From Sergeia podlipaevii (Eukaryota; Euglenozoa; Kinetoplastea; Trypanosomatida; Trypanosomatidae), in assembly GCA_030849805.1 (NCBI GenBank), contig JASANZ010002243.1:35601-99600 (forward strand): a stretch of 64,000 nt of DNA. Reading direction: 5' to 3'. The notes beneath the pieces were generated by a model. It made no database searches. It saw only the letters and a program-made list of their open reading frames with translations, and was not told the origin of the DNA. A program made the translations under genes and the position numbers. Shown here in pieces: positions 1 to 64,000 of this stretch (position 1 is its first letter; every line of letters starts with the position of its first letter).

Positions 1-2535
1 CTGGTTTGAGTTAAAATTGTCGCTACTATTGTTGTTGTTGTTGTTGTTGCTCTCTCGATAGGATGAGGAAGCTTCATACATCAGCGCTACAAGTTTCTTT
101 AAGATACCACTGAGTCCCTTCACAACAGAAACGCGTTGCTTATAGAGTACACGGTTCGGACTTACCGGGAACACTGCAATGCTGATAATGCAATAAACAA
201 ACATGGAAAATGTGTTCTGCTGAATGCGAGTAATGGTGTATTCCGCTGAGTTTTGTGTAGGAGACAAGTTCGACACCGCGACGAAGTTGCAGTACATGCA
301 GATCGTACTGAAGGGATACCCAAACCGGAAAAAAGTCATGACAAACGTAATGACGCACAGAGACACGACACGGTCCACGGCGTTGTGGCTCAAGGTGGCA
401 GCGAAGAACCCAACGACGGATCCGATTAGGGTGCCAGAGAGCCTTGCTGCACTCGCACGAACTGCTTCTACAGGGTTTGAGCCAGAAACAAAAGCAATGA
501 TAGTAGGGCCAGATAACAGCAGTGTTTGATCGTCTATATAGTAAAAGAAGATGACGGATATAAGCATGGCAACACTCACCTTGGCAGCCTCGATCACTAC
601 TCGGACGTCTGCTTCCTCGTGCTCTGAAAACAGACGGGTAACAAACTTTGCGTTCGCGATGAAAGGCTTTGCAGTAATTTTGAAGAGAAAGCAAAAGGAC
701 TCGTTCCAGTGAGAGATGCACTCGTGTTTTTCAATAAAAGTGTGAAACTCATCGAGCGTCTTCCAAAAATTGACGATGGAAAAAACAAAGAAGGTCATGA
801 GCGGCACGTACTCCTCCAGGCGATCGCACTCGAGTGCTTCTACATTTTCGTAAAGAAGAATCTTCCGCGCGACGTCAAATTCGTCCTGTAGTGACTTGAC
901 TGATACACCGCCCATATCAAAGTACCGTCCAAGTTGCCGCAACTGTGCATACTCCTTTGCTATACAGATATTGTGCAACACCACTTCCATGGCTCGAGAT
1001 ACTGCCTCAATCGGCTGAAGAAGATTTTCACGGAATAGCAAACATCGTTCACTCTGATCCAGCACCTGAGGTTTCTCCTGGAGAATGTTGATGACGCGCT
1101 CCATAGAGCGCAGGTTCATCTTGAGCTTCACGAGCAATTTCACCTTTTCCTTGCGTACATCGCGTTTCTCAACTGTTTCAAAGAAAAGAACCTCGTACAT
1201 CGTAGACGCATCGTATTTATCAAACTTCTCAATCAGCGCATCAAGTGTGCGCACCAGGTGGCGGATGCGAACCATGGACATACTCCGCTCCGTGTTGCTT
1301 GGGGCCCAAAAGCAGTCCAGAATGCCTGTAAAACATGTGGCGGTGTTCTTGAAGAGGGTCTCCGTAATCTTGATAGAGATACGCGTTGCTAGAAGCGGGT
1401 ACGGCAGCAACACAGCCACTAGAGCAAAAGCCGCACCGATAAACCAGTCCAGCAGGACGCGCGAGGGAAACGTGAGGCTTTGATTGCCACTCAGCAGCGA
1501 CACCATGGCAATGTTAAAAAGCATCAAGCACAGTCGCGACGTTATCTTTGTGGTAAACACAGCCATCAGGAATAAAAGAACTACGTAGACAACAAACCAG
1601 GCCGCCAAATACTCATTCAGCTTCAGAGCAGCGCAGATTGTTGCCAGTGGTAGCCAAATACATCCTGCTCTTATAAACTGAAGGAAATACACGCCAGACT
1701 CGCCCACATTGGTGCCGGTGGCGATGACCACTCCGGTAAGTGCGAAGGTCATGGAAACAAAAGGGGAGTGAGACAGTTTAGCGTTGATGATGGCAGCTGG
1801 GACAAGCATAGCAATAAGCGTCACACGCAGGGCGAGCTGAACAGAGAACCAAAAGTAGCGTGAACTAAGAAAGGCAAAGTTCTCACATTGACCAGACTCA
1901 GCGGTAGAACGGAGTTGCCATGGCACAGGAGCGGTCGGTGGCATAACAAAGGCATGCTGCTGCTGAGGCCCACTTTGCTCTCCGAATCCTTGTTTGTGCC
2001 CTTGACCTTGCTGCTGTTGTGGTGATGATTGATGTTGTGAGCTGCATTGGCTACCGCTGCCACCGTGTGTGCCAAAGACTTCGTGGGGACTATCGTGAAA
2101 GAGACGCGTGTAAGGGATGTTGCCAAAGCTGTCCAGCTGCAGTCGAAGGAGTCTATTTTCCTCTTCTAGTACTTCTGCGTCTACTGCACTTCGTGTATTA
2201 TTGGGGTGACGAGGACGAGAGCCCCGCAATCCATGCTCGCTCTTCAAAGATGCATCACTATGCGAACCGCTATGGCTGCCACGCCTCTGCCGAGTCGTGT
2301 GTTGTGCGTGATGGCAAATTGGATGAGTGTTGGTGGCCATATCTAAAACATCGTTAGAGGCCACCGCGCCGTTTGATTTTTCCATTGACGCTGAGTTGCC
2401 TCCGCGTGATGGAAAGGCAGAGACGCGGCCATTACTACCACCTTCATGGTCGCCTATAGAAAATGTATGAACCGATGGCACTGCGACTTCCACCGAGAGT
2501 GCATCTGGAGAGCGTAACAGCGGCTCCTGAGACAT
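1..2535 (-). CDS. FUSC/ALMT-like multi-pass membrane protein (3' end beyond window)
   Basis: The frame is open from an ATG at 2533-2535 to the window edge, at least 845 codons, so the C-terminus is missing. Residues 1-220 are polar and low in complexity, with Gln/His-rich stretches. Hydrophobic segments cluster at about 225-390 and again at about 648-790, separated by a soluble helical region of about 260 residues. The first block contains LLDWFIGAAFALVAVLLPYP and the second contains RLSGTLIGSVVGFF (near residues 698-711). The duplicated membrane module with an R-x-x-GTLIG-type motif is the hallmark of the FUSC/aromatic-acid-exporter/ALMT superfamily. Those families move organic anions or aromatic acids, but the substrate here is unknown. 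A polyasparagine run encoded by a CAA/AAC-type repeat lies near the cut end. The fold family is fairly secure and the transport role is inferred. Confidence 0.7.
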   Translation of the reverse strand, partial: MSQEPLLRSPDALSVEVAVPSVHTFSIGDHEGGSNGRVSAFPSRGGNSASMEKSNGAVASNDVLDMATNTHPICHHAQHTTRQRRGSHSGSHSDASLKSEHGLRGSRPRHPNNTRSAVDAEVLEEENRLLRLQLDSFGNIPYTRLFHDSPHEVFGTHGGSGSQCSSQHQSSPQQQQGQGHKQGFGEQSGPQQQHAFVMPPTAPVPWQLRSTAESGQCENFAFLSSRYFWFSVQLALRVTLIAMLVPAAIINAKLSHSPFVSMTFALTGVVIATGTNVGESGVYFLQFIRAGCIWLPLATICAALKLNEYLAAWFVVYVVLLFLMAVFTTKITSRLCLMLFNIAMVSLLSGNQSLTFPSRVLLDWFIGAAFALVAVLLPYPLLATRISIKITETLFKNTATCFTGILDCFWAPSNTERSMSMVRIRHLVRTLDALIEKFDKYDASTMYEVLFFETVEKRDVRKEKVKLLVKLKMNLRSMERVINILQEKPQVLDQSERCLLFRENLLQPIEAVSRAMEVVLHNICIAKEYAQLRQLGRYFDMGGVSVKSLQDEFDVARKILLYENVEALECDRLEEYVPLMTFFVFSIVNFWKTLDEFHTFIEKHECISHWNESFCFLFKITAKPFIANAKFVTRLFSEHEEADVRVVIEAAKVSVAMLISVIFFYYIDDQTLLLSGPTIIAFVSGSNPVEAVRASAARLSGTLIGSVVGFFAATLSHNAVDRVVSLCVITFVMTFFRFGYPFSTICMYCNFVAVSNLSPTQNSAEYTITRIQQNTFSMFVYCIISIAVFPVSPNRVLYKQRVSVVKGLSGILKKLVALMYEASSSYRESNNNNNNNSSDNFNSNQ

Positions 2536-3708
2536 ATTGCTTTCAAATTTGTTGCAGCTGCCTCTCTTTCTCCGTATTTTCCTTAATAATAGTTATTTTT
2601 TTTCTCCTTTTTTTTTTTTGAATGTAAATATGCAGGAAAGAAGTGGGTGTATATAAATATCAGAATTTTTGCTCACTTATTTTTACGCACTCGCACAAAT
2701 AAAAAAACTTTTTGTGTATATATATGTTGTAGTGATAACTTATAATTGTGGAGTATGAGCGTGTGTATATATAAATTGATTTGATATATAAATAAAATAA
2801 AAATATAAATGTGAATGGGTAGCTGTATGTAATATATATATATATATATTCTAGTATATTATCACTAGCAAACTATTAAAAAAAGATCTGCCGCTGTGAT
2901 TTGTGTCGTACGACAAAAAAAATAAATAAATAAAAACAACAACAACAGTAATAAGGAAAAAAAAATGATAGGAAAAATAACAATGAAAAGAAAGGCTGCT
3001 GAAGCGATAGTAGCTGCAATGTTATGTATCGATGAACACACAACAAATTGCCCCTCCCCTCCAAACAAAAAAAAGGATTCGCTATCCTCTATCTCTGGAT
3101 TGAAAATAATATATACAGGAGAAAAAAAGAAGTCATTTTTTTTTTAAATGTCGGAGAGTATGTAGCAAAAAAAAAATATATGACCAAATTCTGATGTAAA
3201 GCTACTAATCTTTACAACACAATGCACAACTGATGTATGTATTTTTTTTTTTTCTGTCGTTATCTAAATTGCAATGGGCGATTGTAACAAAACAGTTCCC
3301 CTCCCCTCTCTCCTCTGGCCAATCTTCTACACAAACACATATATCTGGCAAGTGAAAACGAACAACAGTGAAAAAGATAGAAGGGGAGAGAAGAAAAGAG
3401 AAAAATATATTCTAGAAGAAAAGATATTGCCATAACCAAGGCAAACATAAAAGTTGTTCAAGTAGAAAACAGTCCGACATACAAGAGAACACATGAAGAT
3501 TACATTTATTTTGTGTGGCGTTGCAGTTCACTATGCATTCAGTCACTACAACTTGTTTCGAAAATGATAAACAATAATAATAATGAAAAGTGAAGTGTAC
3601 GATAATGTGACGACAAACAAACAACAACGAAGACAACAAAAGTAGCAGCATACACCGATAAAAAAAAGGAGATTCGAGTAACAACAATAATATATAAAAC
3701 GAGGATCA
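2536..3708. other. AT-rich intergenic region
   Basis: About 1.2 kb between the FUSC-like gene and the thioredoxin-fold gene, presumably holding the 5' UTR of the former and the 3' UTR of the latter. It contains many A and T homopolymers, a (TA)n tract near 2836-2850 and AAC-type triplets near 2932-2946. I see no convincing gene. Confidence 0.6.
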
Positions 3709-5556
3709 CTAGTGAAGAAGTGACGAGAGGCGTGAACGTGCTGCTTGACACGCTGGGTCGGACGCATATAGCTGAAGAATGCACATGAGCACCATCTTAA
3801 TATTATCGGCACGCTCTTGCGCAATCTTGGACCGTTTCATGGAGGAATCCAAGGTAAGCACATTGCTCTCTGCATTACTATCCTCTTCTTTTCCTGAAGA
3901 GGCGAGAGCGCTTCCAGAGTTACCTCGGCTTGCCTTTGCTACGCGCATCTGCTCTTTCAAGTCGGAAAAGAGTTCCTCTACCACAGCGCTGGGAAAGGCG
4001 TCCTCGTACACGCGCGTGTCAACGTTTTCGTCAATAATGCGCAGCGTGCGCGCGATGTACATCTGCTCCTCGTTCATTAAATTTACCATGGCTTGCAGCT
4101 CAGACTTCTTTTCATCGGTCATTGCTGTGCCTGCTGCGTTGTTATGTGCATCTTCGTCCATAGCGGCAAGCACGCCACTGATGCGGTTCGTGTCTCGGGA
4201 TGCTAGATTGGCTGCAGTGCGAAGATTTCCCTTTACGATATTCGCATCCACAAGAGCCAGCACGCGGCGCAGTGCGGGGTCTCCAATAACTGGAGCGTAG
4301 TCCCTCTGGACAGCACGCTTTGCCCACTCCACGTTCTGCTTCGCCACATCACCGAGGGCAGCAAATGTACGGGCGAGGTAGAGGGTCTCCAGTGCCGAGA
4401 GTAAACCCAAAGCATGAAACTGTGGGGACTTGTAGTAGTGCGCGTGCAGACTGGCCTCCGGAAGTTTGCGGGTATCCATACCCAGCTGGTGGTAGAGCTC
4501 CATGAGTTCCATGTGAGCCTTTTTTTTTGCTTCTTGCAGGGTGCGGCGAATGCCGTCAAGCTGCGGTGCCTCCTCCGGGAGATGAATCATCTCGGGCCCA
4601 ACGAGAGCCTCCATCACTTTATTCTGCAAGAAGGAGGTTGAGGCACCACCGATAAGATCCGCAGCAGCGGCCGACGGAAGCGGACTCGCCGCACTTCCCT
4701 CGGCAGCTTTCTGCTTATTGCGCCTCGCGAGTAAATCAACGTTCATTTCCTTCTGATAGTGCTCAAGGAACTTGAGAAGAATCCCCTGCAGGCGCGTCTC
4801 TGTGATGTGACCGACCACCTTGTCAACAATAGTTCCCTGCATAATAAAATACGTGATGGGCAGCTTCGCCCGTTCAACCGAGAAGGCTGAGGCAAGGTTG
4901 CGGTTCTCATCTGCGTTGATTGTGCACAACTTTATCCATGTGTTGCTGTGTCGTTTGCCTTTGCTTTTGCTGTCTTGCGCTGAGATCCCAGTACAATCCA
5001 TCACGATCCCTTCACCACCCTCTGCGGGATTAACTTCAATCACAAGCTCTTCCTCTTCCTCTTCCTTTCCTTCTCCAGTCTCACAAGCAGAAGTATCATG
5101 CGGCGAACGTTTTTCCGATTCTGCTTCAGTTTCCTCCGCACCGCTCACCTCAGCGTTCATTTTGTCGACGAGCATCTCAGCGGTACGCAAGAAGGAGGTG
5201 CAGTTACTGTTGGGGATGCAGTACACAAGACAGATGGCTTGCTGGGACTGAATTACGTCCACCTCAAAGCTCGCGGAGTTCACCACATAGGAAATTTTCC
5301 GTTTAGTATTAATTAGCACTGGCGCCAAGCATGCTGGCGGTGGCAGGGCATATTTACTTGCCCTTTGCACCCGGTGCAATCGCATGCTGGTGCTATGTGT
5401 TGTAGTAGCAATAATAGATCCTGCTGATATACATTGGAATGCGCACGCTTGCATCATGAGTGACGGCGCACATATTGTGGTGGTTATGGTAATGTTCCCA
5501 CGCATGCGGATACGCAGATATATAGCAGAATAGGACTGTACACGCTGTCGATACAT
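3709..5556 (-). CDS. Thioredoxin-fold protein with C-terminal helical repeats (CnoX/YbbN-like)
   Basis: 615 residues from ATG 5556; a later Met (residue 18, 34 or 35) may be the true start, since the first 85 residues look like a mitochondrial presequence. Residues about 88-265 form a thioredoxin-like fold: a first strand ending in LVYC, a helix, then after an acidic insertion (about 135-205, rich in Glu) the strands KLCTINADEN and LPITYFIMQG, whose LP pair corresponds to the cis-proline of thioredoxins. The usual CxxC is replaced by C113-IPNSN-C119, so canonical disulfide reductase activity is doubtful. The C-terminal half (about 330-600) is helical with TPR-like segments. Thioredoxin followed by TPR-like repeats is the plan of bacterial CnoX/YbbN, a holdase and chaperone partner, so a mitochondrial chaperone-like role is a guess. 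The fold assignment is moderate. Confidence 0.6.
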   Translation of the reverse strand: MYRQRVQSYSAIYLRIRMRGNITITTTICAPSLMMQACAFQCISAGSIIATTTHSTSMRLHRVQRASKYALPPPACLAPVLINTKRKISYVVNSASFEVDVIQSQQAICLVYCIPNSNCTSFLRTAEMLVDKMNAEVSGAEETEAESEKRSPHDTSACETGEGKEEEEEELVIEVNPAEGGEGIVMDCTGISAQDSKSKGKRHSNTWIKLCTINADENRNLASAFSVERAKLPITYFIMQGTIVDKVVGHITETRLQGILLKFLEHYQKEMNVDLLARRNKQKAAEGSAASPLPSAAAADLIGGASTSFLQNKVMEALVGPEMIHLPEEAPQLDGIRRTLQEAKKKAHMELMELYHQLGMDTRKLPEASLHAHYYKSPQFHALGLLSALETLYLARTFAALGDVAKQNVEWAKRAVQRDYAPVIGDPALRRVLALVDANIVKGNLRTAANLASRDTNRISGVLAAMDEDAHNNAAGTAMTDEKKSELQAMVNLMNEEQMYIARTLRIIDENVDTRVYEDAFPSAVVEELFSDLKEQMRVAKASRGNSGSALASSGKEEDSNAESNVLTLDSSMKRSKIAQERADNIKMVLMCILQLYASDPACQAARSRLSSLLH

Positions 5557-6679
5557 CGCTCCTTTCCCTCTGTTTCCCTTTTTCGTTTAAAAAATATGAA
5601 TGGCAATATCTTTTAGTTTTTTTTTTTGTTACTTCTCTCTTCCTTCTTTCGTAACTTCCTGTAATGAAGGAAGAAGAATATGGGAGGTTATATCTCTTGA
5701 CTTACAATGTTTTTTTTTTTTCTTTTGCGCCTTAATAAAAAGCAAAAAAAAAAACACTTTTCAAACGTTCTGTTCTAAAGGAAAAAAATAAAATGAAAAG
5801 TGAAGGTGGTAATAGAGCAACATAAAACAAAACGGAGGGGAAGAGGTCTTGAGCACCACGATGATACGTTCTTTGGAGATAATAAGGAGTGGGGAGGGAA
5901 GGAAACGATTTGCAGCGCAAACGAAGCACATAGCCCACAAGAAGCATCAAAAACGCCTAGCAGTCGAAATATATGTTTTTTTTTAAAATAATGTGTATGC
6001 AGCGAGTAACATCTGTGGCATATTCGCGCAAAGAGAAAGAGGTCCATGATGGTAAAATTTTAACTTATAATCAGAAAAAAAAAAGCATCACGACATTTTC
6101 TTCTCTGTTTCTCATAGAGCCATCTTTGTCTCTATGACTTCTGTATTCCTCTTTAAGATTTAAGTTATATACGCATCTATTAAAACAGGGAATTGCAATG
6201 CCACATAACGTGCTCTATCAGTTTGTGTTTGCTTCCTCCTCTTCCTCTCCTCACACCTTTCTAATGTCATTGATTTCTTTTCTTCTGGGAGTAACAATGC
6301 TCCATAAATCACGCACCTGGCACATAAGAGGCAGAATGAAAGGAAGGGAGAGAGAGAAAAAAAAAGAAAGAAAAACATGGAGACAATCCCTATGCTTGAC
6401 GCGAGTATGACTACCGGTTTTTGTATCTATGCTTCAATCGCAAACTAACAACACGGAGGCGCAATAGTAATAATTGTTATAATAATAGTAATATAAAGAG
6501 GGAAAAAGATATATGCATATGATAAAGGTGGCGTCACAAAGACAACGGCCACACCTACTTCTACTCAGCTTGTAACCTGCGTCTCTCCTCACCTTGGTTT
6601 TGTTTCTTTCCAGCTTCTACACAGCGGCAGTCTAGATTGTGAGGGCGAGAAGGAGCGAGAAGAAGAAGGGGAGGAGACT
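5557..6679. other. AT-rich intergenic region
   Basis: About 1.1 kb with long T runs (near 5618-5628 and 5709-5720) and A runs (near 5744-5755). Short open frames here are low in complexity and lack recognisable domains. It probably contains the 5' UTR of the thioredoxin-fold gene and the 3' UTR of the first ligase. Confidence 0.55.
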
Positions 6680-8155
6680 TTACAGCCACTCTGACTTGTT
6701 CTCACCACCCCTAACCGCCTTCGCCACTGGGAAGCGGGGCACATCTTGCGAGGACAGTTCCTGATACTGCACTGTCAGATATTTATCAAGAAACTCTTTA
6801 CGCTCAGACCAGAGGGAGAGGCGTCTCTTCATTGTGACCTTGGGTGGGGCGTTGAAGCGAATGCCCTCCTTGGTCTCACAGACAAAGGCGCCTAGACCTC
6901 CCTTAAACTTGCCTTCGCCAGGAAGGAAGCCGACAATCTTAAACTCCGCGTCGTGCATCTGCTTGTACTTAAGAAGTCCAAAGCTACGCTTGCCGTGCTC
7001 GTAGGGGAACTCCGGGCGACGAATCATGACCCCCTCAAAGCCCTGCGAGCACGCCTCTGTCAGTACATCCTCCATCTCCTCTGGATGAACGAGAGCAGCA
7101 GGCACGTGGTATATCTTGGTCTCCTTCACGCTGCCTTCCTGATTGCTCATCACATTGTATCGAATCATTTTCTTTTTCTTTTCATCGTGCTGATAGTTGC
7201 TGATGCGCTTGGCGCCACATACAGGGATCAGCTTTTTAAGAAGGCGGTAGCGCTCATCAAAAGGAGCCTCTTGCGAGCGAAGGGCAGAGCTGTACATGAT
7301 GTCGAAAGCAAAGTACTCGATTAGGCGATCTTGAGCCTCCACGATTGCGTCCGAGGACGTCTTGCGCAGCCTGCGCACCAGTCCGTTCAGCTGCTCAAAG
7401 TTGCATTCAGGCGCGAAGAGCTCGCCATCGAGCATGAGCTCAGGATCGCTTTCAAAAAGTGGCTGAACGTGTGGGACGAGGCTGCCACAACATTCTAGCA
7501 CAATACCACCACGAGAAAAAAACTGCACCTCCTTGCGGATTTTGTTGTAGCCGATCATACAACGGATACCGTCAATCTTTGGGGACGCCAGCATTAGATT
7601 CTTCTCGCCACGTTCACTGGCCAGCTGAAGCTGATCGGCGACGAGCTCCCAGCGCTGTGCAAGCATAGGCTGAATGTTCTTGCTTTCCCACTGTGGATTG
7701 CTGTACAGTACGCTGGTGTAGTTTGAGTGGATCATGCGTGGCGCCTTGCTGTACTGCGGGACCTTGGTGACTACCTTGCCCTCGTCGTTAGTTATCGTGG
7801 TCGCCTCCAGTTGCTTTTGGGGTTTGTGGCACAGTGGGCACACACCGCCATCGTCGATAAACTTCGCGATTGCCATTTCAAATTCCTCGAGGCACTGCGA
7901 ACATCGCCAGACCGCTCGTTTACTGCAGACAGGAGACACGTTCGTAGGGGTCTGCATGACTGTGCCCCAGCAGGGTCCCACCCAGCATGCAGCAATGTGG
8001 GGGAAGGCAGCCTCAATGGTCGTTCCTTTCAGTTCACGATACATTTTCTTCTGGGCGGCGGTGCGATTGCGGCTGGCGCCAAAGGGCTTGTTGCTATTGT
8101 CCTTTGACACAGAGGAGGCCGTGGCGGCTAAAAAAAGAAATGACCGGCGCAACAT
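6680..8155 (-). CDS. Mitochondrial ATP-dependent DNA ligase, kinetoplast DNA ligase type (copy 1)
   Basis: 491 residues, ATG at 8155, TAA stop. The N-terminus (MLRRSFLFLAATASSVSK) looks like a mitochondrial import signal. A zinc-ribbon-like module follows, with WRCSQC (83-88) and CPLC (106-109). The nucleotidyltransferase core has motif I PKIDGIR with catalytic Lys193, FFSRGG (212-217), DGELF (243-247), FDIMY (284-288), EGVMIRR (374-380) and LLKYK (394-398). The C-terminal OB part ends TVQYQEL...RFPV. Kinetoplastids carry two tandem mitochondrial ligases, LIG k-alpha and k-beta, which seal gaps and nicks in kDNA minicircles; the adjacent paralogue at 9020-10660 fits that pair exactly. I cannot say from sequence alone which is alpha and which is beta. 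The pattern of preserved motifs suggests an active enzyme. Confidence 0.92.
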   Translation of the reverse strand: MLRRSFLFLAATASSVSKDNSNKPFGASRNRTAAQKKMYRELKGTTIEAAFPHIAACWVGPCWGTVMQTPTNVSPVCSKRAVWRCSQCLEEFEMAIAKFIDDGGVCPLCHKPQKQLEATTITNDEGKVVTKVPQYSKAPRMIHSNYTSVLYSNPQWESKNIQPMLAQRWELVADQLQLASERGEKNLMLASPKIDGIRCMIGYNKIRKEVQFFSRGGIVLECCGSLVPHVQPLFESDPELMLDGELFAPECNFEQLNGLVRRLRKTSSDAIVEAQDRLIEYFAFDIMYSSALRSQEAPFDERYRLLKKLIPVCGAKRISNYQHDEKKKKMIRYNVMSNQEGSVKETKIYHVPAALVHPEEMEDVLTEACSQGFEGVMIRRPEFPYEHGKRSFGLLKYKQMHDAEFKIVGFLPGEGKFKGGLGAFVCETKEGIRFNAPPKVTMKRRLSLWSERKEFLDKYLTVQYQELSSQDVPRFPVAKAVRGGENKSEWL

Positions 8156-9019
8156 GAATATAGAGCAGACGTTGACGTGCGAATTAGCAACAACGCAAAA
8201 AAATATATTCTATGAATTGATGCACACGTGTGTGAGTGTGTGTATGTATGTATGTATGTATGTATGTTTGTGTTCTCCAAAGTATACTAGCAGTGGTAGC
8301 AGTTTTCTAATGCTGCTCCCTCTTTCTCTCTATTTCCATAAAAGTTGAAAAAAAAAAAAAGCAGAGAGCGTCAAGCGTAAAAATACCAACAATCAAAAAG
8401 GAATACGCCTTTGAAAAAAAACAAATAATAATTAACGACGACAAAAACAAAAAAATGGAAAAGCGCAGCACTACTGAAAGTGTGTCTACTGATTGCAACA
8501 AGCACTTAAGGCAACTAGAAAACTAAAACAGTAGGAAAGAAAAGATAGCATGGATAAAGAAAAAGAGGTAAAAAAAAAGAAGAAGGCACATGAATGCAGA
8601 CATACATACTTAATGCACATTGACACCAAATAAATCCTTCAGATTGATAGATTCACCTATAGCTCACCGCCTATCTCTGTGATTCATACTTTTTCTTGTT
8701 TTTTTGTATTTATTGGTAGATGTACAAGTGTGAAATAAAAAAAAAACGCACAATAACGAACATGAATAATAATAATAAAAAGTGGTACAAAACGCAGCAT
8801 AGCAAATACTGCAAAGAGGGAAAACATGGTGTAAAAAAAAAGAAGAGAAAACAGCTGTATAGTGATGCATTTCTTCTTCTGGAAAGAGCACATACACATA
8901 AACACCCATAAACCATCAGAAAGAAAAAAAAAAGAAGCCAACAAAAGAAAAATAAAATAGAAAATAATAAGGAGAAAAAAGAAAACCACAAGAACTGTGA
9001 CAAAATCAAGATTTATACA
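8156..9019. other. Intergenic region between the tandem ligase genes
   Basis: About 0.86 kb, AT-rich, with a (TATG)n microsatellite near 8241-8267 and repeated A runs. No gene seen. It must hold the 5' UTR of copy 1 and the 3' UTR of copy 2, so the two ligases are separately trans-spliced. Confidence 0.6.
8241..8267. repeat. (TATG)n tetranucleotide microsatellite
   Basis: About seven uninterrupted TATG units, directly visible, lying about 85 bases upstream of the first ligase start codon and therefore probably in or next to its 5' UTR. Confidence 0.9.
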
Positions 9020-10660
9020 CTAAATCCAGTCCTTTCCGTTGGCGGCTCCACGAATGCACTTACCCACCGGAAATCTCGGAATTCCGTCCGTAGTAAGCTC
9101 CTGATATTGCACAGTGAGTGCTTTGCCAACGTACTCTTTCTTCCACCGTGCCCACATTTTTTTCTTTTGTTCGTCCGTCGAAGCTGGCGTCACTGTGAAA
9201 GTCTTCTTCTTGTTCTTCGTTTGACATAGAAAGGCGCCGAGACGACCCTTCCACTTGCCTTTTCCCTCCACTGCAGAGACAATCACAAATTCATCGTCCT
9301 GCATCACCTTGTACTTGAGCAGCGTGCTACTTCGCTGCCCGTACCCATAGGCCCCAGAGGTGTCCGTGCCGCCCAATGCCGCACCTGTCTTGATGCGCTT
9401 CTGCGCGGAGCGTGTCTTGTGCTCGTGAGTGCTATCTCTGCGAATCATTACTCCCTCATAGCCGACACTTATCGCCTGTCGCAGCGCGGTGTCTACCTCG
9501 GCCTTGGTACATCGCATACAAGGCACCAGTGTGAGAACGAGAGGGTCATAGCCTCTGATTGCACTCGCGTTATGGGCGTTAACATCGCCAATCAGTTTAG
9601 TTAAATGCGCATAACGTTCACTAAATGGCGCCTTGTTCCCGCACGCAGCAAACTTGGTGGAATATAGGACATCAAATATATGATACTGCAATTGGTTCTG
9701 CAGCGCCGCTGCCTCTGGGGTGCGGTACTCACGCGTTGTGCGAATGGCAGAGGTCAGCTCCTGGAAGCTCACTTCATTCTCTTTCGTTGCCGCCTTGCGT
9801 CCCTTCTGGGCCGAGCCATCCGTTTTCCTTAGCGCTTTCAAGAAGGCCCCGCAGCTTTGCAGCGAGGATGAGGCGAGCGCCGAGGCAGCCTTAGCCTTGT
9901 TCACAGAGTCGTTGTACAGCTCGCCATCCAGGACAAGTGCGGGATCTTTCTCGAAGGCGTAGCGGAGTGCTGGTTCTATCTTCTCATCGCAGCACTCAAA
10001 TAGGGTTCCAGAACGACTAAAGAAGAGAATGCGCTTGTTTTTCACGTCATAGGCGACGACACAGCGAATGCCATCCAGTTTTGGAGAGACAAATATTTTC
10101 TCATCGTCCACGATCTTGCTGCTCTCCTTTTCATAGTTTTTGGCAAGCATCGGCATCAAGTTGCGCGTCTCGCTCACACGCAGGTACTGCCCATCCGCGA
10201 CCGACTTCTTGATGCGGTTTGCATTTGGCGCGGCAAGCGTGCCCAGCGAGCTATCTGGGCGGCAACGGTGCTTCACAGCCGTGGCAAGATCCTCGACAGA
10301 CTTTCTGGTGCTGCTTGGCAGTGCTACTACAGAAGGGCATGCGTGACACTTGGGGCACTCCCCACCAGCGGCCACATGCAGATCAATGCGCTTGTTGAAC
10401 TGATGAGAGCAGCTGGGACAGCACCACCAGGCAAGCTTGCGACTATCCGGAGCAACGTGATGAGGCTGCAACATTTTGTTTGATGCGGCGGTCATCCACA
10501 TGCGAGCAATGCCAGGATGAAAGGAAGCTAGCGTGGTGGCTGGTGCCGCTGATGCCGCCGTGCGAGGCGCTTTGGACAAACGAGTTTTGGACTTCTTTGG
10601 GGCAAGAAGTATTAGACATGGGCGGCCAATAGCTGCCGCTGAAGTCCGAAAGCAGCGCAT
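9020..10660 (-). CDS. Mitochondrial ATP-dependent DNA ligase, kinetoplast DNA ligase type (copy 2)
   Basis: 546 residues, ATG at 10660, TAG stop. A basic, hydroxyl-rich N-terminus suggests mitochondrial import. Residues about 48-106 match the DUF4379-type zinc ribbon: HPG...MW near 48-55, WWCCPSC (78-84) and CPKC (102-105). The catalytic core has PKLDGIR with Lys194 as the adenylated residue, FFSRSG (213-218), DGELY (245-249), FDVLY (329-333), EGVMIRR (402-408) and LLKYK (447-451). The C-terminal block TVQYQEL...PRFPVGK matches copy 1. It is longer than copy 1 because of insertions between about 255-310 and 410-445, the second Gly/Ser-rich. With copy 1 it forms the LIG k-alpha/k-beta pair that closes minicircle gaps during kDNA replication. 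Alpha or beta identity is not resolved. Confidence 0.92.
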   Translation of the reverse strand: MRCFRTSAAAIGRPCLILLAPKKSKTRLSKAPRTAASAAPATTLASFHPGIARMWMTAASNKMLQPHHVAPDSRKLAWWCCPSCSHQFNKRIDLHVAAGGECPKCHACPSVVALPSSTRKSVEDLATAVKHRCRPDSSLGTLAAPNANRIKKSVADGQYLRVSETRNLMPMLAKNYEKESSKIVDDEKIFVSPKLDGIRCVVAYDVKNKRILFFSRSGTLFECCDEKIEPALRYAFEKDPALVLDGELYNDSVNKAKAASALASSSLQSCGAFLKALRKTDGSAQKGRKAATKENEVSFQELTSAIRTTREYRTPEAAALQNQLQYHIFDVLYSTKFAACGNKAPFSERYAHLTKLIGDVNAHNASAIRGYDPLVLTLVPCMRCTKAEVDTALRQAISVGYEGVMIRRDSTHEHKTRSAQKRIKTGAALGGTDTSGAYGYGQRSSTLLKYKVMQDDEFVIVSAVEGKGKWKGRLGAFLCQTKNKKKTFTVTPASTDEQKKKMWARWKKEYVGKALTVQYQELTTDGIPRFPVGKCIRGAANGKDWI

Positions 10661-11557
10661 TCCCTTACTTTTGTAGCTATGACCTCTGTTTCAAAAAGAA
10701 TAGTCTTTTACCTTCCTCTTTCTCGTTATATATATATATGTATGCCCTTCCTCTTTTTCTTCCGCTTTCTTTTTATTTTTTTGTCTCCGGCGATTATTTG
10801 GTATGTGCGTTTTATATATACGCAGTTGTCAGCGGAGAAGTGTATTTGCGTATACTTTGTATCGTTACCACAGCGCGTTCTATGCAAAAAAATAAAATAA
10901 AATGATAAATGATGTACAGAAATACAGGCTACTTGTTCTTTCAAGAATAACACCAACACGCCCCCAAAAAACAAGTATTTAAGAAAAAAAAAGAAATCTA
11001 GTGTGCTATAATGCTTTGAAAAAAGATTATGCACTAAAAAAAAAAGGTCCTTTGATCTGTTTGAAAAAACGTCAAAGACCAGCGCGTGTGTGCGTGTGCT
11101 TATGCACAACTGTCCTCTAGCAATATGAAAATGATGGTTTAGCTACTGCGTATCTTGCGGAAAGTCCTTCTTCAAGAAAAAAAGAGAGAACCTGTTCCAC
11201 AATCGCTATTTTACTACAACCACCACCTCAGGGAATGTGCTATGTCAGTAAGCACAACGTCTTGTCATAAGCACAGAAGAAAATGAAGAAAAAAAAAAGC
11301 AAAAGAGATAATAGATGAGTGCAGAGAAGAAACAAATAGACAAGTGTGATAAGGATTGATCATTTTTCTGTCCAAGAGAACAGTGTTGACTGCTTTAAAA
11401 GCTATTTTTCTTTTTCTTTTCCCAATTACGATAGCAATTTGTCTATGCTTTTCATTCAATATACCTGTAGTGTAGTACACAAATGGTTTGCCCATTTCAT
11501 TTCGGTTCAAAAGAGAATGAAAACAGTATATATATATATAAAGTGATGTCGATTATG
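10661..11557. other. AT-rich intergenic region
   Basis: About 0.9 kb with T-rich and A-rich tracts and short (TA)n runs (near 10726-10739 and 11527-11541). No gene or structured RNA recognised. Confidence 0.55.
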
Positions 11558-12799
11558 TCACAAAGGCGCGCTTCGTAGTGCAATCTCAGTCAGCTTCCCA
11601 TTCACAGTGCTCAGCCAGCTATCATCTTCTTCTATGCTAGGCTTTGCTCCGCTCCTGAAAGGTTGAGTGACGGTCCGACGTAGCAGTACTTCATCATCAT
11701 TTCGATCCCAGCAAGCGCTCGAGCAGTCACAGTGGACGCCCGAGGCAGAAGAGTCTCCGCTGCTCCCCATGTGAGGAGAGTCTAAAAAGGCAGCAAGTGC
11801 CTCACACAAACGCGCTGTTTCTCTCTTCTCTTGAACTAACAAGTTTACTCTTTCCAGTGCCTCATCAGCGGTTCCAGTGGCAAGTAACACCAGCAGCGCC
11901 TCTGCCTCACGATGGCTCCACGATGCGTGTCTTCGCACACCAACCCGCTGTGTAGCAACGTGAAGAGACATGGCTAGATCCTCCCGAAGGGTAGCACTTG
12001 CCCTGTGACATGCCTTTAGAGGTGCCTGAGAGGAGCTTGACGGTTGCATTGGTTTCGTTGTACTTCTTTCATTATTACCAAAAAGGTTTATGACGAGTAG
12101 ATACAAGGTGGTATGAAGAATGCGAGCTTGCTGCTCAGTGGACACAACAAGTGAGCTATGACGCTGATCCACGTCCTGCACACATCCCTCAGGAGCAGCG
12201 AAAAAGGCCAGCAGTGGTGCACACGCTCCCTGCCACCACTTTTCATAAAAAGTTGTCGCCACACTCGACGCGGGTGTTGCGCGCCCGCTGCATTGAGAAG
12301 ACGACGACGACGATGACGATGTGCCTTCAAGCAGCAGAGCGTGTGCCATGTGAAGGCACCACAATGCTAGAAGTTGCTCCAAGTCGGATTCAAATCCAAA
12401 GCCACCCAGAACACACGGGCTCGCAGTGGCCTCTGCAGACGAGGGAAGGAACACTGAGGCAGTGTCCTTGGGACTCAAGGAGGCCGCTGCGGGCATAGAT
12501 GCCGCTGGCCCAGAAATGAGCTCAACCATTTGCTCCGTGCGGGCCCACACTGCACTGTCCACCCAGCAGCGCGCCACCCACCTCAAAACGGCCACTGGCA
12601 ATGGCGGGTAGACCTCTTCTTCATTTCGTGAGGGGGTGACGACCCGCTGCGCGGAGAAGAAGGAGAGCCACTGAGTGCTGTGGGGGCACTGCGTGATAGT
12701 ACTACTGTCACTGTCAGTACATGACGTGATAAAGCGCGATGCTGCGGCTTCCCAGCTCAACCCGCGCACATGCACAAGAAAGGGTAGACAGCGTCGCAT
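11558..12799 (-). CDS. Hypothetical protein, Ser/Ala-rich, possibly helical repeat
   Basis: 413 residues, TGA stop. I place the start at ATG 12797-12799; the frame stays open further upstream, but that extension encodes a (CT)n-derived Ser-Leu repeat and has only a non-ATG beginning. The N-terminus (MRRCLPFLVHVRGLSW) could be a mitochondrial presequence. The rest is mostly amphipathic helix with Trp/Leu-rich stretches (for example near RWVARCWVDSAVW and LLALWCLHMAHALLL), an eight-Ser run encoded by a trinucleotide repeat, and a Cys-containing loop near the C-terminus. I recognise no domain. Its position between the kDNA ligases and a mitoribosomal candidate is weak evidence for mitochondrial function. 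Coding status rests on length, composition and place in the gene array. Confidence 0.65.
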   Translation of the reverse strand: MRRCLPFLVHVRGLSWEAAASRFITSCTDSDSSTITQCPHSTQWLSFFSAQRVVTPSRNEEEVYPPLPVAVLRWVARCWVDSAVWARTEQMVELISGPAASMPAAASLSPKDTASVFLPSSAEATASPCVLGGFGFESDLEQLLALWCLHMAHALLLEGTSSSSSSSSQCSGRATPASSVATTFYEKWWQGACAPLLAFFAAPEGCVQDVDQRHSSLVVSTEQQARILHTTLYLLVINLFGNNERSTTKPMQPSSSSQAPLKACHRASATLREDLAMSLHVATQRVGVRRHASWSHREAEALLVLLATGTADEALERVNLLVQEKRETARLCEALAAFLDSPHMGSSGDSSASGVHCDCSSACWDRNDDEVLLRRTVTQPFRSGAKPSIEEDDSWLSTVNGKLTEIALRSAPL

Positions 12800-13472
12800 T
12801 GAATGGAGAGAGAGAGAGAGAGAGTGGCAGTGACTCAGTGTACCATGTGCTACGCTTGAGTTTCTCTCTTTTTTTTTTCTTAAAGGCAAGAATAATACAA
12901 AAAGGAATATAAATTAACAGAAGATAAATACAGTTCAGTATTTCCCCTTGGTGTGATGTGCACCTTTTACATGCTACAGCAAATGTACTCATGTATTTGA
13001 GTGTAGCGCAAAAAAAGCATTTTAGCACAAAAATAGTGCGCAAAAGTTTCACTCCATCACATGTAGCAACAACTATCACACACACACACACACACTTGTG
13101 CTATCCATTTCGTTATCATATCTTTAAATTTTTTAACAACTTTTTCATTCTCGCCATGTTTAACAAACACAATTTTTTTAAAGCCGTTTCAGCTTCTCTT
13201 CTCCCAGCACTAGCAAACGCAAATACACACACACATATATATATATATATGCAGCAAACAGCATATCAAAAATTCACTCACCTCTCAAAGTTAATAGCTA
13301 TGGGTAGCAACTCATACTCGCATAAAAAAAGAAAATGAGTCGTGGACACTGCCACCAACACCTCTTCCATCCAATCTGCTTTCCCATCAATGGTAAACGT
13401 AGAACAAACAAACAAGCAAGCTCGTCCTTTCGTCTCTCTCTCTTTCTCTCTCCACCCGCGCTTTTTCACTTT
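12800..13472. other. Intergenic region with dinucleotide repeats
   Basis: Holds three microsatellites: (GA)n next to the upstream gene's start, (CA)n near 13078-13095 and (TA)n near 13236-13250. Otherwise AT-rich, with no gene seen. Confidence 0.6.
12806..12824. repeat. (GA)n microsatellite; (CT)n on the coding strand
   Basis: Ends seven bases upstream of the start codon at 12799 on the transcribed strand. A (CT)n run so near the start could serve as a polypyrimidine tract for trans-splicing, but no AG lies between it and the ATG, so an acceptor further upstream is more likely. Confidence 0.85.
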
Positions 13473-14210
13473 TTACACTTGGTACTTAGACTTTGGACGA
13501 GTGCGCCTGCCCTTCGTCTTGCCACCAGTGGACGTCTTGGCAGCGGTCACCAGTTGCGAAGACAGCCCCAAGTCTACGGTATCTCCCTTTTTGGTCTTGC
13601 TGCTCTTCAGCTCTGGCAGCATACCTACGCGGATCATCTTTGCGAAAGGCAAGTTGGCAACGGCAGCCAGCTTGTAGCGGCGGAAGCGGAACCGCTTGAG
13701 AATACGGTGCTTCTTCATGCGGAAGCGACGTGCCAGCCAGCGCGAAGAAGGGTAAGGGTAGTTGCGAGGGCCAAAAGTGACCTGACCGTAGAACTTCGCG
13801 GCCCAGCGGCAAGACAGCTGGTGAATCTTTTCACCATAAGAGGACGATGAGGCGCGGTCAATGAAGAGCTGCTGCTGGGCGGCACCAAACCACCCCTTAG
13901 TAGCTTCAGTGGTCGTGGGGTCGCACAACAGCATTAGGGGACGCATCGAGACGTCAGTGGAGGCGCACACACGCTGACGGAAGGACTTGATCTTGTAGTT
14001 GCTATTAAAACTGGTCGCAATGACGGGACTGCGATCAATGTAGTTGGTGCGCATCGGTGGTGGCAGGGCAGCATCACTCTTCGCCACAATAGGCCGGGGC
14101 CACTCACTGGCAGCCTCGACGAAAAGCTTCTGTGCAGGGCCAGTTGCTAGCATTTCCGGTGCTGAAACGCTAGTCACGATGCGGCCCAGAAAGCGAGGGC
14201 AGCAGCGCAT
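13473..14210 (-). CDS. Candidate mitochondrial ribosomal protein with mS38-like basic motif
   Basis: 245 residues, ATG at 14210, TAA stop, calculated to be strongly basic at its C-terminus. The N-terminus MRCCPRFLGRIVTSVS resembles a mitochondrial import signal. At about residues 155-180 there is a dense basic block containing FRMKKHRILKRFRFRRYK. This resembles the K-M-K-K-H-K/R...R-R-K signature of mS38 (AURKAIP1/Cox24-type), a mitoribosomal small-subunit protein; kinetoplastid versions usually carry lineage-specific extensions. A Lys/Arg-rich tail (TKGRRTRPKSKYQV) would suit rRNA contact. Being a mitochondrial RNA-binding or ribosomal protein is likely; mS38 specifically is an inference from one short motif. 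Confidence 0.6.
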   Translation of the reverse strand: MRCCPRFLGRIVTSVSAPEMLATGPAQKLFVEAASEWPRPIVAKSDAALPPPMRTNYIDRSPVIATSFNSNYKIKSFRQRVCASTDVSMRPLMLLCDPTTTEATKGWFGAAQQQLFIDRASSSSYGEKIHQLSCRWAAKFYGQVTFGPRNYPYPSSRWLARRFRMKKHRILKRFRFRRYKLAAVANLPFAKMIRVGMLPELKSSKTKKGDTVDLGLSSQLVTAAKTSTGGKTKGRRTRPKSKYQV

Positions 14211-15664
14211 GGTTGGCTATATTTAAATGTATGTGTGTGCGTATGTATGTGTAAGCACCTTATGGACACAATTTTTTTTTTTCTTGTATGTAGCAAGTAC
14301 AAAAAAATGCAACAATAGTATGGAGAGAAAAGAAGGAGAAAAATAATACATAGTAGCTCTAACCGCTGTTCATGCATAGTCAGTATCAGACACGCACATA
14401 AACCGTTTGCAAAGACAACTGAAGCAGTCTCCCAATGGATGTAAGTTCTTATCATCCTCTTCAACCATTTTTTTTTTGTTTAACCCTAAAGAAAAAGGGA
14501 AACAGAAGAAGAAAAAATAAAGAATCAAGCAATGGTTTCAGTTTGCGTCACATGTTTCGTGTATCCTCTCTTGTAAGCGCAGAAACACTCAAACGCACAC
14601 AACCACCACAACAACAAAAGAAGAATTTTTGCTTGCCATCAAAACTGCTTCCATGCCCCAAACATAACAGCTCAGAGCCTCCAAAAAAAAAACTGAGTTC
14701 AGAAACCTTTCATTGCATATATTGTTTACTTCTTCTTCATGCTCTCTCTCCTTCTCCATTTTCGTATGTTCCCTCTATATTCTTCTCGCTTCATTTTTTC
14801 ATATTTTTCTTCTCAATTCCATATCGTTTCATTGTCGCTGCTGAAGTTGTTCTCACCACACATCAACTGACGAGGATATAAACTGGCTTTACGGTGCATC
14901 AAAAAAAGAAAAAGAAAAGAAAGGAAATTGGATCCTTGCTCATTAAGAACTCAATTGCCAAAATATAAGCACCACCGCCACAAGTACATACAAATGTGTT
15001 GGAAGGTATTCTAATAAAATTGTTCCTTCCTTCTCTTACATTCAGTTTGTGCTACAAACCTTCTCATCCTTCAATGTTGCTTGTAAAGTAGAAAGATACT
15101 CACACACACAAAAAAAAAAAGGAAAGAGGAAAAAAAGCAAGAGCTAAATGGAGAAAAGGAAAATACGTACGTGCCAAATGAGAGTATATATATAAGTACT
15201 GCTGCTAAACTCTATATTCATGTTATGCAACCGCAATATATGCGTATACCTGGTAGACATATGTCATACAAACGAAGCAGCATACACATTATGGAGGAAA
15301 AAAAAATATCCGAATTACATCCTGTTGACACAAATCAGCATATTTTTTTTAAAAATGAACAATCATACGAAAAAAAAACAGCATCTACTATCTATCACAA
15401 GAGCAACCCTCCTTCTCTTCTCTCTCCCTCTTCAAGCAAAATCATCTACGCATTACAGGCATTTGATTTAACCTCCTCCTCACTCTTCACTGCCGCGAGA
15501 GAACAACAATAACAGAAAGCAACAATAGGTATCACAATAATAATAGGAAAAAAAAAGAAATGACCAAAAAAATTTAAATAGCATCATAAAGAAAATAAAG
15601 GAAAGCACAAAGGAGAAGAGATCAGCTTCTCTTATTTTTCCTTTCTTTCCTTGTCGTTTATCGC
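14211..15664. other. AT-rich intergenic region
   Basis: About 1.45 kb with homopolymers (T run near 14272-14282), pyrimidine-rich stretches and (CA)n fragments. The plus-strand open frames at 14435-14881 and 15171-15512 have low-complexity compositions and no domains. I see no supported gene. Confidence 0.5.
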
Positions 15665-16717
15665 TTACAGCACGCAGAGCACAGAGAAGATAGCAAGCAA
15701 AATCATCAGCACGCGAGTCCACCAGGTGCGACGGGCCTGCTCAGTCGCCAGCTGCTGCTTGAGCTGCTCCTCACGGCGCTTCTCAGCGGAGGGGTGCGTG
15801 TCATCGGCGAGGTGCTGGGCCTTGTTGGCAAGGTTCTCAGCCGAGGCAACACCCCAGTTCACCTGAGGGAAGTGCTCGCTTAGGTAATTGACGATGGGGT
15901 CAATGACTGGCTGGGCGGTGCGCACACACCACACAAGACCATATACACACCCAGCGAAGAGTAGGCGAGGCAGGTGCAAGACATGCTCCTCGATGTTCTT
16001 GATACCTTCACGCGCGGGTGGATTCAACCAGGCACGAAAAAGAAGGTAGCCCTGCACAATTAAAGACACCAACACCGCCCAGAGGTAGAAGTAGATACCC
16101 TTGTACAGCAGAGTCGCGATTTTGCTAATGCGCAGTTGGCGGTTAATAAAGCGAGGGTTTGAGCACTTGATCGCAAGCATGTCGCGGAACTGCTGCTCGG
16201 GGTCGTAGTTGCTGATGTCCTCCTCGGTGATCTCCACCCGTGGCGCCTTTGCAGCAGCGTCCGTCGTTTTGCCGGCAGCGGCGGTCGACTTCGCATCTGC
16301 ACCCACAGCTGCTGACTTGGCAGCTTCATCCGCCTTCTTCTTGGCCTCTGCGCGAGTTGCCTCGTCCTTCTTTCTGAGCTGCCACTTGCGGCGCTCCTCG
16401 GAGACGAAGGACTGGAGCTTCTTGCTAGCCTTGTAGTGCATCGGGTAGCCATCCTCTAACACGTTGACAGCGGTGGTGTCGGAGCTGAGGAACGCGGTGG
16501 AGGTGGAGCCAGGTGCGCCAAGCGTAACCGCGGTCCATCCACCGAACCGTTGCTTGCGGTATGAAGGATAGAGGATAATGTTGCCAGCATAATCGAGGCC
16601 AAGGAGGCAGGGACCGATGCGGTAGCGCGTGAGGCTCCAAAAGTGCCCCTCCATCATGTGATTCATGTCAACCTTCTTTCTGAAGAGGCTCCTAAGAATT
16701 GGGCTTGGAGCGTACAT
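15665..16717 (-). CDS. Tail-anchored multi-pass membrane protein, unknown function
   Basis: 350 residues from ATG 16715-16717, TAA stop; the open frame upstream encodes a poly-Lys run and is probably 5' UTR. Residues 1-95 contain an aromatic and Gly-rich soluble part (HFWSLTRYRIGPCLLGLDYAG near 25-45). Residues 105-165 are a charged Ala/Lys coiled-coil-like linker. Three hydrophobic segments follow: about 207-230, 250-270, and 333-350 at the very C-terminus (a tail anchor preceded by EQARRTWW). The arrangement suggests an organelle outer-membrane or ER protein. I do not recognise the family. It is not NDUFA12 despite the short G-D-x-x-G-N similarity near residues 40-46. Confidence 0.7.
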   Translation of the reverse strand: MYAPSPILRSLFRKKVDMNHMMEGHFWSLTRYRIGPCLLGLDYAGNIILYPSYRKQRFGGWTAVTLGAPGSTSTAFLSSDTTAVNVLEDGYPMHYKASKKLQSFVSEERRKWQLRKKDEATRAEAKKKADEAAKSAAVGADAKSTAAAGKTTDAAAKAPRVEITEEDISNYDPEQQFRDMLAIKCSNPRFINRQLRISKIATLLYKGIYFYLWAVLVSLIVQGYLLFRAWLNPPAREGIKNIEEHVLHLPRLLFAGCVYGLVWCVRTAQPVIDPIVNYLSEHFPQVNWGVASAENLANKAQHLADDTHPSAEKRREEQLKQQLATEQARRTWWTRVLMILLAIFSVLCVL

Positions 16718-17355
16718 ATTCTTCTTTCCTTTCTGCAAAGTAGAGACAGTACTAAAGGAGGGTTTATTTACTATACGTTCTTTGCGACTTCCCGGCCACA
16801 ACCTCTTTTTCTTTTTCTTTTTCTTTTTCAATGAATTTATAAAGTATTGTATTATGAATAATGACCTAGCAAGGAAGCAATATGTATGTGTGAAGGAACG
16901 AAAAGTGTATATGCTTTTATATGTAGCGATGTGCACAGGGAAGGAAAGCGGAGATAATAGCGTCAAGTGCTCTTTGCTATTCTACTTTCAAAAAACACGT
17001 GTACAATGATAGAAAGGAAGAAAGAAAAAGAAGATTAAAAAAAAAAGAAAGATAGTGGAAAAACAGAGGAAAAGAAGGACTAAAATACTCTATCCCTTGC
17101 ATTCTGGCTGTGTCTGTCTTTTGAGATATAGCATCACACAAAACCAGCGGGTATCGAGGCAGCTAGCATCCACCACACAGTTACTCGGACTACAAGACAG
17201 TGAACACACGCTATGCTCGACTTGTTGTTGTAGTCACAAAGACAACATAATAATGGTATGCCCCGCATCTTGACAAAAAAATATCTCATACATATTTGTT
17301 TGATTAAAAAAAAAATAGAAGAAAGGAATATTACAGTGTGCTAAAATAGTCATTT

Positions 17356-17366
17356 GGGGGGGGGGG
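17356..17366. repeat. Poly-G run, 11 bases
   Basis: An uninterrupted run of 11 G on the plus strand (C on the transcribed strand), directly visible; unusual in this AT-rich gap. Length could be affected by sequencing error. Confidence 0.85.
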
Positions 17367-17622
17367 AGTGCGTCTGTGGGCCATACCAAACTTCTTTCAT
17401 AAGCGCGCGCTGATGTGCTGCTCCCCCATTGAGAAAAACAAAGAAGAGCAGTTCACCCCCCTTCCCACTATCTCCATCACAGATTTTTTTTTCGTTTCTC
17501 TGATAACTGCCATAAAGCCTGCCTCCACTGTTCTTCTCTGTCTCTCCTTTCCTTTTTCTTCTTGTTCTTATTGTTGTTGTTAAGCGTGCTGCCTCTTTTA
17601 ATTCGTCTTTATGTGTCTTTCT

Positions 17623-17644
17623 TATATATATATATATATATATA
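17623..17644. repeat. (TA)n microsatellite
   Basis: Eleven uninterrupted TA units in the intergenic region downstream of the UTP5-like gene on the transcribed strand. Confidence 0.9.
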
Positions 17645-17988
17645 AAGAATCAGTTACTTACGCGTGGTAGATGTACCCTCATAGCTTCCTTCCCATTGTC
17701 ACTTACTACAAACACAAAACAAGATAATATCTTTCATCCAAAAAAAAAAAAAACCACAAGAGAGTAGTATCAACTACGATTCCCCCCCCCTCCACAGCAG
17801 ACCGCTTCATATCCAATATGAACAGAGTACCTTTGCGTATATGTGTGCTTTTTTCCCCCTCTTGTACATGCAACAGTGGGTGGAGGTAACGCTTATATAA
17901 GTAGGGAGGAATACCGCGGGACTGAAGAAAAGAAGGCTTTCTTTCCTCCCTTTCTGCCCTCACTATTCTAGACTGCTCCGCTATTGCT

Positions 17989-20900
17989 TCAGTCGGTGCG
18001 GACGCGCTTGGACTTGCGGCGTTCGATGCGGTCATCTTCGTCCTCGTTCTCAGCGAGCAGGTCTTGCATGTCTTCTCCCATGCCATCGTCGTCCTCATCA
18101 TCTCCATCGCCTCCATTGAAGTTTTCATCGTCGTCGTCATCGTTGCCGCCTCGGCCATGACCTTGGCCACCCGCAATGCTATCCCCGTCATCTTCCTCGT
18201 CGTCATCATCGCTAGACTCCTCGTCACTGCCGTCCTCCTCACCGCTAAAGTCAAGTACGTCGGAGTGGACCTCGTCGTCACTGCCCTCCGAGAACTCAGC
18301 GTCGCTGCTGTCAAGATGAGCGTCTCCGTCCTCCTCGCTGCCGTCAAGGGCGGCGTCATCTGCCAAAAGTTCTTCGGTCTCACGGCGAGCCTTCTTCTTG
18401 CTCTTGCCAGAGCCGTCCCCAGCGTCACTCTCCTCTTCGCTGTCTTCCAGCTGATCACCCTCGCCCTCCTCACTTGCGTCGTCTTCGTCCTCCTCGCTGT
18501 CGCTGTCGTTGAGGTTCATCTGCTCAAGTGCATCGAAGTCAACGTCAGCGCCGTTCTGCGCCGCCTGCTCCACCATCATCTCATCCATCATGTCGCTCTC
18601 GTTGTCATCGTCGTCCACCTCACCGTTGGTCCTCTTGGCCATCTGCTTGGCGCGACGAAGAAGCGCACGGTCGCTCGTTGCGAGTCTGTGGTGCTTGGTC
18701 TCAATGGCAAGCTTGCTCTTCACGCGTATCACGTGTGGTCCAGCGCGTGTGCGGCACTCGGTAAACATGGCTGGGAAGAGAATATCATCCTGCAGAACAC
18801 CAAAGTCAGCCTTGCCAGACACCGTGGCTGGGGTACGGCCCGCCTCCATGTTCGAGCTGAGAACCTTGCGTCGACGGTTCACAAAGCTGTTTTTCTCTGA
18901 GGGACGAACTGCGCTAAAGATGGACATGCGGCCGTAGAGAGCGGCCAGTTTGTCATACTGACTGCAGAGGTTGCGGTACTGATGAAGAACAGGGGCAATA
19001 AAGTCCTTGGGCGGTGAGGCGTCTTCGCCCATGATGGCCGCCACATCTGCCTTCGCAGCGGCTTCTTCTTCTTCTCCTCCAGCCACCTTCTGTGCCGCTT
19101 CCTTCTTCGCATCAGCCTCGCGCTGTGCGGCGTACATCTCCATGCCGCGGTACTGCACGATCGCATCAAACCACTCAAGCAGTGGGGAGCGGCACGAGAT
19201 CGCCGTCACGCCTCCGCCAACCACCGCGGCGGCATTGCTGTGCATGCCATTGGTATGCTTGGCGCTACTGATGCCCAGTCGCTCAGACAGCACCTGCATG
19301 AGCTGCATGCAGTATGGGAGCTGCAGGGACAGAATAGTGGCACGCATGTTCTCCTTGGAGCGATCTACCAGCGCGAGGAGCTCCATGACGGTGGAGATGT
19401 CATTGGCATGAAGAGCTTGATAGAGCGGAACCGTCGCGAGCGCGGTAGAGTGCGAGAACTGCGTCGCAGTCTTCCCCATTTCATCCTGCTCATCCTCACC
19501 GTCGATACCAGCACTGACACCTGCCGCCACTGCCGATGAAGCGGCCATGGCATCTTGCTCCAGCTTTCGCAGGCGTTGCTCAAGCGTCAGCTGCTTCACT
19601 GGGAGGTCCTTCATGGATGCGGCATGGTACGTACGCGCTGCTGCAAAGGATTCGGTGGGGGTTACGAGAGCCCGCGCAGCTACCGTCCGCTGATGAGTTG
19701 CCCAGACGGTGTCCATGGCACTGAAAGCCGTTGCCGCTCCATCCGTCGTCTTCTGCTCTCCTGCAGCCATGACCGTGCGCTGGCGCTCCAGTTCCTCTTG
19801 GTAAGCGGAAGACAGCGGGACCTCGAGTACGTTGAAGGCGTTATCCTTCTGACTGCTAGTGTTGCTGGTGAAGCCGAGAGACAGAAGCGCCGCCGCAGCC
19901 CTTCGCTGTTGCTTGGTGCGAGTCTGACCCACCTCCATCACCTCTGCGATGGTCACGGCCTCAAAGTGGGGCAGCGCAAAGCGACCGCGCAGCAGTTGAA
20001 CGGAGAGGAACTCTACACTGCCAGCGCTGGATGATGCAGGCAAAATAGCAGCGTACAAGATGCGTCCGACAGGAGAGGCGGAGATAAGGGCCATCGTGGG
20101 GGCTTGCGGCACCAGCTCGGCAACACGGGGAACAAAAACGTCACCGAGGTCCCAGAGCAGCACAGCACCGGTGAAGGTGGTAGCCATCACGTACGCACCG
20201 CCACTACGCATGCGCGCAGCATCCGTGGTCTTGATCCCCCCCTCTTCAGTATTGCCAGCGTCGCCCTCAAATACGGAGAGGTTGGCAATACGCTGACCAC
20301 AGATCAGCGTGCGGCGGCACCGAGAGACGCTTGCAGCGGCGGCAGCCTCGGTGCGTGCTCCGGTTGAACGAATATCCCAGACGTGAATGACGCCCTCCTG
20401 CGCGTTGGAGGTCACTGCCGGGATTGCGGAAGATGACGAGGCCGCGCCAGTCGTGGTGACACCCTCAGAGGCGGCACCGGCTCTCTTGCTGACCCAGAGG
20501 AAATCGACAGAAGACCCCTGCGAGGCAAATGTGACCTCCTTCTCCATGCGGCAGTGTGCATCTTTGCCTTCGCTGGCACTGACACCACGGCGACTGCTGG
20601 TAGCGGCGATGGTGGCTGCTGCAGTCGCTGAGGAGGCGCGGTGAAGCCTTGCGATGTATACGGCGTTCGTCGGTCCTGCAACCATGACGCGAAAGGAAAG
20701 GATCGTACCGACGTCGTCCGTGGTGCTTGCCTTGGTACTGTAACCAGCACCAGCAGCATCCATTGCCACGGCTGCGATGGCACTTGCATCGGGCTGCACA
20801 CGGCAAGACATGCGCACCCCCATCGCTGTGCGTTCCACATCCAATACGTACACAACGCTGTTCGCCGCCAGGCAGAACAGGAAAGAACCACAGAATGTCA

Positions 20901-21267
20901 TGGCGATGATGGCGTGCTGAGTCTCAGAGACGGCGATGTGACCCACTGCCTCATCCCGAGTAACGGAGTGAAGAAGCACTGTACCGTTGCTTAGGCCTAC
21001 TGCTGCGTAATGGCAGTCCAGCGCATCATCGTCTAACGTGGCACTTGACTTCTTCTTGCGGATGGTGGAGGTGCCAGAGACAGCGCCAAGGGCAACCGAG
21101 GTGAGACTGAGTGCCGCAAGCGAAGTGCGACTGCGAGTGGGGAGATCTACAACGCAGACAAGTCCAGACGTTGCCGTGTCAAACACACGCGCGCTCGGGA
21201 AGTCTGTGCCCACGATGAAATGACGGCCAGCGGAGGCGCAGCGCAGCAGCAGCGTGCGTTCCGTCAT
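17989..21267 (-). CDS. WD40/Utp12-domain nucleolar protein, UTP5 (WDR43)-like
   Basis: 1092 residues from ATG 21265-21267 (the frame extends eight codons upstream to a TTG only); TGA stop. Residues 1 to about 420 form an N-terminal beta-propeller of divergent WD repeats, with blades such as GVIHVWDIRSTG and GAVLLWDLGDV. Residues about 610-760 fit a Utp12 helical domain: ALHANDISTVMELLALVDRS, then LSLQLPYCMQLMQVLSERLG, then SPLLEWFDAIVQYRG. Residues about 900-1085 are an extreme acidic Asp/Glu/Ser tract ending in a basic RRKSKRVRTD, typical of nucleolar proteins. WD40 plus Utp12 is the plan of the t-UTP/UtpA proteins of the U3 small-subunit processome. UTP5/WDR43 fits the size order best, but UTP9 or another UtpA member is possible. 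The Utp12 region is interrupted by a charged Ala/Glu insertion near 700-735. Confidence 0.7.
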   Translation of the reverse strand: MTERTLLLRCASAGRHFIVGTDFPSARVFDTATSGLVCVVDLPTRSRTSLAALSLTSVALGAVSGTSTIRKKKSSATLDDDALDCHYAAVGLSNGTVLLHSVTRDEAVGHIAVSETQHAIIAMTFCGSFLFCLAANSVVYVLDVERTAMGVRMSCRVQPDASAIAAVAMDAAGAGYSTKASTTDDVGTILSFRVMVAGPTNAVYIARLHRASSATAAATIAATSSRRGVSASEGKDAHCRMEKEVTFASQGSSVDFLWVSKRAGAASEGVTTTGAASSSSAIPAVTSNAQEGVIHVWDIRSTGARTEAAAAASVSRCRRTLICGQRIANLSVFEGDAGNTEEGGIKTTDAARMRSGGAYVMATTFTGAVLLWDLGDVFVPRVAELVPQAPTMALISASPVGRILYAAILPASSSAGSVEFLSVQLLRGRFALPHFEAVTIAEVMEVGQTRTKQQRRAAAALLSLGFTSNTSSQKDNAFNVLEVPLSSAYQEELERQRTVMAAGEQKTTDGAATAFSAMDTVWATHQRTVAARALVTPTESFAAARTYHAASMKDLPVKQLTLEQRLRKLEQDAMAASSAVAAGVSAGIDGEDEQDEMGKTATQFSHSTALATVPLYQALHANDISTVMELLALVDRSKENMRATILSLQLPYCMQLMQVLSERLGISSAKHTNGMHSNAAAVVGGGVTAISCRSPLLEWFDAIVQYRGMEMYAAQREADAKKEAAQKVAGGEEEEAAAKADVAAIMGEDASPPKDFIAPVLHQYRNLCSQYDKLAALYGRMSIFSAVRPSEKNSFVNRRRKVLSSNMEAGRTPATVSGKADFGVLQDDILFPAMFTECRTRAGPHVIRVKSKLAIETKHHRLATSDRALLRRAKQMAKRTNGEVDDDDNESDMMDEMMVEQAAQNGADVDFDALEQMNLNDSDSEEDEDDASEEGEGDQLEDSEEESDAGDGSGKSKKKARRETEELLADDAALDGSEEDGDAHLDSSDAEFSEGSDDEVHSDVLDFSGEEDGSDEESSDDDDEEDDGDSIAGGQGHGRGGNDDDDDENFNGGDGDDEDDDGMGEDMQDLLAENEDEDDRIERRKSKRVRTD

Positions 21268-21953
21268 GGGAAGGCTAGATCGAATAAACAAAGAAATATA
21301 TATATATATTTGTAGACTGACTTATCTTTTTCTTTTTCCTGGCGGTATCTATTTATTCGGGTGCGTATATTATTTAGCGCTATATATTTATGTGTTTAAC
21401 CACTATTTTTTCAAAAGTACTGTAAGAAAAGAAAAACAAGAAAAGAAAAGAAAATCAAAGCAGAAAAAACGATAAAACCAAATGGGTCAATACTCTATTG
21501 ATGCAATGGGAAATGAATGTTTCTACGTCTATTCCCATCCAGAGACCAGCGCATAAATTGCTTTTCTGTAGACACATCATTGATGATAAAATGGATGGAG
21601 ATAATTTTTGCCTGCTGCTACACGCTTTGCTTTATGCGTTATGGTTAGGGATGTGCTCTTGAAGAGGGTACCAAAGTGGACGTCTTCCATAGTTTACTTG
21701 CGATAAAAAAACAACAACGACAACAATAAAAAGTCAAGGCGGAGGAGAACGAGAGGGGATTGATCTTATATATATATATGCGTTTTTGATGGGCCACATA
21801 CGTAGTTTGTGTGCCACGAACCACCTACAACTTTCTTGTCCCTTGCGGCCTTTCTCTCTCCCCCTCTCTAGCTGGCTATCACTGAACCTGCGGAATACAA
21901 AAGATAAGAAGAGGAAGAGGAGGAAAGATAAAAATAAAGCTGCTCTATGCCAT
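21268..21953. other. AT-rich intergenic region
   Basis: About 0.7 kb. (TA)n runs near 21297-21309 and 21766-21779. A less simple stretch at about 21480-21710 has mixed composition but no open frame or RNA motif that I can name. Confidence 0.5.
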
Positions 21954-23591
21954 CTAGAGCAGAAGCCCAAACTCTCGCAGCATCACAACTGAAGGATTGA
22001 CAAAACTCATGTCATACCAGTAGTTCACAGCTGCAATCAGCGGAAGAGGCGGGGTCTGTCCCTTGGATTTGGCAAACGCGCGAGCTCTAATATCAACCTC
22101 ATCTGCGTGCTGGGCCACGCGATGCAGCCACATGGCGGGCAGGTAGAGAGTTTCCCCGGGTTTCACATAGGCCACAAGCGGATGCAGCGCCTTCAACTGC
22201 TTCTTTTTGATCTCCGCCCCTACCTCCTCCGCAGTCAAAGGTCCACCAGAGGCTCCTAGACCAATATGTGGCTTGCGTGATTCGTTGTCCGAGATAGAAG
22301 CGTTGAGAGTGTCCAGCACTGCCTGTTCCCCTCCAGGGGCGTCGAGCATGGCACCAGTGACGTCGAAGTCCATCCAAGGCACCAACGTGCCGTCTTTAGC
22401 TGGGTAAGGTGCGAACTCGAAACTCAAAGAGTCGTGGTCGCTACGAGATTCATCTACAACAAATCCGGCAGACGGGATTTCAGGCTTCGGCACAAACACA
22501 CCTTCCCACGGCGGAATGAGCAGAAATTCCTTCACTCCACGTACCACTGGATACAGATTTTCTACCCAGTCCTGGTGCATCGACGACACCGACGCAGGCA
22601 CGCCAAACCACACGTTAGCGGCCTCTGTGTTCTCCCCAAAGACACGTTTGCCAAAGTCCTCCACGTTGGTGCGAAGGTCAGCGTGCAGGTGCTTGTATTC
22701 AGTGTTGAGGCAGTTATTCTGAAGCTGTGCGTACGCAATGGTTGCTGTAGATTCCTTCAGCATACGCATGTCAATATGCGTTGTGTGCGGTGGCGAAGAA
22801 ACAGGGCTCTTGGCGAGGAGCGTGTAGAGCTCTGGAAGCGTCACCTTGAGCTCTGCGGCGTACATGAATAATTTTTCCATGCGGAGCGAGCAAACTGTTG
22901 CTGCTGTCGACGCCGTCACATCTCCAGGTGTGAGAAGGGGATGGTTCTTTAGTAGGACCGCATCCTTCACAGCTTCCGTGCCAGTAAAGACACTTTCACG
23001 CATATCCTCTGGAACATCTGCGGTGTCATACAACGCGTACGTGACAGCGTCGGCACGTCCATTAGGAGTGAGCGCAACAGTCACCTTCTTCGGTCCACGC
23101 AGCTTCGGTAGCTTCTCTGCACCAGTATCCAGTTCAGCCTCCTCTCGTTTTTGCTTCTCGCATGCAGCACGAATCTCCTTTTCCTTCTCCTCACTCTCAG
23201 CAGCATCGTCCTCCTCTTCGTCGTCTTCTTCCTCGTCTGTGCTAGCTTCTTCCTCAGAGGGCAGGTGATGATCAAGGTCGAACAGGTACTGATCGTTGCG
23301 CCACTTCTCCAATGCTGGCCAGTCATCAATAGCATTCAGGATAATGCACGGTCGTGAGTGGAACACGTACTCACGCATGAATTCTTGCTCGGTCACGGTG
23401 CGGACACTGTCCCCCAGGTCCTCCTTGAAGCTACACCCCACGCTGAGGCCCACGACGCGGATGCGTTCGATTCCAAACTGTTGAAGAGACTTGGCAGTGT
23501 TTGCAAAGGCCTCGATAAGACTTTCTGGCCGGCGTAAAGTGCCGTCGTTATCGGCGCTACTGCTACCACTACCATCTGTACCACTTGGCAT
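21954..23591 (-). CDS. JmjC 2-oxoglutarate oxygenase, JMJD7-like lysyl hydroxylase
   Basis: 545 residues from ATG 23589-23591; TAG stop. The start of the fold has RPCIILNAIDDWPALEKW (near 80-97). An acidic Glu/Asp insertion (about 112-165) breaks the domain. The cupin core shows WFGVPASVSSMHQDWVENLY with Fe(II) ligands His339 and Asp341, then GVKEFLLIPPWEGVFVP, and LYLPAMWLHRVAQH supplying the distal ligand His490. The C-terminal AVNYWYDMSF is a JMJD7 signature. Human JMJD7 catalyses (3S)-lysyl hydroxylation of the TRAFAC GTPases DRG1 and DRG2; kinetoplastids have DRG homologues, so the same target is plausible but inferred. All catalytic residues are present, so it should be active. Confidence 0.85.
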   Translation of the reverse strand: MPSGTDGSGSSSADNDGTLRRPESLIEAFANTAKSLQQFGIERIRVVGLSVGCSFKEDLGDSVRTVTEQEFMREYVFHSRPCIILNAIDDWPALEKWRNDQYLFDLDHHLPSEEEASTDEEEDDEEEDDAAESEEKEKEIRAACEKQKREEAELDTGAEKLPKLRGPKKVTVALTPNGRADAVTYALYDTADVPEDMRESVFTGTEAVKDAVLLKNHPLLTPGDVTASTAATVCSLRMEKLFMYAAELKVTLPELYTLLAKSPVSSPPHTTHIDMRMLKESTATIAYAQLQNNCLNTEYKHLHADLRTNVEDFGKRVFGENTEAANVWFGVPASVSSMHQDWVENLYPVVRGVKEFLLIPPWEGVFVPKPEIPSAGFVVDESRSDHDSLSFEFAPYPAKDGTLVPWMDFDVTGAMLDAPGGEQAVLDTLNASISDNESRKPHIGLGASGGPLTAEEVGAEIKKKQLKALHPLVAYVKPGETLYLPAMWLHRVAQHADEVDIRARAFAKSKGQTPPLPLIAAVNYWYDMSFVNPSVVMLREFGLLL

Positions 23592-24752
23592 GAATCCCAA
23601 AGAAACAGATAGTTCCTATTATTGCCCACTAGCGAGGGATAGAACCAAGTTTGAAGGGAAGAAGGGGGAATGAAGGGGTTGCGCGTTTGGGATTTTTTTT
23701 TAGTGCTAAGTGCTGGAGGCTTTTTCTCTATTTTTCGGTTTGTAACTTCCCCACCAGTTGTTTGATAAATTTTACTATAGACGTAGAGAGAGAGCGAGAG
23801 AAAGAGAGGGCTATAGAGTGAGTGAGAGTTAAAAAAAAATATCCTTCGCAGAGTGATTTACCAGCGGGTATAACGCTACTATCGTAGCAGTTTTCGTTCG
23901 CTCAAGTTCTAGCCCTTAGAGACCTAAAGAGTTTCCGCTTTCAACAAAAAGGGACGCTGCGGTTTACAATTTTAAATTATAAGTAGACTATGGTACCTAG
24001 AGTGTTGCCTTTGGTAATAATAATAATAATAATGATAACCTACAATTACAGCTATTAACAACGGAAAGTGACTGCGGATATGTGCACGCGTAAATACTAG
24101 AAGTAAAAAAAAAAGGAGAAAAAAACAAACAAACAAAAAGAAGCAATAATGATCACAAAGTGAAGAAGCATTCAGTCGTAGTACCCTGAAGACACATCAA
24201 ATAAAACCAGCCAAGTGTACTGTATTTATTTCTATTGAAGCATGTACATCTTCTTCCTCATACATATAAGTGCTTTTTTTTTTCGAAAATGGTTGAGTTA
24301 AAGCAAATATGAGCGCAAAGCAGTATCACAAACACACATACACACACAGAAAAAAAAGAACGTTTTTATATATAAAAAGAAAAGCGACACTTTATCTACG
24401 GAGTGCTAGGAGGAGAAAAGTACATAAAAGCAAGTGTACAAGACAAGATGGTGCCAGTGTATATGTAAAGAGCACTCCGCGGCGTCTAAATCGTAAGTTT
24501 TCAGATACGTGCAGGTGCACGATTGATAATCTCAAACAAACAAACGAAAAAGAGGGAAAGACACTGTCGATAAAGCAGATCTTATTGCAGCACACACACA
24601 CACAAAAAGTTGTAGCAGCACAATGAAAGCATAAGAAAAACCTTTGTTACTTCTCCCTCTCCGTAAGGACTTGTTTTCTTTGACTCTTTCCCTTTTTTTT
24701 CCTTTGTGTGTGTGCGTGTGTGCCCCCCCCTACCATTTTTTTTCTTTCTCTT
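23592..24752. other. AT-rich intergenic region
   Basis: About 1.16 kb. Contains an (AAT)n run (24015-24033), purine-rich GA stretches near 23785-23830, and (CA)n fragments near 24335-24350 and 24590-24604. No gene seen. Confidence 0.55.
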
Positions 24753-27700
24753 TCACTTGATTTTGTATGGAACTGCTTTGGAGCAGTAAATTTCTCCGCT
24801 CTCTGTATAAAGCCGTATGGAGAGAAACGCGCCTTCACACGTAGCACAGCTGAGCACCACTTTCTTGCTCGCTTCCGCCATGGAGTACCTCTGCCGATCC
24901 TGCAGGTGTTCATGCTCGTTCTCATATGGGGCATTCGCTGTGCTCCACACATCGGGCCCTTCTCCCCCTCTTCCTACTGCACCTCCTCCTCTCTCCATGC
25001 CGATCTGAGAGGGAAATAGCAGCTGCGCAAGCGCGGCACTAGTGGAAAAGCGTACGGAAAGGTCGTGCTCCCATATGAGCAGGCACGGCGCCAGGTGCGT
25101 GAAGGCAAGACCCCACGTTCTACCAGGCACGGCCATACCAACACTGCCGTTCGTTTCTCCCACAATCCCAGAGCTAGTTGAGAAAAATGAGCCAGACGGA
25201 GTGCTGCTTGTTTCCCTTGGCACTGTCTGCTGTTGATAAAACGGGGCAGACTCTAAGGCGGCCTTTGCATCTTTCTTGCTTCTGAACACGCCTCCCCACC
25301 AAGACTTGGCTTTGCCAGCATCTTCCGCACTGGCAGTAGCCGCTATCTCGTCCCTCGGGTCGCTGCTCCCTCTTCTGTCGCCACTGCTCAGTACATTTCT
25401 CATGAGTCCCATAGCGCCACCGAGAGCAGCATTGGCCACGTGATGTGCAGCGCCAGCTCGCTGTTTCCACCCACTCCTACTGGAGCTCAATGCCCCTGTT
25501 GAGGAGCCTGCTGCTGCTGCTGCTGCTGCCGCTGCCGCTGCGAGATCTTGCTTGTATATATAGAGCCACTTGGGATAGAAAAAAGTATCCTTCACAGGGA
25601 AGCGTGCCTCACAGGCAGACCATGCCTGGCGCGTGTAGGCGGCGACAAGGTTGAGGGAGTCTGGTATCATGCGGCTCACGACGCCGAGTTTGGAGCGTCG
25701 ATTGCGTTGCGCTTGCAGATGGTCGCGGCACATATCCTTCGCCTCCTTACTAGTTTCTTCGTAGCAGGCAAAGAAATGCATAGTGGTGCCACGAGTTGCG
25801 AAGAGAAAGCGGCCACCATGCACAAACTGAAGGTGCTCCACACGATGTGCTTCTTGCTCTATCGTGGCTACGGCACTCGCGGTGAAGGTACCGCTTGCAG
25901 TCATGCTTGGGGGTCCTGGAGAAAGGGCAGCGGCGATGGCAGAAGTGGAGGCCATAGAGGCGTTATTAGCGGTCGCGGAAAGACGGGAGCCGCTTAGGTC
26001 CAAAACAGCCGCGGGCATTCCTCTTTCCATGGACATCGCTGAAGACGGCGGCGGCGGCGGTGTTGGTGCAGACGGCACACGCGAAAAGACAGGCACCCGG
26101 AATCCTATACGAAACTCACGCAGCTCCACAAAGCACCAGCGAGATTCCTGAGTCGCGTACAAGGTACCCTCAACCCCCTGAACTCCGTGCTTTTCATGGG
26201 CTCCATCCATCACGTTGGCTGCGCCTCCACTGCCTGCTCCTGTTGTATTGGGAACCAGTTGCCACATTGTAATGCGGGTTGCATATTCACTGCACGCCGC
26301 CACTAGTGCTCTCTCCACCGGTGCGCGAGCAGAAGCAGGTGCGCCACCCGCGTGGCCCTTGGCGTCCTCCCCTGTACCATCACCGCCCTCCTTGGTGCTG
26401 CCAACACCAGTATCACCGCTGCTAGTACTGGGCATTGGCGCGGGATCTGCGCAGAGCGCAAGACTGGCGAGACGGTTCTTGTGTGCTCGCTGCTGAGTGG
26501 CGATCTCCTCAAGGCGCACGCGTGCTCCTGTGACGGCGAGAGGCCCCTCCGCAAGATCCGCGCTGTACCGGAGCAGCGTGAAGCCGAGTGGGGAGGCTGC
26601 GCTGCGAATCAACAGGCGACCGTTGGCATAGTCGATGCATAAAGGAAAAGGGACAGTCGGAGAGGCCGCAACCGCAGCGGTTGCATGTGGAACAGCAGCT
26701 GTGGCTGGCACAGACGGCGGAGAGACGTCACGGCCACCCGTTTCTTCGCCTGTTTTACTTCGTTGTTCTGCGGAGTCGTCAGTATTGGGGGAGGTGGGGG
26801 GCAGCTGCGGTGATGTCTCGTGCACCGCGAGAGTGGTGGGCTGACCAGATACTGTGCTAGCCAAGCCAGTGGACCACAGCGACCACCGACTACCCACTAT
26901 ACCAGCAGCCGGGGCAGCGGCAGCAGCATCTGCAAAAGAAAAGGAGTACACACAGCTTGCTAACTCCGGCTGTAGCGGGTTCGCATACACTACCAGCTCA
27001 CAAGTGGTAACGGCAAAGAGAATGCGAGTGTCCAGCAGCACGCGGAGTACTGGCCGTGGGGCGGCAATGGTGTGCTCCAGGTGCCCGCCATGCAGGAGAT
27101 AAATCCTGTGAGGACCATTGTCTCCCATCGGTGCTGGGCCCCCACCTACCAAGGCCACAGAGGGAAGCTCGTACAGAAGCGCCATCACGGCCACCCCCCC
27201 ACCTGCAAAGCCAACTGTCCCACCGTCTTCGTCTCCAGTTTCATCCTCCTCATCACCGCAGAAATCATTCTGTAAGGTGAAGGAGGAATCCTCAACCCCT
27301 GAGGTGTCCCTAGCGCCTTCGTTCACACCAAAATTGACGTCAGTGGGGTTACGGTGTCGTGAGTGTGCATGAGACTTGTGAGAGCAGCTGGAGTACTCAC
27401 GTGATTTCTGCAAAGCGGCGTCAGCGATGTTACTTCTCTCAGTCGTCGCTTCCTTTTCTTCATTATCCGCTGCAGGTGCATGCTGCTGGTGGGACTCCAA
27501 AAACCTGCTGTGCGCGAGGAAGACATCAATGTTGTGCTCGTTTATGATGAGATCGTCTGTGCCGAGGAGACGGCGAAAGGAGGCTGACGGTACATCCACA
27601 TCTATATCAATACCAGTGCTCGAGCACGTAGAGGAGCTCTCCAAAGATGGCAGTCTTTCTCCCCCTTCTGTCTGCGGCACTGCACACGTATCCACCATGA

Positions 27701-28259
27701 CATCTCTTACTGCATGCTCAGCCATCATACCACAAGCTGACGAGGAGGTGCTTTCCTTCTGTTCCTCCCTTCCGGTGCTTTGTGCCTGCCCCCTTGCCTT
27801 TGCAGACATTGCACCTTTTTTGATCATGTGCTTACGTACCATGGAGAAGGTGGCAGCGTCCGTGTTATACTGCGGGTCAAGTTGCAACTGACAGAGGGCT
27901 GGCTTAGCCGCTCGTCTCTTCCGCGCTTCCGGAGCTTCCGCATCCTTCGGGTCTACTGCCGGCACCTCTTCGTGCGTCTCGGACAGCGTCGGCCGTAGCC
28001 GAAACACGAGGAAGCCACTTTCGTGTCCCACACCTATGCGTGAGTATTTCTGGTTGATGCACAAGCACAGCGGTCGCACACACGATATCGCAATTGGAGA
28101 TGAAGCAGCTGCTGCTGTTGTTGCGGAGGATGCAGCTGCAGTGCTGTGTGTGCCTGCCTGGGACGCAGACGCCTGTGCAGCGTCGCGGCTGGCAGCGCCT
28201 AGTAGAATGACTCCATCATTGCCATCGTCCAAGTATTCCCAGCCCTCTACATCAGACAT
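24753..28259 (-). CDS. Large PROPPIN (ATG18/WIPI-like) beta-propeller with degenerate FRRG motif
   Basis: 1168 residues from ATG 28257-28259 (MSDVEGWEYLDD); TGA stop. Despite long Ser/Ala/Gly-rich insertions, the PROPPIN blades are traceable: INQKYSRIGVGHESGFLVF near the N-terminus; VAVMALLYELPSVALVGGG, matching the WIPI blade that ends in LVGGG; LRVLLDTRILFAVTTCELVVYANPL; ERALVAACSEYATRITMWQL; then EFRIGFRVP, where FRRG is expected. Later come HLQFVHGGRFLFATRGTTMHFF and RTWGLAFTHLAPCLLIWEHD. PROPPINs bind PI3P and PI(3,5)P2 in autophagy and endosome traffic through the two Arg of FRRG. Here residues 716-719 read FRIG, so one Arg is lost. Canonical relatives are about 350-500 residues, so over half of this protein is insertion, including an 11-Ala run encoded by GCA/GCT repeats. 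Confidence 0.75.
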   Translation of the reverse strand: MSDVEGWEYLDDGNDGVILLGAASRDAAQASASQAGTHSTAAASSATTAAAASSPIAISCVRPLCLCINQKYSRIGVGHESGFLVFRLRPTLSETHEEVPAVDPKDAEAPEARKRRAAKPALCQLQLDPQYNTDAATFSMVRKHMIKKGAMSAKARGQAQSTGREEQKESTSSSACGMMAEHAVRDVMVDTCAVPQTEGGERLPSLESSSTCSSTGIDIDVDVPSASFRRLLGTDDLIINEHNIDVFLAHSRFLESHQQHAPAADNEEKEATTERSNIADAALQKSREYSSCSHKSHAHSRHRNPTDVNFGVNEGARDTSGVEDSSFTLQNDFCGDEEDETGDEDGGTVGFAGGGVAVMALLYELPSVALVGGGPAPMGDNGPHRIYLLHGGHLEHTIAAPRPVLRVLLDTRILFAVTTCELVVYANPLQPELASCVYSFSFADAAAAAPAAGIVGSRWSLWSTGLASTVSGQPTTLAVHETSPQLPPTSPNTDDSAEQRSKTGEETGGRDVSPPSVPATAAVPHATAAVAASPTVPFPLCIDYANGRLLIRSAASPLGFTLLRYSADLAEGPLAVTGARVRLEEIATQQRAHKNRLASLALCADPAPMPSTSSGDTGVGSTKEGGDGTGEDAKGHAGGAPASARAPVERALVAACSEYATRITMWQLVPNTTGAGSGGAANVMDGAHEKHGVQGVEGTLYATQESRWCFVELREFRIGFRVPVFSRVPSAPTPPPPPSSAMSMERGMPAAVLDLSGSRLSATANNASMASTSAIAAALSPGPPSMTASGTFTASAVATIEQEAHRVEHLQFVHGGRFLFATRGTTMHFFACYEETSKEAKDMCRDHLQAQRNRRSKLGVVSRMIPDSLNLVAAYTRQAWSACEARFPVKDTFFYPKWLYIYKQDLAAAAAAAAAAAGSSTGALSSSRSGWKQRAGAAHHVANAALGGAMGLMRNVLSSGDRRGSSDPRDEIAATASAEDAGKAKSWWGGVFRSKKDAKAALESAPFYQQQTVPRETSSTPSGSFFSTSSGIVGETNGSVGMAVPGRTWGLAFTHLAPCLLIWEHDLSVRFSTSAALAQLLFPSQIGMERGGGAVGRGGEGPDVWSTANAPYENEHEHLQDRQRYSMAEASKKVVLSCATCEGAFLSIRLYTESGEIYCSKAVPYKIK
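26103..26114 (-). other. Degenerate FRRG phosphoinositide-binding motif (FRIG)
   Basis: Codons TTT CGT ATA GGA give F716-R717-I718-G719. In PROPPINs the corresponding tetrapeptide is F/L-R-R-G, its two Arg contacting two lipid headgroups. ATA differs from the Arg codon AGA by one base. The alignment is by eye, from flanking blade patterns. Confidence 0.6.
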
Positions 28260-28945
28260 GTCTGCCGAAAGGGAGGAGAGAAGAAATAACAATTGTGATC
28301 AAGTACAGAATTAAGGAGTAAAAATAAAATAATAGCAAATTACAAAATGATATTAGCACCAAAACATATATATAAAAAAAAGGCAACGCAAACAAATAAT
28401 AATAATAATAATAAAACCAGCAAATAAGGGGATTTTGCTTCTAGATACTGATACACTCGAAGAGTATGTCCTCTCGCTGCCTGATCCGCAACCGCAAATA
28501 CGACTTTGTTGTGCTCCGTGTTCTGTTTGTCTGTGACTTGCATGCACTAAGCGCGGCACTGTATTGATGGTACAAAAAGCAAAAAAAAAAAAGGAAAAAA
28601 AAAAATAGAAGAAAATAAAAAACCCCAGTAAAATGCAACAATGAATAGCAGATGACAAACAGAGATCGTAACAATAAAAGCAGTAGATATATTCCATATC
28701 TAGCAAGTTACATAACATATTGCTACGCGCACACTCACACATTCGCGCAGCAGTGGGAGCGGCATCAAATTGGCTGATGCAAAGAAGACTCCTCAATGTT
28801 TTCATCTTTTTTTTTCGTTTGTCAAACCTTCTACTTAACTCTGTACTTATAATATGTGAAGAAGACAACTTCGGTGCTCAACTAGAAAAATTTCAAGAAA
28901 GCGCAAAACATAACAATAATAGAAGAAACGACTCGCACACGTTGC
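28260..28945. other. AT-rich intergenic region
   Basis: About 0.69 kb with A homopolymers and an (AAT)n run near 28396-28413. Separates the PROPPIN gene from the J-protein gene. No gene seen. Confidence 0.6.
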
Positions 28946-30649
28946 TTAAAAAGCAGGCGGCTTGCTTGTTGTGGCTGCCGAGTGGGCAGCCTGCTGGATA
29001 TAGGCAATGAGCTCCGCGTCATTGTGGCTGCTATCGTTCCATCGCGACTTGCTTCCCTTTGCCAACATCTTCTCCCCAAGCAACCACAGCGCATAGCATC
29101 GCTTTTTACGTACTTCCTCCGATTCCACGACATCCTGCAGCACCAACTGAACGGTGTAACGAAGACACACCTGCAAGTCAGTGACAATGGAGTCGTATTC
29201 CATGGCAAAGTACTCCAACATGATCTTACGCGCTAGCTCCTCCTTATCATTGGGGTTGATCTTATCCTTAAAGGCTGAAGAGATACGATCCATCCCGCTG
29301 AATATCTTGCGAGTTTGCAGTACCTTTGGGGCGTAAAATGGGCGTACACCAAGAAAGCGCTGCGCTCCAACGACGTACGCCTCGCCAATCTCAAAGAGCA
29401 GCTCGCGGCCAAAGCAGGCATCCGCCAGACGTCCTACAAATACGTCGCACCGTTCCTCAAAGTCACGTGAAAAGCAGTTGTATTCGTTACTGCCAGGCTT
29501 GAGTGCGTATGCCGACTCGCTCGTCTTATCTTCCGTCGCTGTATTCGACGCCTCAGCCTTCTTCTTGTGTGGTTGCTGCTTCTTACTACTACTGCTCCCC
29601 TTGTGGTGCATCTCGCCAAGTTCCTCCAGCATGGCGGACTCCATATCCAAGTCAACAACCTTTTTGCCTCCTGCCCCCTGCGTGCCACCTATTCCACCAG
29701 AATGTGTTGTCGTGATGCTATTTCGGTCGAAGGGATCAGGAAGTCCACTCATCTTCACTCTACGTGGTATACCACCACCACCACCACCAGCAGCAAAAGA
29801 AGAAGAGACATTACGATGATATGGTGTAGTAGGCCGGCGAGCATGCACGTCCACAATGCTCGCGAGATTCGAGGCCAGCTGTCGCACTCGAATGCACTGC
29901 AGCTGCTCTAGCTCATGCAAGGAGACACTTACCTGCGCCTCGTTGCGCAGCGACCAGTGCGAACGCAGCATCTCTCCAGTGAGTGTAGAGCGAAAAGCCT
30001 CACCACCAAAAACACTCTGTACGACTTGTTCTGGCGTGCGCGCCATAAAGGTGCCGTAGCGGGACTCGTGCATCTCAAGGCCACGTGCTCCTCCCAGATC
30101 ATACGCCTTACGCTTCTCTGGGTTGGAAAGCACTTGGTAGGCGTCGCTGATGGCCGCAAACTTGTTCTGTGCCGCCGCCCTCTCCGCATCCGTCAAGGGT
30201 CTCGCGCTGCTGTTCTCCACGACGTCAGGATGAAAGACCATCGCGAGTTTCTTGTACTGTGCCTTGATCTGCTGAGTCGTCGCGGCACGGCGCACTTGCA
30301 GCACTTCATACGGATTCTCCACCCTCGCACTGCTGTCGTCGCCACTGCCATCCTTCTTCCCTCGAAATTTGTGCTGAAACGCCTCCATTGTGATACCCAT
30401 AGAGCTCATTCTGGACAACCACTTGCTCTCCACGTGCATCTTCTTGCGCCTGTACTCCACGCGTCCGATGGCGCGAATAAGGCGTTTCTCCAGCTGCAGG
30501 TTGTGCTTGAAACAGTTGCAATCCAATACCGAGCACTGCATCCAGCGGCCGCTCTGGGCGTCAAAAAAGTACTTCCCCCAAAGAAAGTTAAGCGGTCCAT
30601 AAACGGAATTGGCAAGCCCTCGCGGGATATGAATGAGAGGAGAGAGCAC
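28946..30649 (-). CDS. Membrane J-protein, C-terminal part (J domain), separated from its N-terminal part by in-frame UGA
   Basis: 567 codons open directly after the UGA at 30650-30652, in the same frame as the 337-residue frame at 30650-31663. The first codon is GTG, not ATG; the first Met is residue 37, inside conserved sequence. Residues 1-40 continue a hydrophobic region (LSPLIHIPRGLANSVYGPLNFLWG). The J domain is at about 110-185: NPYEVLQV, then KLAMVFHPDVV with the Hsp70-activating HPD, then ISDAYQVLSNPEKRKAYDLGG. A DnaJ-X-like region follows (VVQSVFGGEAFRSTLTGEML), then a glycine/Lys-rich low-complexity stretch and a helical C-terminus. The J-protein at 62091-63980 has the same order of parts in a single frame, so these are very likely two halves of one gene. 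Alternative: a genuine truncated gene, or a sequence error. Confidence 0.75.
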   Translation of the reverse strand: MLSPLIHIPRGLANSVYGPLNFLWGKYFFDAQSGRWMQCSVLDCNCFKHNLQLEKRLIRAIGRVEYRRKKMHVESKWLSRMSSMGITMEAFQHKFRGKKDGSGDDSSARVENPYEVLQVRRAATTQQIKAQYKKLAMVFHPDVVENSSARPLTDAERAAAQNKFAAISDAYQVLSNPEKRKAYDLGGARGLEMHESRYGTFMARTPEQVVQSVFGGEAFRSTLTGEMLRSHWSLRNEAQVSVSLHELEQLQCIRVRQLASNLASIVDVHARRPTTPYHRNVSSSFAAGGGGGGIPRRVKMSGLPDPFDRNSITTTHSGGIGGTQGAGGKKVVDLDMESAMLEELGEMHHKGSSSSKKQQPHKKKAEASNTATEDKTSESAYALKPGSNEYNCFSRDFEERCDVFVGRLADACFGRELLFEIGEAYVVGAQRFLGVRPFYAPKVLQTRKIFSGMDRISSAFKDKINPNDKEELARKIMLEYFAMEYDSIVTDLQVCLRYTVQLVLQDVVESEEVRKKRCYALWLLGEKMLAKGSKSRWNDSSHNDAELIAYIQQAAHSAATTSKPPAF

Positions 30650-30652
30650 TCA
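30650..30652 (-). other. In-frame UGA inside a continuous J-protein reading frame
   Basis: The codon order on the minus strand is TTC TAT GGT TGA GTG CTC TCT, with the frame open for 337 codons before and 567 after. UGA differs from the Trp codon UGG by one base. UGA terminates at least five other genes here (those ending at 11558, 17989, 24753, 34933 and 45259), so general reassignment is not supported. Candidates are readthrough, a recent nonsense mutation, or a base-call error. Confidence 0.7.
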
Positions 30653-31663
30653 ACCATAGAAGAGAAACTGCACCGCTTTACCTACGCCGCAGAGAGCGCC
30701 AAGGGGGCCACCAATAATCCAGCCACGATTCTTCGCCCCGCGCATCGCACCGAAACAGATACACCCGATGCTGTTGGTAATGGCAATCCACGCATTCCAT
30801 ATCACGTGGTACACTGCGTGGCCAATGTGGCGCTTGGGAGTAAGAATCATGCGGCTGTAGTAGTTGAGGGCGTGCATAGCACGGATGTTGCGAAGGTAGT
30901 CAACATCAGAAGAATCAGTGATAATGGCCCCACCGTGACTGCTCGAAGATACTGCGGCAGAAGAGGGCTTCTCCCCTGTTGGCGGCTGAAACGGGCGCAT
31001 AGAGGAAACGTTCAGCACACGAGCGACGGCGCGGACAAGTGGAGAAGAGGTGCCACGCCAGTTCGCGTAAGCTGCAAGTGTCTCGGAGTTGAGAGGCGGA
31101 TCCAAAGCCACTTTCGTGCGACCTCGAGACGTAGTGACATCGAAGTGGTTGTCCTCGTTCTTTACGATGGGCTTCTTTGCCTTGCCCTTCATTGATGTGG
31201 AATCGCTTCCTTCTCCCATTCTTCCAGTGGCTGCAGCTGCCTCTTCTGCAGACTTTCTCTGCGCCGCCTCCTCTTGTTGCTCGGCCATGATTTTCTTCGC
31301 ATACGCCGCGCGCACCTTCCCACAAACGTAGTGCATGCGAGTAGGACGACCAGAGATGGTGGCGCCAGCGGTGTCTACCACGAGTTGCTGGCTTTCTAGC
31401 AAGGCCCATCGAATGCGCCTGAGTTCCATGTCCTGTGCATCCGCCTTACCTGCCAGACGGTGAGCAATGGGGAGGTATTCATCCCCAGCTGCCTCCTCCA
31501 TCACTCGGAACTCTTCCTCCTCAAGGCGCTTGTCCTCTTCGTCTTCTTTGGCTGCCTGGGCTGCTGCTGCTGCTGTTGTGTAGCTAGAGCTGGCTTTAGA
31601 TGCCATGTGCCTGAGAGCAACTCCTCGCAGACCACTGGCAAGAAAAGCTCCATGCCGGCGCAT
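30650..31663 (-). CDS. Membrane J-protein, N-terminal part (mitochondrial-type leader and hydrophobic region)
   Basis: 337 residues, ATG at 31663, ending in UGA at 30650-30652. The N-terminus MRRHGAFLASGLRGVALRHM is a likely mitochondrial presequence. Charged Ala/Glu-rich helices follow. The C-terminal 70 residues are hydrophobic and Gly-rich (TPKRHIGHAVYHVIWNAW, then IGGPLGALCGVGKAVQFLFYG), resembling the region with GPVGFVLAPFYGAAWGG in the J-protein at 62091-63980. On its own it has no recognisable function; read through the UGA it would continue straight into the hydrophobic start and J domain of 28946-30649, giving a 905-codon frame. There is no room between them for a 3' UTR or splice acceptor, unlike every other gene junction in the window. 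Confidence 0.7.
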   Translation of the reverse strand: MRRHGAFLASGLRGVALRHMASKASSSYTTAAAAAQAAKEDEEDKRLEEEEFRVMEEAAGDEYLPIAHRLAGKADAQDMELRRIRWALLESQQLVVDTAGATISGRPTRMHYVCGKVRAAYAKKIMAEQQEEAAQRKSAEEAAAATGRMGEGSDSTSMKGKAKKPIVKNEDNHFDVTTSRGRTKVALDPPLNSETLAAYANWRGTSSPLVRAVARVLNVSSMRPFQPPTGEKPSSAAVSSSSHGGAIITDSSDVDYLRNIRAMHALNYYSRMILTPKRHIGHAVYHVIWNAWIAITNSIGCICFGAMRGAKNRGWIIGGPLGALCGVGKAVQFLFYG

Positions 31664-33633
31664 ATTTGTGTGTGTGTGTGTGCTATTTAATACCGTGATT
31701 GCCCTTTACTTTGATGATAATATAAATGTGAAAATTATGTTTTTCTTTGTGTTGCTTTTTCTGCTCTTCTCACCTTTTGGTAAGAAAAAGGCAGTTAAAA
31801 TAGAAGAAGTAACCAAGCTACGGTGTTTCTGCCTTCTTCTCCAATAAGCTTTCGCTATCAACAATGGACGTACGTATCAAAAAAAAAACCCCACGAAGAG
31901 ATGATAAGCATTTCTGTTGTTGTTGTTGTTGTGCAGTAGTCATAAATATTCACGTGTATAGTAGTACGCCTTTGTGAACAGTACTATACAACATACATAT
32001 CAAATAAATAGTCCACTATTTTAAGGAAAGTAAGTGCTAACAAAAATGACAACACTACCCTTTTTTTTGTGTGTGTGCTTTGTTAAAGTGTATATATAAT
32101 CGTAGGTGGTAACGGATAAATCAAAATCATGTAAGCATATATGAATGTATATAAGTTTATATATGTGCAACGAATACTACTACTTCTTCTGATCCGTTTC
32201 TCTCTCTCTCTCTCTTTTTAAAAATTAATACTAGTACTTTTCTTTAACGTCTCTCTCTCTTTTTCTCCCCCTTTCCCCGTTGTTCTGTGAGTGTGCCAGT
32301 GCATGACCATTTTCCTTAGTACCTAACAATGCAGTGTAGCAGAGAAGAAAAAAAAAAGAAAGGAGTGGCAAGGAGGGGGGGGGGATCAAAAAGGGAAAAG
32401 AAAGCGGTCGAGGAGGACAACAGCAACAACAGTAAATATCAGCCCCCTTCCCTTCTTTTCTTATCCATTTCATCCGCATACATAATATGTATTCCACAAC
32501 AGACATAGAAAAGAAATAGTGATAAATACATAACTGTAAAGATGCAATAGTTGGATATATATATATATAAAGGGGGAAATAGAGATGACAAGCAAGGAAA
32601 ATCACAAACGAACAAACAAATATCTTTGTTTCCTAGAAACAAATGTACAACTTTTTAGTATCCAGTGTTGCGGTGTGCGTGTGCATATATGCGAGAGAAC
32701 GCAGGTGTGGAAACCCTAACAAAAGCGCCTTATGAGGCACCGCAGTTGTGCAAATCAAAACACTCAATAAGAGAGAGTATTCAAAAAGCAACAACAAAGA
32801 GTCATTATGACACACACACACAAAAACAAAAACATGCAGCGAATGCAAAATTTTTTTTTTTACTCATCGTAGATGACCAACAACATGCTACTATATAGCA
32901 GGCAAATCATTCAGCAAACGAGAAAAAAAAAATGAGACACCGAAAAAAAAGAGGGAGAAAAAAAGAAAAAAAAGAAAGGAGTAAAAGATTATGCATCGCG
33001 CAAATGCACTGTCACTCCTTAAGCGTATTTTATGTATCTGGTTGTTTGTTTCGCACGCGTAACAATAATAATAACAGAAAAAACAAACAAAAAAAAGAAT
33101 ATATGTATATATATATAATATAAAAAAACACCATTAATCAGCAAAGCCAAAGGGACATCTAGATATGTAACTGGCGAAGTCCAGCAAAGCGCTGCACCGA
33201 GCCACACATTGTTTATGTGCTCACTCTTGGGCACATGCGCTTCACAGCCCTCTGCAGATACTTTTATTAAAGACACAGGGGTGAAGCAGCGTGGGGAGAG
33301 GGGGTTAAGAGAAGAGAAGAAGAAAAAAAAAACATATCCGGTGCAAACCCAAAGAGCGGAGTAGAAAACAAATACATATGTAAAACCCCCACACATGCTG
33401 TGCTTTGGAAAGAAAAAGAGAAAAATATGAGAAGGGAATGAATGTGCCTCACTGCAACACCAAGTCAGCAGCAGCAGCAGTAACAACAACAACAACAACA
33501 ACAATAAAAGGGAAGATAGTGCTATTTGTAAAGCAATCAACTACACGCAAAGCATACAAAGCTGAAGTGCCCTGATACACAAAATGTGCTTGCGCACATA
33601 TATACATGCTTAAAAACACGACATGGAGACCTC

Positions 33634-33651
33634 TTTTTTTTTTTTTTTTTT
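33634..33651. repeat. Poly-T run, 18 bases
   Basis: Uninterrupted T run on the plus strand, directly visible; the longest homopolymer I noted in the window. Confidence 0.85.
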
Positions 33652-33988
33652 AAATGAAGATAACTGAGTAGGTTCCTGTCAAAAATATATACAGAGAATG
33701 ACGTGAAGGGAGGGGGAGGCAAGAAGGTGAAAGGTAATCTGTATCTCAATGCCGCTTTTTATTATTACCTCTCCCTTCTTGATAGTGTTCTACAGAAATA
33801 CCATCTATGTGTTCTATGAAACTAGCACCGCCAATTTTCTTCACTCCCCCTCTGTTTCTGTAGAGTGCACCATCATCTCTCGTGCGTGTACTATCCTGCG
33901 CACACACACACACATACACACACATGCAGGTTAATTACCCATAAGCTATGCAGATCCAGATAGACAAAACGTACCAGAGAAGCGTGTC

Positions 33989-34012
33989 ATATATATATAT
34001 ATATATATATAT
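33989..34012. repeat. (AT)n microsatellite
   Basis: About 12 uninterrupted AT units in the large intergenic region downstream of the FYVE gene. Confidence 0.9.
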
Positions 34013-34932
34013 GAGCAGTGTATGCGTGTGTTTGAGAGAAAATGTCAATAGGATTTGAAGATGGCTCTACCCATTCCATTGATAAAACTTTCTTCTTAAT
34101 AACCACAATAATAATAATAATAGTTGTACAACTACTACTTTAACAAAGTAAGTGAGAGTAAGGAATAAAAGTTGAAGACTGCGCTATGCCACATTTTTTC
34201 TTTAGTTCCTGTTTCCTATATATAAAATGTATATGGCGCGCGTATGCATATCCGTTTTCGTTGCAGTTTATATATGGTGCAAACAGAGTGTGATACAAAT
34301 TTTACTAATGCTACTAAAATAAATGAAATACACACACAAACACAAACACACACAAACACACACATGCACACACAGTAAGTTAAACACACAAACATGGAAT
34401 ATGTGGGACATTCGAACACAAAGCTACCTGGTAGTACTTCTCCGAACAAACCAAGAGCACTAGTACATATTTGCACACTCACACACGCGCAAACAACAAA
34501 AAAAAAGATATCAAAAAGCTACTTCAAAAAAAAAAAAAGCTAGGGAAAGTAAAAAGTTACAATCCAGTTTGGAAAAAGTCTTTAAATAAGAAGAAATACA
34601 ATACAAAAAAAAAGAACCCGCTTATCGGCACATTGATTTTCATACAATCAAAATGAAAAAAAAAAACGTAGCATCAAGGTTGCTTCTCTTCCTATGCAAC
34701 CTTTCCTATTTACACATACACACACATATATATGTATATATATATATATGCCTGGACACGACAAGAGTAACAAATGTGTAGTTATATAGTAATAATAATA
34801 GCAGCGTAGCTTGAAGCTACATCAACCTACTACATTGCTCTCGCATGATATTCCACCGCCGCAAAAAGAAAACAACAACAACAACATCATCATCAAAGTA
34901 CCTCACAAACCAGCATAATACTGAAAGATGAC

Positions 34933-37900
34933 TCACGAGGAGAACCCATTGCGCTGCTCACGCTGGAGAATAAGACCCACGACGGCCTCAACAGGATGCT
35001 GCAGGAGCGGGAATGCAGCGTCTTCAGAGAGATCACCGCCTGCCCACGCCCCACTGCTCTCAATTGTAGAACCTCTCTGAATTGTGGGAGCTGGCCCCGT
35101 CGGTTCCGGATAGTACTTACGAGAGTAAGACACGCCCATATGCTTGGAGGCGGATTGCAACGATTGGATGGCAGCACGGGTGTTGAGGCGGCTTCGAGCG
35201 GGACACATGACCGATATCGGGTACGCGATGGAAGCAGCTGCCGCGGTTATCGTGGGGGCACTCATGTGCATTTTCTGCAAATTGCCCTGAGGTGCGGAAT
35301 TGTTTGAAGCCCTGCTCTCCTGTCCAGCGCTGGATATACTCGTGGATAACTTGAGTGGCTCTGGGTAGGGCCTTGCCTTGTCACCGTTGTTGTTGTCTTT
35401 CACATTCGCGTTGGAAGATAGGCAAGACTCGCTATTCGCCGCTGCGTTTTCGGCCGCGACATACCCATTACAAATATGATTATGTTCAATGGGTGTCTTG
35501 GTGGAATTTGGTATCACATCCACGATTGCAATTGGGGGTACTTGGCCGCCGCACTCACTCAAGTGCTGATACAAAGCGTAGAGGTGCTTCCCAGAAAACG
35601 GAGTGGTTGTTTTTGCAGATGAACTGGCTGCCCCCATGATGCTTGTTGGGGTTGTGATGCCAGCCATTGCCGCACCGCGCCGACTTGAGAGGATGCTGTC
35701 CTCCATGCCACTTGGAGAGTCAGTCCTTCTGCCGCGTCCAGTGAGACCTACTGCTGCTGCTGTTGTTGATGGTACTGTTGGTGCAATGATCGTCCCGGCA
35801 AAGCCAGAAACGCCGTAAGGTGCAGATGGAGGACTCGTGGTGGAGCACGCATTGCCCCCACGCAGTACTACTACCACATACCCATCTACCCCAATGCTTG
35901 CATGAGTGAGCTGCGTCGCCAGCTGCTCCATGTCATGCACTCGTGTCACGTCCATACCCACAACTCCACTCCCTGAACGCACAAGAGTGCTGCTAAGGCC
36001 GATGACTTCTAGATTAACATTCAAGTCATTACGCAGTTCGGCGTATCGCACCTTGCCTGTGGACGCATCCAAGCACGGCGCGCGGGCACCAGCGCCTCGC
36101 TTCACCGATTTTCTTTGCTGCGCAGAACGTAGCACACCAGGTGTGATAGACGAGGAAGAAGTCATGCAAGATGCCACCTGTGGTACCATCTTTTGTTGCT
36201 GCCGCCGTCTGCTGAAAGAACTAGTGCGTGCCCCATCGACTGTCCCTGACACAGGCATGGGCGATGCCATGAGAGTCACCGGAATTTGCAGGGCAATGCT
36301 GCGCTGCGGAGGTCTCCACACTGTGGATGCGGTGGACATCAAAGCTGGATCAGCGTAGTGGTGGCCGCTGCCGTTGACGGTGCCACCACCATGCCCAACT
36401 TCTCCAGCATCATCATTGCCATCGCCGAAATAGATGTGTGCGCGCTGCTGTTGCTGCGTTAGTATTGTACTGGTACTTCGGTCTATCTCGCTGACCCCAC
36501 GCATGCGATGCTCGTATGACCATGGATCTGTCATGGAAGGTCCACCTGCAGCTACACTGGCTGGAAAGTGGTAGGCACTCGTACTACTACTACTACTTCC
36601 AGCATGATACAAGGATGAGATGGCCACTGGACGGGCACCAGCACTGGCGTACTGCATTGGACTCACGTTGCTGCTGTTGCCCGCTGCCGCCGTGGAGGAT
36701 CTAAGTTGATCAAAAAGTGCCGCCAGCACATACCCACTGTGAACTCGTCGATCATACGTGCGGGGTAGCTCATGACGGAGAAGCGCCTGCGTCCGTGCGA
36801 AGGGCGAGAGCCAGCACGAGGAGTCCACCTGCACGTAACTTCCCCCACCTCCGCCTCCTAGCGGAGTTGCTGAAGAGTTCGCGGAGGGTGCGGTGGAAGG
36901 GGAGGAGTGTCGCACGATTGGAGACGGCGGGTGCGACGGGAACAAAAGCAGCTGTGATCGCAAAATATCACTAGCGCCATCTTGCGTGTGCCGTCGATGG
37001 CTCGTCATCACTGTGCTTGAGCAACTGATCGCTGCGGATGTCATAGAGCTAGCCGCCGTTTGTGGGCTGGACTTGCCATGTCTGCTGGCTGCACTACTAC
37101 AGCTGGCTGTGGTAGGGGCGAAGATATGTGGCATCACGGGGTCACTCTCGCGCTCACGCTCATCAAACAAAATAATACACACACGACGCTGTCGACGAGC
37201 AAGAGTGGTGAGCTCACTTAGTGTTGCCATGCTATGCACGGTGAGTGGTGGTGGGGTACCTGTTGCCCCAAGCTCGTTCATCTTTGTAGGCTTGCTAGAA
37301 GTACTCATAGTAGTGGTGCTTGATGTAGAAGCAGCGGTGCCGTCTGAGACGGTGGCTTTCAGCGTCGGCGTCAAGGAGGAGGAAGTGACCTTTACTGGAC
37401 TCCCGACCTCCTCTATGGTCGTTCGACTATCAGAGGGGCCGACAGATGCGGTGGTGACCACACTCGTGCTAGAGTACAGCTGCGCCTTGAGGGTATTCCA
37501 CATGGTCGAACACACACCCGATGAACTCGCGCCAGAACGTGACATGTTGAATTGAGTGGCATCCCTTCCGCCAATTGGGCTCTCCAGTGGGGGTGCGGAC
37601 TCGGTGGGCCCTACAAGTGGACTTCTCACAAGTGAGAAGCCAAAGGTAACAGGACTGCGGACGACCTCTGCGGGAGGGTTACCGCTTCTTGTGCTTGCAT
37701 TCAAACTGGCTTCTGTCGTGGCGGTCGCTGCCGCCTCTGGCGACACATCGCTGCCACTCCGTCCTTCTCCTTCTCCTTCCTTTCCATCTCCTTGCACTGC
37801 TAGTAGCGTTGAGCACGCATCACACACGCGACATAGAAACCGCCATTCCCCACGCTCTCTACGCTCAGCTGCGGCGCTCCTCGTCCACCACAGACGGGCA

Positions 37901-38715
37901 TCCTTCTCCTGTGCGGCCGCTTCTTCTGCTTCCTCGGGAAGCGCTACAGTCCGCGTCCCTCGCTTTCCAGACACCGGGAGTTTTGAATACGATGCTGCAA
38001 AGCCATGCACGTCATCGGCGCTGCTGCTACACCATGGTATTGCCTCAATATGTGATATCCGTGGAGCACCCGTAGCTATTTGATGCGCAGACCGCAGTTG
38101 TTGCTGAAACTTCTGTTGTGTGTTGATAGAGGAACCAAGGTAGCTGTCTGGCTGGGAGTCTCCACTTCCGTTTGGGGTGCCGTTCTGGGCTTGAGAGCTG
38201 TGGCTGAATAATACTTCCTGAAATCTGTGTTGAGTGGAACCACTAGCAGCATCCGCAGCGCCTAGAGGACTTCCGCTGGCTCCACGTTCTTCGCCACGAA
38301 GCCCCGGGAAGGATCCAGCTATCTGGGATGAGTGATCCACAGAAAACCGTTCTTCATCCTTCTTCAATTGGTCTAGATGGTAGCCGCCTGATGATTTGCT
38401 ACCTGCTGGTAGTGGTGAGGACGATGGTGCTGTGCGTGCGGTGATGGACGCTGACGCACTGCGTAACCCTTCTTCTTTTTCATCTTCCTGCAATCCGCTC
38501 CACTCTTTAGAGAGAGTTGAGGAGGGGGAGAGGGTAGTATCATAGCGGCTCTGCTTGACTGCATGGAGCCAGAGTCTTACGGAGCTGCAGGCATCGCAGA
38601 AAATGTGACCGCAGTGGCGACAGTGATGTCTTCGGTGAATGAGCGAGAAGGCTCTGCTGCACTTCTCACATTGACTGGCACATACGTCTCTCTTCCATAA
38701 ACTGGGGTGTATCAT
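34933..38715 (-). CDS. FYVE zinc-finger protein with the finger split by a long insertion
   Basis: 1260 residues from ATG 38713-38715 (an upstream GTG/CA-repeat extension is rejected); TGA stop. The N-terminus holds the FYVE landmarks in order: WKRD (7-10, the WxxD motif), C16-x2-C19, RRHHCRHCG (28-36, the R+HHC+xCG PI3P-binding patch) and C40-x2-C43. The last zinc pair, normally some 20 residues on, appears at C298-x2-C301 within RFLCRVCDACSTLL, after about 250 Ser/Gly-rich residues. The rest is long, Ser/Thr-rich and probably disordered. A folded patch at about 905-975 (LNVNLEVIGLSSTLV, then GYVVVVLRGG) may be PDZ-like, which is speculative. FYVE proteins bind PI3P on endosomes; kinetoplastids have several. 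Endosomal or flagellar-pocket membrane recruitment is inferred. Confidence 0.75.
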   Translation of the reverse strand: MIHPSLWKRDVCASQCEKCSRAFSLIHRRHHCRHCGHIFCDACSSVRLWLHAVKQSRYDTTLSPSSTLSKEWSGLQEDEKEEGLRSASASITARTAPSSSPLPAGSKSSGGYHLDQLKKDEERFSVDHSSQIAGSFPGLRGEERGASGSPLGAADAASGSTQHRFQEVLFSHSSQAQNGTPNGSGDSQPDSYLGSSINTQQKFQQQLRSAHQIATGAPRISHIEAIPWCSSSADDVHGFAASYSKLPVSGKRGTRTVALPEEAEEAAAQEKDARLWWTRSAAAERRERGEWRFLCRVCDACSTLLAVQGDGKEGEGEGRSGSDVSPEAAATATTEASLNASTRSGNPPAEVVRSPVTFGFSLVRSPLVGPTESAPPLESPIGGRDATQFNMSRSGASSSGVCSTMWNTLKAQLYSSTSVVTTASVGPSDSRTTIEEVGSPVKVTSSSLTPTLKATVSDGTAASTSSTTTMSTSSKPTKMNELGATGTPPPLTVHSMATLSELTTLARRQRRVCIILFDERERESDPVMPHIFAPTTASCSSAASRHGKSSPQTAASSMTSAAISCSSTVMTSHRRHTQDGASDILRSQLLLFPSHPPSPIVRHSSPSTAPSANSSATPLGGGGGGSYVQVDSSCWLSPFARTQALLRHELPRTYDRRVHSGYVLAALFDQLRSSTAAAGNSSNVSPMQYASAGARPVAISSLYHAGSSSSSTSAYHFPASVAAGGPSMTDPWSYEHRMRGVSEIDRSTSTILTQQQQRAHIYFGDGNDDAGEVGHGGGTVNGSGHHYADPALMSTASTVWRPPQRSIALQIPVTLMASPMPVSGTVDGARTSSFSRRRQQQKMVPQVASCMTSSSSITPGVLRSAQQRKSVKRGAGARAPCLDASTGKVRYAELRNDLNVNLEVIGLSSTLVRSGSGVVGMDVTRVHDMEQLATQLTHASIGVDGYVVVVLRGGNACSTTSPPSAPYGVSGFAGTIIAPTVPSTTAAAVGLTGRGRRTDSPSGMEDSILSSRRGAAMAGITTPTSIMGAASSSAKTTTPFSGKHLYALYQHLSECGGQVPPIAIVDVIPNSTKTPIEHNHICNGYVAAENAAANSESCLSSNANVKDNNNGDKARPYPEPLKLSTSISSAGQESRASNNSAPQGNLQKMHMSAPTITAAAASIAYPISVMCPARSRLNTRAAIQSLQSASKHMGVSYSRKYYPEPTGPAPTIQRGSTIESSGAWAGGDLSEDAAFPLLQHPVEAVVGLILQREQRNGFSS

Positions 38716-41700
38716 TCCGTATATTCTGCACACACACACAACTTGTTGTTAGCTACAAAAAATCTGTCTATATATATATACGTTTCCTTCTCTCGATCTC
38801 ACTCTCTTGTTTGTTCGGATAAACTAAAACAAGTACACAAGTAAGACGCTGCAACAACAACAACAATAATAATATATTGAATTTCAAGAGAGAGAGAAAA
38901 AAAGAAATGACTCTCTAAATTGATACAAAAAAAATAAAAAATTAAAGTAATGACTACCTTAACACCAAAAACAAAAAACGAAAAGAAAACGCCAAAAAAA
39001 AAAACACACACAGACACTTCAGCAGCTATATATATATGTTGCAAATATAAATCAGCACACTTGAAACGGTGAACTTTATATAAATACACTGCTTTAACAA
39101 ATGGTACCAAAGCAAACAAACAAACAAACGAATAAAAAAAGCAGAAGCACACAAGCAAGATATACGCAGAGTAGAACGTGGCAGAATGGATACCAATCAG
39201 TCCTTCAAGAAACCAATGCCACCCTTCAAAAATAATAACAACAAAAAAAAAATGCCACACGTTGCAGATGTGGTTATCACAAATTGAGGTACACACGAAA
39301 ATATTAAGTGGCTGGAAGAAGTCTTTGAAACTTCCAACTCGAACGAAGGATCAAACCAATTACTAGAACAGAGAAGAAAAATAAAAGTGCAGAGAAAGAA
39401 AGTTTTAATGAAACACCTCTCGTTCTCTTCCTTGACTATTCTAGCTACTCCTCACAGTGAAGGGTGAGCAAAGGATTATTTTCCCTTTCTATAAATGTGT
39501 GTGTGTGACACAGATTTTTTTTTTAAAATGAAACTAAGAGCGTACACTTGCTAGCTACGTCTCGTTTCTGTTCACGCTACAACAGATAAAAAAATATGCT
39601 TGCTGATATACGCACGCAAACACAGTCTCTCTCAGATGTGTGCAATGCTATAAAAATATATAAGTATATAGCAAACAATTGTTTCTATCTACTTCAATGT
39701 CTCTTGTGAAGACGTTGTTTACTGTTCTTTTGATCGACTCGAAGTCCTTATCTCTTGATTTATGTTCGTTCTCCCTATTTTCTAATATATATATATATAT
39801 ATTGAGTAAGAAAAAAGTTCAATAAATTGTACTTGATATCTAGAACGTTCAAAAAAAAGAAAAAAAACTCCAATATATATATAAGCACTTAGCGCTATAG
39901 CGATGCACTGCTATGTCAGAGATGGTGACAACAAAAATAAAAATACACACACACGACGAACAACAACAACAACAAAAAGATATCTCCCCTTTTCTTACTG
40001 CTTGCTTGCCAGTGAAAGCAACCCTCACCCTTTTCCTTCTATATTCACGTAGTCAGAAAGAAAGAGGGAAAAAGGACACACCGTTTGACTTTCCCTTTTT
40101 GAAAGAAAGTTAACTCTTTTCCCTATAGAGAAAGAAAAGATATGGAGTGCGAGGCCTCAAGTAACAACGAGTCAAACGTCTGGACGTGTGGCTGTATCGT
40201 TTTCTTGCTTCAATGCCGAGGAACACTGTGCTACCGCTCGAAACTTTAAGCGTGCTGTAATGAGTATACTGATACTTTTATGCTCAATATGAGAACACAG
40301 CAGTAAAAAAAGAAAAGTAAACGGAAGCGCGCTTAGTTGACAGTAACACAGAGACGCACACACACAAACACACGGGAAGGAGACACAAAGAAATTCTTTT
40401 CCTTTAAAGAAAAAAAAAGCAGATTAAAAGTAAAAGGAAGCAGAAGATGAAAGCCGCACCAATCACGACAACAGCACACCAAAGCAGTGAACAAAAAGGG
40501 GGGGGGGAAGTAGGAAAAAAGTACACCCCAAAAACAAGCTGTAAAGATGGAAGACACCTACTCCCTGCTTAAAAGCGCAGGAAGGAAAATGATCTCCCAG
40601 TCAAGACAGCAACTCGCCTTCTTAAACACACACACACACTCTCTCAAGCTTAAACAACTAAATAAAAAAATATATATGTAATAGTAACAATAAAAGTAAT
40701 GAGGTGGACAAGAAAATATAAGTTCAACACTTATATATATATATATATATATAAATGTGAGAAATTGCTCACTCCTTGTTTGAGTGTTCTTCTTCGCTCC
40801 GCGTCGCACTAGATAATGTAATATAATATTATATATATATGTACTGCTAATAACACTAAGGAGAACACCAATAAAAAGGAGGAGGAGGGGAAAAAAAAAC
40901 TGTAATAATAACTAAGGCAGAAAAATAAGAGAGATAAATAAAAAAATAAGATAAAACTAATAAAAAGAACACTTCAAAAAAAAAAAAATACAAATATAAA
41001 CAGCTGCTTAACAAGGGTACGGTGTATGTACGACCTTGCGCTCAAAAGGAAAGAGTGAAGTGTCGGAGGAGGAAGAAAAGCGGCACACACAAAAAAAGCA
41101 AAATAGTACTAATAATACTAACAATAAGAAAACGTTTCTTTTAAAAAAATTGTAGTAATATCCCTAATCAATAATAATAATAATAATAATAATAATACCA
41201 CTCAAAGCAGGGGTGTGCTTGCCTGCAGTGACTTAAAAAAAAAAAATGTAAGCTTTTGAAAGGCTTGTATGTGTATTTACAAAAAGGTATCCTTTCTCTC
41301 TCTCAAAAAAACAAAAAAACACTATTGTAAAAAAAAAAAATGTGAGAAAGAAAGACCCTAATTGTCATTTGTTTTGTGATGAAGGGGGGGGGAGGGGGTG
41401 ATAAAAAAAAAATTAAAGAATGAAAGGGAGAAAGAGAAGAATAGATATATTATGATAAATCCAAACAAGTATCTGCAAAGGGCGGAAAAAAGGTACGCGC
41501 TCAACGAGAGGATCCCTTTAAAAAAAAATATATAAGTATATCAAGGGGAACCCCACCAGTTCAGAAAAATACAAAATTTCATATGTATGTGCAATTTTTT
41601 TAATTGTGCATTTATGTTAGACGTAAATACGCGTACCTTAAACTGTGTGAGCGCTTTAAAAAGAACAACAACCACAACCACAACTCCCAACCAACAGTAG

Positions 41701-41930
41701 CATAATCGTAACTTGAGCTCGCCAAGTTAGTAACAAAAAAAGGGGGCTTTAACGCTTAACATACAATTATAGCATTATAAAAATACAAAAGAAAGTTACT
41801 CGTCAATAAAAGAAGAAGGAGCAAAGGTAAAGAAGAAAAAAAAACAGTGGAAGCAAAAAGAAAAGTATCCACTATAGTAGAAAGAAAGTACAAGCATTGC
41901 CATATTCAAATGTTAGTACAATTACTTCTA
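38716..41930. other. Long gene-poor, AT-rich intergenic region
   Basis: About 3.2 kb, the most AT-rich gap, with (TA)n at about 39785-39801 and 40732-40753, (AAT)n at 41169-41197, A runs, and G runs near 40498-40508 and 41385-41392. A short stretch at about 39170-39365 is more complex but gives only a 62-codon plus-strand frame. I find no tRNA, rRNA or mobile-element coding sequence. Confidence 0.5.
41169..41197. repeat. (AAT)n trinucleotide microsatellite
   Basis: About nine to ten uninterrupted AAT units, directly visible, downstream of the NOL10 gene on the transcribed strand. Confidence 0.9.
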
Positions 41931-43913
41931 CTACTTCTTGGCTCTCTTCAGACGTTCTTCCAGAGTCATCTTCTCCGAACGGACCTTCTTGCGGGCTGCG
42001 TGGATCTGCTTGTCATTGCGCGTGAACACATTGGCAAAGTCCTTCTTGACTTCATACATGGTCACCTGCTTCCCACCCTGCTCCTTGTCGTTGCCACGGC
42101 TACCACGCGAAGATTGACGTTTGCGACCCACCTTGCCGCTGACTTGCACTCCTCTAAGATGCTCGCGGGCCTCATCCAATCCTCCCTTGCTGTTGCGAGT
42201 GTCACCATTATTCGTCATGTCCTCACCATCAGCGCCGCTGCCCTCGGTGTCAGGAACAATAGAGAAGAGATCGGACTCGTACCGGTTGCGGCGCTCGCTT
42301 GCCTTGATGCGCCGTTCCTCCACTGTCTGGAGCAGCTTCGCGTACTCAGGATTCTTTCGGTCAAGCGTAAAGGAGGCGGTGGTCTTACCAGTGACAGGAT
42401 CAAAAGCCTTGGCGAAGCGGGGATCCACCTTGGCGGCAGCCAGAGCCGACACCTTTGCTTCTCCTCCAGCGCTTTCGATAGCTTCGTCCGCCTCCTGGGC
42501 AGCCGGATCTACACGCTTGAAGCGACTAATACGGTCCGACCAGCGGCTTTCCTTCTTTTTCTTGGCGTTTTCAAAGAGATACTTGTTGAACGCCGCTGGA
42601 TCCACAACTGCCTTGAGCTCACGGTAGAGACTGTTCTCAATAAACGCACCATGCATAACAGGTCGCACCTTCCCGCCCGCAAGATCCTCTGCTGTAATGC
42701 CAATGGACTCCATCTCCTCCTTGGGAATAAACGTGAAGTCATCGTACACGGTTGCCTCTTCCTTCTCCTCCAGTTCCTCCGTCATGACTTCTAAGAAGGA
42801 GGCCCAGCGTGGGGCAGCGCCGAGTTGGGGGACAAAATGAACCTGCACACGCGGCACGTCACAGCAGATAGCCACAACACCGCTATCATCACACTCGTAC
42901 GGCGCAACCAGGTTGTTCTGGCTACGGAGAAGGCAAAAGTCAGTGATGTCAGCTGGTGCATCAATGCTTGTGAAGTTGCTGCCGTTGGTCTTGTTCCATA
43001 CCTTGAGGGAGCGTGTATCAGCAGACAGCACGTAGCTGGCCTCACCGGTAGAGGTGCTCTTGCCCTGAAAGAAGTACGTCTTTACAATGGGCAAGCTGTT
43101 CATGTGATCCTTCACCAGAAGCGGCTTCTGCAACCGAATATCATACAAGAGCACCTCACCACTCTCAAGACCACAGGTAAATAACATTCCACCGTTTTCA
43201 TCAGTTGCAATATGCCGCGCTTCACATGCCTGCGAGATGCCAGAGAGAGAGCCCGCACCAGCGACCTGTATGCGCGCTGCTGCGGTGCCGACTCGACTGT
43301 CCCACGACTCAAGCGCACCATCGCATCCAGCAGTCAGCGCGAGACCGCTCACTGGCCCTTTGCTAAATACCTCGACATGATTGACGCCCTCGGAGCTCTG
43401 AGTTTTGTAGCTCTCAAGAAAAGAGCCGGTTTCTAGATTTATGCGGAAGATTTCGTGAGAGACACCGCTGGAGAGAAGCTCCGCGTTGAAGCGATTGAAG
43501 CCAAGGCTGCGCTGAATGTGAGGGACACGTAAGCGGTCTACAATCGCGGCCGTGTGGTGAATTGTAATCTGCCTACCTTCTCCACGAAGGGCAAACTTGC
43601 GATAGTCCGGTGAAAGGCACACTCCGGAGAGAACATTCATATCAGCGTTAAAGCTGTATTTCATGCTCAGCTCGTTGACATCAAAGCACTTGAGACGGTA
43701 AGGGTAGTCGCCGGCAGCAAAGAGGTGCGTACCATTTTGGCACCGAAATATAGTGCGAGCGCAATGTGGGAACTCAAGGTCATGCAGAAGCTCCACGCGG
43801 TTCTCGCTGCCTGCAAGCTTCTTGTTCTTCCTGCGCTCACTCAGCCATTCAGGGAGGGACTTCCCTGCCGTCAGGTTGTAGGTTTTTACCTTGTTATGCA
43901 GTGAAACTTGCAT
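41931..43913 (-). CDS. NOL10: Nucleolar protein 10 (ENP2) homologue, WD40
   Basis: 660 residues, ATG at 43913, TAG stop. The N-terminus matches the family: VKTYNLTAGKSLPEWLSERRK, then RVELLHDLEFPHCARTIF and HLFAAGDYPYRLKCFDVNELSMKY. A seven-blade WD40 propeller covers residues 1 to about 370, including GVCLSPDYRKFALRGEGRQI and MLFTCGLESGEVLLYDIR. Residues about 490-530 contain the NUC153-type motif DPRFAKAF followed by FTLDRKNPEYAKL. The C-terminus is basic (KKVRSEKMTLEERLKRAKK). NOL10/ENP2 is an essential small-subunit processome factor acting in the nucleolus with AATF/BFR2. Length agrees with family members (about 650-700). The assignment is secure. Confidence 0.92.
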   Translation of the reverse strand: MQVSLHNKVKTYNLTAGKSLPEWLSERRKNKKLAGSENRVELLHDLEFPHCARTIFRCQNGTHLFAAGDYPYRLKCFDVNELSMKYSFNADMNVLSGVCLSPDYRKFALRGEGRQITIHHTAAIVDRLRVPHIQRSLGFNRFNAELLSSGVSHEIFRINLETGSFLESYKTQSSEGVNHVEVFSKGPVSGLALTAGCDGALESWDSRVGTAAARIQVAGAGSLSGISQACEARHIATDENGGMLFTCGLESGEVLLYDIRLQKPLLVKDHMNSLPIVKTYFFQGKSTSTGEASYVLSADTRSLKVWNKTNGSNFTSIDAPADITDFCLLRSQNNLVAPYECDDSGVVAICCDVPRVQVHFVPQLGAAPRWASFLEVMTEELEEKEEATVYDDFTFIPKEEMESIGITAEDLAGGKVRPVMHGAFIENSLYRELKAVVDPAAFNKYLFENAKKKKESRWSDRISRFKRVDPAAQEADEAIESAGGEAKVSALAAAKVDPRFAKAFDPVTGKTTASFTLDRKNPEYAKLLQTVEERRIKASERRNRYESDLFSIVPDTEGSGADGEDMTNNGDTRNSKGGLDEAREHLRGVQVSGKVGRKRQSSRGSRGNDKEQGGKQVTMYEVKKDFANVFTRNDKQIHAARKKVRSEKMTLEERLKRAKK

Positions 43914-45258
43914 TGAGTGTGTGTGTGTGAGAGAGAGAGATCGAGTGTTTAAGCCTATCTACTTTGCTATGGTGCAAGTATGTACTTTTTTTTTTTCGTA
44001 CAAAAAAAAAATAGATCTCTTCTCTCTCTCGTTCTAATTTAGCAGTTCAAAAATTGAAGAGAGAATCCAGCTTAGCTTCTTTAGATGTTTAAATGTAGGC
44101 CATAATATCGTCAACGAGAAAAAGAAGAGAGAAGAAAAAGAGAAAAAATTTTGATTTTATGAAATGAACTAGAAGAAAAAAATCAGTTTCACAGCGTACA
44201 GTACAAAAAAAAATCAGAAAAAAAAGAACATGTTACCCGGTCAATGCTAAACTAATCCAATCATCTTCCTGCTAAATGGAAAACAAAACTATATAAGAAA
44301 AAAAAACCCATATAAATCTACGCATTTATCTTTTCTTTTTCTCTTCCCTTCTTTCCTAGTCAGTGTCCTGAGTGCCAAAAGAAGGTGTTCAAAGTACTTC
44401 TTTCCCTATCAGGATTGACAAAGGACATCACACTAATCAAATAGCGAAACATTTAATTGCATTCCCTCAACCCCTTCCATTAACGACCTGAAATAGCGTA
44501 GAGGCAACACAAGTCTAAAAGTTTCGTATCTTTGTTTTCATTATTTTATGTGCATATCCGTTTTTCCTTTATCGCGTTTGTACGCTTAGCAATCAACAAA
44601 AGATTTTTTTTTTTTATAAATGAACTGCCTTTCGGTTTGGTTATAAAAAATGCATACAACAGCCAGGTCCGCATAAGATACAGTAAAAAAGAAAAAATAT
44701 TTATTCCGTGATTCTATACATTCAACGGATAAAAAAAAAGAAAGTTTATCGCTATCTTCACTTTATATATTCATTTTTATTTTTTAAATTGCATTGGGTA
44801 TCCATTATCGTTCACAGTCTTGTGTAGACGCACTTATCAATACAAGGGTGAATACACTGTTTCTATGGGATGATTTTAGGCTCATCTCTATTTAACGTGA
44901 TTTTCCCCTGTTCCTCCTGTTGCTCTCGTGGATCACCTGCTCTCCGTATTTTTAAAAAGAATTTAAATATCACAATAGAGGAGAAGTCAGTGAGAAAAGG
45001 AAATAGAAAGCCTAGTAATCGTGAGTGCATTGTTTTTGTGCCTTGCATACCTATGCGCAAATATGCGCAAAATAATAAAAAAATCCTTTGAGTAAAAAAA
45101 AAAAAGAAGATAAAAAGGGTTTATGAAGCGCTAAAAATAAAATAAAAAAACACGTGGGATACAGCAATACTCTCCGTTATCTTCTCTACCTTGTAGACTG
45201 TTCAGGAAAATATAGTTGTGTGTGCTCCCGCATATATCCCACTGCAGTTTCTCTTCTC
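43914..45258. other. AT-rich intergenic region
   Basis: About 1.35 kb. (GT)n and (GA)n lie just upstream of the NOL10 start (43917-43940), then A/T homopolymers. The short frames at 44863-45091 lack domains. No gene seen. Confidence 0.55.
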
Positions 45259-46452
45259 TCACATGAGAAGCTCCTCAATGAGTCCAACGTGAATGCGCAC
45301 ACCAGTCTCAAGGCCACTTTCGTCCACCATGTACACTGAGCTGTGGCAGGCGTGACAGGCACCAATCGCGTCGTTCTTCACTCCTATTCTTCCATAGCAT
45401 CCAGGGACCACATTCTGAAACTCAGAAAAGTCCTCCGCGCCAAAGTTAGGCTCGGTTGACTGGTGAAAGCTTCCCACAGGAAGCTTCTCTTCACACACCT
45501 TCTTGAAGATCGTGTAGCACTTCTCATCGTTGTTCACGCTGAGCACTGGCTCGGGCCAGTCAATCGTGCACGTGGCGCCGTACAAGCGGGCGACCCCCTC
45601 GGCAGTCTCCCTCAGCATAGCTGGTGCCTGCTTTTCTGTCTCCTTGTCAAGACAGCGGATGGTACCTCGCATGATTGCGGTATCAGGAATCACGTTAAAG
45701 CTGCCCGTGCCGGCGGTGAGTGTGGTGACGCTTATCACAGGGGCCTTAAAGGTCTCAATGCGGCGAGCGGAGATGCTCTGGAGATTTACAATGATTTGAG
45801 CGGCGATTAGCGTGGGGTCCTTGCACAGGTGCGGCGCAGATGCGTGACCGCCAGATCCGTGAATAGTAATGTCAAAATCAATTACTGCGCCAGAGGCAAT
45901 ACCTGGCTTGGAGGTGGCCTGTCCGACGGCAAGGTGGGGATCGTTGTGGAGGCCAAAGATCATACTGACGCCGTCCATGGCACCAGCACACACCATCTGC
46001 TTGGCGCCGCTCGGGCTCACTTCCTCCGCGTGCTGAAAAATAAAGCGAACCGTGCCCTTGATGATAGGCTGCATCTGACACAGCACCTTGGCAGCACCGA
46101 GGAGCATGGCGGTATGGGTGTCGTGTCCACACGCGTGCATCACGCCTGGCTTGGTAGACTTGAAGGGGACATCCGTCTCTTCCTGCAGAGGAAGCGCATC
46201 CATGTCCGCACGAAGCGCGATAACAGAGCCAGGACCGGCACCTCCCTCAAGGTCTGCAATGAGGCTGGTCTTGGTGGGCCGAGATAGTTTCAGCGGGGCG
46301 GCAAACGTCTTCAACACACCTTCAACGTAGTCGGTGGTAGGACCTTCCTCGTGGCTCAAGCAGGGGTTGGCGTGGATGTGGCGACGCCACACGATCACCT
46401 CTGACTGCACCCCCTTGACGAGAGCATCAATGCAATCCTTAGATGCTGCCAT
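45259..46452 (-). CDS. M20 family N-acyl-amino-acid amidohydrolase (M20D peptidase)
   Basis: 397 residues, ATG at 46452, TGA stop; typical family length. Starts [16 protein letters not shown], the conserved opening of M20D amidohydrolases. Metal-binding motifs are intact: HACGHDTH (106-113), QHAEE (140-144, with the catalytic Glu and a ligand Glu), GLHNDPH (167-173) and the late GAEDFSEF, followed by a C-terminal CHACHSS. The dimerisation insert contains [10 protein letters not shown]. These di-metal enzymes release amino acids from N-acyl or related conjugates (aminoacylase, hippurate hydrolase, indole-acetyl-amino-acid hydrolase). Trypanosomatids carry annotated N-acyl-L-amino acid amidohydrolases of this kind, some thought to come from bacteria. 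No signal peptide is evident, so it is probably cytosolic. Substrate unknown. Confidence 0.9.
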
Positions 46453-46458
46453 ATTCTT

Positions 46459-46459
46459 G

Positions 46460-46486
<27 letters not shown>
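46459..46486. repeat. (GT)n microsatellite in the M20 gene 5' UTR
   Basis: About 14 GT units beginning seven bases upstream of the M20 start codon, followed by imperfect TGTG/TGCG units to about 46508. On the transcribed strand it reads (CA)n and should be within the 5' UTR if the acceptor near 46530 is used. Confidence 0.85.
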
Positions 46487-46494
<8 letters not shown>

Positions 46495-46529
46495 TGTGCG
46501 TGCGTGCGTATGTAGAGAAGATAAAAGTA

Positions 46530-46553
46530 CTTGTATTAAAAAAGGGGGAAAAA
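46530..46553 (-). promoter_or_regulatory. Candidate trans-splice acceptor of the M20 gene
   Basis: On the minus strand a pyrimidine run (T, C and T blocks, 46538-46553) is followed by the first AG at 46531-46530, as expected for a spliced-leader acceptor. It would leave a 5' UTR of about 77 bases made largely of the (CA)n repeat. Predicted by pattern only. Confidence 0.35.
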
Positions 46554-47292
46554 TAAGCCCAATTCAAGGAAAAGCTACGTGTTCCATGATAATATATATA
46601 AATGAGATGAGTGAATAAAAGTTGATGCATAAATTGATTCTTTTTTCGAGTATCTTTATGAGCATAATGATAATGATAAATAGAGTACAGCCATTTCTGT
46701 ACGCACACATCGCGTGATGAACATCGTCGCGTTCTTCATTTTCGTTCTTTCCCTCCCTGCTAAAACAGAGATTATGGAAAGGAAAAAAAAAATGAGATTG
46801 CTGCTAGCAAAGCTATGCATGTCTGCTTGCCGTTTTTTTTTTCTTTCCTTCCTTCTGCTGATTCAAACAAAACGTAAAGAAGAAGAGAAACAATACACAC
46901 GAAAAGCTCAACGCATATACGCAAAAAAAAAAAGATGAACGGCTGACGTATTTCTCCCTCGCCCTCGTTCTCACTTTCAGCATGAGCGCAATCTGTGCTG
47001 TGCCGCTCTCTGCAAAAAGGAATTTTTTTTTCCTCTTTTTTGTTCCACTTCACGCACAGCATATACGAACATAGTAGGAAGAGAGCACACATATAAATAT
47101 ATAGATAATAATAAAGAAAAAAAAAGAATGAATGCCAGATTGCCTTTGAAAAATGTGTAGGGTAGTATGCATGTTGCAAGAGCTAAGCAGGGCCCGCACA
47201 CTTGCCCTCTACTTGCTCCTACTGTTTGTTTTCTCCTCTTTTCTTCTGTCTTCATGGCATTTTTTTTTTTACTCATTTAATAATAATTATAA

Positions 47293-47322
47293 CAATAATA
47301 ATAATAATAATAATAATAATAT
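47293..47322. repeat. (AAT)n trinucleotide microsatellite
   Basis: About ten uninterrupted AAT units in the intergenic region downstream of the HSP70 gene. Confidence 0.9.
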
Positions 47323-47514
47323 TTGTAAGAGTTGTACTGGGAAGTAACGCACCTCTCTACTTTCCCTCCGCACTTTCTCTTTCTTACTCACACAAGCTAC
47401 ATATCCAAAGGTAAGACAATGAAAAGGCACTCAGCATTTTTTTGTCAGTTCATTTTCTTTCTTTCTTCTGCAATGAATTCTGTCCCCGTTTCGTTCCACT
47501 TCGCCGCTCTTCTT

Positions 47515-49437
47515 TTAGTCAACGTTGTCAGCGGAAGGGGCCTCCTCGTGGTTCGCAGCATCACCAGTGTTGGAGGGAGGAGATTCCAGCACCTTCTTCT
47601 TGTAGTACACGGAGAGAATTGGGTGCGCAATGGCCTCGATGTCCTTGACGTGCGCCATGTACTCCTCCTTGGTGGCCTCCTGGTTGTCATCGAGCCAGTT
47701 GGAGGCGACGCTGACGACGGCCTGGATCTTCTGGCGGTCCTCAATCGCAACACCGCTCTGAACATCGGGGTCATCGAGGGTGGCACGCATGGAGAAGGTG
47801 TAGTTCTCCAGGGTGTTGCGGGCCTCGATGCGCTCGCTGTTGATGCGATCCTCCTCGGCAAACTTCTCTGCCTCCTTAACCATGTCGTTGATCTGGTCCT
47901 TGGTGAGACGGCCCTTGTCATTCTTGATGGTGATAGCCTGCTTCTTGCCACCAGACTCCTCCTCGGCGCTCACGACGAGAATACCATCTGTGTTCACGTC
48001 AAAGCTGACGGTGATGCGCACCGTACCGCGCGGAGCGGGGGGAATGCCAGTGAGGGTAAAGGTGCCCAGGCACTCGCACTGAGAGACAAGGGGACGCTCC
48101 CCCTCATACACCTTAATCTCCACCTGCGTCTGGTTGTCCGCATTGTTGGAGAAGGTCTGGGACTTCTGAATCGGCATGGTCGAGTTGCGAGGAATGATCA
48201 CTGACATGACGCCGCCAGCAGTCTCTACGCCAAGAGAAAGCGGGGTCACATCCAGCAGGAGCAGACCATCGGTCTTCTCGCTCTTACCACCGGCAAGAAT
48301 GTGAGCCTGCACAGCCGCACCGTACGCCACGGCTTCATCGGGGTTGATGGAGCGGTTGAGCTCTTTGCCACCAAAGAACTGGGTGACTAGCTGCTGAATC
48401 TTGGGAATACGGGTGGAGCCACCAACGAGCACTACATCGTTCACATCCTGCGGCTTCATCTCGGCATCGGTAAGGACCTTCTTGACGGGCTCCAGGCACT
48501 TCTCGAACTGCTCGCGGCACATCTCCTCGAAGCGAGCACGAGTGAGCTTAGAGAAGAAGTCGTGGCCCTCGTAGAGAGCATCGATCTCAATGTTGGCGGT
48601 GGTGGAGCTGGAAAGGGTGCGCTTCACACGCTCGCAGGCAGTGCGCAAACGGCGGGTAGCGCGAGGGTTGACACGGCAGTCCTTGCCGCAGCGGGTTTTG
48701 AATTCCGTCGCAAAGTAGTCCACAAGGCGGTTATCGAAGTCCTCACCACCAAGGTGGGTATCGCCAGCAGTGGCCTTGACCTCGAAGACGCCCTTCTCAA
48801 TGGAAAGAAGTGTCACATCAAACGTACCGCCACCAAGATCGAAGATGAGCACGTTGCGCTCACCGGCGTCAGTCTTCATATCCATACCGTAGGCGATGGC
48901 AGCGGCAGTGGGTTCGTTGATGATGCGGAGCACCTCAAGGCCGGAAATCGTACCGGCGTCCTTGGTGGCCTGGCGCTGGGAGTCGTTGAAGTAGGCGGGC
49001 ACAGTAATGACGGCTTTGGTGACGGTCTCGCCAAGGTAGGCCTCAGCGGTCTCCTTCATCTTGCCGAGTACCATGGCGGAAATCTCCTCAGGGAAGAAGG
49101 TCTTGGTGGAGCCCTGGTACTCCACGGACACGACGGGCTTGCCATCCCTCACGGTCACCTTGAAGGGCCAGTGCTTCATGTCGCTTTGAAGATCAGGATC
49201 ATCGTACTTGCGGCCAATCATACGCTTGGCGTCGAAGATAGTATTGATGGGGTTCATGGCAACCTGGTTCTTGGCGGCATCACCGACGAGACGCTCGGTC
49301 TCTGTGAAGGCAACATAGGAAGGGGTGGTGCGGTTACCCTGATCGTTGGCGATGATCTCAACCTGGTCGTTCTTGAAGATGCCTACGCAGGAGTAGGTGG
49401 TACCAAGATCGATACCGATGGCGTTGGTGGTGGACAT
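47515..49437 (-). CDS. HSP70.4: Cytosolic-type HSP70 lacking EEVD (HSP70.4-like)
   Basis: 640 residues, ATG at 49437, TAA stop. All three HSP70 signatures are present: IDLGTTYS near the start, [15 protein letters not shown], and [14 protein letters not shown]. The linker and start of the substrate-binding domain ([17 protein letters not shown]) are intact, and the lid is complete. No mitochondrial leader or ER signal peptide/KDEL is present, so it is cytosolic. The C-terminus is SADNVD instead of EEVD and the GGMP repeats are missing. Trypanosomatids have two cytosolic types without EEVD, HSP70.4 and HSP70.c. I favour HSP70.4 because, from memory, it shares a chromosome with the kDNA ligases in T. 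brucei. Loss of EEVD predicts weak binding to TPR co-chaperones such as HOP. The gene symbol is provisional. Confidence 0.88.
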
Positions 49438-49842
49438 GATATTATAACTCTAGCAATTCACGATACTAGCGTTCAATAATAATAATGCAAAAATAAAATA
49501 AATGAAAAGCAGATACAAAAAATGGATGATAAAAAGGATGGTTTAAGTGACAAAAAAAAAAGAGCAAAATGAGATGATTGACAAGCAAAAACACCATAAG
49601 AGAGGGAAAGGTTGCAGAGAACCTTACTATGATTGCACGCAGACTCTGTTTATCCTTTTCTTAAATTAACAATGACACTACATCTATCTTCTATTTTTTT
49701 TTTTTTTAGCAAATATAGTATGCACGCTCTAAGAAAAAAAAAAACTTCTCAGCTATGCAGGACTGCTTCTTTTTCGTCTTCTCCCTTTTCCTTCTACAGT
49801 ATGCTAAATGGGCCCTGTAAGGGAACATAAAAGGAACTGCAT
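49438..49842. other. Short intergenic region
   Basis: About 0.4 kb, the shortest true spacing in the window, with T runs near 49697-49707 and A runs near 49552-49561 and 49734-49743. No gene seen. Confidence 0.6.
49466..49561 (-). promoter_or_regulatory. Candidate trans-splice acceptor region of the HSP70 gene
   Basis: On the minus strand a ten-base T run (49552-49561) starts a pyrimidine-rich stretch, and the first AG after it is at 49467-49466, leaving a 5' UTR of about 28 bases. Pattern-based only. Confidence 0.3.
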
Positions 49843-52800
49843 TTATATATTTAGTTCCCCGAGACACAATGAAGGAACGTCCGCCAATGTACTTCCCCCA
49901 GATACATAGAGGCCTAGCCAGCTCATGCATCGGATAGACACAGTGGACACATGAGCAAGAGAAGAAGTGAACTCACCAGGGGTGCCCAGTATCTTCCCCC
50001 CTTCTTCTTCCTTCCTACTCCTCTGATGAGCCATCGCGTTCATCGCCACCTCAGTAGCACTTTTTTTGAGTCTGCTCAAGGCACCCTGCAGCCTTCGGCT
50101 GGTACATGCCTGCAATGAACGTAGTTGCACTGGGTCCTCCATTATGCAGAGAGGAAGAACAGGTAGTTGTACATTAAATGAGCGAGCATGCTTAGGGACG
50201 TCTCTATTGCCGCCGCTGTGCTCCGCCCACTGTCTCCAAAGGGCAAAGGCGTGCTCATGAGCATTGTGCAGGCACAACTGAAGCTGTGTGGAGTCTGTGA
50301 ACATCTCGGAAAGCCATGAGCGCAGCTGCACCAGTTGTGCTTGCCCACGCTCCTCCGCTGCTTCCTTTGATATGAACCCCATGCTCACGCCCGCATCAAG
50401 AAGGGTGGAGTCGATCAGGAGTTCTAGAGAACCGTGCATGCGCGGTGAGGCTGCTGCTGGTAAAGCCGACTGTGCTACTATCCTCTGAGCACTGGAAACT
50501 GAAGAACACAAGTAGAGTGGATCGTCCACGTGTGAAGCCCCGCCCTGCAGTATCGCGCCACATAGCAGAAGTGTGAGATCCTCAGCAAGTGCGACGCTGT
50601 CCCAAGCAAGGGAAGAGGAAGAAGCAGAGGAGGACAATTCCGCAGAGCCTTCATCAACAACGCCAGTGCGAGTGCATGCATCGCCTCCAAGATAGTAGAA
50701 CATGCTCTTCCCTTCCTCACGTTCAGTTGCACCTGACGGCCAAGAAAGTCGCACCACCCCGCATACGGTGCCACCTCCAGCAAGAATGAGCCGTTGGACC
50801 GCAGTGACCTTCTGTTCAAGTTTGTGCTTCGCTGTTGCTGCTGTGTGCGCATTGCCCTGCATGGGAGGCTCACCTTGAGCTCGCGTGTTGCCTTTCACTG
50901 CTCCACTGATTTCAGCACCATCGCCTGGCTGCAGTGGCTCTGCTGGAACACTGAGTGAATGTGAATGAGAAGCATCGGTAGATGCAGAGGAGGAGACTGC
51001 TGCTGGTGAAGATGAGAAGCACAGGAGAAACGCCTTACCGTCAAAGATGCGCCTGCGTCGTAGTTGCCACGCACGACGCAAGAGTCTACACTGCTTTGCC
51101 AGACTAGCATTCAAAACCGGCGCCTCGCGCGGCAGATACTCGGGACACCACTCATGGGCCTCTAGCCAGTCCTCAGGAGCCTGCAAGTGCGCCACTGGGG
51201 AGGGCGACCGCACATTGAAAGGCAAAGTACCACCACCACCACTGGCAACACTCACTCCATTGCGGTTCAGGTCGCTGCTGCTCAACTCAGTGGTTGCTCG
51301 CTCCAGCTGTGTCGCGAGGGCCTCCAGGGCGGCAGGCCGGACCACCCATTTTCCTGCCGCTATCGACGACAAAATGGTTTCACGAGGAGTGAGCTCGTGC
51401 GTGACCACAACATCCGCCTCCTCACACTGTTTGACAAAAACAACTGGATGATGGCGGTGGGCCTGACTGGCTGGATGGAATAAAAGCGAGGATGACACAG
51501 CGCTAGCTTGACTGCTCATGCTGGGGGCGGTAGTGTCCACTGCCTCAGGGTGCCCAGCGCCGTGTTCGTGCCCTTGTGCCACACTCACTGTTGCCCTACT
51601 GGTCGATGACTGTTGTGCTTCATTCCCACTTGTCTGCAAGGTAGGAGGCATTCTACTCATGGCCTGCTGGCACCTTCGCACGAGCGTCTTACGGCTCGGT
51701 ACATCGTGGAGAACGTAAAATTTCAGAGGCTCACGCGCTGCGACACTGTGCTCAGCGTGCCGGTGCTCCTGCGGCTTCCCGTGAACGTCCTCTGCAGGGG
51801 CCACCGCTGCTGTTGGTGATGCGGGTATCGGAGAGACACCGCCTGGCCTGCGAGCAAGACTGATGTGTCGGGAGGTAGAGGAAATCGCCATGGTGCGAGA
51901 GTTGGTGTCCTCTTCTTCATCCACATCGATCACCACAGCTTTATTACCATTCCCAGTCGAAGTAGTCGTAGTAGAAGAAACCTGTCGTGGCGGTGGCGAC
52001 ACACTCGCCGCTTCCAGGCGTGGTCTCTTTCCTCTCTCTTGCCGTGAGTAGTCGTCTCCACCAACAGCGTCTCTGTCTTCCTCACCATCGTCATCGACTG
52101 TCTGCAGTGTAGAGTGTCTATGCAAGGATACTCCCAGCTCGCCTCTGGGTCTCTTCCCGCCAACGTGCGTCGCTTCGGAAGTGGCCTCAGCAATTTCTGC
52201 GTGACCTCTCCGTAGCTCTTCGCCTCCATCTTCGATGAATGAGGCCGGAACAAGGATGGCGTTATCGTCGTCGTTACCAGCGTCTAGTAAATCATGAGAA
52301 AAGTGAGTCGCACAATGGCTACGCCGGGTAGCACTCTCCACGTTGCCACACTGCTGTTGCTGTGGTGGTTGCAGTTGAATGTTGCTATGAGCATCGCTAT
52401 GAAGCGTAGGGTTCCATACTGGCAGCATGGAGTTAGAGTTAGAATTGGTGGCATTGCTGATGCTGTCATCTCCCTGCCTTCCCTGCTGGTGCTCGAACTG
52501 GTGGTGCTGCAATGGAACAGGTGCGCGTTGCAAGCTTTCCACTTCTGACACTCTCGCTCCAAGCATGAGGGTACCTCTAGAGGAGCCAAGCCGTGAATCC
52601 GCCTCGTTATCGCTCTCACCTCTGTCTTTGGCAGGCGTGCTGTGCGGCGGCTTGCCGCTGCTGTCAAGGCGTTGTGCTTGATGGCCTCCTCTCACAGGGG
52701 TTGCACTCCCCTGCGGTGTATTGATAGCGCGCCTTTCCGCTTGCTCTTCCTCTTCCTCTCTTTGTCCTTTGTTCTTGTCTTCCCTACTCCTATCGTGTGT

Positions 52801-55800
52801 GACTTCTGCATCGACGTCGGTGATTCGCGACGAAAGTACATCCCTAGACACAGCCGTTGCGGTATTGCCCTCCTGGTGAAAATCCAAAAGCCTTGGCTTG
52901 GGTGGGGTCCGCTGCTGCTTTGCTGTGTCACCGGCTCCTGAGGGAGCAAATCGTAGCTCTCGCACTGCAGAGAGTATCTGCCCATCTGGTCCGCGTAGAC
53001 TATGCGCTCCAAGGGCCCGGCCATGAGTGTCGCCGCTATTTCGAGGAGATGTGGTGTGATGCGCTTCCGCCGCATTCCACAGCCTTCTCTCCCCAGTCTC
53101 TTGCAGATGGTCGCGCTCTCGGAGCCTTGGAACTGGCGTCGACCCGGGTGTTGTGAAGTTGAACACTTCGGTGAGATGAAGCAGGTACTCATCAGCCGTG
53201 TGCTGGTCTTGCAGTGTTTGCGTGTTGTGACTCCGTGCGCGGCTTGCAAAGCGGAGAGGGCTGGCACCGTGCTTCTGCTGCTGTTGTGACTTTGGTGTAC
53301 CATGAGAAGCAGCAGCCATGGGGTCAGTTTCATCTATATTGGTGAGTGGTCGTGCAGCGGTTGGCGTCGAGACACGCATCGCTGTCGCTGCTCTTGCCGC
53401 TGTTTCCTCTGGCAGTGGCGGCGGCGTACTTGGTGGCGGGGTGCTCTGTGTCTGATCGTTGCAGTCATACCTGCCTGCGCGAGAGACGCCTCGGGCTGGC
53501 ACCTTGTCTGGGCTGCCATTATATAGTCCTCTTTCTGTTATTGACTGCCCTCGCAGAGGTGAATGTTCAAACCCGTTTCTTCCCAGCACACTGCTCGCCT
53601 TTGACTGCGAGCGAGGTGGGGTACGCACAGCTGCCATGTGTGGCGTGCTCACGCTGACACTACGGTGCATATCGTGCAATCGACTTCTAATTGACTGCTG
53701 TAACTCATGCGGGGCTCGGCGGCACAGAGACAGCGATGAAGCGGAGCGTAATCCTGCAGTATTAGCAGCAGTAGTGGCCATTCTTGGCCCCACGGACGCT
53801 TGCACTTTACCAACAAGCTCCTCTACGCTATCGCTATGCACTGACGGCAATGAAGAGGGCAGGGGACGCTGTGTGAAGGAAAAGCTGTTCCGTGAGTCAG
53901 ATGCAGCGGTTTGTTGCTCTGCACCACCATGGCGACTAGCCTGCTCACTCGCCTCAGTTGATATAACCAGTGATACCTCTGAAGGAGGGGCGTAGCGTTG
54001 GTCAGACTCCTCTACAAAAATACCCCACTGCAAGCAGTCCTCTAACCAGCGACAATTTACCAACGAAACGCTACCGTTTGCCGCATCCTGCGCAGCAGCA
54101 CGTTGTTCCTCGCACGGCCAGTAGACACACTGCTGCTCTCTTTCTCCGTCTGAAAGCGCTGGCACCGCGGCGTTGTTCTCTAATGGGAACATCAAGGCCT
54201 TTTCATCATCTCCAAACCCTTGAGGTAGCGCATTCATCAGCGTCGACCCTTTACCAAAAGAAGGTATCAAGTAGTCCTGCTGCGGCGGTAGTGGTGGACA
54301 CTGATTGAGTGCTGAAGGTGACACGCCATACAGCGAGCTTAACGAGCTCGATATCACTGCGGCAACATCGACCACAACCACATGCGTCACAGCGCTAGCG
54401 TCGTATGCCTCGACGATCGAGCCGTTGAGCGCCAGTACTGCACTACGCAATGCAAACAACAAAACTCGCATCAACGCAACTGCCTGTGGCGAAGGAGCCA
54501 GTGTTTCCTTCCCTAAAGTGAAGCCGTCTTCTCCTTCCTCCTCCGCTTCTATGCGATACAAGTGTGAGGTGTGTAGACACCATAGAAAGGCGACGGTGAC
54601 GCCTACCGAGTTGGCCTTGGCGTAGCGGCGCTTCCACACCCATGGAGACAACGCTGGGGGTGTGTCCAGTGGAGAGGGAAGCGTCTTTGCCGCTGTTGCC
54701 ACCTTCCCTTTCTTTTGCTGTTGCTGTTTCTCCTGCTGCCTTTGACGCCGTGCGTGCTGTAGCAGCTGCATATCAGGCCCACTGGGGATGGGGTTACAAA
54801 AAAGAAAGAAGCTGTGCGGGTTGACCATAGCGTGACAGGCAAGGCAGGCGAGAAGATAATCGGAAGTGACTGTGCAGAGGTACTTGAGTGACGCAGAGGG
54901 CGAAGATTCAGGTTTAGTGGTGCTGCTGCTATCGTTGCCCTGCTTGCTTACAGTGTCAACGCTACCGCTCCCGCTGCAGTCCATGACTGGAGCTCGCTGC
55001 ATGTAGTGCGGCACAACGTGCAGCGCGGGGGCCTGTGCACAGGCACCGGCAATGGCACTCATGCGCTGGTCCCTCTGCTGCTGTTGATCCAGTGGGACTA
55101 ACGAGACCGACATCGACTTACTCACATTGCCGTCTTGGCGTTGTGGAGGATCAGCTAACGTGGAGATAAAGGGCCCCATAGCAGCGCTCATGCTGAGGTC
55201 TCCAGAGAGACACCCGCTTTTGCCGGTGTTGCTCATACTCGCCAGCATATCCTGTGTATCCTCACCACGCCACCCCCTGGCTGTGAGTTTCTGCCTATAG
55301 CTCCCTTTACCAAACACAGCGTTCAGCCGAACTGTTTCGGTCTTACTGTCTGCGTCCGCCTCACCAGCTGCCCGCGTCTTCGCGGCCTTCTTCGAGAGCA
55401 CCACGCGCCACTCCGCGTCTGTTTTCTTGATCCATGATCCCCCGCCAAGGTTCACTAGCCCTCGCACGACAGCCAAATCAGGTCGACTAAACTCCCCCTC
55501 AACGAAACACATGCTGCAATGGTTAAATATCGCTGGGATGCCAGAGAGGAGCTGTTGCTGGTGGTGAGCGGGTGGTGGCACCATGCTCAGGCTTGCACTA
55601 CACGCGGGGAGTGGCATCGCACTCATGCTTGTGAATCCAGTGCTGCCGCCGCCTCGGCTGCCAGCAGCTGACGATGACGGCGGCTCCGCAGCAAACGATG
55701 GTGCAAGGATGCGCAGAAGACTGTCGAGCATAGTCTTCGCGCGAGCCCGGTCTTGTTGGTAGCTCTCTTCTTCAGTAAGTTGTAACGGTTGCCGCTGCAG

Positions 55801-58395
55801 TGCGGAAGAAGGTACTGCCCTTGGCTGACCAGGTTCGCGCTTGCCACTGTTACTTTGCTGCGGTGGTTGCTGTTGCTGCCTTGTGGAAGCGCTCGAGAGG
55901 TGTTTGCTGTCCGTGCGCTTGACATCATCAGTGCAGCTGTCGTTGTCTCTTATGAGTACCGAAGATGAGTCTTCTTTCTGCCATTGTTGCTGTCTATCCG
56001 CTGGTGCGTCTTGTTGCTCTTGTTCTTCTATCTTTTCAACCTCTACCGTCTTGTCACCGTGCATCACTTTCGGAAACACCCTAAACTCCTTTGCATACAA
56101 ATCCGGCAGTTGCTCAAGACTCAGCGGGGGCTCTGGATGAAACGTGAAGTCCTTGCTTCCTTCTGTGTGCGGCTGAGACGCTATAATAGGGGTGTCCAGG
56201 CACATTGTATCACGGGGAGGTTCACTAAGGGTTTCTTCCGCTGCTGAGCGTCCAGATTCCTCCCACTGCTGTTCTGCTGTCTTGTTTGCGTCTAGGCTTT
56301 CAGTAGCGGATGCATGGCTGAACAAACTGCTAGAACTCGCCTTCTTGTGCTGCTTCTGGTGGACCCGCTTCTGACACTCACGAAGCCACGCCAGAGGGAC
56401 AACGTGGCGCTTGGGGATGCCAAAGGCGTCGTGAAGCCAGCTCAGGACCTCGGCGTCGCATTCATAGAAATAAAGCACCCGTGTCTTCTCCCTTTGCTTC
56501 TGAAGTATCTGTTGATGTTGCTGCTGCTGCCGCAGAGCTAGCGCACGAGGAGTGTGTGCCGCATTCAGCGCGGCAGCAGCGGAAGGCTTTACGTATCGCT
56601 TTTTCTTTACCATTTCACTACCAAGTACTATCACGTCTGTGCGTGCCGTGGGTAACGGCATCCTCATGAAGCGGCAGAGCAGGCAAACACGTGCCGCTTC
56701 ATGGAGTTCGCGCTGGGAACAGCCCAGGAGGGTCACGGAGAGGTAGGGCGGGCTCTGGGGATACAGGGGTACTCGTGGCAGCTCAAGAATCGCCGCTGCA
56801 GGCTGCTGACTCTGCCCTTTCCCTTCACCAGACTGTTGCTTTGCCAACGAGAGTGAAGGGATCCTGCTGTCCTCCGAGGAAACCATCGAAAAGCCACGAA
56901 CGGCACTTGATTTATCTCCCAGAGGTACAGAAGATAAAGCTGACCCTTGCTCCTCGTTGTACACTACTATCCCCAGCTGTTTCTGAAGGCTGTGCTTTGC
57001 CGGATGCTGCTCATATGCCTTCGCAATGACATCTTCTTGCTCTACAGCTCGCTGGTGTTTGCGTTCGTAGTAGAATGGTGGACACGCCTCCAGCGCACTA
57101 CTGGGATACATGGCAGATTCTGTTTTCTCACGCGGTGTTGCGCTGTAGAAGTCTGGATGGGTCACAGGGGAAGTATTCGTGTCCTCCAGCTGAACTCCAG
57201 CCTCACTTTCGTCTCCGTAGATCGTTTGTAGTGTATCACGTGGCAGCGGCTCCCCGCGGCTGACCGTTGCGGAGTGCTCGTATCCAGCATGGAGAGCGCT
57301 ATGAAGCTCTCCAGACTCATCATCATCACCCTCAACTCCATTCATTCGATCGATGCGGCTCTGACTGCCCTCTGCTTCACGACTTTCCTCATCCATGCCC
57401 GAGAAATCAAACGCGCTGCCGTCCTCTGAGGCAACCTCGCTCGACGACGCGCATTCCAGAAAACCCTCATCACCCCGCTGCTTGCCACTGTCTCCCCAAT
57501 CCTGGCGTGTGGAGGTTAACGCTGGTGCGGGGACGCAGCAAGCCCGGATAATGCCATCAAAATCCTTGTTCCACTCGGCATGTGATGCTAGTGCTGCTGC
57601 CATGGCTGTCGTGGTGCCGTGTTCATGAAGTGCCATCATTAGGAAGCGCTGACAATCCACAACAGGAATGTCGTTTTCCCAAGCAAAAGCGATCTTCGCG
57701 GACACCACCTCCCCCCATCGCGCGCTGCCGCCGCCCTTCCCACCATCGGTATCGTCCCCTGCTCGAGATGATGGCGGCGCAGACGATACAGAAGGTGGCC
57801 TCAGACCTCGCAGCTCCTGCGCTACCTCATGGGTTACGAGAAGTGCGTCACTGTGACCACTTAGGGCGGTCTCCAGAGTGCCACCGTGCTGACGAACAAT
57901 AGACCCTAACGCGTTCTCCTCTTCGGGACTGAAGCGAGTAATGCAGAACACATAACCATATAGCACCGGCACTGTACAAGAATGCATCTCAAGCTTCCCT
58001 TGAGCCTCCAACCACAGTGGAGTCACGACGGGAATGCCTGCTTTGCTAGCCGCAACCCGCTTTGCTGTAAGTCCACGCCACGCAACCAAAACACTAGTTT
58101 TAGTAGTAAGGTTTGAATCCACTGTGGCGCCAAGTTTTTGGGCGAGCTCCTTGTACTCCTCCAAAGTGGAAAACAGAGCAGACGCAGTCCTCTGAGAACT
58201 CCCGTTACGCGGAGATGCAGAAGCGACCCAGGCTACTAGCTCTTCGCTACACACAAAGCCGGTAAAGGATATGCGACACTGAGTAGGAGACTCTTGGCAT
58301 GCGGCACTGGGAATGCTGCTGTTCACGGCAATAGCCTTGAGAGGAGGAGGTACTTTGACATCTGAACTACGTGTGCGCTTGCGCGCTTGCGGCAT
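49843..58395 (-). CDS. Giant multi-BRCT protein
   Basis: 2850 residues, ATG at 58395, TAA stop. The basic start (MPQARKRTRSSDVK) suggests nuclear entry. BRCT-like units traced by eye: about 40-135 (CRISFTGFVCSEEL, then GIPVVTPLWLEAQ), about 140-260 (GYVFCITRFSPEEENAL, then WENDIPVVDCQRFL), about 545-690 (then RHVVPLAWLRECQ), about 960-1180 (MCFVEGEFSRPDL, then TSDYLLACLA), about 1310-1490 (LALNGSIVEAYDASAVTHVV, then VNCRWLEDCLQWG), about 2215-2350 (VVVTHELTPRETILSSIAAG, then WVVRPAALEAL) and about 2450-2600 (GKAFLLCFSS, then LILAGGGTVCGVV). Between them are long Ser/Gln/Glu-rich linkers. BRCTs read phosphoserine marks in DNA-damage and replication control; the arrangement recalls TopBP1/Dpb11 or PTIP/Rtt107 scaffolds. 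One-to-one orthology is not claimed. Confidence 0.75.
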   Translation of the reverse strand: MPQARKRTRSSDVKVPPPLKAIAVNSSIPSAACQESPTQCRISFTGFVCSEELVAWVASASPRNGSSQRTASALFSTLEEYKELAQKLGATVDSNLTTKTSVLVAWRGLTAKRVAASKAGIPVVTPLWLEAQGKLEMHSCTVPVLYGYVFCITRFSPEEENALGSIVRQHGGTLETALSGHSDALLVTHEVAQELRGLRPPSVSSAPPSSRAGDDTDGGKGGGSARWGEVVSAKIAFAWENDIPVVDCQRFLMMALHEHGTTTAMAAALASHAEWNKDFDGIIRACCVPAPALTSTRQDWGDSGKQRGDEGFLECASSSEVASEDGSAFDFSGMDEESREAEGSQSRIDRMNGVEGDDDESGELHSALHAGYEHSATVSRGEPLPRDTLQTIYGDESEAGVQLEDTNTSPVTHPDFYSATPREKTESAMYPSSALEACPPFYYERKHQRAVEQEDVIAKAYEQHPAKHSLQKQLGIVVYNEEQGSALSSVPLGDKSSAVRGFSMVSSEDSRIPSLSLAKQQSGEGKGQSQQPAAAILELPRVPLYPQSPPYLSVTLLGCSQRELHEAARVCLLCRFMRMPLPTARTDVIVLGSEMVKKKRYVKPSAAAALNAAHTPRALALRQQQQHQQILQKQREKTRVLYFYECDAEVLSWLHDAFGIPKRHVVPLAWLRECQKRVHQKQHKKASSSSLFSHASATESLDANKTAEQQWEESGRSAAEETLSEPPRDTMCLDTPIIASQPHTEGSKDFTFHPEPPLSLEQLPDLYAKEFRVFPKVMHGDKTVEVEKIEEQEQQDAPADRQQQWQKEDSSSVLIRDNDSCTDDVKRTDSKHLSSASTRQQQQPPQQSNSGKREPGQPRAVPSSALQRQPLQLTEEESYQQDRARAKTMLDSLLRILAPSFAAEPPSSSAAGSRGGGSTGFTSMSAMPLPACSASLSMVPPPAHHQQQLLSGIPAIFNHCSMCFVEGEFSRPDLAVVRGLVNLGGGSWIKKTDAEWRVVLSKKAAKTRAAGEADADSKTETVRLNAVFGKGSYRQKLTARGWRGEDTQDMLASMSNTGKSGCLSGDLSMSAAMGPFISTLADPPQRQDGNVSKSMSVSLVPLDQQQQRDQRMSAIAGACAQAPALHVVPHYMQRAPVMDCSGSGSVDTVSKQGNDSSSTTKPESSPSASLKYLCTVTSDYLLACLACHAMVNPHSFFLFCNPIPSGPDMQLLQHARRQRQQEKQQQQKKGKVATAAKTLPSPLDTPPALSPWVWKRRYAKANSVGVTVAFLWCLHTSHLYRIEAEEEGEDGFTLGKETLAPSPQAVALMRVLLFALRSAVLALNGSIVEAYDASAVTHVVVVDVAAVISSSLSSLYGVSPSALNQCPPLPPQQDYLIPSFGKGSTLMNALPQGFGDDEKALMFPLENNAAVPALSDGEREQQCVYWPCEEQRAAAQDAANGSVSLVNCRWLEDCLQWGIFVEESDQRYAPPSEVSLVISTEASEQASRHGGAEQQTAASDSRNSFSFTQRPLPSSLPSVHSDSVEELVGKVQASVGPRMATTAANTAGLRSASSLSLCRRAPHELQQSIRSRLHDMHRSVSVSTPHMAAVRTPPRSQSKASSVLGRNGFEHSPLRGQSITERGLYNGSPDKVPARGVSRAGRYDCNDQTQSTPPPSTPPPLPEETAARAATAMRVSTPTAARPLTNIDETDPMAAASHGTPKSQQQQKHGASPLRFASRARSHNTQTLQDQHTADEYLLHLTEVFNFTTPGSTPVPRLRERDHLQETGERRLWNAAEAHHTTSPRNSGDTHGRALGAHSLRGPDGQILSAVRELRFAPSGAGDTAKQQRTPPKPRLLDFHQEGNTATAVSRDVLSSRITDVDAEVTHDRSREDKNKGQREEEEEQAERRAINTPQGSATPVRGGHQAQRLDSSGKPPHSTPAKDRGESDNEADSRLGSSRGTLMLGARVSEVESLQRAPVPLQHHQFEHQQGRQGDDSISNATNSNSNSMLPVWNPTLHSDAHSNIQLQPPQQQQCGNVESATRRSHCATHFSHDLLDAGNDDDNAILVPASFIEDGGEELRRGHAEIAEATSEATHVGGKRPRGELGVSLHRHSTLQTVDDDGEEDRDAVGGDDYSRQERGKRPRLEAASVSPPPRQVSSTTTTSTGNGNKAVVIDVDEEEDTNSRTMAISSTSRHISLARRPGGVSPIPASPTAAVAPAEDVHGKPQEHRHAEHSVAAREPLKFYVLHDVPSRKTLVRRCQQAMSRMPPTLQTSGNEAQQSSTSRATVSVAQGHEHGAGHPEAVDTTAPSMSSQASAVSSSLLFHPASQAHRHHPVVFVKQCEEADVVVTHELTPRETILSSIAAGKWVVRPAALEALATQLERATTELSSSDLNRNGVSVASGGGGTLPFNVRSPSPVAHLQAPEDWLEAHEWCPEYLPREAPVLNASLAKQCRLLRRAWQLRRRRIFDGKAFLLCFSSSPAAVSSSASTDASHSHSLSVPAEPLQPGDGAEISGAVKGNTRAQGEPPMQGNAHTAATAKHKLEQKVTAVQRLILAGGGTVCGVVRLSWPSGATEREEGKSMFYYLGGDACTRTGVVDEGSAELSSSASSSSLAWDSVALAEDLTLLLCGAILQGGASHVDDPLYLCSSVSSAQRIVAQSALPAAASPRMHGSLELLIDSTLLDAGVSMGFISKEAAEERGQAQLVQLRSWLSEMFTDSTQLQLCLHNAHEHAFALWRQWAEHSGGNRDVPKHARSFNVQLPVLPLCIMEDPVQLRSLQACTSRRLQGALSRLKKSATEVAMNAMAHQRSRKEEEGGKILGTPGEFTSSLAHVSTVSIRCMSWLGLYVSGGSTLADVPSLCLGELNI

Positions 58396-59449
58396 GGAAA
58401 TACACGATGAGCGAGGGAAAAAGAAAAGCTGAAGTAAGTGGAACGCAAAAAAAAAAAAAAAGAATTATATATATATCTGTTTATCTGTGTTGTGTGAAAC
58501 TTGAATTCCTCCTTTTCTATTTCACCAACGTAGAACTCACAGTGAGGTGATTTTCAAAGTAGTGGAATACAATAATAATAATAATAATGAAGATAACACA
58601 CGCACACCTACTCGTGCGTGGCAGCGTCTATGGGAAAATCTATATATGACGACGAGACACCAGTAGAATGATCACGGTTGTATTCGTGCGTACTGTTTTT
58701 CTTTCCTTAAATCCCTTTATATTATTTTTTTGAAAATCTAATTTTTGCTTTGAGTGGGGCAAAACCTAGGAAAAAAAAAAGATATTGACAAAGCAAAAAA
58801 AGAAAGAAAATCAAGGTCCAGATGTGATACCAATAAGAAAAAAAAACATGCTGAAAACAATATACGATCGTGACAGCAATTGTGGCATACGTTTTCGTAT
58901 TTTTCTTCCGTAGGTCTTCCGCAAGCAATCCCATAATGTATTTGTAGTAGTGGTTGGCGTTTCATCTGAGGAATCAATTCCATCAATTTATGTACATGAG
59001 ACTTATGCTATGTCACCACATAAATAAGCAAATAAAAAGCGGCAGAGAAGGATATGGAAGAAAACGAGAAAGACAAATGCACTTAGTGGATATGTGTACA
59101 TCCTCCAATGCATTCAAGGTTTGACCTGTACCTACGTACATACACGCATTATATATAATGCATGCACTAATGTCTATATGTATCGTTACAGCGGCAGTGA
59201 TATCCCATAGGACACAATACAAGTGGACTTCCCCCCCCGTTCTATTTTTCTTTCTTTTCTCTCTCTCTCTCTATATATATATACGCTAAACAAATGTGTG
59301 CCGCCGTCACTCTTTGCACTTGCTCAAACAAACAAAATCGCCCTACTCTTCACGCCGCATGAATTCCCCTCCTCCCTTCTCCTTCATTTGCTTTCTTCAA
59401 TGTTTCTCATCTACACTTGCTTAGATGATATATATACTTTTTATTGTTG
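58396..59449. other. AT-rich intergenic region
   Basis: About 1.05 kb with a 15-base A run (58447-58461), (AAT)n near 58570-58588, a C run near 59231-59238 and (CT)n/(TA)n near 59259-59282. No gene seen. Confidence 0.6.
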
Positions 59450-61327
59450 TTAAGACGGGACATAGATGTCGTCCTCGTCCTCCTCTTCATCATCATCTTC
59501 ATTGGCGTTGACATTATTCGCTCCTATGGCTGCCGTCGCCTCAGCTGTCGTGGTAGGTGACGAAGTAGAGCCCACGCGTCGATTGCAACTGAGCACACGA
59601 TCAGATTGTGCACGTGCAGCTGTGGGTTCGATCGCCGCTGCTGCATTCTCCGCCGCGTTGGACGTTTCTTCTTCATCATCATCATCAGAGCTAGTCGGGG
59701 AGTCATCCGAATCGGCCGCTGCTCCCCCGCTCACACCCCGAACGTCGCCGTTGCCCACCACGTGTGTATTGCGAATAGCGTCCTCGGTCGTAATGGCGGC
59801 CACATACGCCGATTGTGGTCCGCTCTGGGCCTGGTGCTGTAAAATCAAGGCGCGGAAGTCGTCCAGGCGACGGCGCTGCGCTTCTTCTGTCTCTTGCTTG
59901 ATCAGCTTTCGCTCCTTCATCTCGCCATCTTCACCGCTGGCAGCCCACGCATTCACGAGGCGGCGTTCTTCCTCAAAGACGGGTCTATCGTCAAGGTGCA
60001 TGAGTCCAAAGCAGCGCGCAAGAACGGTCTTGCGATACCGCGGCAGTGTGCGCACCAGCGGGTTCCCAGAAAGCTTCAGCGATCGCAAGCGAGGCAGCCG
60101 CTCAAGAATGAGCAGTAGTGCTTCTCCGTCCTTGATCTCATTCTGGCTTAAATCCAGCACGCTGAGAGACTTGTAGCAGAGCAACCCACACACGTCTTCG
60201 AATGCTTCGAGGTGGTTGCCGGCAAGATTGAGAGTGCGGAGGGAGCTACAGGGGTTCAAGTGCGACCGAGGTACCGAGTCCGGGAGTTTGCCTGTATCGT
60301 CGATAACTATCGGCTCGTGCGGGCAGAAAGCGCTGAAGGTGTACACGAGTTGTCGGTAGCGAGCAAGTTCCTCTTCGCGCAGCTTGCGAGCTTCTTGAGG
60401 GGAAAGTGTGACTACTGTCACTTCTGTGCTTTGCGCCGCTTCGACTGCCTCGCCTGTAGTGCCTGCAGCAGCAGTAGCAGCATCTTCGCTCTTGCACTTT
60501 GCGCTGCTGTTGGTTGGCGTGGGAGCGACAGAGGCAGCCTTCGAGTTGGCTTGCTCCTGTAGAGCGCTCTTAGAGATGGTTGGCGCCAGCTTTGAGTCCT
60601 CCATGTACGCGTGCATCTTCTCCCCCCAGCACGGGCAGTGCGGTGCAACGCAAGAAAAGAAATTGTTTGAGAGGTTCACAGCGTCAAGACGCTGAAAACG
60701 ACTGAGGTCAGGCATCTCGCGAAACAAATTATTATGCAGATAGAGCTGGCGCACGGTGGGATAGAGGGAGCTGAAAGCATCGCGCTTGCTAAGGGGCACA
60801 GCGGCTGCATCTGGCAACCGCACCTGCCCTCCCGAGTTATTCTTCTTCATTTCATCCATCGTCGTCGATGGAGGCGGTGTCGAGCCCTCTTTATCCTTTG
60901 CCTTGGTGTCATTTTCGAGACCACGCATGGGGTCCATGTGGTGTGCAGGCACCTTCTTACCCCCATCGCCTGATGCTGTCTCTTCCTCTTCACTGCTGTC
61001 GCCGGTATCGCTACTACTAGCAAATGGGTCATGTCGCTTAGGCGGTTGCACTTGAATGTACTCGGAGCCGCACGGCATCGAGCTCAGCCCGTTACCTTCT
61101 AGCCATAGCACCTTCACATCAACGTAGGGCTCAAAAGCAGATGGCGCGATGGTGTCAAAGCCCTTGTTGTGAAGATATAACTTTTCGTTGCATATGGGAT
61201 TCCTATAAAATCCTTGCTTGATACACTCCTTGATGATAGCGTCAGTGGTAAGGCAAACGGATGGGAAAGACGTGTTGTTGGTTGACGTGATGTCATTCGA
61301 GCTGTTGATGTCAACGGAGGACGCCAT
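59450..61327 (-). CDS. DNAAF1: Axonemal dynein assembly factor DNAAF1 (LRRC50/ODA7) homologue
   Basis: 625 residues from ATG 61325-61327 (a TTG three codons upstream is not used); TAA stop. Opens with the family pattern: IKECIKQGFYRNPICNEKLY, then LYLHNKGFDTI and VLWLEGNGLSSMP. Leucine-rich repeats follow: VRQLYLHNNLFREMPDLSRF, LDAVNLSNNFFSCV, LRTLNLAGNHLEAFEDV, LSVLDLSQNEIKDGEALLLI and LRSLKLSGNPLVRTLPRYRK. The LRR cap MHLDDRPVFEEERRLVNAW (about 438-457) is diagnostic for DNAAF1. Two insertions break the LRR array: a Ser/Glu/Lys stretch (about 90-170) and an Ala/Thr-rich one (about 245-335). The C-terminus is acidic. DNAAF1 acts in the cytoplasm to preassemble outer dynein arms before transport into the flagellum, so the organism has motile axonemes. 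Confidence 0.92.
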   Translation of the reverse strand: MASSVDINSSNDITSTNNTSFPSVCLTTDAIIKECIKQGFYRNPICNEKLYLHNKGFDTIAPSAFEPYVDVKVLWLEGNGLSSMPCGSEYIQVQPPKRHDPFASSSDTGDSSEEEETASGDGGKKVPAHHMDPMRGLENDTKAKDKEGSTPPPSTTMDEMKKNNSGGQVRLPDAAAVPLSKRDAFSSLYPTVRQLYLHNNLFREMPDLSRFQRLDAVNLSNNFFSCVAPHCPCWGEKMHAYMEDSKLAPTISKSALQEQANSKAASVAPTPTNSSAKCKSEDAATAAAGTTGEAVEAAQSTEVTVVTLSPQEARKLREEELARYRQLVYTFSAFCPHEPIVIDDTGKLPDSVPRSHLNPCSSLRTLNLAGNHLEAFEDVCGLLCYKSLSVLDLSQNEIKDGEALLLILERLPRLRSLKLSGNPLVRTLPRYRKTVLARCFGLMHLDDRPVFEEERRLVNAWAASGEDGEMKERKLIKQETEEAQRRRLDDFRALILQHQAQSGPQSAYVAAITTEDAIRNTHVVGNGDVRGVSGGAAADSDDSPTSSDDDDEEETSNAAENAAAAIEPTAARAQSDRVLSCNRRVGSTSSPTTTAEATAAIGANNVNANEDDDEEEDEDDIYVPS

Positions 61328-62090
61328 AGGCTTCAATCTCCTTTATATATAAAATAAAGTAAATAAATGAAAGTATATGCTCGTGTTTTCCTTTAAGAAC
61401 AATAATAATAATAGTAAATAAATAAAAGGTCACCTGTATTGCACAGGCACTGGTATATAGATATAATTCTAGTACCGTCAAAAAGCAAGGCAAAGAAAAA
61501 ATGAGATGAAAAAAAAAAGCATGCACAACTCACCACTTATAATACAAAGGAAATTGCATACGTCATACGAGTAGAGTGACCACAAGTATAAAGTTGAAAA
61601 GTCGCTGCTACTACTATACACAGGAGGCGCTGCTTCATGCAAGAGCTGCTTCTCTCGATCTCGCTTTCCCATCTTCTTATTAGAATAGAATTCCTTTTCT
61701 GTTTTTTTTTTTCTTTTACGTTATGTGTGTCTCTTGCCTTTACAGCACAAGTCAATATTATGGAGCTCCAACAGCCCCCATTACGCAAAAAGATCAACAT
61801 GCTTATAGTTACGCACAACACTTGCTGTGAAGATATGCACACCCTCTTTCCCCCCCCCTCTCTCTCCAAACTATATTCTGTTTCCCACCCCTCCCTACCA
61901 AAAAAAAAAAAAAAATCATTCGATATAGAGATGGAGCGGTGTGGGTGTGAAATTTTAAATGCCACATGGCGCAGCTAAACAAAGCCAGCAACAAAGCAAA
62001 TATACAGGCACACAAGGTGTACAGGCTTCAGCAATGTGGGAGGACAAAAAAAAGCAGCAATTGCTAGCCCTCTCCAGAGGCACACCGCAG
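61328..62090. other. AT-rich intergenic region
   Basis: About 0.76 kb with A runs near 61509-61518 and 61901-61914, a T run near 61701-61710 and a C run near 61851-61858. No gene seen. Confidence 0.6.
61469..61518 (-). promoter_or_regulatory. Candidate trans-splice acceptor region of the DNAAF1 gene
   Basis: Minus strand: a ten-base T run (61509-61518) and further T/C-rich blocks precede the first AG at 61470-61469, leaving a 5' UTR of about 141 bases. Pattern-based only. Confidence 0.3.
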
Positions 62091-63980
62091 CTACTTGTTA
62101 TCCTTCTCACGCTGCTGCTGTTGTTGGTATTCACGAAGAGAGCTCATGAGCTGATCCATTGTAGACTTGTTGGCACCTCTGTACACCTGGCCGTGACGAA
62201 TAAACACATCGGCAAGCGCACTGAGCGCATCGCGACGCCGTTGAGCCTCTTCTGCGTTTATGGTAGGGTCATACAAGACTGAGAACGCCACCCAGCGTGC
62301 CGTTAGCTCAAACTCCTCAACCGATGAATACCACGCAAGATCAACCATCGCCTCGCTATTTTTAAACGTATCACTACGAATGGTCGTCAAATACTTAATC
62401 TTCATCTTGCGCTGCGCCAGCCGGTGTGGCGCCACTTCACTCATATATTCCTTCATGCGAAGCGCCGCAGTTGCTGAGACAGATAGCAATGACAAGCCTT
62501 TGCTCTCAGCAGCATGAGTGGCCCCCTGGCCATCTATCCTGCTTGCAGCCATAACACGCTCAAAATCATAGCACTTGACAGCGCGTTCATACTCCTTCCC
62601 TTGCACGTAAACAACCTCTCTGGCAAGGCCAGTTGCAAGTAGTTTGCGAAGCTTCACGGTGAACGCACCGCTCCACGGCTCTTGTCCGGCTGGTGTGCGT
62701 GAGTCTTCTCGACTAGTCGTCTTGCTAGAGCCAGACGCTTTGCCATCACACGCAACCAATGGCCTGTACTGTGATAGATATTCGGTGAGTAGCTCATCAC
62801 GACAGCGTTCGTACATGCGTTGCTTCATGACCGCCAGCTCATCAGCGACAAAGTCGAGTCCATCGATGACGCGCTGAGAGAAGCTGCCGATGAAAACATC
62901 TCCAGAAAGCTTGTTTAGCGTCTCGCCGCCAAATACGCCACGAACCCCCTCACGTTTCTTCTCACCCAAGTCATCGACACCCTTTGCACCACCGAGGTCG
63001 TACTTCTTGCGCTTCGCAGGGCTTGAGAGCACTCTGTATGCCTTTGTGACTGCATCAAATTGCGAGGCTGCCTGCGGACTCGGGTTCTTATCAGGGTGCA
63101 GCTTTAGCACTAGCCGGTTGAACGCGTCCTTGATCTCCTTCTCAGTGGCGTCTGTTTGAACGCCGAGGAGGTCGTAGTAGTCGTCCTCGGCAGCGGAGGT
63201 GCCCCGTTTCTTCCCCGAGTACTTTGCCTTCGTCTTGTCACCTCGCTTACCCTGCGCCAGACGTTTCATAGCTCGCTCCCGCAGCACTGTATCGCTTGGA
63301 TACAGAGAAAGAAGGGGGTGCGGCTGGCCGATTCCCATTGGGGCCTCAAACTTGCAGCTCAAGACTCCCCACTGCTTTGCCGTGGCACCCACGCAAGAGG
63401 CATCGTCCGCGCGCCGGTTGAAGCAGTAGTGGGCAGGTGTGGCTAGCCATCCAAGATACACACTCAACGCGGTCTGCTGCACCGCAGCGTAGCAGGAGAC
63501 TGAGAGAAACACTCCGCCCCACGCTGCGCCGTAGAACGGCGCGAGCACAAACCCAACTGGCCCTGTAGAGAGGCGCATCTTCTCTAAAGTGGCACTAAGA
63601 AAAACAATAACGGAGAGAAAGCAGCCCAGCACAACATTGAGTGCGCTCCCGGCAAGACCACGCACAACACTGCGTGTGGGACGTGTAGAAAGAACAATAC
63701 GACTCTCCTCTGCTTCAAACTCTCGTTGCTGCCAGATCCACTTCATTTCTTCTTCTGTTACAAGGCTAAAGCCTGTTCCCTGGGACTGACCACTGCTAGC
63801 ACGAATGAGGCACCGGTAGAGGAAGTCACTCAGTCCTGAAGGCGAGGAGGAAGTAGTGGTGGTGGTGAAGGATGATGAAGTAGACGATGATGGTGAGGAT
63901 GGGGTCCCAGCACGAGAAAGTGATGTGCCAGTAGTTACCGCTAACGCGGCCCTGGAAATCGCTGGGACTGGACAGTGCAT
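62091..63980 (-). CDS. Membrane J-protein (DnaJ domain), paralogue of the split J-protein
   Basis: 629 residues, ATG at 63980, TAG stop. A Ser/Thr-rich N-terminus may be a mitochondrial leader. Hydrophobic segments at about 105-185 (GLAGSALNVVLGCFLSVIVF, then GPVGFVLAPFYGAAWGGVFL) suggest membrane insertion, followed by QWGVLSCKFEAP. The J domain spans about 265-335: DYYDLLGVQTDATEKEI, then LVLKLHPDKNPSPQ with an intact HPD, then KAYRVLSSPAKRKKYDLGG. A DnaJ-X-like part (GVFGGETLNKLSGDVFIGSF) and a helical C-terminus with poly-Gln follow. The J domain recruits and stimulates an Hsp70; the partner is unknown. The order hydrophobic N-terminus, J domain, FGGE...G-motif matches the frame split at 28946-31663, supporting a duplicated or ancient paralogous pair. 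Confidence 0.85.
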   Translation of the reverse strand: MHCPVPAISRAALAVTTGTSLSRAGTPSSPSSSTSSSFTTTTTSSSPSGLSDFLYRCLIRASSGQSQGTGFSLVTEEEMKWIWQQREFEAEESRIVLSTRPTRSVVRGLAGSALNVVLGCFLSVIVFLSATLEKMRLSTGPVGFVLAPFYGAAWGGVFLSVSCYAAVQQTALSVYLGWLATPAHYCFNRRADDASCVGATAKQWGVLSCKFEAPMGIGQPHPLLSLYPSDTVLRERAMKRLAQGKRGDKTKAKYSGKKRGTSAAEDDYYDLLGVQTDATEKEIKDAFNRLVLKLHPDKNPSPQAASQFDAVTKAYRVLSSPAKRKKYDLGGAKGVDDLGEKKREGVRGVFGGETLNKLSGDVFIGSFSQRVIDGLDFVADELAVMKQRMYERCRDELLTEYLSQYRPLVACDGKASGSSKTTSREDSRTPAGQEPWSGAFTVKLRKLLATGLAREVVYVQGKEYERAVKCYDFERVMAASRIDGQGATHAAESKGLSLLSVSATAALRMKEYMSEVAPHRLAQRKMKIKYLTTIRSDTFKNSEAMVDLAWYSSVEEFELTARWVAFSVLYDPTINAEEAQRRRDALSALADVFIRHGQVYRGANKSTMDQLMSSLREYQQQQQREKDNK

Positions 63981-64000
63981 CGCAACCGCACTTATGTTTT

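Follow-up and report, generated by a model that had tools for sequence, protein, structure and literature searches.

How should a gene be read when its frame is broken by one stop codon and is otherwise intact: as two genes, as one gene whose stop is decoded, or as one gene that carries a recent or mistaken stop? The question is raised by the minus strand of positions 28946-31663 in a window of 64,000 nucleotides from Sergeia podlipaevii (C544:35601-99600, in an assembly of 23.39 Mb and 576 contigs). This interval is a single frame of 906 codons, composed of 337 codons, a TGA, 567 codons and a TAA (Table 1), with no further stops or frame breaks within it besides the one UGA.

The interrupted frame

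The initial annotation had opened this frame with an ATG at 31663, placed the TGA at 30650-30652 after 337 codons, and continued the frame for 567 codons; all these coordinates and counts proved exact, and the frame closes with the TAA at 28946. It had also correctly described the second part as opening with GTG and having its earliest in-frame ATG at codon 37. At this base composition, 567 open codons are expected by chance with p of about 2e-11. The second part has a J domain (PF00226, residues 112-184 of this part, E 5.4e-19, with a visible HPD) and a DnaJ-X match (residues 449-533 of this part, E 9.3e-10). The first part has an Arg-rich N-terminus that looks like a mitochondrial leader, and ends with a conserved YG immediately before the stop.

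Table 1. Features of the interrupted gene and of the second J-protein gene in the window
Feature	Position	Strand	Remarks
J25 orthologue, first part	30653..31663	-	337 codons from ATG 31663; no Pfam match
In-frame UGA (TGA)	30650..30652	-	codon 338; base 3' of the stop is G (UGA then GUG)
UGA to first later in-frame ATG	30542..30649	-	36 codons, well conserved; holds a pyrimidine-rich stretch
J25 orthologue, second part	28946..30649	-	567 codons, then TAA at 28946
Second J-protein	62091..63980	-	single frame; synteny marker, seven listed genes from J25

The gap at this junction is 0 bases, against 405-3269 bases for the other 16 gaps among the 18 listed minus-strand ORFs, in a list that leaves out ORFs shorter than 245 aa; this agrees with the earlier claim that every other gene junction has at least 400 bases. 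Two intergenic gaps of the window, at 31664-34932 and 38716-41930, are unusually long (3.2-3.3 kb, versus 0.4-1.5 kb elsewhere in the window). Another feature of this window is a pair of neighbouring minus-strand genes for ATP-dependent DNA ligases, at 6680-8155 and 9020-10660, with an OB domain and DUF4379, which we take to resemble the paired kinetoplast ligases of trypanosomatids.

One gene and the conservation across its stop

Judged by sequence, both halves belong to a single gene that is orthologous to J25, a J-protein of trypanosomatids, and this orthology is not in doubt. With the second part as query, a protein search found 50 proteins; we used the 34 with E <1e-100 (P0001-P0034) and excluded from the counts the remaining 16 (E 2.2e-10 or weaker). 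The proteins used come from Leishmania, Leptomonas, Porcisia, Novymonas, Phytomonas, Angomonas and Trypanosoma, and their names, where given, go from hypothetical protein to chaperone DnaJ, including 'J25 / JDP25' of L. donovani. Each of the 34 is one uninterrupted protein, 663-950 aa long, that has a residue in the column of the stop, a count limited by the fact that predicted proteins cannot themselves hold stops. The orthologues had been named by the initial annotation as a check on the one-gene reading, and they are read across this point as single proteins instead of being two genes. In the multiple alignment their identity is 25-47% to the first part and 39-59% to the second; the alignment to the first part extends over at least 200 residues in 33 of 34 (just 93 in P0032), and every protein is aligned to 470 or more residues of the second part. 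The local alignments of the search span about half of the query (47-51%) in 6 of the 34, and no relative exceeds 62% identity among the matches to the second part. In L. infantum, J25 is listed as LINF_260017700, with 898 aa and a J domain at 459-525 (PMC9141911, Table 1).

Although proteins from about 312 aa upward were eligible in this search, no homologue among the 34 consists of the second part by itself. Stand-alone homologues of the first part were not found either, in a search that is weak because its length limits left out full-length orthologues and its scoring was confined to 7996 candidates. Within the assembly, J25 is at one place, with one strong protein match and one match to 601 bases of its DNA; the other 21 protein matches to the second part in this genome are far weaker (best E 6e-12). 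A second copy or haplotig of J25 was sought by protein and DNA search of the assembly, and none was found.

The neighbourhood of the gene matches that of J25 in Leishmania. The J-protein at 62091-63980 is probably the orthologue of J28: the second-best match of its protein is a 652-aa protein of L. donovani, and seven steps separate the two J-protein genes when counted among ORFs of at least 397 aa. Locus tags of J25 and J28 are seven apart in Porcisia (JKF63_04154 and JKF63_04147) and six apart in L. martiniquensis (LSCM1_04133 and LSCM1_04127). Gene identifiers of the LINF series of L. infantum increase by 100 per gene. In the J-protein list of PMC9141911, J28 of this species is LINF_260017000, with 652 aa, seven identifier steps from J25. 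A full-length HSP70 gene (47515-49437, minus strand) lies between the two J-protein genes of the window, where HSP70 and the two J-proteins thus place chaperone and co-chaperone genes within one 35-kb stretch.

The initial annotation had used the J-protein at 62091-63980 as an internal comparison, and this holds in part. The gene is indeed a single frame with GPVG and KQWGVLSC, but these landmarks, which precede the J domain, are weak evidence because the main similarity to the second part sits in the J-domain region (35% over 142 columns). The orthologues are much stronger evidence for one gene than the landmarks.

The codons that follow the stop are informative. From the UGA to the next Met, 36 codons have a median identity of 61% to the 34 relatives, second only to the J domain (66%) among six segments; the medians are 40-42% before the stop (42% for the 36 codons nearest to it) and 41% for the 75 codons after the 36-codon segment. 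We rejected the reading as two adjacent genes because the homologues are single proteins and these 36 codons are conserved.

To compare the rates of the two parts we took the topology of the whole protein and fitted branch lengths separately for the N part (262 columns) and the C part (519 columns), using this gene and 31 of its relatives (all but P0032-P0034), 32 sequences in total. The C/N branch-length ratio of this gene is 0.74; ranked from lowest to highest it is the 25th of 32 values, higher than the median and inside the range of 0.35-1.05; in the tree, S. podlipaevii J25 is a long branch and the support of the adjoining nodes is low (51 and 57). Hence, the second part has not evolved unusually fast. 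Together with the conservation of the 36 codons, this suggests that translation crossed the stop point until recently, or still does. Translation would have gone through this point along most of the branch, since an old stop, or an old restart at Met 37, would have relaxed the constraint on these codons.

The same codons bear on gene fission by spliced-leader addition, where a second mRNA would receive its leader just after the UGA, and its translation would start at Met 37 of the second part and give a 531-aa protein with the J domain. A pyrimidine-rich tract does begin a few bases past the UGA and an AG precedes Met 37. Yet, the same tract definition (14 pyrimidines of 16) is satisfied in 35 of the 105 stretches of coding sequence, each 300 bases long, that were taken from 12 genes of the window, and the tract itself encodes conserved residues. 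The tract and the AG thus neither support nor fully exclude a spliced-leader acceptor. The rest of the evidence is less favorable to fission: the would-be 5' UTR consists of the 36 well-conserved codons, the 34 relatives used include no free-standing second part, and the J part would lose its probable mitochondrial leader. We regard this fission as very improbable.

Possible decoding of the UGA

The identity of the residue lost to the stop can be assessed from the relatives. The stop column lies between the conserved YG and a short SP-containing motif, within a moderately hydrophobic stretch, and holds Trp in 16 of the 34 relatives, Leu in 10, Phe in 5, and Tyr, Cys and Val in 1 each. By these residues the position is mostly hydrophobic or aromatic and is not strictly conserved. 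Since it tolerates residues besides Trp, nothing marks the column as catalytic or redox-active.

That Trp is the commonest residue of the column might suggest that UGA is a sense codon, either read as Trp throughout the genome, as in Blastocrithidia, a lineage of the same family described with this code (PMC12153298), or read as selenocysteine at this position. Stop usage contradicts the former: in 231 kb sampled, the 57 ORFs of at least 300 aa end with TGA in 20 cases, TAG in 19 and TAA in 18, where both parts of J25 are counted and the 337-codon first part is one of the 20. UGA is also the terminator of five further ORFs of at least 300 aa in the window, as the initial annotation had stated in arguing that general reassignment was unlikely. 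Furthermore, stops are lacking inside all 298 genomic matches obtained with the second part of J25 (22, its own match included), Pkinase (135), Helicase_C (77) and Kinesin (64), some of these matches being pieces of one gene and kinases having been scored for 121 of 214 candidates. The event at J25 therefore looks isolated. Such a search can reveal internal stops, because one of eight reverse-transcriptase matches, at C572:3082-3633 (plus strand), showed one in-frame TGA; this sequence is probably a decayed retroelement.

The release factor gives a similar picture. In Blastocrithidia, eRF1 is described as having the Ser at human position 70 replaced by Gly (PMC12153298). The eRF1 of this genome is canonical in the motifs compared: GTS, TASNIKS, the next Ser and YxCxxxF are all kept, and the protein reads NIKSHTNKLS (positions matched by eye). 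Stop counts, uninterrupted matches and eRF1 together bear out the earlier doubt about general reassignment of UGA to Trp and led us to rule it out. Selenocysteine was rejected as well, by the presence of Cys at the column in just 1 of 34 relatives and by the lack of Rfam matches at E<=1 in 28000-32600; the Rfam library contains SECIS families, and a divergent SECIS could escape it. We thus give a sense UGA, of either kind, next to no chance of being right.

A subtler possibility is functional readthrough of this one UGA, by which a near-cognate tRNA would read the codon part of the time and yield both a 337-aa N-terminal form and the full chaperone of 905 residues. UGA is commonly the leakiest stop, and the frame is clean and conserved on either side of it. 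The gene for tRNA-Trp, which has a 4-bp anticodon stem in the code of the Blastocrithidia type, was not recovered by our searches: it is absent among the 63 tRNA matches listed (RF00005), typed by ARAGORN on the tRNA loci (three 85-base matches, of a length unlike tRNA-Trp, were left untyped), and four sequence patterns gave none, the two pattern matches examined not being tRNAs by ARAGORN. tRNA-Tyr is likewise missing among the 63 matches listed, and this list, which breaks off well above the threshold, is probably incomplete.

Several observations disfavor readthrough. The stop is conserved in 0 of the 34 relatives, all of which have a residue at its column (predicted proteins being unable to hold stops). 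The eRF1 keeps the Ser and the motifs that PMC12153298 names for Blastocrithidia. No stimulating context or structure was found downstream: the base after the stop is G (UGA then GUG), and UGA-G also closes 2 of the 5 other UGA-ended ORFs of the window, those with FYVE and M20-peptidase domains; the 118 bases that follow fold no better than shuffled sequences (z +1.23, with 180 of 200 shuffles at least as stable). Among open-access papers on readthrough or in-frame stops in trypanosomatids, considered by their titles and the openings of their abstracts, we found papers on Blastocrithidia and none on J25. We consider functional readthrough unlikely. Slightly less credible still is its more specific form, a lineage-specific decoding of UGA in a single gene of a standard-code trypanosomatid, in which one mRNA would give a short N-terminal product as well as the full mitochondrial J-protein. 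If the stop were real and read through, this would be a natural case of single-gene UGA decoding in a standard-code relative of Blastocrithidia, and might represent an early step to the capture of UGA, which another genus of the family has completed.

We also surveyed the 231 kb sampled for other frames split in this way. The survey gave six pairs of open stretches, each at least 150 codons long, that share a frame, and J25 is the only one with recognised coding sequence on both sides. Among the other five pairs, two are antisense to genes of the window and a third to a long frame in L045; the remaining two border a single open stretch of 155 codons located between two long ORFs. Overall, special decoding has little support, with no sign of altered decoding in eRF1, stop usage or the 298 matches.

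A probable nonsense change or base error

Our results suggest, with a probability of roughly 0.87, that this is one J25 gene whose UGA is a recent nonsense substitution, fixed or on a single allele, or a base error in the consensus, and not a case of special decoding. The UGA may be a real and recent substitution, fixed in the strain; it may be present on one of two alleles and have been picked by a collapsed assembly; or the consensus may have a wrong base here. A UGA that is real and homozygous would, with ordinary termination, yield a 337-aa N-terminal piece without J domain, amounting to a loss of function or a truncated form. The event is presumably recent and not functional. A C/N ratio above the median of the relatives counts against this reading, though the ratio is inside their range. 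The clean frame fits readthrough too, because it is expected under both readings. We nevertheless rank readthrough well below a nonsense change and a base error. The initial annotation had taken the locus for one gene and explained its UGA by readthrough, by a nonsense mutation or by a miscalled base; as a set, these options are right.

These results matter for annotation. This J25 orthologue lacks a single uninterrupted reading frame in the assembly, owing to the UGA at codon 338. The two frames are best annotated as a single J25 gene whose internal stop is to be verified, in place of a 337-aa protein of unknown function and a 531-aa J-protein.

The gene can be compared with three known systems. 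It resembles J25 (JDP25) of Leishmania and other trypanosomatids in its alignment over both parts, its mid-protein J domain, its DnaJ-X match and the presence of a second J-protein seven genes away; it differs by holding one UGA where the 34 homologues are uninterrupted. It shares with genes of Blastocrithidia, where the nuclear code described in PMC12153298 reads UGA as Trp, an in-frame UGA at a place where relatives mostly have Trp. Yet, unlike what is described for that genus (PMC12153298), UGA terminates genes in S. podlipaevii, the case is isolated in our sample and the Ser of eRF1 is kept. Finally, trypanosomatid assemblies are known to conceal stops that are present on one allele, and an otherwise clean gene cut by a stop is also what characterizes the allele-specific premature termination codons of T. 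brucei Lister 427 (PMC8445201). In that strain, coding length is reported to differ between alleles in 123 putative genes, the collapsing of alleles to produce false truncations, and ribosome occupancy to drop after the stop, without indication of a restart, in the six cases that were followed (PMC8445201). The two examples that the same study gives in detail (PMC8445201) are frameshifts, whereas the stop in J25 of S. podlipaevii is of the substitution type.
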